Assembly (NCBI GenBank): GCA_963281255.1
Contig: OY725491.1
Location: forward strand, 5,444,857 to 5,508,856
Reading direction: 5' to 3'
Length of the DNA: 64,000 nt
Origin: Aphrocallistes beatrix
Taxonomy: Eukaryota > Porifera > Hexactinellida > Sceptrulophora > Aphrocallistidae
Shown here: positions 1 through 64,000 of the stretch, piece after piece
Layout: the number at the start of each line of letters is the position of its first letter
How positions within the stretch are numbered: position 1 is the stretch's first letter
The notes under the pieces: model-generated
What the model saw: the letters and a program-made list of their open reading frames with translations, nothing else
Told to the model about the DNA's origin: nothing
The model's database searches: none
Program-made: the position numbers and the translations under genes

Positions 1-647
1 ATTTTATTTTTCAAATAAACTAGTATCAATCTTGGTTCTACCCAAAAACGTTTAAAAGTAAGGTTGATATTTATCTGATGTATTTGGGATTTCTATTTGC
101 AAAATTCGCCAAAATTGTCTATAAAATGACCTGTTGCGCAATGATACGATGACTAATCCATATTTATTAACAGATATATGTATTCTGACATCATGTTCAT
201 ATATTTTGATAATGCATTATTAAGGTCTATTCTGCATCGTTAACGATTTTCAGCTATTTGTGCATTATTTCAATCGGCTGCTACTTTATCCCTAGTCCTT
301 AATTTCCAGTCAACTGCGCGGCATTATATTGAATTAGCTATGGTTTAAATACTTATGTCTTGTTTCAAAACGATATAAAACCTTCATTTGGGATTAATAA
401 TGTAGTTACTTGGTTACATATGTCTAATGTTTAATAACTAAAAAGAAATGAGATTAGAGGACTCTCTTTAGAGAATAAGATCCAGTTAAGCACTAATAAC
501 TTTGTATATTTTGTTCTGTTTACTAAGAATAAAACATAATTTTGAATACATTTAGAGCGTCATTCATTTTTGAATGCAGCCTTGAAATTCAAATATTTAA
601 CCTATATTTGATTAACGAACGTTAATACGTGGTGTGTTCTTAAATAG
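1..647. other. Non-coding lead-in, probably an intron of the SRCR receptor
   Basis: AT-rich sequence without a convincing reading frame. The SRCR exon that follows begins at an AG acceptor in phase 1, so more exons (including the signal peptide) must lie upstream of the window. I see nothing else supportable here. Confidence 0.6.
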
Positions 648-947
648 TGAACGGAGATCTACGTTTGACTGGAGGAGATAATGGACTGGTAGAAGTGTAC
701 TACAATGGCTGGGGATTCATTTGTGATGATGGATGGAACACTGTGGATTCGAATACTGTGTGTAGGATATTAAGTTATGAAGTAGCAACATCTACCACTA
801 CTGGTGTATATCACAACAGTACTAATTATAAATTGAGTCACGTTGACTGTTATGGAAATGCGGCCAGCATCTCAGACTGTTATTATAGAATTTACACACC
901 AAATTCCTGTTCTCGCAATGAACACATCTCTGTTATGTGTGGACCAA
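648..947 (+). CDS. SRCR exon 1 of the window
   Basis: This exon encodes a 100-residue SRCR domain with six cysteines and an N-glycosylation sequon (NST) before the central Tyr-Lys-Leu. The usual Leu-Gly-Tyr after the second cysteine reads Leu-Ser-Tyr here. It starts after TAAATAG and ends before GTACAT, phase 1 on both sides, so it can be skipped or duplicated without a frame change. Confidence 0.85.
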
Positions 948-3900
948 GTACATGTATGTTCAAACATTTCATTCCCAATATTTACTTTCTTTGATATATA
1001 ATGTTAAAGTTATCGGTAAAGGATAGTGCTTCATAATATCAACCATCGTTTGATTGTCTGAATTCAAAGAAACAGTAAAAATACCGGAGTATAAGTATTG
1101 GGTAAAATTGCTAAATGGCAACTCTTTATTTGGCTCAGATAAATAAAATAAAATTCCATTCTCTTAATATTATTGCCTAAAATTCGGGAATCTTTATGTA
1201 CTATCCACAGTGGTCGAAAATGGTAAATTAGGAGAAGTAGGTATTTAGAAACGAGATAGACCTATGAAATGTATTATCAATGTATAGTATATCGACCATG
1301 ATAGACTATTTTCTCAACTCCAATCATTCATATGGCTTCGCGTTTGTTGATTATGACATCATCATCTAAATACACTCATTTAAATCCTATTAAATTGATA
1401 TTTAGAAGCGAGATAGACCTATGAAATGTACTATTATCAATGTATAGTATAATCATGGATATTTCTTCGTTTGCTAGATAATTCATGGAACTATTGTTAC
1501 AATATCTAAAAAACAACTTGTCTTCATATAGCCATAGCAAGCATTGTAATCTCTGATCAATTCGGGTGTGTGTGCAAGCAATTTATGCAAAGTTGGAGTA
1601 ATGCTGACCCATGGAAAATTGTTAATTATGAATTCGTATTCGTATATAGAGATCATAGGTTTATATAATGAATTATGAAATGTCTTATAAGAGCATTACA
1701 AGTATCCAAGTTGAATGTCAAAGTGGCAGATGTACGTTGGTGGTATGATGTGCTAACATAGCACAATAAAGTAGAATTGATATATAGATATTATGTTGCA
1801 TTTGTACAATAATACTTAAGAAAAGTTAATCATGGCCCCCAATAAATACTTATACAGACTTAATGTTGCTATGGTAAGAGGTATTGTCATACCCGCTATT
1901 ATTATAGTAACTTATTCAATGCATGTGCAAGTAAAACCCTAGAAACCATTGAAGTCACATAAATTGTTTTCAGTTGCCTTTTTTATGAATAAATAATTGC
2001 AAGAACAGGGGCATAGCCTGGTTTTACTGAATGGGCCTACAGATGGGTTGCGGGTCTGGAGTTTGGGTCTGCAGAGAGGCTGTGGGTCGGTAATTTGGGC
2101 CTGTGGGCTCTAGTTTGGGCCTGCCTGCAGGTTTTTGGCTACGCCTATGTGCAAGAATGAATTCTATTTTTTCACTAAATCGGCGGTTTTCGACACACAT
2201 AAATTGAACTAAATCTATGTTTGGGGCAACTTTTGGCATTCGAGATAAAAGTCTATTTCATAACAAATTTAATGATCTTTCAAATACGGCTAGTGATTTA
2301 GTACGCATCTCAGCACATTGGGTTTCCGGTTACCCAAAAAAGATGTTGGACAATGAAAAGCATAGAAATAATACTAATTTAGGGATAGACAATAGCAGAA
2401 AAATGGTCGTATCTAGCTTGAAGTTCTTACTTTCATTGAATTCTACGCTAAAAAATGTTATAGAAGAAATGTCATCAGCAAAAAAATCAATGTTCACATT
2501 GTCAAATTATTTGAGGAATAACGTAGTTTTTTTCAGCTAATTACCAAACAATATGTATAGTAGCGAACCCTCAAATTCCAAGTATCATAAATAGAGAAAT
2601 AGAGGCGATATTATTCTGTGATCGTTTTAATCTATCACAATAGAAACTAAACTTAATTTTAAGTACTAAATCCGTTGAAATTATTAGTATGAATCTTTTA
2701 CCTAATTCACTAGTTTGGACCACTGTGCTATCCAACTTCAATTCAATTAGAGAACAAATCAACGATTTAAATTCTTCGCTATGAAGTTTTTCTCTAAATG
2801 CCTTTTAAAATGTTGTATTTCTTATTATAGCAAATGGAGAACTACGCCTGACAGGAGGTTTCAGTGGATTGCTAGAAGTCTATTACAATGGATGGGGATT
2901 CATCTGTGATGATGGATGGGACAGTGTGGATGCAAATGCTATTTGCAAAATTTTAGGCTATCAAACAGTAATTATGACATCTATTGGGAGATATTATCCA
3001 AGCACCAACTACAAACTGAATTACATAAACTGTAATGGAAGTGAGAGTAGTATTTTAGACTGTAGCCACAGTATATCTGTAACACCTATCTGTTCTACAT
3101 CTGAACATATTTATATTGAATGTGGACCATGTAAGTGAAACTCTAAACGCATTTTGTTCGCTTACTTTGCGTTACTGACAAATTCATTATATTCACATCG
3201 AGTGTTATTCGTCTTATTCATCATTCAGGACATAACCTTATGTTGTTCTGGTTTCAACAGAACTATTTCAAACCCATATCTATGGCTACTGCCCTGTTAG
3301 TTGTATTATCCAAATAATTTGTTCAGACTGGAATGGAGTTCGAAACCAGGTGTTAAGGGTGATTTGAGGCGAAGAGAATTTAATTAGTCGCGTGATATAA
3401 TTGTATTTTAAGCGCATGACAAATTGACAATGTAAGACAATTTTGTGCTACACCCGAAATTTCCAGGGACGAAATTTCCGTTATGAAAAACTTGAGATCC
3501 TTGAAATGATCTTTGAGCATTGAAATCCTGACACAACTAATAAGATTAACACCACCTATGATTCTATACTATTTATCTTTATTTTTCAAATATGTAACCC
3601 ATATCTTACAAGTAGATAATCAAGAATATCAATAGGACAATGCATAATTGCTATGCTTTTTCATTAGGAATAGGTTTGGCCAGAAATTATATATGTACTA
3701 TGTGAACATTCACAATAGGAGTCCCTTAAAATGGTTTTGCAATGCTTGTTGATCTAAGAGGGCGTGTTATTTTTATCATTTAATAGTGAATGGTGATCTG
3801 CGATTGACTGGAGGTGATAGTGGACTCCTAGAAGTCTTTTACAATGGATGGGGATTCATCTGTGATAATGGATGGGATATTGTGGATGCTAATACTACCT

Positions 3901-6900
3901 GCAAAATATTAGGTTATGAAATGGTACTGCTAAATTCAAAAAGAAGATATAATGCAAGTGTTAACTACAAGCTCAACTTTATAAGCTGTAGGGGATATGA
4001 GACCAACATTCTGGACTGCGGTTATAGAAGATATGAAACGCGTCATTGTTCTTCATATGAACACATTTACATTGAATGTGGACCTGGTGAGTTTATTTTG
4101 CGCCAGTAGTAGGAAATTGCGGAACGAGTATATTAAGTTTAAAAGAACTGCTGGAGTATCATTACTAATCAACTTTCACCATTTTTTAGGATAAATATTG
4201 TGGCGAAATTAGAGCTGAAACGAATATTCTGAATCTATATACGTATTTCGAATCTATCTATTTGGTAATTATAAATCTACAAGTCTACAAAAAATGTGAA
4301 CTCTTTGAGAAATAATCTTACAAGTAAAATTTTCTTGAGAATATACAAGTATGATTAAAATTATGCAGGTAAATCAATGTCCATGATATAAAGGTCAAAT
4401 CAATCTCCACAAAAAATCTTTCAAGGAAAAACTCATTTAATGCAAGCAAATTCGTATTGATCATTTCGAGCAAGGATCAGAATATTCGGTATTTCGTTTC
4501 AGCCCTAGACGAAATGCTAAGAAAATAATCATAATTTATGCCTGAATCTAAAATTTATTGTCCTGAGAATAACTGGGAGTATTCAATTAAGAAATCTAGG
4601 GATGTTTTTTCAAACACTTAATAATGTGTATACTAGAAAAATTAAAGGCTTAAAATATTTTGTTATTAAAATTTTCAATAGTGAATGGAAATTTACGCTT
4701 GACTGAGGGAGAGAAAGGACTGCTAGAGGTTTATTATAATGGCTGGGGATTCATCTGTGATGATGGATGGAGTACAGTAAATGCGGAAACTATGTGTAAA
4801 ATAATAGGATTTGAAACAGCAATAACAACTTCAATCGGAAGGAATGACACAAGTACCAATTACAAGCTTAATCATATAAGCTGTAGTGGCGGTGAAACCA
4901 ACATTCTGGATTGTAGCTATCAGACATATATCACCAATGATTGTTCTTCGTATGAGCACATATATATTGAATGCGGACCAGGTAAAATATTATCTATAAT
5001 ACATTATTGAATAGATGTTGGGTCATTCAAATGATAAGTATGTAACACGGAAATTATAAAATCTAACAGTCATAATATGTCATAACCTCTTAAAACCTCC
5101 TCTTGTGATATCATACCTTAAACAGAATTTCTTCTTTTCTCCAACACATTTAAGAAGAGTCTCTGTTGGATATAGTAATAATGGCAGGGCAGAGAATTTC
5201 TGATCAAATTATGTCCAGTGAAATTTGTATGGATTATGATTGTGGAGGGAGACACATAAACCGACACAATTATCACTATATCCAATTCATAGACTACTTA
5301 AATAAAGGACTGAAAACGGTCAAATAAGGTCTTGGAACTTGAGTTCATTGTGAAATTTAATGATACTCGCAATTCGTTGAATTTAGACGTCATACAAGTA
5401 GATGTATTACAATTCAATAGGAAGTCATATTTTTGGAATCCATTGGTTATGTGACTAAGATATCTCTAATATTTGTGGAATATGATTTGAAAAGAGTGGT
5501 TTTCACACCTTTTCCAAATGTAAAAGACCCTGCTTTTAGATCTTCTAAGGAACACTGACTATGTCATTAAAGTGTATCCATTTCCTATTTGTAATAAAAG
5601 ATTCGATTTTATGAATGTGAAGGTTTTAATTGATTGATTAACTACGTATGTATATTCTCAAAATAACTGAGTTATCTACTTTTATCAAATAGTGAATGGT
5701 GCCCTGCGCTTGACTGGAGGAGATACTGGACTGTTAGAAGTCTATTACAACGGTTGGGGGTTCATTTGTGACGATGGATGGAATCGAATAGACGCAAATA
5801 CTGTGTGTAAATTGTTAGGACATAATGTAGTAAACAATACAGAAATTGGCAGATATCATAATAGCACAAACTACAGGCTGAACCTTATTGGATGCAGAGG
5901 AATGGAAAATAACATTCTGGAATGTAATTATAACATTTATTCACCAAATTCTTGCTCAAAGAATGAGCACATTTATGTTTCTTGTCTACCAAGTGAGTTC
6001 ATTATATTCAACTCGTATTATTGCCAGATAAATATACGTACATCCCTCATTTTACTATTTTTTGTGTGGAAATATTGGAAGATTTTCTAATAACTTTCCA
6101 GTTGAATTCTCTCATCCTTACTATTAAAATTCAGTGGCGTAGCACTGACTCAAAAAGTGGTCAGGCTAAAAACATGTAAACCATGAGTTGGACTCGGAAT
6201 TTTGCTATGTCATTTGTCCAATAAAATAAAATTAATAATATTATTCTGTGTATTCGTCGTAATGGATCCACTTCCACTGCTCAAAACACTTTACATTGAA
6301 TGCTCTTTGCACAACATTAGTCAACCCAAAAGAGCGTTTTGGGAAAATAAAAGTTTTTGGATGATGGGGCTCTTTAGGTAAAGGCGATGCCATTGAGAAA
6401 TATAATTCAGCTAGCAAACTTGATAAATAAGGTCAGAGAAAAGATATACATAGATTGGAATGCAATAGCACAAACTTATAAGTCAGCAAATAGGAAAATT
6501 CATGGTCCGGCCGAAAACCGGACCCGCCGGACTGGCTAAAAAAGAAGTCCGGCCAAAAGCCAGACCATCTGATCCTTGCCCAAAAAAGTGATCCGGCCAA
6601 AGCCGGACCTGCCGCACCTACTCCTACGCCTATGAAATTATAAAAAGGTGACAATCTTAATGGAATTATGACGTCATTGTGACCTTTTTTTATAATTAAA
6701 ATTTCGGTTTTCGATTTTACAAGAATGAAGTCTCATTTGAACGTGTATATTAATATATAATAAATATGACACTATCATCAAAAATGATGATTCATCATTA
6801 CACATCAAATATTGAAAAGTTGATAAATTTTGTGAACTTTCGAGTGATATTGATTATAACAATAAGACAGACGTATTTAGAGATGTAATCTATTTTATAA

Positions 6901-9900
6901 TTAATTAATGTGAAGCTAGACGCCTAAAAGGCACATCTTGCGACCCTTTGTGTTCACCAGCCCCGCGGCAGATGCAAGCGATGCGAGCTTGTAGTACAGA
7001 ATACTAAATCTACACAACAATAGAAAGAAGATTTACAGACAATTAACTATGAGGTTTTGTTTAGGATATGGAGATCTACGCTTAACAAGAGGCTTCAGTG
7101 GATTATTAGAGGTGTTCTACAATGGATGGGGATTTATCTGTGACCATGGATGGAGTATTATCGAAGCAAATACAGTTTGCAAAATATTGGGTTACGAGAA
7201 GGTAATCACAACGTCAATTGGAAGATATAATGTTAGTACTATTTACAAGTTAAATAGCGTCAGCTGTCAAGGAAATGAAACAAATATTCTGGAATGCAGT
7301 TATTCGACTTTAGATGTAGATATCTGTTCTGCGAATGAACACATATTTGTAGAATGCGGTCCAGGTTTGTGAACTTGAATATATATATATACACTACCCG
7401 GACAAAAGTATTTGCACACTTCATTATCTTACGTGCATTTAATATTAAAATGGGTCTATTCATGAAGATTAAAACTCCGAAACGGTAAGTGATACAACTA
7501 ATCGGGTTTCAAATTCAAAATCTTCGCATTCGAATTAGTTATTGTAGGATATTTCTAATCAATTACTAATTCTCAATTATTTCAAATGATCAATCACTGC
7601 CACCTTGTGCTACATATGTCCCTCTTTATCACTACACATGATGGTGATGTACTACCCCTTGTGCCACATGTTGATAATTTTACTCATTGGGTTGAGCCAT
7701 TTGTTAGAAATCTTCAACTATTACTAATTCGAATGTGAAGATTTCGAATCTTAAATCAGACTCTTAATAGCTCTTAGAGTTTGAATACTTTTCCCTTCAT
7801 GAAAAGATCAATTTAGCACTATTTGTATGAGGAAGAATATAGTATACAAATACTTTTGTCCGGTTAGTGTATATATAGTACAAGCGCGCTTCGCTTACTT
7901 GCGCTGCGCGGCTGGCGGACACTTCGTGTCCGCCGGAGGCTCCCTTCGGTCGCCTGAAGGTGAGACTGGTTAATTATAAAGGAGATATCATCTCTAAATA
8001 TGTCCATCTTAGTTTTTAAATCGATATCACTCGAAAAATCACCAAATTTGTCAATTTTTAAAATTTTGATGAGTAATGATGACGTCATAACAAAGTTGAG
8101 TCATCATTTTTTGATGATAGTTGCATCATATGTGAGGTATGTTAGTAAATCAACAATTATGCATAATTGTTCATTTTACAACAATTATGCATAATTGTTT
8201 GTCTAATACGACAATTATGAATAATTGTTGTGAAATGAAGTTTTGCATAATTGTTTAAAATGAAAGCAACAATTATGCAAAATTGTAACTGTCACGAAAA
8301 TTTTTATCCAGGGGACCAATTTTTTTCATGGAAAATTGGTCCTATGCTGAAGTTTTGATCCTGCATGGACAAATTTTCCATGGAATATTGGTCCGGGGGA
8401 CCATTTTTTTCACAGTTAACCCGATTTCTCCAATTGAGGATGTATGTATTGTATCAAAAAATTAGATAAGCTAAACATGTAGTATATCTAATTAGATGAT
8501 AGTCAATGAGAAACTTAGAATAAACATTCTGTTGATTTTCGATATTACTGGTAACATCTTCACCCAAAAGTTCTGGGTCTAAATGAATTTTAACCCTAGC
8601 ATTTAGACCTGAATCTTCCTATAAGGATTTATAAAATAATTTGAAGAGACTTGGTAGGGCAGTTTTCACTCATTTTGTGGAATACATTCGACGAACACAC
8701 ACGGTCCTAGAACTAATAATAAACTAGAGAGATGGCATTCTTACTATTAAAACTCGATTAATTTATATGTGTGTATGTGTGTATATATATATATATATCT
8801 GTAACGAATTGATTGAAGAAACAGCCAGGCGTAGAAAGCTGATTTTTGGCATGTGGGAGTCTTTTGGCTATGGCTCCAGTAAGTTCTGAGCTCAGAGTAA
8901 AATGTCAACTCATCATGGAATTATGACGTCATTGTCACATTTTTAAAAGTTAAGCAACACAGTTATTCGGGCATAACTCAGCCATTATAGGAGATAGAAG
9001 GCTGAAATTTTAATAGAATCTGTATACTAACACGTCTCACATATGATGCAACTATCATCAAAAAATGATGACTCATCACTCTGCATATAACGTCATCATT
9101 ACTCATCAAAATTTTAAAAATTGACAAATTTGGTGTTTTTTCTTGTGATATCGATTTTAAACTAAGATGGACATATTTAGAGATGATATATCTCGTTTAA
9201 TTAACCAATGTCACCTCCAGGCGACCGAAGGGAGCCTTCGGCGGACACAAAGTGTCCGCCAGACGCGCAGCGCAAGCAAGCGAAGCGCGCTTGAAATAAT
9301 TAAAAGAATGGCTCGAAAGGTGCAGTAAATATCTACGAAATTGTAAAATATGCATAATTGTCGCATTAGATGAACAATTTTGCATAATTGTCGTATTAGA
9401 TGAACAATTTTGCATAATTGTCGCATTAGATGAACAATTATGCATAATTGTTGATTTCGCAAATTTGTCCTAACATATACACATATATAGATTAATCGAG
9501 TTTTAATAGTAAGGATATATACTATATATTTATGTATATACATATCTGGAACGAATTGATTGAAGAAACTACCGGTCATAGAACGATAATTTTTGGCGTG
9601 TGGGAGTTTTTTAGCTATGGTTCCAGTAAGTTCTGAGCTCAGAGCAAAATGTTGACTCATCATGGAATTATGACGTCATTGTCATATTTTTAAAAGTTAA
9701 GCAACAGAGTTATTCGAGCATAACTCAGCCATTATAGGAGATAGAAGGCTGAAATTTCAATAGAATATGTATGTTAATATTATTCAAATGTGGTTTAACT
9801 ATCATCAAAAAATAATGACTCATCACTTTGTTATGACGTCATCATTACTCATCAAAATTTTAAAATTTGATAAATTTGGTGATTTTTCGTGCGATATCGA

Positions 9901-11038
9901 TTATAACAATAGGTCAGTATTTAGAGATGTTATCTCCCATATAATTAATCAATGATGGCCGCAGGCGACCGAAGGGAGCCTCCGGCGGACACAAAGTGTC
10001 TGCCAGCCGCGCAGCGCAAGCAAGCGAAGAGCGCTTGTATATATATATATATGTTATGGGCAATATGAGAAATTGGTCATTTTGCATAATGCCTAGACAA
10101 TATGCATAATGCTATTTTCTGAGTCAATATGCATAATGTCCAGACAATATGCATAATGCTATTTTCTGAGTCAATATGCATAATGTCCAGACAATATGCA
10201 TAATGCTTCTCTCATTGGACAATATATGAAATACAATTTTCCATACGCATTATACAAATTTTCTTGTTGTCAGCATTATTTTTACTAAACAAAGATACTT
10301 ATTTATTGATCAGAGGTTAAATTTAATAGAAGCCTATTTCTACTAATTAATTTTTAACAATTTTGTGAGTCATAGCCTATGATTGAGTAGCATTTCATTA
10401 TCATTCTCTCATTATTGTTTGCGTTATCATCATGCGAAGTGCCTGATACATGGAAATATTTCAATGACCCTATTTCTAAATATGTTCAGCATGTTAGGGT
10501 AAATCACTAGCAGTTAACTATTAAATATATCGTGTAATTGAAATTCACTGTAATGTTTTAAATAATAACTATAGTTAAGCGGTAAGTAAACTTGATGCGG
10601 GCGGTGGAGCAGAGATAAGTTTCTAATAATAGTTAATGATGGCCTAATCGTACCCATTCATTCATAATTTTTTGCTAGGAGCAAGACCAATGTTTGAACA
10701 AGTGGAATTGTGTCGACCGGTGTTATATAACTAACGGCAGATAAATTCATTCAAAAAAGTGACCGAAATCAAAGGGTTCGTTATGCATATTGTCTCTGGA
10801 CATTATGTATATTGTCCAATGAGAGAAGCATTATGCATATTGTCTGGACATTATGCATATTGACTCAGAAAATAGCATTATGCATATTGCCTAGGCATTG
10901 TGCAAAATGACCAATTTCTCATATTGCCCATAACATATATACTACGTAACTTGAAACTTTATCTCATATTATACTTACTTAGCATAGCTATATTTCGCAA
11001 ATACTGTTAACTTCGATTATTAAACGAAACTCACCACC

Positions 11039-11080
<42 letters not shown>

Positions 11081-14000
11081 CATTGAAAACTAATGAAATT
11101 ATGTAAATATGTATTTAGAAAATAGAGCAGATTGGCCAACATATCTAAGATTTTCTTAAAACCGTTAACCGGTTAACCAGTCCAGTTTACTATGTAGAAG
11201 GAGATATACAGTCTACTACGCTTAATAGGGTCACTGTTTAATCGGGTCAACGCTTAATTAGGTCACTTTTAGCAGAACCAGAAGAGCTCTCACATATAAG
11301 TTAATACGAAATATTTTCGGTTAATAGGGTTCTCCGCCTAATACAAATGTCCTCTGACCAAAGTAGCCCTATTAAGCGGAGTCGACTGCATACTTACCAA
11401 CCCTCTCGAAAATTTTCCTGATGTTTAGGAGTGAAATCCCTGGATTTCAATGGTAAATCCCTGGATGCTATTATATCTTTAAAGTTAATGACGAAGTTGG
11501 CATTAATCAATAGATTTAAATTTCGAAATTCTCGATCTTGGGAATTCCCTGGATTTAAAATAAAGGTCAAATATATGTAATTAAATATATCGAAATGGAT
11601 AAGTAAGTGATTTAAGGAAAGGTACATCATATATATTGTCATCTAACGCGTTAAATAATCACACCAGGTTAAAATTCAAATTTTCGAAATTCGTGATACA
11701 GGAATTTTTCCTGGATTCCTGAAGATAAATAATGACTAAGACTGGTAAATATGCGATTGTATATATAAATCCGCGTTTAATAAGAATACTTCTACTTGCT
11801 GCCCACCATATCTAGTAGCTATCACATGGATTGCACCCTATATAACTTGAAAATATTTTAGTAAATGGAGACCTACGTCTGACAGAAGGTTCTAGGGGAC
11901 TCTTGGAAGTCTATTACAATGGATGGGGATTCATATGTGACGATGGACGGGATGCTGTAGATGCAAATACTACTTGTAAAATATTGGGTTATGAATCTGT
12001 GAAAAGGACATCTATTGGAAGATACAATGCAAGCACCAACTACAAACTTAATAACATTGATTGCATAGGAAATGAGAGTATATTTTTGGATTGTGGCTAT
12101 CATGAAGCGATGACAAAAAATTGTTCAACAGATAAGCACATTTTTATTGAATGTTCCTATGGTACCACGGGTGTAATATTTCAACGAAAATTTGAGAAAA
12201 ATTACCAATGCAAACCACCTCTATAACAATGTTTTAGGATGTCTATAGCATAAGAATCTCGGGTCATCTCACTCTGGTCACGTCAGAATTTTTAAATTTT
12301 CGTCTTTTTCACAGGTGTCATTATGTATATATTCGAAATTTTTATTTTGTTTATTCTAAGCGGAAGAAAGATTGAATGGGTATTTATAGCATTAAGAATG
12401 GACAGAAATACAATGTATATTGTATTAAGGTGATCATTTAAGACTTGTCAGTTCACTCTTATCCTATTCTTTAAATTTATTTCAATTTTTGCTAAAATTT
12501 ATACTTGTATTTCGTCTTTCATTAACATACCTTGAAAGACTACTTAAAATTAATGTTAAAATAGTGAAGAAGTGATTCTACTTCATTCGGGAGCATTTAT
12601 GATATAACAGAATATCATATATGATGCTTCTGAAACATTTTTCACAAAACTATACTTGATTTCCCATGTCGGCCATTCAATTTCGGACGAAAATGAAATT
12701 GAGGATTTTACGTATATTTTACAGTTGTACGCTAGACCTTTAAATTTTAGTTGATAATATAAAAATGCACTTTTGACTGGTAAATATTTAATCTTTCAAC
12801 AATATTGGATATGGTACTGTCTCCTGATTCAGAACAGGAGGATATTAATTTCTATTGTGAGCCTACATTTAATGAAATATCAATTGTCAATCGGAGTCAC
12901 TCTCATCTGAGTTTTCAGAGTCAGTCAACCAGTTATGTAGTTCTATTCTTTCTTCATCGTGCTCATTTGATTCGCTTTCAAATTCAAAATCTTGTGCGTT
13001 ATTAAATTCTTCATCCGTATTTTCTGATGTATTTTCTCGGTTTTCCTATTCAATATCTTACGATAAATGTCGAAATTCTTTGAAATTCTATTGTACAAAT
13101 TAGTATTTTATTGCTCATCTATGGATATTCCAAATGAAATTTCTGATCTTTTTGATAATTATCATATTGATAGTTTATATCGTCTTTGTCGGTTTTGTTT
13201 CAATCGACTTTCTTCCCAAACTATCCCCAAGGAAGCCATTCGCAAACCACCTACCCAACTGGTAGTAGAAAGAGCTCTGAAATTTTATCAGATACATTTC
13301 AAGGTAGAAATTTCTGATATGACTAAGCCTAAAGTTCTTTGCTCTGGCTGTCGTACTCGTCTTGCTAATCTGGAAACTGGGAAATTAACTTTGGAAAAAT
13401 TCGAGAAGGACCGTAAAAATCTCGAGATTCTACCAATTATCGAAGATCAACAATATGGTACTCGTAGAATTACAGGTTGTACATCAGATAATCGTTGCCA
13501 TGTTTGCCAAATTAATGGCTCTTGCCTTAACAACTACATCAAACTTAAAACTCATGGTCCTAAACCAGGCAGACCTCTAGAACAGTCACCATGTAGAACA
13601 ATGTGTAGTAAATGTGGAAAATTTCTAGAAAATCACAACGATAAATTTTGTAGAAATATCCTAAAACACCCCCACAGTTCATCAGAAGCTGGAAAGCATT
13701 TTGCGGAGAGAGTAGAAGCACGAGGGTTTACAAGTAAATTAGCAGCTGGTTATATCAAAGACACATTAAAAAAAAGATATTCATTCTAATTCATGCAAGC
13801 CATTAATTGGTCTCAACCATCCCTTTGATGCAAACAACAGACTGGCAATAACAACAATCAAATATGATGGTAGAAAAAGTCCAGTACTAAAGCAATTGAG
13901 CATTGAATCTGCTCGAGATATTCAAAGACTAGGACATCTTGGTCTTGGAAAACATTCATATTGGGAATTGGGCAGAATTTTACGTCGGGATGGGATTGTC

Positions 14001-17000
14001 TTTCCTTCAGGAGGAATTAAAGAGGCATAGGATTAAAAATGGTCGGTATTCGGAAGCATTTTCACTCCAATCACCCTTCAGATGATATGTAGAGAAAATA
14101 CAAAGAATCCAATGCCAACGCCATTCGGATTTTGTACAGATATTGAACATCTCCTTAACATCATCACTCATAATCAATCGGATAAAGTTTCAAGATTAAA
14201 ACTACAAATTGATGGAGGAAGAGAATTCCTGAAAATGTCGTTAAATATCGTATCCATGAATCCTGGTAGTATCTATTCTCCTACACCAAATAGCGTACTT
14301 TCCAACTTTGTTATTGCAATGGGTCATGGTCTAGAGAACTATCAAAATCTGAAAGAGCTATTCAGTTTTCCCTCAATTCAAAAATTGTTTTTAATCAATG
14401 CGCCTGTACAAATATCTTGTGATTTTAAGGTAGCAGCTTTAATTGTCGGGATTCAGCAAGCATCGAGCAAATATCCCTGTCCTTACTGTTTGTGGCGCAA
14501 TGGTACTTCTTGCACTGGAGTATCAAACCAATCGAGGATGCGAGAATAAATGATGAATGACCTTGCAAAGAAACATCATAATGTCATTAACGAACCACTC
14601 ATTCATTGGTCAGAGTCAGTAATGGAAAAAATTGCTCTAGCTACACTACATATTCTTCTCGGACTCGTAAATAGACTATTTTCTGAATCAAAACCTAATG
14701 AAAAAGCTACAAATAAAAAAGATCATCAGTTGTATAAACTCCACTGTATGGCGTTATGTAAATACAATGTGTTTCGTTCAGAATATTGGAATGGCACCCT
14801 AGAAGGCAATTCTTGTTCGAGACTTCTAGACCACTTAGATGATATTCCATTTCCAGCCAGCTCAGTATGCTTTATCAATGCATTAAAAACTTTGAAACAA
14901 GTCAAAGATAAATGCCTAGGGATGGTGAGAAAATCAGGTTGGCAAGATAGTATTCGAGCATTTAGAGAAGCATGGCGTGATACAGGGTTACCTTGGTCTT
15001 TGAAATCACATATCTTATCGGATCATTATGAGGAATACTTGACCCGTTTTGAAAATGACGCAAATGCTGGTGCAGCACTTAGTTCAGAGCAAAGCGGGGA
15101 AATGCTACATTCCAGACTGCAAAAGGTATGGGATCTTCGATTCAAGACTAGGGCTGAAAATCCATTATTTTCTCAACGTCTTGTTGATTGTATGGTAACA
15201 TACAACTATAACTTAAATTGGGATAGGGCACAAAGGTCTTTAGAAAATACGGATGAAGAGGCTAACAATACACAAGAATTTGAAAGCGAATCAAATGAGC
15301 ACGATGAAGAAAGAATAGAACTACATAACTGGTTGACTGACTCTGAAAACTCGGATGAGAGTGACTCGGATTGACAATTGATATTTCATTAAATGTAGGC
15401 TCACAATAGAAATTAATATCCTCCTGTTCTGAATCAGGAGACAGTACCATATCCAATATTGTTGAAAGATTAAATATTTACCAGTCAAAAGTGCATTTTT
15501 ATATTATCAACTAAAATTTAAAGGTCTAGCGTACAACTGTAAAATATACGTAAAATCCTCAATTTCATTTTCGTCCGAAATTGAATGGCCGACATGGGAA
15601 ATCAAGTATAGTTTTGTGAAAAATGTTTCAGAAGCATCATATATGATATTCTGTTATATCATAAATGCTCCCGAATGAAGTAGAATCACTTCTTCACTAT
15701 TTTAACATTAATTTTAAGTAGTCTTTCAAGGTATGTTAATGAAAGACGAAATACAAGTATAAATTTTAGCAAAAATTGAAATAAATTTAAAGAATAGGAT
15801 AAGAGTGAACTGACAAGTCTTAAATGATCACCTTAATACAATATACATTGTATTTCTGTCCATTCTTAATGCTATAAATACCCATTCAATCTTTCTTCCG
15901 CTTAGAATAAACAAAATAAAAATTTCAAATATATACATAATGACACCTGTGAAAAAGACGAAAATTTAAAAATTCTGACGTGACCAGAGTGAGATGACCC
16001 GAGATTCTTATGCTATAGACATCCTAAAACATTGTTATAGAGGTGGTTTGCATTGGTAATTTTTCTCAAATTTTCGTTGAAATATTACACCCGTGTGGTA
16101 ATGAGGTGCATGCATTAGTTCGAATTTCAAAGGTTGTCACTAGTTCGAATATCATAGGTTGTCATTAGTTCGACTCGGTTTTGCTAGGGTTGTCATTAGT
16201 TCGACTCGATTTTGCTAGGGTTGTCATTAGTTCGACTCGATTTTGCTAGGGTTGTCGTTAGTTCGACTCGGTTTTGCTAGGGTTGTCATTAGTTCGACTC
16301 GGTTTTTGCTAGGGTTGTTATTAGTTTTACTCGAATTTTGGGAGAGTTGGCATTAGTTCTAAATGATCAATTCATTGATATTTACTCATTGTTATGCTTC
16401 CAAACCTCACAAAATTAAAATACCACTTTCGCCGTCAATTTGACACTGTTTCAAACTTAAAATGCCTACTTTCACTTTCTGCGATTATTTTCTCCGCAAC
16501 CATATTTCCGTTAATGAATGTTTACTCTCAATAAAATCGAGTCGAACTAATGACAACCCTAGCAAAACCGAGTCGAACTAACGACAACCCTAGCAAAATC
16601 GAGTCGAACTAATGACAACCTTAGCAAAATCGAGTCGAACTAATGACAACCTTAGCAAAATCGAGTCGAACTAATGACAACCTTAGCAAAATCGAGTCGA
16701 ACTAATGACAACCTTAGCAAAAACCGAGTCGAACTAATGACAACCTATGATATTCGAACTAGTGACAACCTTAAGATTCGAACTAATGCAGCGTCCCCGT
16801 GGTAATAAGTATTGAGATTCCTCAGAATGATTAAGTATGAATATTACCTATAGCACGCGAGCCTAAATTGATGGCACGCAGAGTAGAAAATATATGTGAG
16901 TCGACAGACCGACATTTATGTATATTCAGTGGTCGGTAACCCTAGGCATGCGTGCCACTAGCACACAAGGTCATAAATATATTGACATCAAAGGTAAACT

Positions 17001-19042
17001 GGCACACTTCATTCAAAAGGTTGCCAGCCTCTGACCTATAGAATCAAAATATGCGAGGACTTTTCTATATTTCTGAAGAAAATACCTTACTTTGGCCTCA
17101 AGAATTGGAAACCTTCAAAATGATAGTTAATCTGTAGACCTCAATTAAAACTAGATTTTGAAATTAATACTGGAAAAATGAGGGCATTGATAGCTAAATT
17201 TGTGTGAAATCTAGTGTGTCAAAAGCATCATGTTTTTCATTTGGTTTATTAAAATGCCTCAGTCATACTGCAATGCGATTTTGCTTTCTCTTTTGAAATG
17301 TTTGGGCGCTGAACCGTCTTCTCACACCCCCTAATACAGTATCTATCACTGATTTTAAGCATTATTTGTTTGCGCTTGCGAATAATATTTATATATACAG
17401 TCGACTCCGCTTAATAGGGTCACATCGGCCTGAGGACATTTTGCCCCGATTAAGCGGAGTACCCTATTAACCAAAAATATTTTGTATTAGCTTCTATGTG
17501 TGAGAACTATTCCGGTCCTGCCAAAAGTGGCCCAACTAAGCGGTTGACCCGATTAAATAGTGACCCTATTAAGCAGAGTCGACTGTATGTGTATTATTTG
17601 AGTCATCTCAAGCCCGGTGTCATAGTGTAAAATGTCCCCAGACCTATGATCTTAGGATCAGATCAGGGTATTATACAGGAATGACGGACAATTCGTCGTA
17701 TGACATTCGTCGCAGGAACATTTCATCGCGGACATTTCGTCACGCGGAATATTGTCCCCAAATGCCAAATTTGCACCAACTTATTCCTCAATAAAAAGCC
17801 CTCATTTTCACCCCTTTTTTTCAAATATGCTCCACTCCAAAATTTTCGTTCCTTACATACCCGTTTATTTTAGTCTCTAATGAGACGAATTTTTCGGGGA
17901 CAAAAATTCCAGGAGGCTACTCATTATCCGGTAACCTATGTTCAGGAGACAAAATGTCTATGTGACGAAATGTCCGCGACGCAATATCCATGCGACGAAT
18001 TGTCCGTTTACCATTATACAGCCCTCCAAAGATACGCTCCTAATCTTCAACCCATACATTTTATACACCTAAATGGCTAAAATAACAGTATGATAAAGGG
18101 TAAATTAGGTCATATTCAAAATTTTCAGGCTCCTAAACACTTTCGGGTTTAAAATCATACGCCAAAAGGAGCGTCTCGCGCTCCTGGATAATCTCTTGGG
18201 TCAGATGTCCCAGGAGTCCGGAAGACATCTTACCAAGGGGCATAGGCGCCGAACCCGGGGGGGCTGGGGGGCTCGAGCCCCCCCTGGATTCGAAGATGGC
18301 CCATAGACGCAATACAAAATTTAGGGCTGAACCCCCCCTGGAACCCCGAAATTGTTCTAAGATTTGGAAAAGTTCGGCGCCCCGCCAAGGGGGACCGCTT
18401 ACTCTCTGCCATCAGAATTAACACATTATTATCTAACTTTTTCTAGGATTGCCATCAAATCATTCTTTCACTCCATCTCATCCAGTCATTACCAAAACTT
18501 CTTTTTCATCAAATACGACAGTACTTCCTAATTTCCAGAAAGATGTTCCACTTGCTACTATCATCTCAACATCTATAGCAATCATCTTTGTCTTATTGTT
18601 ATTATTTATATTGCTATTCATTACTTGTGTCTTCGTTATAAAGGTAAAAAAGAAAAGAGGAAATAAATTTAGAACATTGAATGATGCTAATCAATCGTCA
18701 CCAAATTCTCTGAATCCATTGAGTTGTAATCCCCTCGAAACAACAGCTCCTCAAACTGAAGCCAAACCATCAGGATATCATGATATTCAACTAGATAATA
18801 TCACCAAAGAGCCATGTTATTCTACAATAGACGGAGCTATATCACTATCCGAGAACAAATATGATCAAAAACCAGACTGTTTGGAATCTGCAAAGATGCA
18901 TCACACAAACCTTGGAGGATTGAAAGCAGGAGATTACGAACCTTTAGAAACAAGCAACCAATCAAAAGAGAAGAATAGCAGTAATAAGCAACACCATGGA
19001 TATTCTAAAATCGATAGCTCTGCAAACGAATCATTGGATTGA
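648..19042 (+). CDS. SRCR-array type I membrane receptor (5' end missing)
   Basis: Eight exons: 648-947, 2831-3130, 3787-4086, 4682-4981, 5693-5992, 7065-7364, 11862-12161 and 18447-19042. Each of the first seven is exactly 300 nt, is bounded by AG and GT in phase 1, and encodes one scavenger receptor cysteine-rich domain with the GW-GFIC-D-GW signature. The last exon joins in the same phase and encodes a Ser/Thr-rich stalk, one transmembrane helix, a basic stop-transfer stretch and a cytoplasmic tail. In the SRCR family such domains bind proteins, polyanions or microbes outside the cell. Six cysteines per domain match the group A pattern. The signal peptide and an unknown number of domains lie upstream. 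The ligand cannot be inferred. An AATAAA follows the stop codon. Introns 6 and 7 are long and packed with mobile elements. Confidence 0.85.
1240..1452 (+). repeat. Pair of ~50-bp imperfect direct repeats
   Basis: A segment around GAGATAGACCTATGAAATGT occurs at about 1240-1292 and again at 1401-1452, both times followed by the same ATTATCAATGTATAGTAT tract. It is probably a local tandem duplication with a diverged spacer. Confidence 0.6.
2012..2155 (+). repeat. Short G/C-rich repeat with related ends
   Basis: It begins with GGCATAGCCTGG and ends with TTGGCTACGCCTATG, so its ends are related in inverted orientation. The middle is a degenerate run of units such as TGGGCCTG and GGGTCTG. The same CTACGCCTATG end closes the element at 6132-6634, which suggests a related family. 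Confidence 0.4.
2217..2760 (+). pseudogene. Decayed coding remnant of unknown origin
   Basis: An open frame of 107 codons (2217-2540) rich in Asn, Ser and Lys is followed, after frame changes, by two further protein-like stretches broken by stops at about 2575-2645 and 2645-2780. Repeated Leu/Ile heptads hint at a coiled coil. It lies inside an SRCR intron on the gene's own strand. I recognise no family. It may be an old transposon protein or chance. Confidence 0.25.
2831..3130 (+). CDS. SRCR exon 2 of the window
   Basis: The exon follows TTATTATAG and ends before GTAAGT, the best donor of the series. It encodes one SRCR domain with six cysteines. The sequon has moved: the central NST of other copies reads PST here, but an NGS follows the third cysteine. 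Confidence 0.85.
3787..4086 (+). CDS. SRCR exon 3 of the window
   Basis: It encodes one SRCR domain with six cysteines and two sequons (NTT beside the second cysteine, NAS before the central Tyr-Lys-Leu). The first-cysteine motif reads Cys-Asp-Asn instead of Cys-Asp-Asp. It is bounded by TTTAATAG and GTGAGT. Confidence 0.85.
4682..4981 (+). CDS. SRCR exon 4 of the window
   Basis: It encodes one SRCR domain with six cysteines and an NDT sequon in the central loop. The first strand reads Thr-Glu-Gly-Glu rather than Thr-Gly-Gly-Asp. The exon is bounded by TTCAATAG and GTAAAA. Confidence 0.85.
5693..5992 (+). CDS. SRCR exon 5 of the window
   Basis: It encodes one SRCR domain with six cysteines and an NST sequon. 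The end reads Ser-Cys-Leu-Pro instead of Glu-Cys-Gly-Pro. It resembles exon 1 most closely in the last third, where both share a YxPNSCS-NEHI pattern. Bounded by TCAAATAG and GTGAGT. Confidence 0.85.
6132..6634 (+). mobile_element. Non-autonomous inverted-repeat element in SRCR intron 5
   Basis: The left end CAGTGGCGTAGC and the reverse complement of the right end (CATAGGCGTAGG) are similar, and AAATT flanks both sides, consistent with a short target duplication. The interior carries repeated GGCCGG/CCGGCC blocks at 6510-6610. There is no coding capacity. The superfamily is not certain; the CAGTGG-type end would suit hAT, but the duplication seems shorter than 8 bp. Confidence 0.45.
6658..6995 (+). 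mobile_element. Diverged, 5'-truncated copy of a GC-ended repeat family
   Basis: It shares the family landmarks seen in better copies at 8735-9293 and 61768-62310: GGAATTATGACGTCATTGT, an ATCATCAAAAATGATGA tract, the TTTAGAGATG segment, and a G/C-rich 3' end ending GCGAGCTTGTA. The G/C-rich end is more diverged than in other copies. Confidence 0.55.
7065..7364 (+). CDS. SRCR exon 6 of the window
   Basis: It encodes one SRCR domain with six cysteines and two sequons (NVS and NET). It begins Tyr-Gly-Asp instead of Asn-Gly-Asp, and the first-cysteine motif reads Cys-Asp-His. Bounded by TTTGTTTAG and GTTTGT, a weak donor. Confidence 0.85.
7392..7869. mobile_element. Tc1/mariner-like MITE
   Basis: The left end CACTACCCGGACAAAAGTAT and the right end (reverse complement CACTAACCGGACAAAAGTAT) form terminal inverted repeats, and TA flanks each side. 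GGACAAAAGTATTTG is typical of Tc1-like termini. The 478-bp interior is itself partly palindromic and has no transposase frame. Confidence 0.8.
7876..8140 (-). mobile_element. 5'-truncated reverse copy of the GC-ended repeat family
   Basis: On the minus strand it ends with the hairpin GGCGGACACGAAGTGTCCGCC followed by a GCGCAGCGCAAG block and GCGCGCTTGTA. The 5' part after the ATCATCAAAAAATGATGA tract is missing. It abuts the MITE at 7392-7869. Confidence 0.75.
8145..8290. repeat. Cluster of a palindromic 18-mer
   Basis: Several copies and variants of ACAATTATGCATAATTGT, a perfect palindrome, are spaced 25-40 bp apart. The same unit forms a regular 30-bp tandem array at 9345-9450. The arrays adjoin copies of the GC-ended repeat on both sides. 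Confidence 0.7.
8296..8425. repeat. GGACCA/TGGTCC repeat patch
   Basis: Alternating GGGACCAATTTTT and AAAATTGGTCC units form short inverted pairs. A longer patch of the same vocabulary is at 42040-42290. No gene is visible here. Confidence 0.5.
8735..9293 (+). mobile_element. Near full-length copy of the GC-ended repeat family
   Basis: It starts at TTACTATTAAAACTCGATTA, passes a (TG/TA)n microsatellite and the conserved AACGAATTGATTGAAGAA box, and ends in two G/C-rich hairpin blocks closing at GCGCGCTTG. A 5' TC, no terminal inverted repeats and a fixed 3' hairpin are Helitron-like. No coding frame is present, so any movement would need proteins from elsewhere. Confidence 0.7.
9345..9450. 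repeat. 30-bp tandem array with palindromic core
   Basis: About three and a half units of a 30-bp repeat built from TGCATAATTGTCGCATTAGA plus GAACAATTT. The junctions reconstitute the palindrome also found at 8145-8290. Open frames read across it (poly-CSSN/ATIMQN patterns) are repeat artefacts. Confidence 0.8.
9495..10036 (+). mobile_element. Copy of the GC-ended repeat family with an inverted 5' box
   Basis: It carries the conserved AACGAATTGATTGAAGAA box, the GACGTCATTGTCA segment and the 3' G/C-rich hairpins. The CCTTACTATTAAAACTCG box at its 5' side is in reverse orientation (about 9488-9515), unlike the copies at 36461 and 61768. This implies a rearrangement or a chimaeric insertion. 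Confidence 0.7.
10053..10934. mobile_element. 882-bp inverted-repeat element with ATGCATAAT arrays
   Basis: The termini GTTATGGGCAATATGAGAAA match in inverted orientation. Inside each end lie several copies of AATATGCATAATG, so the subterminal regions mirror each other over roughly 170 bp. It sits in TA-rich sequence, so the target duplication is not readable. There is no transposase frame. The superfamily is unknown. Confidence 0.8.
11041..11076. repeat. (TA)n microsatellite
   Basis: An uninterrupted run of about 18 TA units. Confidence 0.9.
11209..11388. mobile_element. pogo/Tigger-like MITE, diverged copy
   Basis: The ends CAGTCTACTACGCTTAATAG and (reverse strand) CAGTCGACTCCGCTTAATAG match the cleaner copy at 17398-17585. 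TA precedes the left end; the right flank reads CA, so one target base has changed or the end is eroded. Confidence 0.7.
11862..12161 (+). CDS. SRCR exon 7 of the window, abutting a transposon
   Basis: The exon is exactly 300 nt with six cysteines and several sequons (NTT, NAS, NES, NCS). It has two departures from the series: the conserved GW after the first cysteine is Gly-Arg, and the final Cys-Gly-Pro is Cys-Ser-Tyr. Its donor GT (12162-12163) lies at the left junction of the 3.9-kb transposon, giving the donor GTACCA. The exon is intact, but its splicing context is partly supplied by the insertion. Confidence 0.8.
12165..13025 (+). repeat. Left long terminal inverted repeat
   Basis: It matches 15242-16098 in inverted orientation. 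It contains an antisense copy of the last ~45 codons of the transposase, so an open frame at 12805-13005 is a mirror-image artefact. Similarity ends after CTTCATCCGTATTTTCT at 13025. Confidence 0.85.
13067..15374 (+). pseudogene. Transposase-like gene, interrupted
   Basis: Three coding segments are visible. 13067-13789 (240 codons) carries CxxC pairs reminiscent of a zinc-binding N-terminus (CRFC, CSGC, CHVC, CSKC). About 13785-14028 continues in a second frame. 14030-15374 continues in a third frame with one in-frame TAA at 14547-14549 and a stop at 15372-15374. Candidate catalytic acidic residues are Asp in IDGG, Asp in CDFK and Glu in SEQSGE, in D...D...E order. From memory, similar uncharacterised proteins are common in cnidarian genomes; the catalytic assignment is inference. 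The acidic Ser/Glu/Asp-rich C-terminus is encoded in the right terminal repeat. Undetected introns could explain the frame changes but not the TAA. Confidence 0.65.
15242..16098 (-). repeat. Right long terminal inverted repeat
   Basis: It is the inverted counterpart of 12165-13025 and includes the transposase stop codon at 15372-15374. The minus-strand frame 15262-15456 here is the mirror of the one in the left repeat. Confidence 0.85.
16103..16798. mobile_element. hAT-type MITE built of ~31-bp repeats
   Basis: It is flanked by an exact 8-bp duplication, GTGGTAAT (16095-16102 and 16799-16806), typical of hAT insertions. Both arms are tandem arrays of about 31 bp containing TTAGTTCGACTCGGTTTTGC and GGGTTGTCA, in opposite orientation (16115-16345 and 16530-16795), so the element can fold on itself. 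It landed on the right end of the 3.9-kb transposon. No coding frame. Confidence 0.85.
16807..17397. other. Unique intron sequence
   Basis: This part of the SRCR intron 7 shows no element or frame that I can support. Confidence 0.4.
17398..17585. mobile_element. pogo/Tigger-like MITE
   Basis: The termini CAGTCGACTCCGCTTAATAG (left) and CAGTCGACTCTGCTTAATAG (right, reverse strand) are near-perfect inverted repeats and are flanked by TA on both sides. 188 bp, non-coding. Relatives lie at 11209-11388 and, truncated, at 35558-35600. Confidence 0.85.
17679..18012. mobile_element. Mutator-like MITE with GACGAAATGTCCGCG repeats
   Basis: A 9-bp duplication, ATTATACAG, flanks the element (17670-17678 and 18013-18021). 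The ends share ACGGACAATTCGTCG in inverted orientation, and internal units of the type GACGAAATGTCCGCGACG are repeated and inverted. A 9-bp duplication favours Mutator-type transposition. Similar units occur at 62745-62870. Confidence 0.75.
18095..18425. repeat. Dispersed repeat, partner at 23235-23345
   Basis: 18095-18195 matches 23235-23345 in inverted orientation (shared AAAATCATACGCC and GGAGCGTCTCGCGC). The following part (18230-18420) is G/C-rich with GGCGCCGAACCCGGG near the left and TTCGGCGCCCCGCC near the right, an inverted pair. It ends 20 bp before the transmembrane exon. Confidence 0.6.
18447..19042 (+). CDS. Last exon: stalk, transmembrane helix and tyrosine-rich tail
   Basis: The exon begins after TTTTTCTAG in phase 1. 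Counting from its first full codon, residues 1-34 are a Ser/Thr/Pro stalk with sequons, ~35-64 a hydrophobic helix, then KVKKKR as a stop-transfer signal, then a ~130-residue cytoplasmic tail. The tail has YHDI (Tyr110), YSTI (Tyr124), YEPL (Tyr163) and YSKI (Tyr185). YxxI/L motifs serve as SH2 docking sites or endocytic signals; the first pair is 10 residues apart, inside the permissive ITAM spacing. Function is inference. Confidence 0.85.
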
Positions 19043-19072
19043 AAAATGAGGAAATGAACTACCTAATTCTTG

Positions 19073-19078
19073 AATAAA
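19073..19078 (+). terminator. Polyadenylation signal of the SRCR gene
   Basis: AATAAA 30 nt after the stop codon. Confidence 0.6.
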
Positions 19079-19449
19079 ATAATGAGGACTTTTGTGTGAG
19101 TTTCCCTATTCTAGGGTTTCTACTTTTGTGTAAATTTTCCCATTCTAGGGCTAGCACAGGATATGTTTTGACTAGATATTATTTATACTTTAGATGTTAC
19201 TTATAATTTTGTTGTAATAACGTAGAAAGACTTAACTACAGTTATACAATTCTCGGAATTCTTTAACTTCGGTATTTTCATTTACTTTTCTATTAAGAGC
19301 GTTGGCATATTTAAGAATGATTCGTATGCTTGAAAGATAATAAACGAATATTTTACTATGCAATTCGCTGTATAATTTCTAATACAATATGGTACGTATT
19401 ATTTTATTTATTTACTATACTGTACCTCTAATGAGTTATTGGTGGTTCT

Positions 19450-20112
19450 GCTAAGCAGATATTCCAGAACTGGCAAAAAGAATGTTGTACAGTTTTTTGC
19501 AAACAGTTTACTTGCTTGGGGTGGGGTGAATAATTGTTGATCATGTGTTGGACCGAAACCAGTGTGCATCGAGCGATTTGTAGAAATATTTGATTAACTT
19601 CAGAATCAGAATTTTCTTAATGTTCAACCACCTCCAATTTCTCAAAATGTCCGGAAAATTTATTTTCCCACCGTCCAGGAAAATTACTTGTAACCCGTTT
19701 TTCCTCCAAAAAATAGAAATGTAGCAAATAAATGTCCAGGGATTTACTTGCTACTTACTACCTTTATATTTTTTGGAGGAGGATAAAAAGAAATAAGTAA
19801 ATATTATGGATGGCGAGCAAAAAAAAGTAGCAAGTAAATTTCCCGGACACCTTGAGGAACTGGACATGGTTAAATTAAGAAAATTCTTAAATGCACAAAT
19901 ATTTCTGTAAATCGCTCAATGCATCCCCACGTTTCGGTCTTATACTGCATGATCAATAATTTCTTCTCCTAACGCCAACTAAATTCCGGTCAAAAAATAA
20001 GTAGCAAGTAAAAAAATTAGTGAGTGAGTAAACTAAATTCAAAATGGAGGAAAAAATAAAGTAAAGCAAGTAAACAGTTGACAAAAAAATCCGTACAACT
20101 TTTTTTGCCAGC
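19450..20112. mobile_element. Foldback element with diverged inverted ends
   Basis: The left end TATTCCAGAACTGGCAAAAA and the right end (reverse strand GATTCCAGAGCTGGCAAAAA) match, and further inside AACAGTTTACTTGCTT and CGAGCGATTTGTAGAAATAT-type sequences mirror each other. No clear target duplication remains, so the exact ends and superfamily are uncertain. Non-coding. The sequences on either side (19079-19449 and 20113-20584) show nothing. Confidence 0.65.
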
Positions 20113-20584
20113 TCTGGAATCTCTGTCCCTGTCGCAAAGCCTGGCTTTTCCTCTGAGCAAAATGTTGAAGGATTGATATATCATATCTTAGTGGTATATA
20201 TATACTTAAATTGTGTTTTTCTTACTTTGAAAATCCATTGGGCATTTTAGGTAAAAAAAACTTCAATGGGTGCTTGACGTTTTTTGTATGCAAAACGACA
20301 AATTTCAATGTCATTCCCGTCCAAAAGTGGGATTTTTCAAATGATCAATTTTTCCTCCAATTTGGTATTAAACCTTAACCAAGATAATTATCACATCCCC
20401 AGACCAAAATAAAACATGATGCAAGCTTTTATGACAATGAAAACAGACAATTAACTTCTTGGTCTTAACCTAGGATCATACCAACATATAGTAATACCTA
20501 ACTGCTATCTATCCCTAATTCTAAAACAACAGAAAACATTCACATGATGATGCACTTGCTGAAGTAAAACTTAACAAAATATGT

Positions 20585-23500
20585 TCACTGGGCAGGTTGA
20601 ATCATCCTGATAATGCGGTTTAGTTTTTCTTCTAACTGATCCATCCTTGTTTCAACTTGAGAGGGAGTCTCAATCTTTTTATCGATTGCAAGTCCCATTT
20701 CGATCAACTTGTCTTGTACCCACTCGTGACGACTAATAGCCTGTAACCGCGCATCTTCTAGAGATTTCTCTGTTTCCTGGAGTCGCATATAACTTTCCTC
20801 AATTTGAATATCTTTGTCCTTCCCTGGACTGGCATCTTTCAAATTATTCCATAAATAAGGTTGCTTCCTAATAGTTTTATTTGAGGTAAGGAAACGCAGA
20901 AATCTGCCGAGGAAAATGGCAAGATTAGAGCGATGTTCAATTGTAACGATGAGGTCTAACTTATAATGATATCCGCTTGTTTTGATTACTTCGCCGTATG
21001 TGTCAGACAATTGGGCAATCAAAATATTAGACATCACAACAATAATTGTGAACGAAAATGCTAAATACACAAGGGTGAAGAGAAAGTTTGACATCAAAAG
21101 ACCACTTTCTTCATTTGCTGGCCCACCGTCAAGAAGAAAAAGAATCCCGGTTAGCAAAGGTCTACGTAGATCATAGGTATTTGTGCGCTCTTCATCGAAC
21201 CAGAACAAACCCGAAACAGAATCATTACGACAAGCATTGCCAGTTGTCAAAGATTGAGGTGGGCCAGGGTTAGTTATCGTTTGCCTAGCAGCAAAGTGGA
21301 TGCCCCCGAAATATGCCAATAAAATTATGATTATTATTACTCCAAATCGAGCGATATCATGCTTGAAAATTTTGATAATACTACTTACGTATGCACCTAA
21401 AGATGGAAAGATTCGAGTGTATTTGAAAAGTCTGAGGGTGAATAAAATGATTGTGAGGGAAGCAAATGTCCATTGAGCGGGTACCTGCGAGAGCCTTAAC
21501 AAGATAAGAAACAACAGAGATATCAAAGCACTGATATCAATGATGTTGAAAGCATTGAAATAGAAAAAGAGTGCAGAAAAAAAGTGTTTACGGTCTAGTG
21601 ATTTTAAAAAAATATTCACTTCTAACTTTTTTTTAAACCATTCCAATTTTTCTTGAAACATGAAAAGTTTCCCGTCCTTTTGGTTACCCTCATCATCTTC
21701 CTTTTTAGTTTCTTCATCTTCGGCGTCTTTCTTCTTTTGATTGTTTTCCTCTTTAGTCAGCTCATTATGGCATTGGTACCAGTAATTAAAGAATTCTATT
21801 ATCTCATCGATCAAGAAGAAAATGCTATAAATCACAACTACTACTTCACAGAAAGCTCTACCTTTGCTAAGCTCATCTTCATAGCTCAAAAGCATACTAT
21901 CACAGAGGAATGATGCCTGAAACAATGCATAGTATAATGGCATCAGAAAGAAACAATAGAGAAAAAACGTGAATACATACCACCAACGATATATTTTCAG
22001 CTTTTCCTCTACAGCAATTGTAACCATTGGATGATACTTTACATATGGATCTGGACAGTCAAGCAATTTATGCAAAAAGGACGGCTCACATTTGTATCCT
22101 GAATTATCAGGATAATGGTCTTCGAGGGAGTCAATTGAATCAAGGAATTTTGGCTTCAGTTCTACTACAAGAAACTTTTCGGACACATGACAATCCATGA
22201 GTGACTTAAGAGCTTCGAAAAGATTATTTTCAATCAATCTGTGAAATACAGTTGGATCTTCTAGAAAACATTTAGGTTTGATTCTTGAAATATAGTCAAA
22301 GAAAACTACCAATACTCCTTGACTCTTTCTACTTATTGCTATTTCTAAAGCGGTTTGTCCGCCGTGACCCTTCTCTCCTAAAACAAGTGTATAAATCTGA
22401 TCTTTATGGTGATTATAAAGATAGTCCATGAATGTCTCAGCACATTTGACTGCTCCTTCATTGGCAATGTTATGCATTAAAGTGTTCCCGTATATATCTC
22501 TTTTAGTGAAACTAATCCCATATGTTAAAAGCAAGGAGAGGAGGTTGGAAGCATCTTTATTATCAGACATGGTTAGTTTTGCTGGTGTGGAATCATGACC
22601 GTCCTTGTCATCAGGATTAGCACCATGTTCTAACAAAATTTGTAATGCTTGTCTTTGCCCGAATTCGACTGCAACATGGACAGGTCTCCGTTTGTCATTA
22701 ATGCTCACTATATCTACAGCATTGGCACCATTTTCTAGCAGAAGCTTAATTAGTTGTATGTGACCTTCTTCAATCACAATGCATAATGGCTTTCTAATAA
22801 TTCCGTCGATTTCGTGGTTCGTCGTAGCATCACAACCGCACTCTTCCAATAAATACCTACAATTGTTTTGGAATTAGAAATTTTAAGAAAAACAGGAAAG
22901 CATTATTTTAAATGTCGGTCGACAGGCCGATAGTGCAGCTCCAGGAAGTGACTCGAAAAAACATGAAATGTGAATATCGGAATACATCGAGAAATACGTT
23001 AGAGACCGAAAATGGAGATGGAAAGTGATCGATAGCGGAAAATATAATGTCGGGAAAAGAACGAAAATATATGACTTATTCACCTTGTAAGCAAACAATT
23101 TTTTTACGACATCACAAAAACTTTCGAAAAAAATTCCTACATACGTACTAGGTTTCTATCAAATTCCAACCTAATTTTAATAAGATCAATTTCAGGTTTA
23201 TCTAACAAATCAAAAGATTAAATACACATGTTCACAGGAAGGGATTATCTAGGTGCGCGAGACGCTCCTTTAGGCGTATGATTCTAAGCCTCAAAGTGTT
23301 TAGGAGCGTGAAAATCCAGAATAAAACCCAATTTACCCTATATTATAAAGCTATTTATCGATTTAGGCGTACGAAAATTTATGCGTTTGAGATCGTTTGA
23401 AATCCCTGGTTCTTACCTGTATTAAAATTGTTTAATCTACTTAGTAGTCGAAAAATCCTTTTAAGCAACATTTATTTTGAAAAGCTGTCCAAAACAAGTC

Positions 23501-25843
23501 TATTTATAAGAAAGTAAAAACAAGCAAAAATAATTAACTTGCAAACCAAACTTACTTTGTGACCTCGTAATTTCCTCCAAATACTGCTGAATGAATAATT
23601 GGCTTTGAAATTCCAGGAATAGCTACTATTTTCTTCTTTTGTTCGTCTTCTTCAACTAACATTTTCAGGATTTGAGTCCTGCCATATGTTGCCGCATAGT
23701 TAAGGGCACAAAGTTTGTTGCCTTCTAAAATTTGATTTGGTTCTGCACGATAAGGCATTTTACAATTAGTATTGCCATCTCCTCTTAACAATGCCTCACA
23801 AATCTTTTCATAACCAAGATGTGTTGCGATACATAGTGGAGTCATTCCCAATTTATTTTCTACATTGAGAGGCACTTTCTTTTCAATCAGATATTTAACT
23901 AAATTCAGTTTGTTCTGGTCACAAGCGTAGTGTAGTATTGATCCAATCTCTTCGAAAAAAGATTGATTATTTATCTCCTTTTCAAGACCATCCAATAAAT
24001 GCTAAAAGAGAAATTTATGCATAACTTACAATACTAAATAAAATGAACCTATGCATGTTTATAACTGGATGTGCCGATATCAAAAACAAATCTTTTTTGA
24101 ATATAGAAAATTTAGGTTTAAATTAGAATTCCATCGTTAATATTATTAGGCGCCAAAACCAGGAGGGGCCTGTGCGAACTCAGCCCCCTCTGCAGAGATT
24201 CAGAGATGATGATAAAATCGTCTGGTTGAAATCTAGCATTTTAACTAAATTTAAATAAAAATATTGACATTGTCAACTTCAAAATATGACTAAATAATTA
24301 TCACTATTTTATGTTGTAAATAGGGAATTAGGATCGCAATGATTGATCGATCGCGATCCTATTTTGACGCTCGAACGAGGATCGGATTTCATTTTAATTT
24401 TGAATAATCGAATGAAAGATCTTTCTATTCAGATCATTTCTGAGATTTGTATTACCTACTCTCCTCACTATCATTAATTTATTCCATTTTTCTATGCTGT
24501 TACCAATTTGAGTTTTCTTTCAGCACTATATAATTTAAAAAAAAGATCGGAAAAATCGAGATCGCCGATCATAATATCTGCTAGGATCGGGTTCGCGATC
24601 TTCCTTTTCACGATCGACCAATGTCCTAGAAATTAAATCGCGATATTAAACTAACTTAAGTTTCACTTCCTACTTTTAAACACTACTTCTCCATTGGATT
24701 CATTGCTTTAATGAATAATGACTAATCAAATATACTCACTCGGATCATATTATCTTTCTCAGTCACTATTCCTGCTAGCATGCGGTCAGAGTTACGGTAT
24801 TTCTTGGCTTTAAGAAAATTGTTTTTAGCTTCATCACCTCCTTCATTTGCTCCTTCCAAAAGAGCTTTCAACGCTTCTTCATCGTCGTGAAGTGCAGCAA
24901 GATATGGTACGTGGTGAGTGGCAGAATTGGCAAAAAAAGGATTTGCTCCAATTTTGATCAGCTCAGTTATTATTTCGTATTTCTTATTTTTGTATGCCAG
25001 ATGTAATGGGGTAATTCTCTTGTTTTCGTTAGAATTCAGCATTCCGCCTAATTGAGAATCATAATTTATTATGTATGCATGTATAGTGGATTTAAGTTTT
25101 TTAAAAGATTTGCCAATAAATTTAGCTGTTAGAATGTAGGATAACTGATTATTTCGGAATACCTATTTCGATATCTTCGTCCTTAAGTTTGGAAATCCAT
25201 CTTAGTATTACTAAAGTTGCTTGTTCATTTTTAGCATCTAGAGCACAATGCAGTATGTTGAAGCAGTTGGAATTTAGCTCTGTGATATCGATTTTTCCTC
25301 TGTTTTCTAAGATATAGTGCATCATCTCTTCCCCTGCATGTCGGGCGGCGAGATGTAAAATGGTCCCATCATCTGAAAACCTTGAAAAATAGCACTCAAA
25401 TTTATCATGACCAGGTCATGTACGGATAAGTTAATAATATACAAAACTAAGGTAATGAATACGACTTTTAAGAATAAAATCAGTCCATATGAAATTTATA
25501 GTCATTGCACCAATTTTTTAGGAATTACCTTCAAACTGCCACATAGATTTTTTGGATAAAATAGGACTATATAGAGATTTAAGCTAAATATCAAAGCATC
25601 TGTATTTGAAACTTTAAAAAAAGGCTAAAACCATTCGTGTTTTGTGTCCATCACTACTATTTTTTTTAATTTGAACTAAATGTTAACAAACCAAACTTAC
25701 TTCCTAACTTGATCTTTTGTTCTTTTGAATGAATTTTTCAAAGGGTCACTATTTGACTCTAAAAGTTGGCATATTTCTTCTTCGGTAAGTTCGTTTTCAC
25801 TTTCGTCACAATCTAACTTACTAAATTTATGACTTTTTGCCAT
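20585..25843 (-). CDS. Ankyrin-repeat TRP-type cation channel
   Basis: Modelled exons, 5' to 3': 25843-25701, 25380-25163, 25047-24740, 24001-23556, 22856-20585. Frames join exactly to give 1128 residues. ATG 25843 is the first Met after an upstream stretch without similarity. Ankyrin-like repeats (TxLHLAA, TPLHLA, GMTPLCIATHLGY, GQTALEIA) fill about residues 50-590. Hydrophobic helices follow from ~660 to ~1000, with a putative pore loop (TGILFLLDGGPANEE) and a last helix ending in NILIAQLSDTY, the form seen in TRP channels. A charged coiled coil closes the protein. It should be a plasma-membrane, non-selective or calcium-permeable channel. The subfamily (TRPA-, TRPV- or invertebrate-type) is open. 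A Lys/Glu-rich insert follows the second hydrophobic region. Confidence 0.85.
23235..23345. repeat. Dispersed repeat in TRP intron 4
   Basis: Inverted match to 18095-18195. The rest of the intron (22857-23555) shows nothing else supportable. Confidence 0.6.
24330..24625. repeat. GATC-rich dispersed repeat in TRP intron 3
   Basis: The ends carry dense GATCG words (TTGATCGATCGCGATCCT on the left, GGATCGGGTTCGCGATCTT on the right) around an AT-rich centre, suggesting inverted termini. A related fragment lies at 35597-35690. Confidence 0.5.
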
Positions 25844-26069
25844 TCACTTCTATTCTTGCTACCTTTAGGAATAGAAAACTGATAAAATTTGAAATTTAAT
25901 CAAAGCATTACTCAAGAAATGAGGGGTGACACTGATAGCAAATTTTGATCATATCATAAGATTTATGGCTCCATAGGTTCTAAACATATATTTCTGGACA
26001 ATTAATAAAATATTTCGCCACATCAATCACTATCAAAGTAGTAACTGAAAAATGGTAAATCATTATTAA
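25844..26069. other. Upstream region of the TRP gene
   Basis: AT-rich; presumably holds the promoter and 5' UTR. No TATA element or conserved site could be singled out. Confidence 0.3.
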
Positions 26070-26186
26070 CCCCAACTTGACGAGGAATGTTGAATTGAAA
26101 GTGAAAGTTAATTGAAAGTGAATTGAAATTGAAAATGAAAGTGGGGTCATTTCTATTTATACCTTTGACCCCACGTCAAATTAGGG
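26070..26186. mobile_element. 117-bp piggyBac-type MITE, copy 1
   Basis: It is flanked on both sides by TTAA (26066-26069, 26187-26190) and has CCC...GGG termini, the hallmark of piggyBac-type insertion. The left half is a run of GAAAGTGAAAG-like words. An equal-length copy is at 31217-31333. Confidence 0.85.
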
Positions 26187-26426
26187 TTAAGAAGCATAAT
26201 TAACTCTCTGGTCTTTTTGGTTGAAATTATTGGAAAGGTATTCGAATAATAAATGATATGATTCTAAATATAACTCTAGTTTGAAAATAATTTGCGATAG
26301 CTAGATATTTCCCACCAGACGGCCGATAGGATCGCCAGTACTCGTTTCAATAGTGCCCATCTAAAATACAGTGATGCGAAATATATTACGAACACACTAG
26401 AACTGCTTAAGTTTTAATAAGCAGTA

Positions 26427-26638
26427 GAGTGCTTCAAAAAATTCAAAAGTTTGAATCTTTAGATGCCTACCCTTCAATAGTTTACTTTGATCAATAAATG
26501 TTCACCATAAAAAATTTAAGCAATTTGATGATTTAGTGGTCGCGCAAGGTAGGCTTCTCCAAGTGCAGATTTAAAAGGGATTTTTCCGGTTTAAGGAAAA
26601 ATTCTAAAGATTCAAACTTTTGAATTTTTTAAACACTC
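26427..26638. mobile_element. Tc1/mariner-like MITE
   Basis: The inverted ends GAGTGCTTCAAAAAATTCAA and GAGTGTTTAAAAAATTCAAA (reverse strand) are flanked by TA. 212 bp, non-coding. A copy in opposite orientation, lacking one end, is at 42550-42723. Confidence 0.8.
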
Positions 26639-26639
26639 T

Positions 26640-27146
26640 ATTAAGCAATATTAAGTTGCATATATACTGTAGAAAGAGCCTGCGTAATTCGGTTACTCTT
26701 TGAGGCATGAAAAAGAGTATCGGATTAATAAATTGCAGAATAACACTGGCACTATCCAATGCTACTAATTGGGATAGTCTACTAATGTCAGATTGTAAAG
26801 GACTTCTGAATTATTGAGGTGTCGAATTATGCAGGTTCACTGTGTTGATTTATTTGAAAAAAACAAAAGTTGGACTTTCAATCAGAGACTTGAAAAAATA
26901 GAACTAATTTTATACGTACGTACTAAGTAGAATATAATTTACCTCAATTTGATGATAATCTGAAGATGAATTATTTCAATTAGTAAACTTTGATATATAT
27001 AACCTTTAGTTCAGTATAAAGAAAGAGAAATTCTCCGTATTTATACGCAACATCTATACTTCGCGTTACTCTTATCAACTCAATAAAACTCATGAGTGGG
27101 ATAAGTTTAATGTAGATGTTGAACAGATCAGTGACTCAAAATTTGC
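26640..27146. other. Intergenic sequence
   Basis: No frame, RNA gene or repeat that I can support. Confidence 0.4.
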
Positions 27147-27310
27147 TAATTCTTCTCATTAAATTAATTCTTTAGATTTTGCTAATTCTAGTAATTCTGT
27201 AATTTCTGCTAATTCTACTGATTCTGTTAATTCAGCAATTCTTTTGCTAATTCTGTTAATTTTGTTAATTTACTTAATCTGATGATTCTATAAATTATGC
27301 TAATTATCCT
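27147..27310. repeat. Degenerate TGCTAATTC tandem tract
   Basis: About fifteen imperfect 9-bp units of the type TTCTGCTAA/TTCTGTTAA run in tandem. Probably an old minisatellite. Confidence 0.65.
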
Positions 27311-27972
27311 CGAGGAAAAACTAGTTTATTCGTGTCAGTACACACTCAGTCATAAATTCAAGGACTTATTTTTGTGAAAATCTTAGGTTCTGCCCTATAA
27401 TTTCATACAAAAAGTGATGGATTTTATTTACTTTATTATTCTACCACTGTATTAATCTTTAAGATTAGACTAACTCAATACATATAAATAATTAATAATG
27501 ACTTCCTAAACTTGAAATATGATTGACTAACGAATTTATCTGACGATCATACAATTACATAGTAGGCTAAAGTGATTCAATTTTACAAATAGTAGGATGA
27601 ATAATGGAACCTTAGAATAAAATATCGACAACATGCATGCAATATTTGATCTATCAACAGCATACTGAAATGTATTTCGATCTAGCGACTACAAGTAAAA
27701 ATTATATTGGGGATATCGGCTATGCCAAAAATATAATCTCGGGACCATCATAATATTCTCACCAGGGGCGAAAGAAGATGATTTTATATGGGGACACCAT
27801 TGGGACTCTGTTCATATATATATATATATAATTGCGCCACCGGGATTTCTGAAAAAGTGGGCTCCCGCTTCCTATATTCTTATAGCAGTGAAACATCCTA
27901 AAATTACAGCCTGTCTCTCCAAGCAATCACCATCCAGACATCCCACAAATGCGCCTCGATACCAAATGAATA

Positions 27973-28199
27973 CAGGGTGTAACAAAAGTGTTGACATCCT
28001 AGATTATTCATCATTATGCTTGATTGATATCGAACCAATAGTAATCAAATACAAAACTCTTAGCCTGTCGTTAGCTATCACTCATTACTATATTTTGTGA
28101 CATCACACCATTTGAGAAATACACTTTCCCATTATCAAATTTTTGTTCACCTATCAATTAGAGCTTGTATTCAAAGGTGACAACACTTTTGTTACACCC
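27973..28199. mobile_element. Mariner-like MITE
   Basis: The ends CAGGGTGTAACAAAAGTGTT and (reverse strand) GGGTGTAACAAAAGTGTTGT are inverted repeats, with TA outside each. 227 bp. Open frames across it are incidental. Confidence 0.75.
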
Positions 28200-29340
28200 T
28201 ATTAGTCTGGCACAGTTATGATTTACATTAGCTCCACTGTGCTGGACTATACTCACTTGGATTCGTGGTGCATTTGCGGGATGCTTGGAAAGAAGGAGCC
28301 AAACTTATGTGTTTGTAAAACAAAGTTCATTCAACGATATTATTGTGTGAATTGTTTACATCATCAAGTGGATAAACACAAAAACGACCATTCTGGAATG
28401 GAGTTACGAATAATATAACTTTTTAAGAGAATTGACAACAAAGACGATAGCTAAACATATTCCGACAAGATTCCTAATATAATGGAATAAAATAGTTGGT
28501 ATTAATGTTCGTCTTATTGCAATGTGGTATTCGCCCGTGGTTGATTCTTTTATTCAACCCTTGTAAAATCCTACGACAACTAATATGAATCAATGATTCA
28601 TTGATTGTGTGAAGGTTATCTACTACATATGTAATTGGTTACCATTCCGGTTATCAGGAATGCATTGAGTAGACTGATATTATGCGATGTAGATCAATTA
28701 TAGACAATAAAATATTATAGGACAAAAGTTGCCTTGACCCTAATCCTATAAGAACTTTACAGCAGATAAATATTTAAGTTCACTAAGCATACTATAAGCA
28801 TACTTTGCTTTATTGAATGAAATATAGTTGTAATATGTTGCGCTTACTTGTGGATCAGAAATGGAACCATTATTTTCGTAGCTAGACTCGACCGGTTTGA
28901 TTTGAATTTCGACCCAGCCCTGCTGGTCAACCACGAGCTAATTGCATGAATATTTATTGAGCACCCACAGCCAAGAACATAGCCAGCCACGAATTCAGGA
29001 GACATGTATAATAAGAATAACGTTGAAGTGATGTTGGCTAATTCGCCTCCATAATTTTGGCTTTAGCAGCTGCTCTCCTTTGATCCAACTTTCCATGTCC
29101 TTGACCAGTGATACAGAAATACGTACTCTCATTCAGGTTCATTGTACATAAAGTGAATACTCAGCGAGCAGATTGCATGACAAACGAGAATTTCGATCGA
29201 TACCCGACCTGGCCCGACAGTTCCATCTGTGTTGTGGACACCAATTAGTTCAGTAATTCAAAGTAATATTGAGGTGAAATACATATCATCTCTTTCTCAA
29301 TCCTTTTAAAATACATTCATGGCTCGATCGGCAACTCATA
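28200..29340. other. Intergenic sequence
   Basis: Contains only short open frames. One of 66 codons (28218-28418) has paired cysteines but no recognisable family, so I do not call it a gene. No RNA gene seen. Confidence 0.4.
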
Positions 29341-29513
29341 CAGGTAAACCATACGGCACCTCGAGATACAGTATACTTCCGAAATACGGCGCGATCCCAA
29401 TCCCTAGATTGGCATTCCTCTTTGTAAATATTTATTGTAAACCTCCAAAATGCGACAACCTCTGAGATCCAAGTTCCTACTCCTAATAGTGTCGCATATC
29501 GGAGGTTTACCTG
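29341..29513. mobile_element. pogo-like MITE
   Basis: The termini CAGGTAAACC are inverted and flanked by TA at both sides. 173 bp; the interior is a partial palindrome around GTGTCGCATATCGGAGG. Non-coding. Confidence 0.85.
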
Positions 29514-29619
29514 TATTCTGAATAAGAGAACATGTATTATAAATATTTGCATTCTAAACTTATTCAATTTTTTTGCGAATTATTGTTTGCTTTTATACTA
29601 GCTCCAATTCTTTCAGAAG

Positions 29620-29949
29620 ATGATGACGTCTACATTGGCACCTAGTGGTATCTATCACTCGACACGAGAGTTAAATTTCTCAAACGATTATTCAATTCTG
29701 TTCCCAGCTATATACGTCCTCATCCCAGTCTTGCTCTGTTATTTCACCTTAACAGTGTTGACCATAGTAATTGTATGCTGTCTTAAGCATATACAATGTT
29801 TCAGGAAGATTCTTTGTATACACAAAAGCAATTCTCAACCTATGATATCTCATGTAGAAGAAGATCTGCCGCCTTCCTACCATGTTCTCCCTCTATCCAA
29901 ACCAGTAAATGCTAATGAAGAACCTCCTCCTTATTCTGAAAGTGTATAA
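29620..29949 (+). CDS. Small single-pass membrane protein with PPxY motifs
   Basis: The product of 109 residues has a short N-terminus with one NDY and a Ser/Thr-rich stretch, a long hydrophobic helix (about 29-54), a Cys/Lys-rich juxtamembrane part, and a short tail with PPSY and PPPY. PPxY motifs recruit WW-domain proteins such as Nedd4-type ubiquitin ligases. No signal peptide is visible. An acceptor-like TTCTTTCAG lies just before the ATG, so this may be the last exon of a larger gene whose upstream part I could not find; the same topology with an added cysteine-rich ectodomain would resemble Shisa/WBP1-like proteins. An AATAAA lies ~105 nt after the stop. Confidence 0.6.
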   Translation: MMTSTLAPSGIYHSTRELNFSNDYSILFPAIYVLIPVLLCYFTLTVLTIVIVCCLKHIQCFRKILCIHKSNSQPMISHVEEDLPPSYHVLPLSKPVNANEEPPPYSESV

Positions 29950-30680
29950 TAATCTCATTAATTAACGTTTGTAATCTATTTTTGTAAAGTTCTGTCTGAT
30001 TCATATAATAATGCAGCAGGTTTCAGTCTTTGTATCCCTCCCAAAAAACGTAAATAAAATAATTTCACCCCCTTTGGACCCCTGATATGTTTTACCAACT
30101 CCATGTAGAGAATCACTGTCACAACGTGTGCTAGATATAGTTAATATACCATATATAGTAGGTAGACATCCGCACATCCATCCATGTGACCCTTAATTTA
30201 GAAGAGCGGTTCTTATTAAATTTTGTATTTTTAAAATTGTATTCGGGTGAAAGCAATGGACTTTTAAAAATATATATCGCATTCATTTATTCATACCCTG
30301 TAATATTAAACAGTGTTTAAGGCTATCATAATAGCTTATATATAAGTCTGTATGGAGAGAGAATTTGTTCTATAAAATCAGATTTTGTCACTTTGAAGGC
30401 TCTCAACAATATTTTATGCGTCAGTAGCACATGAATACTGTAAATATACATATTTTCACACCTTGAAATGAATTTAATTTGTTAGGCAGAAGCGAGATAT
30501 CATTGGCTGATATAGGACAGTTTAACCGACTCACGCAGTAACATGAAAGTATAGTGTACTGCCATCCCAAATCTATAGCTTAACCTTTCCGCATACATGA
30601 AGTAGTATAGTATGTATATGTTCCGCGCCAATTAAGAATATTTCTACTTGACGGAGCGCTATGTACTAGGCAGTGTTGCC
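29950..30680. other. Intergenic sequence
   Basis: Holds the presumed 3' UTR (AATAAA near 30053) and otherwise AT-rich sequence without support for a feature. Confidence 0.4.
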
Positions 30681-30682
30681 AG

Positions 30683-30965
30683 ATGAACTGCTTAGCATGT
30701 TCATGCCACATAACTTCAAATGATCATGCCAAGTTCATGCCATACAGCATTAAATGTTCTTGCCAAGTTCTTGGCCCTTGCCAAAACTCAAATGTTCATG
30801 TTAAATTCATACCATGTTCATGTTAAATCAAAGAAGTATTTTGCCATGTCCAAAAATAAAAAGTTCATGCCAAGTAAAGGTTCGTGCCATATTCATGCCA
30901 TAACTCGACAGTTCATGAAAATGGTCAAATCTATGAACTTTATTCATGATATGGCAGCATTGCAT
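30683..30965. repeat. GTTCATGCCA satellite tract
   Basis: Many imperfect units of GTTCATGCCA/AAATGTTCATG follow each other over 280 bp. The 93-codon open frame across it (30720-31001, rich in Ser-Cys-His-Met) is a product of the repeat. Confidence 0.75.
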
Positions 30966-31216
30966 GTAGGAATTCATACTTTGCGCAACAAAATGGAATA
31001 ATTAGTGTTTTTGAAATATTTACAACTATCGCTGCGCAAAGTAGGAATTACATACTGGTAAGAATTTATTTGCAGTTTTGGGTTTTGCTAGCAGTATAGG
31101 GGGTGCATACTTGTAGAGTACGGGAGCAAAAGTATTTTGTAAACATGAAATATTCCATATACTAAATATACTTTAAAATAGACCTATTTTGACATTTTCA
31201 AAAAATATATCTTTAA

Positions 31217-31333
31217 CCCGAGCACGTCCAGGAATGTTGAATTGAAAGTGAAAGTTAATTGAAAGTAAACTGAAAATGAAAGTGAAAGCTGGGTCATTTC
31301 TATTTATACCTTTGACCCCAAGTAATCCTCGGG
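31217..31333. mobile_element. 117-bp piggyBac-type MITE, copy 2
   Basis: It is flanked by TTAA (31213-31216, 31334-31337), begins CCCGAG and ends CTCGGG. Same length and same internal GAAAGTGAAAG and CATTTCTATTTATACCTTTG blocks as copy 1 at 26070. Sequence around it (30966-31782) shows no gene. Confidence 0.85.
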
Positions 31334-31782
31334 TTAAATGTGTTCACTTTAACACTAATTGCATGAAATATTCATGGTTAGCAAAATACATTTATCTCGC
31401 ACTCAACGTATGCAGCGCCGATACTCCTAGTAAACCCTAAATAAATTGCAAATAAATACTTGTCAATGTGTAATTCCTACTTTTCGGATCGCTAAGTAGG
31501 AATATTTCAGAATGTATAATTATTTCAATTTGTTGCGCCAAGTATGAATATTCTTACTGGGCGCAAATTCCTACTTTCTGCAGAACATATATTTGTATAT
31601 CCATTATGTTTTAATAGTAGTAAATTAACAATGAGAACACCTAAATTAACTATGACGGTTCAATTGGAACATCTCTATAATAAATGACTTGACAGATTCT
31701 TGGATAGAAAATTTTTGTCATTAGTTAAAGATGATTACATAGTTTGATAGTGATATTAGTAATAATACATAAACAAGTTGAA

Positions 31783-34700
31783 CTACGCATTCCTTTTGAA
31801 AAGCATGCATTTGTTTCTTGAATGCATACGCACTTGATATTGTGTATGATATTGCTTCCCACAGCCACTGCAGATTTTCTTTCCAGGTTTAATCATATTT
31901 GTGCCAGGAATTAGAAGACAAATGCTTGTACTAATGTGTCCATGGAAAATCTGAATATCAGTAAACGTTTTGCTACAATCAACACATTTGAACGTCACAC
32001 TTTTACGAGAAGGAACCATTAATTCCATTGCATTGCTATTCTTATTCTTTTTGCTTTGGTTCAAGATGCTATCCTGTCTTTGACTGTTGACCGATTTTAA
32101 TGGTGTTTTCTTCTTAGATTTAGAAGTTGTGTATTTCTGTTCAAAAATAGCACTAAGTGTTCTCATCCCAACTATTGATGAACAAGAAGTTCTAGTCAAA
32201 TGCCTCGTAGCCTTAAATTTAGTATAGAAAACTTTCTTGCACAATTCACATGCCCATGAGAAATCGTTTTTTGCAGATTCTTGATTTGTAGATGAACTCG
32301 AAAATTCCGCTGATATCCTTTTGACTGGAGAATAATTCATTCCATGAGACGAACGCCTTTTCATACAAATTCCACTAGATAAATGCCTGAGTAAACTTCT
32401 TCTTGAGCATAGTGGTGCTGAGCAATGTGTGCAGACGTATTGAAAACTCGTCTTTATCAAATCTTTGTATTTGAGAAGTGATAAATTTGGACGTGATTTG
32501 TCTTCTAAACATATCTTGGTATTTATATGTCTCTGTAATCTCGAAAGAAACTTGAAGTGAGCACCACAATTGTCACATAGATAGGGAAAAGGTTTTTCAG
32601 TCGGATTAGGATGATCTTTTAGTATATCTTTAAACTTCTTAGTCTGTTTGGAATTACGTAAATTAGAAAATTTAGGTTTTGGGGGGCGTTTGTCCTTTGC
32701 AATCGGCACATCATGTTTGTTGCTGTCGATCATTCTCTCCTTGTTACTAGTAAATGAACTTTCTTCTCTATCACAAACTTTATTTCGCATATGCTTAAAC
32801 AAATAGCTCCTCTTTTTAAATTTAAATGTACAATTTTGGCAAGATAAAGTATTTTTTTTAGACATAGGTTTTCTGGCTATATTATCGAAACGAAGGGAAA
32901 TATTTGTTTGGCAGACATGCTTCCGAATATGTTTTAAAAGGTAACTTCGCTTCTTAAAAGTCCTTGAACAGGTTTGACAAACGCAAATTTTCGCCTTGAC
33001 ATTATCATTGCTTGTTTGATTGGTTACACAAGAGCCATTTTGGTTGTGGTCATATTGAAAAGTTTTCTTTGTATCTTGTTTCGGAGATTGAAGGCAGGTT
33101 GTGTCTATTCCATTAGTTTTTGAAGGACTAGTAGTTACCTCATTTCTGAGTGATGATTGTTTTCTCAAACAAACACGATTCTGAATATGGCCAGTTAGGT
33201 ATAGTTTCTTTTTGAACGACTTTGAACAAAATTGACAAGAAATGCCAATATTGGAATTGTTTGCGAAGTTTTCAGGAGTTTGAATTTGAAAGTTCGTTTG
33301 TTTTTTCAAACAAATACGATTCTGGATATGTGCAAGGAGGTATTGTAGTTTCTTGAACGATGCTGAACAAAATTTACAGGTAAATTCATCCATTTCAAAT
33401 TTTGAAGCAGTATTATCCTTAGGAGAATGATTGACCATATTGGATTCAGATGCAATTGATGGTGATGAAGCTACCAAATTTTCTTTCTCACATTTTGTTT
33501 CTTGTTGAAAACATACTTTTCGCTTTATATGTTGTTTTAAATACTTGTTTTTCTTGAATACAGCTGTACAATTTTCACAGATTGGCAGTGTTGATTTACC
33601 TTTCAGGGTCTGGGGTATGCTCAGTTTATTCTTGCATGGCAATACTCTTGTAGGCTTAGAATTTCTCGAGAGAGTTAACATTTTTTGCGAAAAATATGTA
33701 TTTGGATTATGATAGGATAATTTGTGTTGACGAAAAATTTCTCGTTCAAAGAATTTCATGCAACAAATGCTACATTCATAGAGTTTGTTCAAATGTAGGT
33801 GCATATGGTCCTTCAATCCAGTTTTTGTACAAAATTTCATTGGACAATGTCGACATTTCTGAATGGTTGACCCCTCTCGATAAATCAAATGAAATGTCAG
33901 AGAATTAGGACGATAAAATACCATGGTACAAAAGGTACAAAAATAAGATGTAACATTAGAGTGGTGAGAAACGTGACTCACAATTTGGGATTCATCCTCT
34001 AAATGATCATTGCAGAAAAGGCAACATAAAGTCTTTGTATTGATAAGGCTTCGTAGATGTGTCAGATATTCTGATGGGCTTCTAAATTCTGTATTGCAAT
34101 GTGTACATATGCACAAACTATATTGTTTCGAAATTGATGACGAAAATTTTCTATTTGGGTATGCACTGTCGACCGAGGATTTGAGGCCATCCTTGTAGCC
34201 AACGTTTTGAGAGATTTTATTGATTGGTATGTTAGAAATATAGTCTGAACTTACTTTCGATGAATAATACTTACCTGTTTGGTCAGCTTTATCCCTGGTG
34301 ATACGAGATGTCTTGAGTATGTCTGTATTCATACTATTTTGGTGGTGAAAAACATGTGTCTTTATCTTCGAAATGTTCGCCTTATTCTGAATAGAATTCC
34401 GGGAAGTAGATGGGTCTCGAGCTTGCTGAACGTAATCTTTTTGCTTGTTGGTTGACTTATTTGCCAGTTGATTACGGTGTTTTCTATTACGTACTATGTT
34501 ATTGGACGGCTGGGATGGAATTGTGTAGTTGAAGGATAACGATGTGTAACTTTCGCCTTTGGATGCTGTCGAGTTGATAGATGCATTTTCGTAACCATAC
34601 ACGACAACTTCTTGAGGCATTATCATCGGATTAATGGTATCGTCAGAAATTGTTATATTTTCGGAGGCCTCCCCGCTTTCCAAAAAGGATTCTGGCTCCT

Positions 34701-34866
34701 CTCTCCCATTGCATAACGCTTTGTGTCTATTCTGACCAAAAGAGTACAAAGACACTTCATCCGTACACATTTGATCCTGTATTTGATCCTTCATTGGAGA
34801 AAAATACTTTTCGAAAGCATCTTCACTGAGTGCTAATCTTTTACGTTTATGATTTCGAAGATCCAT
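31783..34866 (-). CDS. Intronless multi-zinc-finger protein, mainly C2HC fingers
   Basis: ATG 34866 opens a basic nuclear-signal-like start (RNHKRKR); the frame extends further upstream to 34968, so a longer start is possible. From ATG 34866 the product has 1027 residues. A Ser-rich, unstructured first third is followed by about four or five C2H2-like fingers and then a series of ~10 fingers of the form C-x2-C-x12-H-x4-5-C (CxxCxxxFKKxxYLxxHIxxxVC). The last ligand is Cys where classical fingers have His. Such proteins usually bind nucleic acid. The repeated KKxYL linker shows recent internal duplication. No domain outside the fingers is recognisable. Confidence 0.8.
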   Translation of the reverse strand: MDLRNHKRKRLALSEDAFEKYFSPMKDQIQDQMCTDEVSLYSFGQNRHKALCNGREEPESFLESGEASENITISDDTINPMIMPQEVVVYGYENASINSTASKGESYTSLSFNYTIPSQPSNNIVRNRKHRNQLANKSTNKQKDYVQQARDPSTSRNSIQNKANISKIKTHVFHHQNSMNTDILKTSRITRDKADQTGKYYSSKVSSDYISNIPINKISQNVGYKDGLKSSVDSAYPNRKFSSSISKQYSLCICTHCNTEFRSPSEYLTHLRSLINTKTLCCLFCNDHLEDESQIVSHVSHHSNVTSYFCTFCTMVFYRPNSLTFHLIYREGSTIQKCRHCPMKFCTKTGLKDHMHLHLNKLYECSICCMKFFEREIFRQHKLSYHNPNTYFSQKMLTLSRNSKPTRVLPCKNKLSIPQTLKGKSTLPICENCTAVFKKNKYLKQHIKRKVCFQQETKCEKENLVASSPSIASESNMVNHSPKDNTASKFEMDEFTCKFCSASFKKLQYLLAHIQNRICLKKQTNFQIQTPENFANNSNIGISCQFCSKSFKKKLYLTGHIQNRVCLRKQSSLRNEVTTSPSKTNGIDTTCLQSPKQDTKKTFQYDHNQNGSCVTNQTSNDNVKAKICVCQTCSRTFKKRSYLLKHIRKHVCQTNISLRFDNIARKPMSKKNTLSCQNCTFKFKKRSYLFKHMRNKVCDREESSFTSNKERMIDSNKHDVPIAKDKRPPKPKFSNLRNSKQTKKFKDILKDHPNPTEKPFPYLCDNCGAHFKFLSRLQRHINTKICLEDKSRPNLSLLKYKDLIKTSFQYVCTHCSAPLCSRRSLLRHLSSGICMKRRSSHGMNYSPVKRISAEFSSSSTNQESAKNDFSWACELCKKVFYTKFKATRHLTRTSCSSIVGMRTLSAIFEQKYTTSKSKKKTPLKSVNSQRQDSILNQSKKNKNSNAMELMVPSRKSVTFKCVDCSKTFTDIQIFHGHISTSICLLIPGTNMIKPGKKICSGCGKQYHTQYQVRMHSRNKCMLFKRNA

Positions 34867-35240
34867 AGTTTCAGTGTCTATAATTAGTATGGAAGTGGCG
34901 AAATTTGGACGAATTGAACTACTATCGACTGCTTTATTAGTTATAATTATGGGTATACTACAATTCATTATCCAACGGTTTCTTATTCATAATCATAGTA
35001 ATGCTCAATCTGCATATTGTTTCTACCAAGCTATCTACAATCACTTTACCACCGATTTCAAAACGAGATAAATGTAATATCAATTGATTATATCAATAAA
35101 AAGCAAATAGCATTCAGCTTAGTAGCTTAAATGAGATCGGATAACACTCATTAATTTGAAAATTAGGGGGGTTTTCAAATTAATGGAAAAATGGAAATAC
35201 AGGTTATTTATAACCATATCAAATCCTCTCTAAGCAAATT
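34867..35240. other. Upstream region of the zinc-finger gene
   Basis: No TATA box or conserved site stands out. Confidence 0.3.
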
Positions 35241-35261
35241 ATTCTTCCTTAATACGGGGAT

Positions 35262-35440
35262 GACTAATTCCCGGGATGGGACGGATGATTGTCCCAGAAA
35301 ATCTAGATACCTAATTTCCGGAAGTGGGACTGGCCAAGCCAAGGTAACTAATTTCCAGAACCGGATGTAAATTAGGTATATTATCAGCCCCGTCTCAAAA
35401 ATTAGGTATCTAGATTTTCCAGAACGATTCGATCACGTCC
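35262..35440. mobile_element. Foldback MITE
   Basis: AAAATCTAGATACCTAATTT on the left recurs inverted on the right, and the outer parts (TAATTCCCGGGATGGGAC and TAATTCCGGGGACGTGAT) also correspond. Ends are uncertain by a few bases. Non-coding. Confidence 0.65.
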
Positions 35441-35557
35441 CCGGAATTAAGCATGCTCCTTAACACAGCTTACATAAGGGTTTCGTTCCATCATAAATAC
35501 ATCACAAGGAGCACCAAAAGACTATTACGTATTCTGATAGTTGAGGTTGATAGGTAC

Positions 35558-35690
35558 AGTCGACTCCGCTTAATAGGGTCACTGTTTAATCGGAAAATGA
35601 TCGAGATCGGGATTGCGATCCTTTTTCAAAATTTAATCTTGATCGGCGATCGGGATCTTTTTCTTCACGAACTACTAATGCCCTAACGAA
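35558..35690. repeat. Truncated pogo-like MITE fused to a GATC-rich repeat
   Basis: CAGTCGACTCCGCTTAATAG starts a copy of the MITE family seen at 17398 but is cut off after ~43 bp. GATC-rich sequence related to 24540-24625 follows directly. The stretch 35691-36460 shows no supported feature. Confidence 0.55.
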
Positions 35691-36460
35691 GAACAAGTGT
35701 TTAGATTATTCCAAAGAACATACAGGCTGTCGGAGTTGGGATGGCTGGAGCATCCCTGGCTGTTGCACTTTTGACATAAGTGGCATAGGTTCTAGTTTCC
35801 AGGCCTACCTATCCCCAGTCTTAAAACTCCTGAATGACTGGCCTTGACATAGGGTCATGATGCGAATTTTCCACGAGGTCACAGGATACTAGAACCATAA
35901 TAAAATCAAAACCTTAAAGTCTTGGATTTATCATCAATTATCTGGGCTTTGCAAATATTTGTGTCAAAGAAATGCTCAATTTTAGAATAAAATGAAGGAT
36001 AAATTAGATCGTTTGGACGGTTTGGTGTATGCATAGCTTTCTTACATTAGAATGCCAACTTCTAAAACAGCTAATCAATATACAACACCATCGAAGCTAG
36101 GGGACTGACACTGAAAAATCGGTCCATTGTACTTGTAAGGTCAAATTTCTTTGGAATAGAAATAATTTTCCAGGGGACCAAAATTTTCGTAACAGGGCTT
36201 TGCCTCAGATTTTCTTTCAACAAAGCAATATTAGTTCTATTGTTAATCGGACCACTGAGTTGCCACACTTTAATTACTAGGATAGCAATGACCACCATAC
36301 TTTTTATATCCTTCCGACGACACTTGACTGTCCTCAAACTTGAAAAGGAGGCATTATATTTTTGTGATTATGAAATGTGATTATGAGGTTAAGAGGCATG
36401 AATTGAGTATAGCGAGATACCAAAAGAGGGTCAGGGTGACTTTAGCAAACACATTATCCT

Positions 36461-36802
36461 TACTATTAAAACTCGATTATTGTTTGTTTATATATATATA
36501 TATATATATGTAACGAATTGATTGAAAAAACTGCCCGGCACAGAAAGCTGATTTTTGGCATGTGGGAGTCTTTTGGCTATGGCTCCAGTAAGTTCTGAGC
36601 TCAGACGAAAATGTCGACTCATCATGGAATTATGACGTCATTGTCACATTTATAAAAATCGATTTTAAAACTAAGATGGACATATTTAGAGATGATATAT
36701 CCCGTTTAATTAACCAATGTCACCTCCAGGCGACCGAAGGGAGCCTCCGGCGGACACGAAGTGTCCGCCAGCCGCGCAGCGCAAGCAAGCGAAGCGCGCC
36801 TG
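36461..36802 (+). mobile_element. Internally deleted copy of the GC-ended repeat family
   Basis: It has the 5' box TCCTTACTATTAAAACTCGA, the AACGAATTGATTGAA box and the complete 3' hairpins with GGCGGACACGAAGTGTCCGCC. Relative to 8735-9293, about 200 bp between GTCATTGTCACATTT and ATCGATTTTAAAACTAAG are missing. Confidence 0.75.
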
Positions 36803-37036
36803 TAATATACATTTTGATACTAAAATTACGGCTGAAAAATAATGACCAAAGACACCCACAAAACAGGTGGAAATAACATTTTCTTGTTTGATACCAAAAC
36901 AATTTGCACTTCAAACGAAAACTCATTCAAAATCTTAACCAGCTGACCATGCATTTGCTTAGTAACCTAGCATTTATTTCTTCTCATCGTTGAATGTGGT
37001 CTGGTGAGTTAGGAGTGTCCTAAGGGATATTATATA

Positions 37037-37455
37037 CTGGGTGGTTCAAAAGTTTGGAAACACTTTTAACATTTAAGCCACCCTGGATTCAATTTTAACT
37101 ATATCCCTCTGAGTTCCTAGGATATGCCTAAAAATACCCCTAGGAAAGCAAGGCTGTGGACATACCAGGAGCGAGCATGGTGTGTTGAGATGTATTTAAA
37201 GAAGAACAGTTTCAATAAAATTCGTGAGGCCTACCGACATACATTTGGAACTGAAAAATTACCCTCCCGATCAGCTATTTTCAAATGGGTTCACAAGTTT
37301 AGGTGTCATGGGACACCCCCAACTCAAGGAAAGGATAAAAGAGGAGATCGGAGCTATACCAAGAAAGGTTCTTCATGATGTAATGCAGGATTTTATATTG
37401 AGACTCCGGAAATGTCACGAGGTAAAAGGAGGACACCTGGAGCAGATGCTCTAAA
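37037..37455 (+). pseudogene. Mariner-type element lacking its catalytic core
   Basis: The 5' end CTGGGTGGTTCAAAAGTTTG follows TA. ATG 37124 opens an N-terminal helix-turn-helix region (YQERAWCVEMYLKKNSFNKI... LPSRSAIFKWVHKF) like the DNA-binding half of mariner transposases. From about 37320 the frame shifts, and the sequence resumes as the transposase C-terminus (RKVLHDVMQDFILRLRKC ... GGHLE), ending at 37454. The DDE/D catalytic part between them is absent, as in internally deleted elements. I do not find the right terminal repeat. Confidence 0.75.
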
Positions 37456-37724
37456 ACTAGAAAAGATGAATTTTTTAGTTTTACAAATAATAATTAATTA
37501 TCTCATATATGAATTATTGAGAAATGAAGAACTTTCATTTCCAAATGAACTTTTCCATTACTAAACTCAGTGCCCTGATATTTGTGTCAAACTAAAATAA
37601 TCACAAAGATAATATAATAGAAATGGTCCAAAAATATATACAAAAACACCTCAAATAGATTCTAAGATCATAAAAAGATCGAGGCAAACCTAGGCACTAC
37701 TTACAATGGGATGTTTATACTTAA
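37456..37724. other. Short intergenic stretch
   Basis: AT-rich; 3' flank of the glypican-like gene and remains of the mariner copy. Nothing else seen. Confidence 0.3.
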
Positions 37725-40700
37725 TTAAGAAAATAGTAACATTAACATCAAGGCCATGAGAACAGTCACGATACTGTAGGACATCCTTACAGCATTGCTG
37801 CCTTCCAAGACTTCCATTTCAAACGTGTCCAAGTCATTCGTCAACGCTTCAGAACTAGCTCCCTCTGCATACTCCGTCTGTTCAGAAGCGCTTAGGCTCT
37901 CGAATATAGGATTCTCTGTGAAATCATCACTTGGTGCAGGAACGTTGCTAAACGGATTGTAGCAATTACCTGAATCACTGAGTGCTATTTCTCGATATCT
38001 ATTCAATGTACTTCCACACACACATCCACCTATAAGATTGATATTAACACTTTATTCATTGTATGCATCAGTATAAAACATTTTAAGAGGGCCATTGATG
38101 ACCAGCATATTTGTGAAGATCATTGTCTTAAAATATTGAGATGTGGATTTTAAAGTTATCATCAAAAAATCATTGACTTACTTCGAAAGATGTTATCGAT
38201 TGTAATCATACTTCCTCTCGTGTTCGTATCACGAGCTAGTTCCTGGAATCTGGTGATGGAATCTGATACAGTTGACACTTGTCTTCGATGAAGAACCCCA
38301 ACTTCTCGTTTACTCCTTCCACTACCTACAAGTATAATTAGATTAAAGCTCAGGTGATTATATGCTATCGTATTACTACTACGAGACTGGTGCATCCCTA
38401 GATTCCAGTGAATAGTGTTAATAGCAACATTCCATTCTGCAGATCTCAGAGTCAAAGTATAATATTGGATATTCCACTATAAAATATCTGATATTTACAC
38501 TCACAGGAAAGTTATAATATGCATGTAATGACATAATTTACTCATACAGGATACCTCTAAAATCATGTGAAAGGAGTTAATTATACATATACTACAGGGT
38601 GATTCAAATGTTCCGCAACAAGTTAATGTATTACACTTACGCTAGTGGATCTAACACCCAACATTTCGTTTACTTTAAAATTATATTATTTTAATTCTTT
38701 TGCAATTCAACTGCCTGTATCTCCTAATATTTTGCCAAGGTGGATCATGGATTTTTGTAAGTTCAGAAAAAATAAAAATAAAAATCTGGAATGCTAGGTG
38801 TATTCTGTGCCTATACTTTAACAATTGGTGTCCTTATTGATAATCACTGGCATATAAACCAAAATAAATACTAGCATTTTAGTATTATGAATTAATATTG
38901 GAAGATATAAATGTACTTAATCAGGAGTAAATGGTTATTTTCTAATTTGACACTTTTGATATTAGATTATTGGAGCCTCTGTAATATAATATTTCAAAAA
39001 TTTGTAAAACAACATTTTGCATAATGAGTAGAATTCATTTCTAGACTAGAAGGGTGCTAGATTCCATAGATGCAAACCGATTGGAAGTTAAACTAAATTA
39101 TCTTAGTCAAATCAATGGAATAAAATTAATTGCTGCAGAATCTTTTGGGTCTAATTTTTTTTGGATTTCTTTGGAACTCTTCATTAGTCTATCGACTGAG
39201 ATTTTAGTATTACTCCGAAGTAAATATGTCAATTAAACGTTGTAAAATTGGGCTCCATTTTACCGAATTAATATATTGCATTCCAAAAACCTACACTGTG
39301 TCCTTTTTTGTTGAAGGCATTGGCACTTTGTTACTCCTCTAGCGGGACAACCAGTGCATCTTGGAACCGTACATGCTGTCCTGACATTTTTACACATATT
39401 CATTAAACAAATATCTCTACAGCCAACGCATCCAGATGGTGAACAGCTCTGCTTCAAATCTGAAGATCCTGTTCTATCTCCGCTCGAATCATCAGTTCTT
39501 GTTCCATCTCCGCTCGAATCATCAGTAGAAGGGATTATGAAAATGCACTAATGGGATACATAATAAGTAAATTTAACCAAATATTCTTATCTATTAAAGA
39601 TTATTTCATAAAAAATAGTTATTTAAACTGTTTTAGATTATTATGAAAACAAAAACTCACCAATTGAGTACTGACGTTGTTATTACCACTATTCGCGTTT
39701 TCAAATGCATCAACACCATACCTAGTTAATTCAGCGAAATCGCGACTTAAGGTATCAGCTACAGCTCTCGTATTACTTGTACTGAACTCGTTCCCATCAC
39801 GAGTATCTCCGAGGGAATTTGCAAAGTTCATGAAGATCCTATAGGTTATTAAATTTTACATAAATACTACTCGTACATCGAATAAATAAAGTTCATAGCA
39901 CTCTAATATGCAGCTAGTCATCAAATAATCTCCCCCAAAGGAGAACTATTTTTTTGCCAAAATTTTTATGGTAAATTAATCCCTATTTCCATTTATCAAA
40001 TCACTCGGGTGGTGTAGTTCATTGAAAAGACTTGCAATAATTTTTGCTTTTTTTATCAGGTAAAAAATGGGGATAAATAATCGCCCCGGAAACTTTTTGA
40101 TGATAAGTATTTCTGGAATAAACTATCTAAGAATATATACAAGTAGTTACTAATGACCTTAGCGTATATCTGAAAGATCTAGTTCATTTTCAACTTATCT
40201 ACTTAGACCACAAACGGAAATGTACATACCCTGGAGCCCTTCGGTGTAGAAGGACCAGTCTTCTGTATGCTTCTCTGCAAAAGTAAGCCAGTGAGGTACA
40301 CACAGGCATGCAAGCACCTTGATTAAAGCCAGCACAACGTCTACAACCTAACAGTCGGATAGATTGTGCATCACAAAGATCTAATACTCGTCGACTGGGA
40401 GTACCCTCTGAAGAAATGTTCCTTATGCGATTAACTATTTCCCGCAAATTCTGCAGATGCCTTCAAAATAGAAAATCATAAAATGATAAGAATTAACTAC
40501 TTTTATCTAAGTGGGTTATGAGCATTTTCGAGGCGAATAATTTTAAGATTTAAGGATAAGATGCAAGTATAATAAAGTAGAATATAAAAGTACCTATAGT
40601 ATCTTGTCCATGCAGCTTCAAATCTTTGCGTCACTAAGTCTCGTAGAGTCATATCGGTATCGCTACCCAGTACCCTGTTACACAGACAATCCCCACAGAT

Positions 40701-41459
40701 GAAATATGAATCTCGTAAATCGCGAAATCGATCCTGCCCCAGCACACGACTGGCAATCAAACTACAAACTGCATCATTAAATCGATCACGAACTGGAGTA
40801 ATAGCTGTATTATTTCGAATAAAATCCCTCGCTGCTTCTCCGATCTGTTCACCATTCAAATCAACTACGTCATCATAATAGTCTCCATCCGTATCTGGTG
40901 TCGTTGAAATCTCTCCAAAGCTATCCATAGCTGATGTCATCACGATGTTTTCAATCAATGCTATTAAGAATTGATAATAAATCTTTTTTTAATTTATGGT
41001 CTACTGACACAAGTTATTTTAATGCGGAAAACTAAAAAGTATAGGGTTTGATACGAACTATCAAATCCTAGATTGTCCCATTTCAGATCGCATTGAAAGG
41101 TAGTGACAAATATACAAGAATAATCAAATTGCACTAACCTTCATAATTTTCGAAAAATGCGTTGAAAGCCTGCCTGCTGTTATTAAAAGCATCAGTCCAA
41201 CACCTTTCCCTCTGCATTTCAAACAGTTCCCTAATTCTTTCTGTCTCATCGTTGTTACAGCAGCGATTGTCACTCGGACAGCGATCACTTCTATCTACAG
41301 AAAAATATTTATATCATGTATGTAATATAGTATGTATATTTATATTTTCTTACCTGCAGGAGCTCGATCTTGATATCCTGCGGCAGCACAGTCTTGTGCA
41401 CTGCCAAAGTTGATTGCAATTGCAAGAGTAATGATGAGAGTTATGATTAGCTTAACCAT
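37725..41459 (-). CDS. Glypican-like GPI-anchored proteoglycan core protein
   Basis: Modelled exons: 41459-41354, 41294-41139, 40960-40594, 40460-40230, 39838-39661, 39547-39295, 38325-38182, 38029-37725, joining in frame to 579 residues. A signal peptide (1-20) is followed by a CCNN-containing start typical of glypicans and an alpha-helical, Cys-containing body. Exon 4 has C-x9-C-x2-C-x7-C-x3-C-x6-C, matching the glypican signature spacing within one residue. Exon 6 has two DDSSGD motifs (Ser358, Ser368), classic glycosaminoglycan attachment sites, then a novel Cys-rich module (~381-431) and a convertase-like RSKR (434-437). The end is hydrophobic after Gly-Ser-Asn, as in GPI signals. It would act on the cell surface by presenting ligands on heparan sulfate chains. 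The Cys module is not standard for the family. Confidence 0.75.
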
Positions 41460-41496
41460 ATCCAGTGATCAGTAATTTCAACTTCAAATCAGACTG

Positions 41497-41504
41497 TATT
41501 TATA
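41497..41504 (-). promoter_or_regulatory. TATA box of the glypican-like gene
   Basis: TATAAATA on the minus strand, about 38 nt before the start codon. Spacing implies a very short 5' UTR. Confidence 0.5.
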
Positions 41505-41509
41505 CGTAA

Positions 41510-42039
41510 TCCAATTACCAAATCGAGATACGTATTTGAGATATAAATATACATATTTAGAGATGATTCTGCAGATGGATAGTCAAATTACAAAAGAAGA
41601 ATTTAAAACCTCCACCAAATGTTCTATCAGCAAATCTATTTCCAGTCACAATGATATTCCAAGAAAAAGAGTGAACCTTGCCTTTATTATAAAAATAAAC
41701 TATTTTGCTTTCAAATAACTTTCTAGAAGGACGAGTTAACAAACGATAAAATTGCTCCACTGTCTGCATTTTTACGTTTTAATATATGCAAACTAAATAT
41801 ATCTTAACTGAACAGACATAGTAATGTGAAATTTCATTCTCAAAATAGCAACTTTGCCCATTTACAAGTAATTAGTGCAAAGTGCACGTTCTGTAAGGCG
41901 GACCTACAGTGCATAGGTAGCTTCAAACTAAAGATTCAATTTTTGAATTAATGAGAATAAAGATCAGAACAATAATGTGGAGAATTTTATCTTGCATGTG
42001 TGTGTTCTTTACGTTCTTGTTTTGGTAACAATTCGACCT
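41510..42039. other. Intergenic sequence
   Basis: Short random open frames only; no supported feature. Confidence 0.35.
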
Positions 42040-42290
42040 ATATACATAGGCACTGTCGTGCCAAAATTGGTCTGGAGGACCAACCTTAGTTGCCGAACTT
42101 GGTCCGGGGACCAGTTCCAAAACTGGTCTCCCCTAGCTAAATTTGGCCCTCCCTGGACCACATTTGGTCTGGGGATCAGTTTTGGCTGTCAATTTGGTCC
42201 GGAGGACCAATGTTGTAAACCAACTTTGGTTGCCAAATTTGATCCTAGTACCAGTTTTGGTTGCCAATTTTGATTCACGGGTGTCCTATT
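42040..42290. repeat. TTGGTCC/GGACCA repeat patch
   Basis: About ten imperfect units such as AAATTTGGTC and GGGGACCAGTTTTGG repeat in both orientations. Same vocabulary as 8296-8425. Confidence 0.65.
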
Positions 42291-42295
42291 TTATG

Positions 42296-42484
42296 GGTTA
42301 GTTTTATATCAGCTAATAATACGTTTTGGTGGGCTAAAATCTACCGGTGTGGAGATATTGGTGAAATCAGTTGGGGCCATTAATAATTACAAGTACGAAG
42401 GCTGGCCTTAACTGATTTCATCAATATCTCCAAATCGGTAGATTTTAGCCCATTAAAATGTATTATTGGCTGATATAAACCACC
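42296..42484. mobile_element. Near-palindromic foldback MITE
   Basis: The two arms (42296-42378 and 42405-42484) are inverted copies of each other around a ~25-bp loop; both contain GGGCTAAAATCTACCG and the GAAATCAGTT motif. Non-coding. Confidence 0.8.
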
Positions 42485-42549
42485 GCCAAACATCTCAATA
42501 CAAAGTTGCTAGATCCTTTGCTTATATCAGAAGTACTCTTTGCAATTTT

Positions 42550-42723
42550 ATCCCTAAACCGGAAAAATCCCATTATAAATCTGCCCTTGGAGAAGCCTAT
42601 CTTGCGCGACCACTAAATAATCTCCGAATTGCTTGAATTTTGTATGAACATTTTGCGATCAAAGTAAACTATTTGAAGGGTAAGCATCTAAAGATTCGAA
42701 CTTTTGAATTTTTTGAAACACTC
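42550..42723. mobile_element. One-ended copy of the MITE at 26427-26638
   Basis: It matches that element in opposite orientation, including CTTGCGCGACCACTAAAT and the end CACTC followed by TA, but its left ~45 bp are missing. Confidence 0.7.
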
Positions 42724-42754
42724 TAATGTGTATGTATATATTTATATATATATA

Positions 42755-43105
42755 CAGTGGAAGCTGTATATAACGGCCACCCAAGGGACTGGACAAAATT
42801 GGCCGTTATACACAGGTGACCGCTATATACAGGTCATTGTCTTAATCTCCAAAAGGTAAAGGTAACGTAGTACAATAAATATCAAGTTATTAGAAATCCA
42901 TACTTGAAGTAATTACATGAAACTTGTTTATCGTCCATAACAGGTCCTGTAATAAACACATTAAAAGGTGAAAAAGGTGATGGCCGTTATAGACAGATAG
43001 TGGCCGTTATACAAAGTTTTAGAGTCAGTAAGGGACTACAAACGGGTGGCCGCTGGCCGCGTTGAGCAGGTGACCGCTATAGACAGGTGATCGTTACATA
43101 GAGTG
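42755..43105. mobile_element. Putative MITE with TAACGGCCACC ends
   Basis: CAGTGGAAGCTGTATATAAC at the left and a mirrored GTTACATAGAGTGG at the right are weak inverted ends. Internal GGCCGTTATA and ACCGCTATA words repeat in both orientations. Exact ends are uncertain. Confidence 0.5.
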
Positions 43106-43115
43106 GAAAAAAGAG

Positions 43116-43553
43116 TGGAAAAAATGTGTCCTGGTCCGCAGCGAAAATCGTGAATCAGGGCCCACTGCTTTTAAGTTATCTTCCCAGAGTCTTCAAATTC
43201 TAGGAAAAATTAGCTCACACATTTTCCTCGAACACTCTAAATTTGTAGAGATATAAGATGTTCAGATCAGTGTATTTTGAGGACCAATTGGATCAGATTT
43301 CTTTGTGATGTGAAAAAAAGTGCCATTTTGGGGAATTTTGCAAAATGTACCTAATTTGAACTGCGACTGAATAACTTTTTCTCGTTTCTGATAACGAATT
43401 CAGCGGATTTATGAAATATTTCTATGGCTAATGAAAGCTACCAGGTGCTAAATCGTCATGGGACATCGATTATGAAGACATTTTTTTACAGAAGCAGTGG
43501 GCCCTGATTCACGATTTTCGCTGCGGACCAGGACACATTTTTTTTTCTCAAAA
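43116..43553. mobile_element. MITE with ~52-bp near-perfect inverted ends
   Basis: TGTGTCCTGGTCCGCAGCGA at the left is mirrored at the right (TCGCTGCGGACCAGGACACA), and the match continues through AATCAGGGCCCACTGCTT. The centre is unique and non-coding. High arm identity suggests a young insertion. Confidence 0.85.
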
Positions 43554-43737
43554 CTCACCATACAAAACATATTTCTAAGTCATAGAATCGAAAAATCTTT
43601 TAAAATCATCGAAAATATTCGAATTACAATCTCTAAGGACCATAATAACTAAGATTGTTTGAGTATAAGAAATTTTATACCTAATGAAGCTTGTGGCAGA
43701 ACTTATTCCCCACTATATATATATATATATATATATA

Positions 43738-44382
43738 TCTTATATATTAAAATGCTAGGATTTTTTTTTTTTTTGTGTGTTTGTCCGAATTGATTGAAGA
43801 ATTGGGAAGTCGTAGAGGTGTGAAAAATTGCATGTAGATCTCAAATGATATGCCTACGATTAAGTTCTAAGATCTAAGCGAAATTTTCACATCTCTGCAA
43901 AAAAAATGGAAAACAATTTTTCGCACCTTTTCTATACAAAATAAATGACTATACTATTACAATAGAAATCATTGTACAAGTACGACACTACAATAAATAG
44001 ATCGTCATTGTTATTAATACTTCAAAGCCACAACTTATGTTTGATATCTTAAATGTATTATAGTATATGGCTATAAAAAAGATTATCTGCATATTTTCAC
44101 ACCTTTATATACATATTTTCACACCATTTGATGAATTTTGAAAATAATGCTAGAGACTAGCTTCCAACGGGTGACTTGGGGTTTTCAGGGGTGTAGATTT
44201 CGAATATCATATTTTCAGATCTATATGAGAAATTTTTCGTTGATCTTTGTTTAAAATATTTATATAAAGGAAAAAATCCCAAAATATGTTTGATTGAGTG
44301 ACTCCAGGCGCCCACAGGGCGACTCTGCGGACACGCAGTGTCCGCAAGCCGCGCAGCGCAAGCAAGCAAAGCGTGCTTGTAT
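43738..44382 (+). mobile_element. GC-ended repeat, second subfamily
   Basis: It starts TCTTATATATTAAAATGC, has a T-rich stretch, the GAATTGATTGAAGAATTGG box, and ends with GCGGACACGCAGTGTCCGC followed by GCGCAGCGCAAG and GCTTGTATA. The full-length minus copy at 59944-60712 is the same subfamily. Confidence 0.75.
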
Positions 44383-44619
44383 ATATAGAAAAAATATTTA
44401 TCATTGATTTTATTTTGAGTCAAAGTCCTGAATGACAGTAGGCTGGCTAAAGCATGAATAAATATAATATTTTAACACATCGACAAATCATCGTATCAAG
44501 TATCTTTCCACCCAAATGAATCTCATAACATGAACTCAGCACTTGTATATCAGTGTTATTGAACCTGGAATCTAAACTTTGAATATATCTTGTTACAATA
44601 AGGAGGCTCTATTTCAGAG

Positions 44620-44626
44620 TATAAAT
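44620..44626 (+). promoter_or_regulatory. TATA box of the cysteine-rich secreted protein
   Basis: TATAAAT, 72 nt before the start codon at 44698. Confidence 0.45.
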
Positions 44627-44697
44627 TGAGCAAATATTGAGATATTTAAGTTAATTTTCTTAGAAGAGATATCAAATCAATCACAAAATTTGAAAAG

Positions 44698-45971
44698 ATG
44701 AGGATTATTCTCGTATTGATCTCAATTATATTACTTCAAGTTGGGAGCAAGAATTTGCCTTTCGAAGAAAATAAAGGTATGTTTAATCAATCTGTAACCT
44801 AAAATAAAGAGCTGACAAATTAACCAGCCATATTCGATACATTTCGCTCTCAGATAATCAAAAATATACAGTTCAAGAAAATTATTAGCAATGCTTAGCA
44901 ATTTAAAAGTTCGGTTCAATCGAAAATCAGACAGTTTTCTGTCCTGATCCATAACTTTAGAGGAAATAAATGAACCAAGTCAGATATAGGAAAAGTATAT
45001 TAAAATCTTAATATTAAATTCCAATTATAGCCATGTAATAAACCTTGACAATTCAATTTAGCTTTAGGACCAGATGAGAATTCTGAATTTGGGGATATTA
45101 ATACTTTAAAAGATCGTTATTTGGAGATACTACAGGGATTGGGAAGCGAAGGCTTGGGAGCAGGATGCAGTGGTCTACCAGCCAAATGTAGTCCTACTAA
45201 CATCGCATCTTGCACGCTAAACAACTGTGGAGATCCTTGTAAAGTTAACTGTTGCAATGGAAAATCTGCCAAAAAGTGTCAGATGCCCACTTGCAAGGGA
45301 TGCCCGAACACACAGTGCAAGAATGACACCAGCAAACAATGTAAGATTTAATAGAAATAAATGACATTATGCGGAATCATTCTAAACAAATTATACGCCC
45401 TTCTTTTTAAGCTTTTTCTTTCATCATTTCATACTGTGGCCAGTTAAATTTAGTCTCTGTCCCAAGATTGCATCAGATAACATTAACAATCCTTTTCAAT
45501 TACGTATAAATTTGTAAATAATTAGGTACATTTTTCTTACTTTTAATATATACTGTGTACTTTAGGTAGTGGGATTGAAGATTCAGAAGCAATTGAAAAG
45601 GAAAAAATACTGAGAGGTAAAATGAAAACTAATTTGGTTAATTTTCCTTGATCAACTACCAATGTTTCAAAAGTTTCGGTTCATACGAGTGCAAATTTTG
45701 AGATAGATTTTTCAATTTTGAGATAGATTTTTATTACAGGAACAAACAAAAATGAAGATATGAAGAACCAAATGATGTCAATCCAAGAGCTAATCCGAGC
45801 ACATTTTGATAGGTATGAGAATAGAGACAAAATTAAGCCTACAAAGGGGTATCGGGAGACTAAATTATGGGAATAAAGTAGGGAGGAGTGAAGAAATTGA
45901 GAAGTTCAAACATGAAAACCTTTGCTAAACTATTAAAATCTGCTGTTTTATGTAGAAAAAGAGGACAATGA
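44698..45971 (+). CDS. Small secreted cysteine-rich protein
   Basis: Five exons join in frame to 165 residues: 44698-44776, 45062-45340, 45566-45616, 45740-45812, 45956-45971. Residues 1-18 are a signal peptide. An acidic linker precedes a cysteine-rich module (C-x6-C pattern onwards, with DPCKVNCC and PTCKGCP), then a charged helical tail ending in RKRGQ. The module has the same order of landmarks (D-x-C-x2-N, C-x2-P-x-C-x-G-C-P) as the extra module of the glypican-like protein 3.2 kb away, and both exons end by splitting the Cys codon T|GT after Gln, with the next exon starting GTAGTGG. It probably derives from a partial copy of that gene or vice versa. Function unknown; no transmembrane or GPI signal. 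Confidence 0.75.
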
Positions 45972-46203
45972 AGATGCTGTACTGTGGTGATATCAGGAAC
46001 TGTACAGTAATCATATCGAACCCCCTATAAAGATCCAATCTAAGATCCTCATTTTGACTGTTTCATGTACAAATAAGATTATCTATAGTACTTACAAGTA
46101 TTGTTATATTGAGTAATTTTTATAGTATTATATGTTTTATCAGTGTTAAGTTTATTTCATTAATTGTCTGAATTGCAGCAACAGCATGCGTTGCTAAACC
46201 TTT

Positions 46204-46209
46204 AATAAA
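46204..46209 (+). terminator. Polyadenylation signal
   Basis: AATAAA about 230 nt after the stop of the secreted cysteine-rich protein. The stretch up to 46660 holds no other feature I can support. Confidence 0.45.
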
Positions 46210-46660
46210 ACCTCATTCAGCTCAATTCATTATTGTCAGATTGGGAAAATGTACCAAATTCGGGGGAGGATTATCATTGAGGCTATTGAGGCAGAAGCTT
46301 CATCGGTCGACATATCGATAGTGTAGTACCAATAAGACATCAACCAGAAGTGAGAGAATATGCACAAATATATGTCAGTAAATCATGAAGTTTTAATATT
46401 ATAACTATTTATCAAGCAGATGATATTCTGCATAGTAAACACCCATACATTAGCCGTTGAGAAATAATAAGACATTTAAACACATAAAACAAGAGAAATT
46501 AGAGAAATATTCAAAGTAACATTATACTGTGACAGCATAGATGAAACTTAACACGAACAAGTTATATCATAATTAGTCATGTGAAGTTCTACATAGCTTA
46601 AAGCCTATCCTATATGTACACTCCCAAAAGTTTCAATAATATCAGACAGTGAAAAATTCA

Positions 46661-47851
46661 ATGGCTTCAAACTACACGTGCAATGACGTTAATCCAGCTT
46701 CAGACCCATTTTCAATGGCTGAAATCGCTATTAAGACTACATTCAGTTTTCTAATCCAGAAACTTAATGAGAAAATGGAGAAGTTACTAAAAGAAGTAAG
46801 TGACTTAAAATTTGACTACTTCAGTAGAGAAGAAATTCGAAAAAAAGAAATAATCGAACTAGATAAGCTGATTGAAAAAATGGAAGAGACAACAATTGAG
46901 CAAAATACAATCGTCAAGCTTCATGAAGACCACATCAAAAATCTTAAAGAAAAGAGGACTGATTACCAGCAACCCACCCCAATCCCATTCCCTGAATTCA
47001 GTACTGTTCGTCTCCAAGAGTTACAACTACAACTAGAATGTTTCGGGAAACTGCAAGATATAGGAGATGTCTACAGATCAAAGCATGAGCCTATAGCAAG
47101 TATAGGAGAGGAAAAAGTAGATTTATACGGCCCGCGTAGTGTAGTTACCGATGAAGAGGGAAAGGTTTATGTGGTTGAGGCATGGAACTGTCGAATCCAG
47201 GTTATTAGCTTGAAAAATGAGTGCATAACTGAATTTGGTAATAAAGTTTTAAGCGTCCCTAACTCTATAGCACTATACAAAAATAAGGCATTTGTAAGTG
47301 ACAGAAAAGAAAATGTCATACTTATATTCGATATCAAATTTATATTTGATATTCAGACATTTGAATTTGTGGGTAAAAGCGAGAATCTAGGACTTTCCAT
47401 TCCATTAGGCTTGACTGTAGGAAATAGCGAAGTGTTGGTAGCAGATTCTAGCAATAACAGAATAGTCGTTCTAAGTATCGACCTTAAATTCTTAAGAGAA
47501 TTCGGGACTGGAAAGCTAAACAGTCCAGTCGATGTAAAAGTCAATAGGGATAAGATTTTCGTAGCAGATGAAAGTAGACCAGAAAATATACATATATTTT
47601 CTCCATCAGGCGATCTGCTTAATTGCATTATTAGTTTAAGAGATGGAACTGGTTATATATTTTTTTGTTTCGATCAGTTTAATAATATCCTCATCAGTGA
47701 CAGTTTAGGTAAATCAGTACAAATATTTACAACTGGAGGACAGCTAGTCCATAGTATTGAGTGTGACTATGAACCGAATGGCATTGCAGTGACTCGTGAT
47801 AATATAATCATTTGTGTTGATTCTACGAATAATAAGATAGATTTGTATTAG
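46661..47851 (+). CDS. Coiled-coil NHL-repeat protein
   Basis: The intronless frame gives 396 residues from ATG 46661 (an in-frame GTG four codons earlier is not used). The first ~110 residues are a charged coiled coil; from ~130 to the end there are about six NHL-type beta-propeller blades (e.g. LYGPRSVVTDEEGKVYVVEAWNCR written here only in part: GPRSVVTDEEGKVYV, ADSSNNRIVVLS, VDSTNNKIDLY). The layout equals the C-terminal half of TRIM-NHL ligases but lacks RING and B-box, so it is not itself a ligase. NHL propellers bind RNA or proteins. A second gene of this type lies at 49594-50832, on the other side of nanos. Confidence 0.8.
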   Translation: MASNYTCNDVNPASDPFSMAEIAIKTTFSFLIQKLNEKMEKLLKEVSDLKFDYFSREEIRKKEIIELDKLIEKMEETTIEQNTIVKLHEDHIKNLKEKRTDYQQPTPIPFPEFSTVRLQELQLQLECFGKLQDIGDVYRSKHEPIASIGEEKVDLYGPRSVVTDEEGKVYVVEAWNCRIQVISLKNECITEFGNKVLSVPNSIALYKNKAFVSDRKENVILIFDIKFIFDIQTFEFVGKSENLGLSIPLGLTVGNSEVLVADSSNNRIVVLSIDLKFLREFGTGKLNSPVDVKVNRDKIFVADESRPENIHIFSPSGDLLNCIISLRDGTGYIFFCFDQFNNILISDSLGKSVQIFTTGGQLVHSIECDYEPNGIAVTRDNIIICVDSTNNKIDLY

Positions 47852-48227
47852 ATTGTCTAGCCTGTGTGTGTACTTTATAAATTTTGTCTTAAATTTATTA
47901 AAAAATGCATGTACAAGTATAATTAAAATTTTGGTCAAAACGTATATAGGACAATATTAAAAGTATACCATGGAAATTAATTGTCTATTAAGTGAATAAA
48001 TATTTTTACAAAACTGCATCTCAAAGCGACGAGTTGATTCGTATCGTCGAGACTTTGATTTAAAACCCATACTAAAGATGACATCTATTTACGAGCCAAG
48101 GCAATAATATTTCAAACATTGATTTCACTAATCAATTAATTAGTGCCATATTATTTATTTTTTTACGGAGCTAAAAATGACACCACATGACAAGAAATCA
48201 ATTCGTTACAGATGCCTGCAACTATAG
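47852..48227. other. Intergenic region before nanos
   Basis: AT-rich; 3' flank of the NHL gene and 5' flank of nanos. No distinct feature apart from the TATA box that follows. Confidence 0.35.
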
Positions 48228-48235
48228 TATAAAAA
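48228..48235 (+). promoter_or_regulatory. TATA box of nanos
   Basis: TATAAAAA 66 nt before the start codon at 48301. Confidence 0.5.
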
Positions 48236-48300
48236 GTCAACTTCAAATTTAAAAAACATCCCAAACAAATTTCAAAACATTTCAACAAACAAATTCCAAA

Positions 48301-48747
48301 ATGCCAGCTCAAACTTATTCTCCATTCAACAACTACTTCGGATTAGCTGACCTTATTTCCAATACTCAGGAAACAAAATATGTTCCTACATCAATTCTCA
48401 ATCCACTCGCATCACCATTTGTACCTTCAAACCTGCCAATTTCCAATAATGAATAGGAAACACCCATTTCCAATCTGCCCAACTCAATCCAGTACAAACT
48501 TGAAGTACAGAGACAGAGAGCTGCTCTTAACAGTGAACAGTACTCACGAGTCAAGTTCTGTATATTCTGTCAAAAGAATAGGAAACCTCACTCCATCCAA
48601 AAGTCTCATCGCCTTAGAGATACTAATGGGAGAGTGGCATGTCCTTTCTTGAGACAGATGATTTGCCCACAGTGCGGAGCTACTGGTGATGATGCACATA
48701 CAATCAAATATTGTCCTGCAAAACAGCCAACAATAATTTTCACTTAA
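48301..48747 (+). CDS. nanos: nanos homologue with one in-frame TAG
   Basis: The frame of 148 codons runs without a shift from ATG 48301 to TAA 48745-48747 and is broken only by TAG at codon 52 (48454-48456). Codons 87-138 carry C-x2-C-x12-H-x10-C-x7-C-x2-C-x7-H-x4-C, exactly the paired CCHC zinc finger of Nanos, with AHTIKYCP at its end. Codons 9-19 (FNNYFGLADLI) resemble the CNOT1-binding motif near the N-terminus of vertebrate Nanos. Nanos represses translation of germline and stem-cell mRNAs with Pumilio and the CCR4-NOT complex. The conserved motifs lie on both sides of the stop, so the stop is recent, an error, or read through. A 36-nt GT...AG stretch (48421-48456) could remove it only as an unusually small intron. 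Confidence 0.85.
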
Positions 48748-48826
48748 TTTTTATTTTTACATGTATATACGTAATTACGCACACAAACGACAAAATCCAA
48801 ATTTTTATATATAAATCAAAATCCCA

Positions 48827-48832
48827 AATAAA
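48827..48832 (+). terminator. Polyadenylation signal of nanos
   Basis: AATAAA 80 nt after the final stop codon. Confidence 0.5.
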
Positions 48833-48913
48833 TCAATTTTAATTAATTAAGAGATGATTGCAAATATCTGTGCCAAAATAAAGTTCAACAAAATTTTAAC
48901 ATCTTTTTAACAT

Positions 48914-49195
48914 CTAATTCTTAAATTTATCTGAACTGAATCCAATTGTTAGTAAATTATACTGTTCATAGCTCTGCTTAGCTTCAGCTAACTTTACCAC
49001 TAATCCTTGGTATTCAAATAAAAGTTTCTTATTTTCATCTGAAAGAGCATCTGCTTCTTTTTCCAATATTTCAGCAACACATTCTGAAGACATGTTGAAG
49101 AAACAATTGTATTCTAAGAAAATAAATATAATAATAATAATTTCAGTTTTGCAAATTGGACACGATAATGGACACAAAGAATAATGCTCACTCAT
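48914..49195 (-). CDS. Small frame: CPxxCPxC start plus coiled coil
   Basis: The 93-residue frame has CPLSCPIC near its start, a very hydrophobic stretch, and a charged coiled coil (EILEKEADALSDENKKLLF...). An internal TTTTCTTAG at about 49120 could be an acceptor, making the hydrophobic stretch an intron and the rest two exons. A degraded copy of the same segment lies at 51131-51300, beyond the NHL gene. It may be a fragment of a TRIM-like gene. Not recognised; real-gene status uncertain. Confidence 0.35.
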   Translation of the reverse strand: MSEHYSLCPLSCPICKTEIIIIIFIFLEYNCFFNMSSECVAEILEKEADALSDENKKLLFEYQGLVVKLAEAKQSYEQYNLLTIGFSSDKFKN

Positions 49196-49593
49196 CGTAT
49201 ACCACTAATATCAGATTCTAGAGTTTTGGAAAGTATACAATTGAATATGCACCAAGGGATAATATCCAACGGTATATATAACTGAATTCTACTCCTTTTT
49301 TTCGATGTTTACAATAGTTACATACGGTAAAATGAAAATTGAATCTTCCAAATATAGTTTCAATAAATAAAAATAATAGAGTGATTGATAAACGAGAAAA
49401 GGGAAAATCCTGTGATAGCAAAAAAATCGCACTCTCAATCAGGGAGTGATTAATTAAGTTTGGATGCTATTCGAGTATATACTGTAACTACAAGAATATT
49501 AAAAAGATAATAAAAGTAGAAATAAAATTTTACAGAGAATCAATACTTCTAAAGAATGTAGTCTAAGAATAACATAAAACAAGAATACTAAAG

Positions 49594-50832
49594 TCAGAAT
49601 AGTTGGATGCAATGATTGGGATTACTAGAAGCAACTATTATTCTATCTTCCGAGTCTAGAGCTATTCCTTGAACATAAATGAAATCTCCTCTATCTACTC
49701 CTGTCTGACCGAATTTATGTATCAATTCTCCTCTGTTAGAGAAGATTAACACACAATCAGTAGCTTCATCCGTCATTAGAATGTTGTTAGCTTCATCTAC
49801 ACAGAAGTACTTTGGTTCTAACACTAGTTTCCCTTCTCCAAGAGGTATTATCTGTCGGATAAGCTGGTGAGAATAATTGTAGTAACGAACACATGGATCT
49901 CCTCCTGTCAATACTACAATCTCATCAGAAGTCAGCTTAATATCGTAGGAAGGGGGAACATCCTCAATGAGCGAATGGAATGTAAGATCCAAGTTTAAAC
50001 ATTGAATGCTATCATTCCTCCATGCACAAATGTAAATTCTTTTATTCTCATTTGACACAGCAACTCCTCCAAAGGGAGAAAATTCTAACTTTCTTTCCCC
50101 ACTCTTTCCAACAGAGTTTAAGAATTTCTTCCCTTCAGCAATATACACATTCAGGGAAGAGCCAAGTAACTGCGTAACATAGACTTTGCTATCGCTGATA
50201 CAGATACCAATTGGACAAAACATCTTCTCTTCGAAATCAAATAAAAATTCCAGATTTTTACTAAACACTTGCACACGATTGTTCGCTGAGTCACAGATGT
50301 AAACGTTGTCATTTTGAGAATTTATTGCGATTGATCTAGGTTCGCAGAACACTCCGGGGCATTTCGATGAATCAAAACTGTATTTACAAGCTACCATTAG
50401 GGGATCTCCTCTCACTTCATAGGGAGGAGGGAGGTCACTCACTTCGATCGATCCTATCTCGCTCAGTTTATCGAACACGCACTCATCCCACTTCAACACT
50501 ACTCTCCGCATGCTAGCGAGATCTTTCTCAAACTTAGTTCTTATCTCTCTGATGTGTGCTTCCAACACAGACACACACTTGTTCACAATTTCTATATTTT
50601 CGTTTTCCTTTACAGAAGATAGTTGCGACTCTTTCAAACGATTCAGCTCCTCGATCTGTTGGTTGACTCCTTCCGCCCTGTACCAAACCAGTTCATCCAG
50701 CTCTGACAATAAACTGGCTTCCCTCTCCACTAACACCTGATGAGATCTCTGGAACTTTGTGGCTATTTCCCTCCTCACTCTCTCCACCTGAGAGAGGAAT
50801 GAATCACTTCTCAAAACACTAGCACTAGCCAT
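49594..50832 (-). CDS. Coiled-coil NHL-repeat protein
   Basis: The intronless frame encodes 412 residues starting at ATG 50832 (MASASVLRSDSF). Residues ~10-125 form a coiled coil like the BBC region of TRIM proteins, followed by a proline patch (PPPYE) and NHL blades from ~150 to the end (e.g. AINSQNDNVYICDSANNRVQ, ALDSEDRIIVASSNPN). RING and B-box are missing. Family knowledge: NHL propellers bind RNA or protein partners. It stands in opposite orientation to the other NHL gene and is flanked by copies of one small segment (48960-49165 and 51131-51300). Confidence 0.8.
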   Translation of the reverse strand: MASASVLRSDSFLSQVERVRREIATKFQRSHQVLVEREASLLSELDELVWYRAEGVNQQIEELNRLKESQLSSVKENENIEIVNKCVSVLEAHIREIRTKFEKDLASMRRVVLKWDECVFDKLSEIGSIEVSDLPPPYEVRGDPLMVACKYSFDSSKCPGVFCEPRSIAINSQNDNVYICDSANNRVQVFSKNLEFLFDFEEKMFCPIGICISDSKVYVTQLLGSSLNVYIAEGKKFLNSVGKSGERKLEFSPFGGVAVSNENKRIYICAWRNDSIQCLNLDLTFHSLIEDVPPSYDIKLTSDEIVVLTGGDPCVRYYNYSHQLIRQIIPLGEGKLVLEPKYFCVDEANNILMTDEATDCVLIFSNRGELIHKFGQTGVDRGDFIYVQGIALDSEDRIIVASSNPNHCIQLF

Positions 50833-51130
50833 TTCCTAATGTTTGATTTAAAATCAATTTGAGGTATTATTAATAGAGACAAAGTCTAATAATCAAATAC
50901 ATTGATTTGGTCTATGAATACTCTTCGCTATACTAGAAAGGATTAGAGTGAACAGATCAAGTTACTAAATAGAATTAAATTCTATTCTAAAATTGAGTAT
51001 ACTGTTTACGTAGAAGTATTTGATTCACTTTCAAAGCTACAATAATAAGTCACACAATATGAAATGCAATAGAGAAGTTATTTAACTTTTGCTACAGCCA
51101 ATCTTTTGAATAAAGTATTAGGTATGTACT

Positions 51131-51300
51131 ACCCAACACTGAAATCTCGTTTGGCTTCAGCTAACTTTGCCACTAATCCTTGGTAATCATTTGAAAGTTT
51201 TATACAATATTTCAGCAATATATTTTGAAGACACAATTGTATTTCTAATAGAAATTAAATAGAATAATAATAATTTCAGTTTTCTTTTCCAAATTGGAGA
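51131..51300 (-). repeat. Degraded duplicate of the 48960-49165 segment
   Basis: Shares CCAAGGATTAGTGG, AGTTAGCTGAAGC and TGAAATTATTATTATTCTA with the other flank of the NHL gene, in the same orientation and with deletions. It marks a past duplication. The rest of 50833-51612 shows no feature. Confidence 0.65.
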
Positions 51301-51601
51301 CGACAATATTTATAGTCTACATTAAATTTCCCCATTATTTAAAACTAAAGCTACCGTAAATTGTCTATCCAAAAATGAAATATAAATTAAATAAAATTTA
51401 AACCGAATCAATTCAAGTATTAATACTGACATCATCGTTAATTAAAGTGTAATGTCAAGAACAATAGTAGAAACATTTAAATTCTATGGATCCCCCGTCG
51501 TATACGTTAGCCTTTTGGATCAATTATGCTTGCAAAATGGTAATATTCTATTATATTGAAATAAAATGTCAACAAGATCTACGAAAAAAAACTATAAATT
51601 C

Positions 51602-51607
51602 TTTATT
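51602..51607 (-). terminator. Polyadenylation signal of TBL3
   Basis: AATAAA on the minus strand only ~6 nt after the stop codon, implying a very short 3' UTR. Confidence 0.5.
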
Positions 51608-51612
51608 TGCTA

Positions 51613-54314
51613 CTATTTTGGTTCTAAATCTTGCAATTTCATCAATTGAAGGATGTAATCGAAGATAGAAGATTCCTGAATGAATTTATCTATCCTTTCC
51701 AAATGTCGTTGAGAATAAGGTTTCAGGGCCTCCATATGATTTTTGAAGCCTCCAATCTGTCTCAGTTTCTCATCCGGAATATTTCTAAATATGATATTCA
51801 AAACTCTTTGAGTAACCATGTAATATTTGGTATTGGTGTTCCATTTCACTAAATGTGGAAAGAGAAGGGAAAGTTCAGATAAATCCATGGTTATAATCAC
51901 TCGAGTTAGTACTTCTTCACTGTTTTCAGATGTTAAAATACTTTCTAGGATTGACAACAATTTTCGAGGCATGTCAAGAGCTAATCTAACCGCATTTTCA
52001 TAATCTTTTGCGTGAATTAAGTTGGATATGTCCTGCTCACGAAGCATAAGCTCATTTTCCTTTTGAAATCTTATCTCGTGCTTTTCAACAGTCATATCAT
52101 ACGAGATGTGGACATTAGAATCAGAACTGCCTGATATTAAGCATTTTCCATCTTCCGATGAAACGAGACCCCACACTTTATCATCATGCAAATCCAGAGT
52201 AAGCTCACATCCCATTGATTTGATAGTCCAGATTTTCAGTATTCCCTCACTACTACAAGAAACTAACTGAGCTCCTCTAGTAATGAAGGCTAACTGGAGA
52301 ATACTAGAAGTATGACCTTGGAACGTACGCATGCAGTCAAATGTAGAAAGATTCCACACCTTTATAGTCATATCAGCTGAAGAAGAAGCTAAACACTGAT
52401 CAACAGGCGAGAACTTCACGCACCAAACGGCTTTTCTATGACCTGAAAACGTATTCAGTTGTTCACCTTTTGAAGCATCCCAAATAATGACTGATTTATC
52501 CTCCGAACCAGTGGCAATATAACGATCATTTGGTGCTACATCGATTGTAACAATGTCCTTGGTATGACCAGCGCGAGTCCAAATTGTATTAATTTTGACA
52601 ACTTTTTCAAAAGGTTCAGTAACATTTGCCAGGTCCCAAACCTTTACAGTTAAATCTGAACCAGCGCTAACGACAAAATTGTTACCTTGCCTGGAGAATG
52701 CTACTGCGTTAACATTATGCGCATGTCCTTTGCCTATAGCAACCTTGGCCCAAGATTTCACAAACATTTGCCAGATAAGAATATTCTGGTCTTTGCTCCC
52801 AGAAACAAATCTGTCACCATCTCTGCTACCGTCGATACATAGTACCATGTCTTTATGACCACCTAACAAACTACACTGAGCAAACTGACCAAATTCAGCT
52901 CCAGAGAGGGGTTGATAGACACGAATCATTTCGCTATTAGCAGCAATAGCTAGCTGATTATCTCTTAGTAGACACAAACTTAGGACTTCATCATTACAAC
53001 CTACAAGATGATCAGATATTGAGAAATCGTTTGGGTCTATAACGTGGATAGAGTGCTCATGGTTGACAATGTATACGTAGTCAGCTGTTCCGTACAATTG
53101 TGAAACAGAGAGAGAAGCCGGTGGATCCTGTTGTGATTTCGAAGGTTCAAATGTTCTACCATAAGGAAGGACTGTGGATACATTTTTCCAGGTTGAAGGA
53201 TTCACTACAAAGATTTCACCGCGGAAAGAGGCAGTGAACAAGTGCCAGTTATCTTCGATGATTGGACCTACGCACAGAGCTTCGAGACTATGTTGAAGTG
53301 TCAATAAACGCGTTTTAGAGTGTTTGGCTGTGTCATTCGATATCTCCCATTGGATAATGACGCCATCTCTTCCTGAAGTGTACATCACAGAGGGAATTAT
53401 AGGGTGAAATGTCAGATCTGATAACAGATTGAGATGGCCCTCCAACTTGCCTAAAGGTTAAAATAAATTTGACATAATAATTACCACTCCTAATTTTGAA
53501 ATGCATATATAGTAGATGCCGGATATAAGAACATTCTATTAGAAAACGGTTGACATATGCCCCATATAATTTATGCGGTTATAATAACATTAATGCAGTT
53601 CCCAATAGTGTTCTTTTAACCGGTATCCACTCTACTACATGTTTATCCAATGGTAATAAATTTACCTAGACTATGGATGTTTCCGCCTTCTTTATACCTC
53701 CAGATAGCTACATCTCTGAAAGAACCCCATGTGAATAGGAGAAACCAGTCTACGTGTGGATGCCAACGCACACACTGACTGAGACTACCCAGTTCAACTT
53801 CATTCCCCATCTGCTTGTAACTCCCATCCTCTCTCACTCCCCAGACCCTCAACTTGTGATCACTATGTGTTGAAGCGAGTAAGGAACGGCCATTAGCGAA
53901 ATCAAGTGAGATTACAAAACCGCTTTGAACTTTCCATAATCTCTCAGGAGTTTTATTAGCGCCGATGTATAAGCGAATAAGCGTACTTTGCCAGCCAGAA
54001 AACACATGTAATCTCTCTAGTATATTATCAGACTCAATGTCCACCTCCACTACACATAATGCCAAAACCGTATCTTCATTCTCTTGGATTTCATGTAAAA
54101 CTTTTCCGGTATGGTCAACTATAGTATATCCTTCTTTAAGAGGACATATGATGTACTGACCATCTTTAGTGTAAGCAAGCTTTCCACTACCAACTTTCGG
54201 TTTGGGGGAAAAGAAAGGTTTGATGCTATGTTTCACCTCATAACTAGTCTTCAAGTGAAGTGTCTCACCGGAAGGAGATTTGATATGTTGTATCGGTTTA
54301 TCTTGATGTTGCAT
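51613..54314 (-). CDS. TBL3: WD40 protein of the small-subunit processome (TBL3/UTP13)
   Basis: Two exons (54314-53666 and 53450-51613) join in phase 1 to 828 residues. WD40 blades span ~40 to ~650 (clear VSAGSDLTVKVWD, ATGSEDKSVIIWD, ASSSADMTIKVWN motifs), forming two propellers, and the last ~150 residues match the helical Utp13 C-terminal domain (LSxLFPHLVKWN, YMVTQRVLNIIF, ERIDKFI). TBL3/UTP13 belongs to the UTP-B complex that acts on pre-rRNA with U3 snoRNP in the nucleolus. Start: ATG 54314, followed by a short non-conserved leader before the usual YEVKHSIKPFF region. Length is close to family norm. A housekeeping gene and a good phylogenetic marker for the window. Confidence 0.9.
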
Positions 54315-55029
54315 TTACTATCATAAAAATATAAATGCACAATTACTAATTATACACTAAAAGGACATATAAATTGGGTTTTTTTGACGATAATGCAAAT
54401 CTTAGGCGTTTTAAAACTTCTCCGACTTATCATCGGCCGACATACAAGTAATAAAATAAAAATATTAAAATTTAATTACTGTACCATGTAGAAAAGTATT
54501 AGCCAATCAAATTAGAGCGAAATGTCGTGTAACAAAGCTAAGTATCTATATCTGGTCATAAGGCCATAAATTTTAAAAACCGTCACAATTTTGGGTTTCA
54601 TTTTGGTTCCATTACGTAATATTTTATCCAATGGGTAATGTAGGTACATAATGTATATAGAAAAATAACTGCATATGACTATTGAAACTTTGGGGTCTAT
54701 TCCAAATACTAATAACAATCGATCAAATATCGAAAATAATTTTGATATGGAGCTGAGAGTCCGCCACCCATGAGCGACCTCAGAGTATAATACCTGGCGC
54801 TGCCCCTGCTTGGGACCTATGTACAGTAACTCCTCTCGAAGCAATAAATTACCTATGGAATTACTGTATTAAAACAGAATACATTTATATAAAATTAACA
54901 AACAAATTATTATGAAGGGTAAATCTGTTAGAATAAATGGAGAAATTAGCTATATAGCAAAATCAACACGTTGAATAATAATAATGAAATAATAGGCATA
55001 GTTATTGGATCTAAATGTTAAAAGAAGAT
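54315..55029. other. Intergenic region between TBL3 and the Ig-like receptor
   Basis: AT-rich. An open frame of 110 codons at 54512-54844 (-) has no recognisable content. Nothing else supported. Confidence 0.4.
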
Positions 55030-57303
55030 TCAGAGAAAATCAACAAAATGATCAGGGGGCAATTTATCTCTAGACTCTTGGTTGATAATGTTGATATTAA
55101 TAGTTGTACTGCTAGGTACGGGTGTGGGAGGTGCAGAGGGGGGAGATGTAACCACATGATGTATTATTGGACTCTCCCTAATGGGGTACTCTTGGCTGGG
55201 AATAGAGAGATTTCGATGATGAAAAGTACCAGAAGTTGGTGAGTCCGATGATAAGTAGATAGTTGGAAGATAGTTTTCTAAGTTTGGTTGATCAGTCCTT
55301 ACTACAGGAATTTGAGGTTTGGGTATGATGATAACAGGTTTTGGCTTTGGGGAATATTGGTCATGATACTCTTGTGGTGAATGCAGGAGTAAATAGGGTG
55401 AACTCGGTGCCTGAAGGAACGATTCAGGTTGGACAGTGGGTTGAATGTATGCAGGGGGATCTCGTAAATAGGGGAGACGAGGGGGACGTGGGGGGACTTT
55501 GGGTGGAGAGAAAATAGGATTTTCTATGAACTTTTTGGGTGTAGGTGAAGGAAGTAGCCCATATGAACGATGGGCATCACTTCCAACATTACTGTTACGT
55601 CGGGGGACAATGGGAGGAGGGGACATATTGGTGGGAGAAGACAGTGGATTTGTCACAAGATTGTCAATAGAGACAGACTGAGATGGAGGCTGTGTGCTAG
55701 ACATGTTAAAGTGTGTTAATACTGAGTGATGCCTCGGAGTATCTTTATAATGGGCTTCAGCTGGATTAAGATTATCAATTTCAGGCATGCTTAGTGATAC
55801 ATCTCGATACAATACACTGGTGCGAGTAGGTATTTGATAGTGAGGCATCTCAGTTAGTAAAGTTTGGTTTTTATGTGGGCGAAATATAGGAACTTCTTTC
55901 AGAACACTTTCGGTAAAATCGCCATTAAAATGTGTTTCTGGTTCCATTTTGTGATAACTGAAAGGAGAAACTTTCAAGGGGGAAAGGCCTGGCGTTGGAG
56001 TAAAAGCTTGCTTTGGCAAACTACGTTCGGATTGAGTGAGAGGAGAAGAAATTTCCCGCACAGAAAATTCTTGAGAGCGGTCCGAACAGCAAAATCTTTT
56101 GCAACAACAGCACGAGATGCAGCAACAAATACACACAATTACAATCAAAAGAATTGAACCAAAAATGGGGATTGTGATATAATAATGACACAATGGGTAT
56201 GAAAATACATAGCAAAATGGGGTGTTAGGAGTTGGTGTATTTGTAGTCAATTGAAGCGTTGAGTGAATCAATATTGGAAGTGTTGTTACAGTAAGATTCA
56301 ACACAACCATTGAGACTCTGAAATATTCGTGTTCTACTGTACAAGTGTAGAGCCCAGTGTTGCCTGTATTAAGGTTCTGCAACTGGGATCCAACTAATTG
56401 CCCGTCTTTATAGAAAAATATCTTCAAATTATTGAAATGTCTTGGAATAGATTGCTTGAAGTCGTCACAATATTGAGTCAATACCATACTTTGCCCAGAT
56501 AGCATTGTCTCAATTCTTCCGCTGATAGATTCACGATTGACAGAAATTAAATACTGACTATCGAAGTAATGGCGACCACTCAATAGTATGATTATGCATC
56601 GCAAATCTTCATTCGAATCCTCAACAATCCCTTCCATAGAAAGCGGTGGTGCAAAATAAAGTTCTGAATCTAAAGTTTCCCTAGTAACCATTGGAATGTT
56701 TGGAACACAGTTGGCTATGCCTCTTTTATTACAAATGCGCAAGTCGTAGAGAGATTTTTCAATCGGACATTTGATCTTCAGATCATCAGTGCTAGCGGGT
56801 ATCTCTAGGTTAAACATTCCCACCAAAATCCTTGGGATGTACTCAATTGGGATGGATTCAGATGCGTTACAGCCTCCTATGCTACAGGTATATAAACCAG
56901 ATGATTGATTGCTTACACTAAAAACCAAAACTTCCCATGTATACATGCTAAAACGTTTTACACTTAAATCAATAGGATCAGTGATATGGACAGTCCTACC
57001 AATGGTTAACACGTTATCATCAAGGGCGAGTCTTGAAATTGTGTTGAAACTGTTAAAATATATTTCAAATGAATCAATGTGTGGTCCAGGATCAGGAATA
57101 GACTGTGAATTATTGAGCTGAATCGTTGAATAGAAAGTATGGCGAGAAGGACTCGATGGATTGTACACAATGCTATTGATAGAGTAAGTGATTTCATAAT
57201 ATGAACACGGTGTAAGTGAATGTGTCTGGTGGATTAGAAGAGAAGAGAGTAAGAGAATGAAGAGATAGACCTTTCTGTTGAGTAAGAGATCAGGTTGCGA
57301 CAT
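55030..57303 (-). CDS. Ig-like single-pass receptor with proline-rich tail
   Basis: The intronless frame gives 757 residues. There is a signal peptide (~1-30), then an ectodomain of ~330 residues with Ig-like YTC motifs (SGLYTCSIGGC, TGLYTCTVEH) preceded by partner cysteines, suggesting two or three Ig folds. A transmembrane helix (~365-390) runs into a striking Cys cluster (CICCCISCCCCKRFCC), likely palmitoylated. The ~350-residue tail is rich in proline with SH3-type motifs (PPIVPRRN, PPKVPPRPPRLP) and several tyrosines (YRDV, YHDQ, YIQP). It is likely a cell-surface recognition or adhesion molecule that recruits SH3 proteins. No named family is recognisable. Confidence 0.75.
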   Translation of the reverse strand: MSQPDLLLNRKVYLFILLLSSLLIHQTHSLTPCSYYEITYSINSIVYNPSSPSRHTFYSTIQLNNSQSIPDPGPHIDSFEIYFNSFNTISRLALDDNVLTIGRTVHITDPIDLSVKRFSMYTWEVLVFSVSNQSSGLYTCSIGGCNASESIPIEYIPRILVGMFNLEIPASTDDLKIKCPIEKSLYDLRICNKRGIANCVPNIPMVTRETLDSELYFAPPLSMEGIVEDSNEDLRCIIILLSGRHYFDSQYLISVNRESISGRIETMLSGQSMVLTQYCDDFKQSIPRHFNNLKIFFYKDGQLVGSQLQNLNTGNTGLYTCTVEHEYFRVSMVVLNLTVTTLPILIHSTLQLTTNTPTPNTPFCYVFSYPLCHYYITIPIFGSILLIVIVCICCCISCCCCKRFCCSDRSQEFSVREISSPLTQSERSLPKQAFTPTPGLSPLKVSPFSYHKMEPETHFNGDFTESVLKEVPIFRPHKNQTLLTEMPHYQIPTRTSVLYRDVSLSMPEIDNLNPAEAHYKDTPRHHSVLTHFNMSSTQPPSQSVSIDNLVTNPLSSPTNMSPPPIVPRRNSNVGSDAHRSYGLLPSPTPKKFIENPIFSPPKVPPRPPRLPYLRDPPAYIQPTVQPESFLQAPSSPYLLLHSPQEYHDQYSPKPKPVIIIPKPQIPVVRTDQPNLENYLPTIYLSSDSPTSGTFHHRNLSIPSQEYPIRESPIIHHVVTSPPSAPPTPVPSSTTININIINQESRDKLPPDHFVDFL

Positions 57304-57477
57304 TGTCTATGTAAAGCTATTCACTAATGTTGATTAGCATTTCTAGTAGAAAATTACAAATAAATTAAATTGAATAAAAACAATTTAGCAGGTCACAGAA
57401 TAATTCATGTTTTGCTTTGAGTAACTATCAACTCTCGTTATAATGAAGCCCACGTTCCTCCATTCTATTAGCCAGGG

Positions 57478-57641
57478 CAGTGGTTCCCAACCTGGGTCCA
57501 TGGACCCCTTAGTGGTCCACAGAAGATATCAAGGGGTCCACAGGATTCAAAATTTCGTATTACGATTAATAGGAAGGGGTCTACAGAATATAGGAAAATT
57601 ACTATAGGGGGTCCACAGCCAAAAAAGGTTGAAAACCGCTG
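57478..57641. mobile_element. hAT-type MITE
   Basis: CAGTGGTTCCCAACCT at the left and its inverted form (AGGTTGAAAACCGCTG) at the right are typical hAT termini. The flanks AGCCAGGG and AGCTAGGG are an 8-bp duplication with one change. 164 bp; interior has GGTCCA/TGGACC repeats. Confidence 0.85.
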
Positions 57642-57749
57642 AGCTAGGGTACATAATTATCTCGCTATGCGTTATATTTGACTGTTAACATTATGTGTAG
57701 ATACTACTAGTACGATATCCAGCACATTAGTTAACTCTGGCCTGTAGCG

Positions 57750-58040
57750 TCGACAATTGAATGAATCGGTGTGAAAGTGCCAGCGGTCCCCCCGGGTGAG
57801 ATGTCCCCCAGACTCCTCACCCTAGTGCCACAAGTCCGGGGGGGACAAAACTGAGGGGAGCACACCTAGCACTATGACACCGGTCCGGCCATTTGAATTT
57901 TGATGGCGTTCACAACAAGTGTAGGAGACCAAATGGGACCTCACTCTATTGGAATCAATGGGAGAGCTGCACATAGCTCGGTGATAGTTTCAAAACTATC
58001 GGTTGGCCGAACCCCTCGCTACAGCCCTGAGTTAGTATAT
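57750..58040. repeat. G/C-rich island, probably a dispersed repeat
   Basis: Base composition differs sharply from the surroundings (runs such as GGTCCCCCCGGG and AAGTCCGGGGGGGAC, which face each other as an inverted pair). No frame or RNA gene is evident. Confidence 0.4.
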
Positions 58041-58141
58041 CTGAAGAATAAGGGGGAAAATCGAAGTATAATAATATGAAGCTAGAATTTTACCCAATTA
58101 CTAAACGTATTATAAATTTGACAAAAATATAGTTGACGTCT

Positions 58142-58147
58142 TTTATT
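58142..58147 (-). terminator. Polyadenylation signal of the TRAF-like gene
   Basis: AATAAA on the minus strand ~130 nt after the stop codon. Confidence 0.4.
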
Positions 58148-58276
58148 AATTACTCTACACTACATTGGATTTAACACACACACCAATTAACACTAACAAT
58201 TTAGGACACGAGTATACAAGAAAAGCTATATCCTAGTCAATGAGGCTTAGCTAACTACATGATCATCAACCTAGCT

Positions 58277-59317
58277 CTAATTATTCACTTCTAAATATAG
58301 CCTTATCCTTACAGTGTTGCTGAAAACAAATTGGGCTAAATTAACTATGTCAATCTGGGGACTCATCCTGTTAATAACAAGAGGATGCTCGATCTCCCTA
58401 GAATAGTCAAGCACAGCTTCAGAATCCGTTGCATTGAGGATTTGATAATACACCAACCCTACCTGAGCTTCTGCTAAGTCCGCATCATGCGTTCCAGGCA
58501 CTCTCATGATGGTAAGCGAAAGATTGGACGTGAACTCACTATAATGAACTTGAATCTTGTACTTTTTCAGATAGATAAATGGTCCTGTTGATACATTTCC
58601 GGTCGCGATTCGGTCACTAATATCTGATATTGTAAACTCAAAACCATGCAGTTCCTTATCAGAAATTGTATGTCGAAGGTCAGCATTTATGAATGTAATA
58701 TGTTCAAAAACGACTGTAACTAATTCGGACAATTGCTCCTTCAAACTTGCGTTCTCCTTTGTAAGCGAATTCACCTTTTCAAACCCTTCCTTATTTTCTT
58801 TCTTAAGGAAATCAATCTCGTTGAATGCCTTCCTATTCTCCTCTTCCACCTACAATATCCTTCCCATCATGTGCTGAGTGCTAAATTCCTTCAAATGTGA
58901 TTGTATTTCCAACCGTCTTACTAACCCTACTTCACATCCATAGTCCACAAAAGGACAGGGAACCATCAGATGCTCACAAACACTCAAATGCGTCTCCAAC
59001 TCTCCAATAACTCCAGTCCAACCACAACCTTTCGTATCAAGAGGACATCTACAAGGCAGTTTGTTCACAGTTTCTCTCACAGACTCAACTGGAGTAGATT
59101 TCTCTGTTTTAGGACAACAAGACTCACACACATTCTTTCCAGCACTAAAACTGGCATTTCTCAATATACCTGTACATGAAGGGCAAATGATGTTTCTTTG
59201 AGATGATTTCTGCTCAAATAGTTCAAGTTTGTACCCTCCATACCTCCTATGAGATAACGATATGGATATTAGTTCATTTATCATATTAACTGGACATAAA
59301 GAAGTATTGGTATCCAT
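58277..59317 (-). CDS. TRAF-like adaptor with one in-frame TAG
   Basis: From ATG 59317 the frame has 346 codons and is broken only by TAG at codon 156 (58852-58850). Before the stop: a Cys-rich segment (CPSC...CESCC, like part of a RING) and TRAF-type zinc fingers (CRCPLDTKGCGW, CPFVDYGCEV) ending in HLKEFSTQHM. After it: a coiled coil (VEEENRKAFNEIDFLKKEN...) and a divergent MATH/TRAF-C-like beta domain with PGTHDADL. TRAF proteins link receptors to NF-kB and MAPK signalling. The frame also extends upstream to 59419, but that leader is hydrophobic and unlike the family. No GT/AG pair cleanly removes the TAG. A paralogue starts at the right edge of the window. A TATA-like TATATAC stands ~80 nt upstream of the ATG. 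Confidence 0.75.
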
Positions 59318-59943
59318 TAATGGAAATAATTTAAAAAGTTCGGAAATAGAAAGTATAAAATTTAACAGTATAAAATGGACTAGAGGAGAGTATATATACA
59401 CAAGTTGATACTGGAGCAAGTATCTGATATATGTTCCGTAAGTATTTGCTTGTTAGACTAAATTGATATCAGTTCTAGTTACATTTTCCTTTTTTGGAGC
59501 GAGTTCTGTTATATCTTTAACATCTAGTTTCAGTGTACTATTAGCAATCTTGCCCATTCATTTAGTACTGTGCACCTTGGAGTTCAATATAATAGTATAG
59601 GAGTCAGACTGGCTTGTTATAAAGTCATGAGACCAGCATTCACAACGTTTTGACATTCCTGAACTTTGCACCGAGTGAATTTCTGGTGAATGAAGGTAAT
59701 TGAGAATTTAAAGTAACAAAGAGGATTCCAATAATGAAATTAAAGGTAAATTAAAGGTGTGAAAATGCTTGTATTTGATTGGCTATTTAGGTCGATAACA
59801 TGAAGTCACTTACGCGAGTTCTAAACCAATCAAATCGCTTACTTCTTAACACCTTTAGTATGGATTAAAGAAAGTGAATGGAGATAAAATCTGTCTGCTA
59901 AGAGTTCAGGTTGGTCATTATCTAGGTTCAAGTTATTAAATGT

Positions 59944-60712
59944 ACAAGCGCGCTTCGCTTGCTTGCGCTGCGCGGCTTGCAGACACTGCGTGTCCGCAGA
60001 TTTACCCAGTGGGAGCTTGGGGATATTAGAGAAACAATACGTCGCTTTCTTGTTTTATACTAAGTACGCTGGATTGTCATTTGTCTACGGTTACATCTAA
60101 TAAATCAGAACTGTAGCAGAAATTTAGTTTCGTGATAAATATAATTTACTTCGTATTAAGTCAACTAATCCTGAATGTAAGCTCAATTTGAATACACAAA
60201 GTTCACATTGCTAAATATTATTATACTTAAATAATCAATTCCAGTCCATGTCGTTAAAAGTTATTTTATGATCGAATTGATTGATCGTAGCATATAACAC
60301 ACTTTAATTGTTGTTAACAATCAAATTATAGACTCAAAATAGCAGTATTCAATCATTTATATGAAATAGAATCGTGTGAATGGTATTATAAAGGATGATA
60401 ATTGATTGGTTCACACAAACCAATGAATTTCAATCACAAATAGTTATTTTGATTGTATGCATAAGTCAATACTATTTTATTCCAATGTATTTACATTATA
60501 AAATAATCGAATTTGATTGGTCAGCACATTTTGTCACCTATCTCGGCGAGGTGTGAACATTTCGCTTAGATCTTCGAACATAATCCTAGATTCATCATTT
60601 GACACCTACATGCCAATTTTCGTATCTCTACGACTTGCCAATTCTTCAATCAATTCGGACAAACAAAACAAAACAAAAAAAATCCTAGCATTTTAATATA
60701 TAAGATTCACCA
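59944..60712 (-). mobile_element. Full-length reverse copy of the GC-ended repeat, second subfamily
   Basis: On the minus strand it begins TCTTATATATTAAAATGC and ends GCGGACACGCAGTGTCTGC, GCGCAGCGCAAGC, GCGCGCTTGTA. 769 bp, the longest copy in the window and a fair consensus for the subfamily. Non-coding. Confidence 0.75.
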
Positions 60713-61329
60713 ATGTTAATTAAAATTTGAAGTGGATATATGGATAATACTAAAAAATTGGGGAAATTGCAATATTGACAAGAACTTTGAGCTGCATTAA
60801 TAAAGCTATCAGAATATTGCTAGAATCAATATGAGCCATCACTAAATATAATCTCACACATAGTGGGCATTTCACCACGTGCCCACCTGGATTCAGTTTG
60901 ACACAACCCACAATAATATCCTAGACTACAAAGGCTAGGGTACAGCTATCCTGAGAAATGCTCTTCTAGATTTCAGAACATAGATGCACCGATGTCACTA
61001 CATAGTCAATAGAAAAAATAACTATGGTATATTCTTGGAATATATTGTACAAGTATTTCAGTTAAAAGGTAATTTTAGAACTAATACACTAATGGTTTCT
61101 AGTAATGATGACTTGATATTGTTTAGTATGAGTTCAGTTCTAGTCTAAATATCAGAGCGATATGACAAAACAATTATTTAATTAAACAACACCGATCAAT
61201 ATCTATATACTAGTAGCTATTCTTGTTAATAGTGGGATAATGGTTGATACTGATAGTTGGATATTTGGAATATATCCTCAGAATTTGCACTATTGATAAT
61301 TTGATAATAAACAATTTCAACAATAGCAA
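60713..61329. other. Intergenic sequence
   Basis: No frame or repeat that I can support. Confidence 0.4.
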
Positions 61330-61375
61330 GTTCTAACTCAACACTGAAACTGGCATTCCTTACTATACCTACCTA
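61330..61375 (-). pseudogene. Relic of a TRAF-like zinc-finger exon
   Basis: On the minus strand this short piece reads GIVRNASFSVE, close to GILRNASFSAG of the TRAF-like gene at 58277-59317. It stands alone, followed by unrelated sequence. Confidence 0.5.
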
Positions 61376-61700
61376 GGACAGTGGCATTCCTTAGATCCTC
61401 AAGAGTATCCAGTCTTGGGCGGACAGGATAGGCTGGCAGTATGAGGAGGTAGTCCCAGGACTAAGGACCAGCAGTACGAACTGGGAGACAAAGATAACGG
61501 TGTCTGATGGTGAGGATGTAGTCAGTCGGTGGTCTGAGGGTTGCCCTCCTGATCCCCAGGGTCTCTGAGATGGAAAACCACTTCCCATGACACCTCATGA
61601 GTTGTGATGTCAATAATATGGTCAGGTTCCTCTGGATGGGAAGAGCACCAGATGACCGACGTTCAAGCAGGATGACCGTTGAAAGCTAGACTCTAACAAG
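61376..61700. repeat. G/C-richer segment of unknown nature
   Basis: Composition differs from the flanks (many GGTC, CTCC, GGGTCTCTGAG words). It might be a fragment of a retroelement, but no diagnostic end or frame was found. Confidence 0.3.
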
Positions 61701-61767
61701 TGTGAAAATATATATATATATCACTTTCCCCATTGATATACACTGCGAGAAAATTAACATATGTACA

Positions 61768-62310
61768 TCCTTACTATTAAAACTCGACTAATCTATATAC
61801 ATATCTGTAACGAATTGATTGAAGAAACTGCCAGGCCCAGAAAGCTGATTTTTGGCATGTGGGAGTCTTTTGGCTATGGCTCCAGTAAGTTCTGAGCTCA
61901 GAGCAAAATGTCGTCATGGAATTACGTCATGGAATTACGACGTCATTGTCACATTTTTAAAAGTTAAGCAATACAGTTATTCGAGCATAACTCAGTCATT
62001 ATAGGAGATAGAAGGCTGAGATTTTAATAGAATCTGTATACTAACATACCACACATATGATGGAACTATCATCAAAAAATGATCACTCATCACTCTGTTA
62101 TGACGTCATCATTACGTAGCAAAAAAAATTTTTAAATTGACAAATTTGGATTTTTCGTGCGTTATCGATTATTGCATTATGACAGACGTATTTAGAGATG
62201 TTATCTCCCATATAATTAATCAATGGTGATCACAGGCGCCCAAAGGGCGCCTCCGGTGGACACAAAGTGTCCGCCAGCCGCGCAGCGCAAGCAAACGAAG
62301 CGAGCGTGTG
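61768..62310 (+). mobile_element. Near full-length copy of the GC-ended repeat family
   Basis: It starts TCCTTACTATTAAAACTCGA and closes with GGACACAAAGTGTCCGCC, GCGCAGCGCAAGC and GCGAGCGTG. A small local duplication, GTCATGGAATTACG repeated, is unique to this copy. Confidence 0.75.
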
Positions 62311-63582
62311 TACATACAAAATGGAAGTATCAACCTGACAAGAGGTAATTGTAATTAATTACAATCACATTTTATGTTATTTACAATCTTGAATTTCCAA
62401 TATTAAAATACTAAAAAAGTGTTAATTATACTATGAAGTTCTGGTATTACAGTTTTGAGAAATGCATTGCATTTTACTGTACAAGTAACTAAGTACAAAT
62501 AATAGGGAAACAGAACTTTCGTCGCTCAACGTTTAGTTATTATTATTATTAACGTATGTAATTGATTATTGTTAACGGATTTGTTAACGGAAAATAAACG
62601 GGTACTAATGTGTAAGGAACGGAAGTTGAGGCTTTTTGAGTGGAGTATGTTTGAAAGTATGGTTGAGGGCTTTTGATTGAGAAATAAGTAAGTGCGAAAG
62701 GGGTATCGTGATGAAAATTCCAGGGCAAAAGTTCCGCTACCCGTTGTCTGGTAACTAATGTTCAGAGGACGAAATGTCCGCGATGAAATGCCCGGGCGAC
62801 GAAAGTTCCGGGCGACGAAGGTTCCGGAGACGAAAGTTCCAGCGACGAAAGTTCCGCCATTCCAAATAATACTAGTAATATGATTTCCTCAATTAATGTA
62901 TATAAATTTCAATAAAACCGGACCAAGTATATGGAAAACGAGTTCTACTGCTAATAATTGTAATTGAAATTAATTAATTTCAAGTAATTTCTTCATTTCT
63001 GGTATCAACCACGGTGCATTGACATTAATTAATCGAGTGCCCTCAATATTTTGTATTAAAGTGAAACCATGCATATTATTAAAAAAAGATGCAAACATTT
63101 GTTATGCAGCTTTTGCAGAGGTGTGAAAATGTATTGGCTGTGGAATTTATATATCTCGAGTCATGGGCAGATGATTCAATTAATTGATGCGTTGTGATAA
63201 CATAATAACTCAATAATGAGTCACCATTAGTGACGTACTACGTTGATATCATCAAAGTGGATTATACATTTGTGATTCCATTTTCAACTTTCTATCACCC
63301 ATAATAGTATCTTGATTTATGCTCGAAAAACCGAAATTTCTAATGTTACAGTGAAGTCATTATTCCGTGAAGAGTTTTTCATATTCTTTTGAGAATTGTA
63401 CTTGCTTGAGCCAGTGACAAAATGCTAGATGTGCCAATCAGTTTCCTGTGACATGTAAAACATTTGCCTTTTTTAGCCATTTTTCTACTAATAAAATATT
63501 CCCAAAGTAGCAAACTTCAAAATAGCACAATGTATTTACTTAAGAGTAACATAATCACAAGAATAAATTCAAAACAAGATGG
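62311..63582. other. Intergenic sequence with a GACGAAAGTTCC repeat
   Basis: At 62745-62870 five or six units of GACGAAAGTTCC(GGGC) follow each other, related to the MITE at 17679-18012. The remainder is AT-rich without a supported feature. Confidence 0.55.
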
Positions 63583-64000
63583 TTAATAGAAAGAGGGAAA
63601 TAGAGAAAGTTTAGAACTAACATCATCAGCACTATCATTATCTTCAATGTCGAAGAATAGTCGTAGCTTTGCGCCGTATTCGAGAACATGCTCGTTTAGG
63701 TCAATAACGACAATTTCTGGACCCATCTTGTTAACAATGAGCGGATCGTTAAAATACCTAGACTCTTCAAATATAACTTTAGAATTCAGACTGTGGAGAA
63801 TTTGATAAAAAACCGTTGTTACGCGAACTTCTTTCAACTTAGCGTCATGAATTCCAGGAATTCTCATGAATTTGACAGAAAATTGGGAGTAGAAACTAAC
63901 ATAATGAACTTGGATTTTGCACTTTTTAACATAAAACACTGGTCCCGTTGCCTTACCACTCGATGCGAACCAATCTTTAATATTAGATATTTTAAATTGA
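63583..64000 (-). CDS. TRAF-like paralogue, C-terminal part only
   Basis: The frame enters from the right edge of the window and runs to 63583. It aligns along its length with the MATH-like end of the gene at 58277-59317 (shared KIQVHY, PGxHDA, PLxVNxMxPxI). The last ~20 residues (DNDSADDVSS...) are extra; a donor-like GTTAGT at about 63620 suggests that the true exon may end there and continue in a further exon. The zinc-finger part lies outside the window. Confidence 0.65.
   Translation of the reverse strand, partial: QFKISNIKDWFASSGKATGPVFYVKKCKIQVHYVSFYSQFSVKFMRIPGIHDAKLKEVRVTTVFYQILHSLNSKVIFEESRYFNDPLIVNKMGPEIVVIDLNEHVLEYGAKLRLFFDIEDNDSADDVSSKLSLFPSFY

Follow-up and report, generated by a model that had tools for sequence, protein, structure and literature searches.

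Nanos proteins are characterized by a double CCHC zinc finger (zf-nanos, PF05741), which in members of the family is joined to the N-terminus by one open reading frame. According to excerpts of PMC4003280, a CNOT1-interacting motif (NIM) with five near-invariant positions occurs in sponge Nanos, and vertebrate NIMs recruit CCR4-NOT in isolation, the NIM of Nanos3 competing for CNOT1. The consensus FxxWxDYxxL for the CNOT1-interacting motif is given in an excerpt of PMC10157403, where TOB1 and TOB2 are also described as joining a PABP-binding PAM2 with CCR4-NOT recruitment. The locus described here lies in the window, which is the whole stretch of 64,000 nucleotides that was analysed (contig 4, 5444857-5508856). 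It resembles the Nanos family in the exact spacing of its finger, in a putative N-terminal CNOT1-type motif, and in having single-frame paralogs in the same genome. It departs from the family in that the finger is preceded by an in-frame stop and that a PAM2-like motif follows the CNOT1-type one upstream of the finger. A pairing of PAM2 with CCR4-NOT recruitment, if the two motifs act as they do elsewhere, would be shared with TOB1/TOB2 as far as the excerpt describes them, but the domains are unrelated, and the RNA-binding module is here the Nanos finger.

Two further classes of genes offer a comparison. Early duplicated (non-processed) pseudogenes are like this locus in that one mutation disables the gene, its sister copies have decayed, paralogs elsewhere are intact, and a promoter-like element has been kept; unlike them, the locus has only the one lesion, and a loss of constraint is not yet measurable. 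Metazoan stop codon readthrough genes likewise have a constrained frame after the stop, whereas the stop in the window is not conserved in a sister copy, lies in no known readthrough context, and has only a weak hairpin. Among the best open-access literature matches, judged by titles and the beginnings of abstracts, no account of this case was found, and phrases for a nanos pseudogene matched nothing.

The nanos frame and its internal amber codon

The nanos reading frame occupies positions 48301-48744 of the window, from the ATG at 48301 to the terminal TAA at 48745-48747; like all features of the gene given below, it is on the plus strand. Counting the internal stop, it comprises 148 codons and needs no intron, and the paralogs C2 and C11 (on contigs 2 and 11) are likewise single open frames. 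The only stop inside it is a TAG at codon 52 (48454-48456), by which the N-terminal part and the finger are separated. The preliminary description had proposed a nanos gene with one amber codon in an otherwise perfect frame, and this is what the sequence contains. Such a frame with a single internal TAG is far beyond chance; of the 1323 single base changes that can be made in it, 63 (about 4-5%) create a stop.

Downstream of the TAG, the remaining 96 residues align with the Pfam zf-nanos profile from position 1 to 53 of 54 (E 3e-23, 82 bits against a cut-off of 27). They also match PDB entry 5kl1, named Protein nanos, at E 9e-21, and entry 3alr, named Nanos protein, at E 8e-16. The finger itself, of 53 residues (48559-48717), is of the zf-nanos double CCHC type, has the spacing C-x2-C-x12-H-x10-C followed by C-x2-C-x7-H-x4-C, and retains all eight zinc ligands, so that the earlier claim of an exact Nanos finger after the stop is upheld by both databases and by the ligand spacing. 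The stretch from the TAG to the finger contains no in-frame ATG, so that reinitiation downstream of the stop cannot rescue the finger. A TATA-box-like sequence (tataaaaa, 48228-48235), recognized by eye, is located 73 nt upstream of the ATG, and a similar element is found 5' of the sister copies C1a and C1b and of C2 and C11.

Two short motifs precede the stop. Codons 6-19 (48316-48357) encode the stretch YSPFNNYFGLADLI, which by eye resembles the published CNOT1-interacting consensus: its pattern YxxFxNYxxL is identical to FxxWxDYxxL at the Y and the L (2 of 5), has aromatic residues at the F and W positions, and has N in place of D. Measured against the five near-invariant NIM positions as excerpted from PMC4003280, the window copy keeps two exactly and has aromatics at two more. 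Similar stretches are present in C1a, C1b, C2, and C11, and a PDB search with the first 51 codons returned chance matches only, none of them for the CNOT1-type stretch. The CNOT1 motif that had been suggested upstream of the TAG is thus present as a CNOT1-type stretch by eye, with an extent slightly wider than the codons 9-19 first given.

Between this stretch and the stop, codons 30-43 (48388-48429) form a PAM2-like motif of the kind that binds the MLLE domain of PABP, containing LNPLASPFVPS. Its Pfam PAM2 match (E 0.0024, 17.9 bits) is under the cut-off of 20, and that of the intact paralog C2 is over it (23.3 bits); C2 is the only one of the four paralogs C2, C11, C17b, and C7 in which Pfam finds PAM2, and in C11 as well as in the sister copy C1a the motif is recognizable by eye only. 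Pfam thus places a PAM2 motif, or in the window copy a PAM2-like one, downstream of the CNOT1-type stretch and upstream of the finger in two Nanos paralogs, C2 (L007:1474-1998, minus strand) and the window copy. No Nanos with PAM2 is reported among the best literature matches at the level of titles and abstract beginnings. If members of such a Nanos subfamily do bind CCR4-NOT as well as PABP, they would offer a testable variant of the way in which Nanos silences mRNAs.

The neighbours of the window copy are TBL3/Utp13 and two NHL-repeat genes. The latter are both single-frame and flank the nanos copy on either side, at window positions 46649-47851 and 49594-50832.

Sister copies, codon 52, and selection

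A profile search of the genome (100.5 Mb, 28 contigs) yielded nine zf-nanos matches, retained from 11 scored candidates. A search of prokaryote genomes and viral contigs returned no relatives from outside this genome, a result that carries no information for a sponge gene. When window positions 48200-48900 were used in a DNA search, three other places covering the finger were recovered besides the window itself: C1b (contig 1:6094566, 80% identity to the window), C1a (contig 1:5977544, 79%), and C4b (contig 4:4859896, 75%), the identities applying to matched stretches of 210-281 bases across the three matches. In a tree of the nine finger sequences, the window copy, C1a, C1b, and C4b form one clade with support 99/99, within which C1a and C1b pair with support 94/89; the remaining forks are weak.

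All three sister copies are broken. C1a reads TAA at codon 6 and has lost one nucleotide. C1b shows the same loss and, beyond it, lacks 104 nt at one place and a single nucleotide at another and carries 2 inserted nucleotides; the frameshift common to both is the older lesion. In C4b the finger is scattered across three frames, and no recognizable N-terminal part is present in the 550 bases upstream of the match. Of the other nanos genes, C2 and C11 have the same motif order as the window copy in a single open frame, and C7 and C17b have an open frame through the finger. On contig 17 at 3961020, an intact nanos finger is found from whose open frame the N-terminal part is absent, so that this gene is either spliced or broken.

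At codon 52, the nucleotide alignment sets GAA TAG GAA in the window against GAA GAG GAG in C1a, an alignment that depends on the one sister copy retaining the region and lies in a poorly conserved linker. Because C1a reads GAG here, the stop is most simply explained by a one-base change from a glutamate codon (GAG to TAG). The frames of C2 and C11 contain no internal stops. Thus, the disabling codon has a sense counterpart in a relative, and the stop is not conserved among the paralogs in this genome, with GAG in C1a and no stop in C2 or C11.

Selection was estimated by pairwise codon likelihood between the window copy and C1a, a comparison in which an omega of 0.5 corresponds roughly to one fully neutral branch. 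Across all 144 codons compared, omega was 0.180. For codons 1-51 (49 compared) it was 0.257 (p 0.0013 against 1, p 0.14 against 0.5), and for codons 53-148 (95 compared) it was 0.128 (p 4e-6 against 0.5), where the differences are mostly silent; the downstream likelihood profile stays within 2 units of the best for values from 0.07 to 0.20, and 0.25 is 2.5 units below. The corresponding downstream value between C2 and C11 was 0.099, with silent sites saturated. Purifying selection has therefore acted on the parts before and after the stop since the two copies diverged, on the latter for most of that interval. Downstream of the stop this selection, with an omega significantly below 0.5, shows no measurable loss; constraint after the stop was lost recently, if at all. 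From the same value it follows that either the stop is recent or the gene is still working.

Branch-specific codon models over all codons did not separate the window and C1a branches (p 0.24 and 0.22), a failure for which saturation of the silent sites towards the outgroups is the probable cause. Polarised amino-acid differences downstream of the stop numbered nine on the window side and five on the C1a side, with eight unclear, and upstream seven and three, with 13 unclear, a pattern suggestive, though not decisively so, of a slight excess of change in the window copy. The rate of decay in the clade offers a further measure of time. The near-identical copies C1a and C1b, about 117 kb apart on contig 1, share one frameshift and then have four separate lesions; since parting they have gained these four lesions against six substitutions, one of the substitutions being itself a lesion. 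As dead copies gain lesions this fast and the window copy has one, any time for which it has been dead was probably short.

Weighing the readings of the stop

Taken together, these data make it probable that the window nanos carries a genuine nonsense mutation of recent date in a redundant duplicate, an allele that may be fixed or still segregating. A freshly disabled duplicate is the most likely reading because the three sister copies are broken whereas nanos genes outside the clade remain intact. One substitution, most simply GAG to TAG, would have put the stop after the N-terminal effector motifs; translation from the stopped copy would give a 51-residue peptide without the RNA-binding finger, and the function would presumably rest with the intact nanos genes. 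We infer that a protein with the finger is no longer produced from this locus and that its paralogs compensate for the loss. Against a dead copy stand the otherwise perfect frame past the stop, the TATA-like element, and the full-length finger; a still-working gene fits the selection statistics equally well, and relaxed selection is not seen. The preliminary description had named a pseudogene as the outcome that would overturn its proposal, and with broken sister copies and GAG in C1a, this is now the likelier one.

The constraint on either side of the stop and the fact that one substitution is the sole defect would also be expected if the TAG were an assembly error at one base, the true codon being sense and the gene an ordinary working nanos; we regard this as unlikely, since lone substitution errors should be uncommon in so contiguous an assembly (28 contigs) and the three broken sisters show that the clade decays. 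Removal of the stop by splicing appears highly improbable. The 36-nt micro-intron that had been proposed (48421-48456, GTACCT...GAATAG) has GT and AG ends and a length that is a multiple of three, and in total 14 in-frame GT-AG combinations of at least 20 nt would remove the stop. The stretch nevertheless aligns with coding sequence of C2, C11, and C1a, is judged coding, and includes the last part of the PAM2-like motif, which the intron would take away. Its splice sites are poor: the donor TTT|GTACCT agrees with the consensus at four of eight positions, as does the other possible donor for a stop-removing intron, and the acceptor has five pyrimidines in 12 positions. The introns resolved exactly in this genome are of 215 nt (TBL3) and of 56 and 61 nt (an ADAR-like gene on contig 10). 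A further intron of the latter gene has six possible junctions, giving 31 to 97 nt, and could thus be as short as 31 nt; in an ADAR-family gene on contig 14, a gap of 340 nt separates two matched stretches whose ends are not placed. Because this sample of introns is small and non-random, size alone cannot rule out an intron of 36 nt. According to excerpts of PMC10282587 and PMC10280926, introns of Oopsacas minuta average 194 bp on one scaffold and 341 bp across the genome, and those of Aphrocallistes vastus average 516 bp on one scaffold.

Recoding of the stop, by UAG readthrough or by A-to-I editing of UAG to UGG, would leave a working gene with regulated production of full-length Nanos and, if true, a stop-gated germline regulator. 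The constrained frame after the stop (omega 0.128) is consistent with it, as is a predicted 5-bp hairpin that starts at the last base of the TAG (48456-48471), in which G48456 is paired with position 48471 with a probability of 0.85-0.93 in four fold windows. The significance of this hairpin is doubtful, as the 100 nt from the stop have a folding z of -0.95 and 39 of 200 shuffles fold as well. Against editing, pairing of the A in the UAG does not exceed 5% in any of the four fold windows. The readthrough context UAG-CARYYA is absent at this stop. Deaminase matches of the ADAR family are found at two loci, on contigs 10 and 14. Editing capacity is possible because the gene on contig 14 keeps the catalytic HAE motif; the ADAR-like gene on contig 10 (contig 10:4052242-4053395) has CRAE where HAE is expected. 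With GAG in C1a the stop is moreover not conserved, and we consider recoding very unlikely. The germline regulator gated by readthrough or by a micro-intron, as first envisaged, is thus not supported by the sister copies, which are broken or read GAG, or by a fold that is no better than shuffles.

It is equally improbable that the 51-residue peptide is itself used, for example in linking CCR4-NOT to PABP or in titrating CNOT1 from full-length Nanos. The CNOT1-type and PAM2-like motifs both precede the stop, and the behaviour of isolated vertebrate NIMs and of the Nanos3 NIM, as given in the excerpt of PMC4003280, would fit such a role. The message could also escape exon-junction NMD, since the gene needs no intron. 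The idea is weakened by the selection estimates, in which the region downstream of the stop shows no less constraint than the region upstream of it (0.128 vs 0.257), the opposite of what a long-standing truncated product would leave. A layout combining both possibilities, in which the stop splits a Nanos paralog into a small NIM-plus-PAM2 adaptor and, through occasional readthrough or editing, a full-length protein, would constitute a stop-gated germline repressor with a new NIM-plus-PAM2 Nanos architecture, and we hold it to be very unlikely.

If the nonsense allele in a redundant duplicate is indeed what the window contains, the locus is an ordinary example of birth-and-death evolution among duplicated germline genes, and the four sister copies would provide a useful series of decay stages.

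Further observations in the genome

The ADAR-like gene on contig 10 may, judging from its sequence, encode an inactive deaminase. Two in-frame TAGs in its match had been considered as a sign of a genome-wide oddity and were rejected, as both lie within the 61-nt intron; a 142-nt intron in the same gene was likewise rejected, its junction skipping exon sequence according to the domain match. The mitochondrial contig (contig 28, 18 kb), whose features jointly point to a glass sponge, reads TGA as Trp in cox1 and contains an atp9-like frame. Under table 4, it gives Arg at sites where Ser is expected, which suggests that AGR is read as Ser, as in glass sponges.
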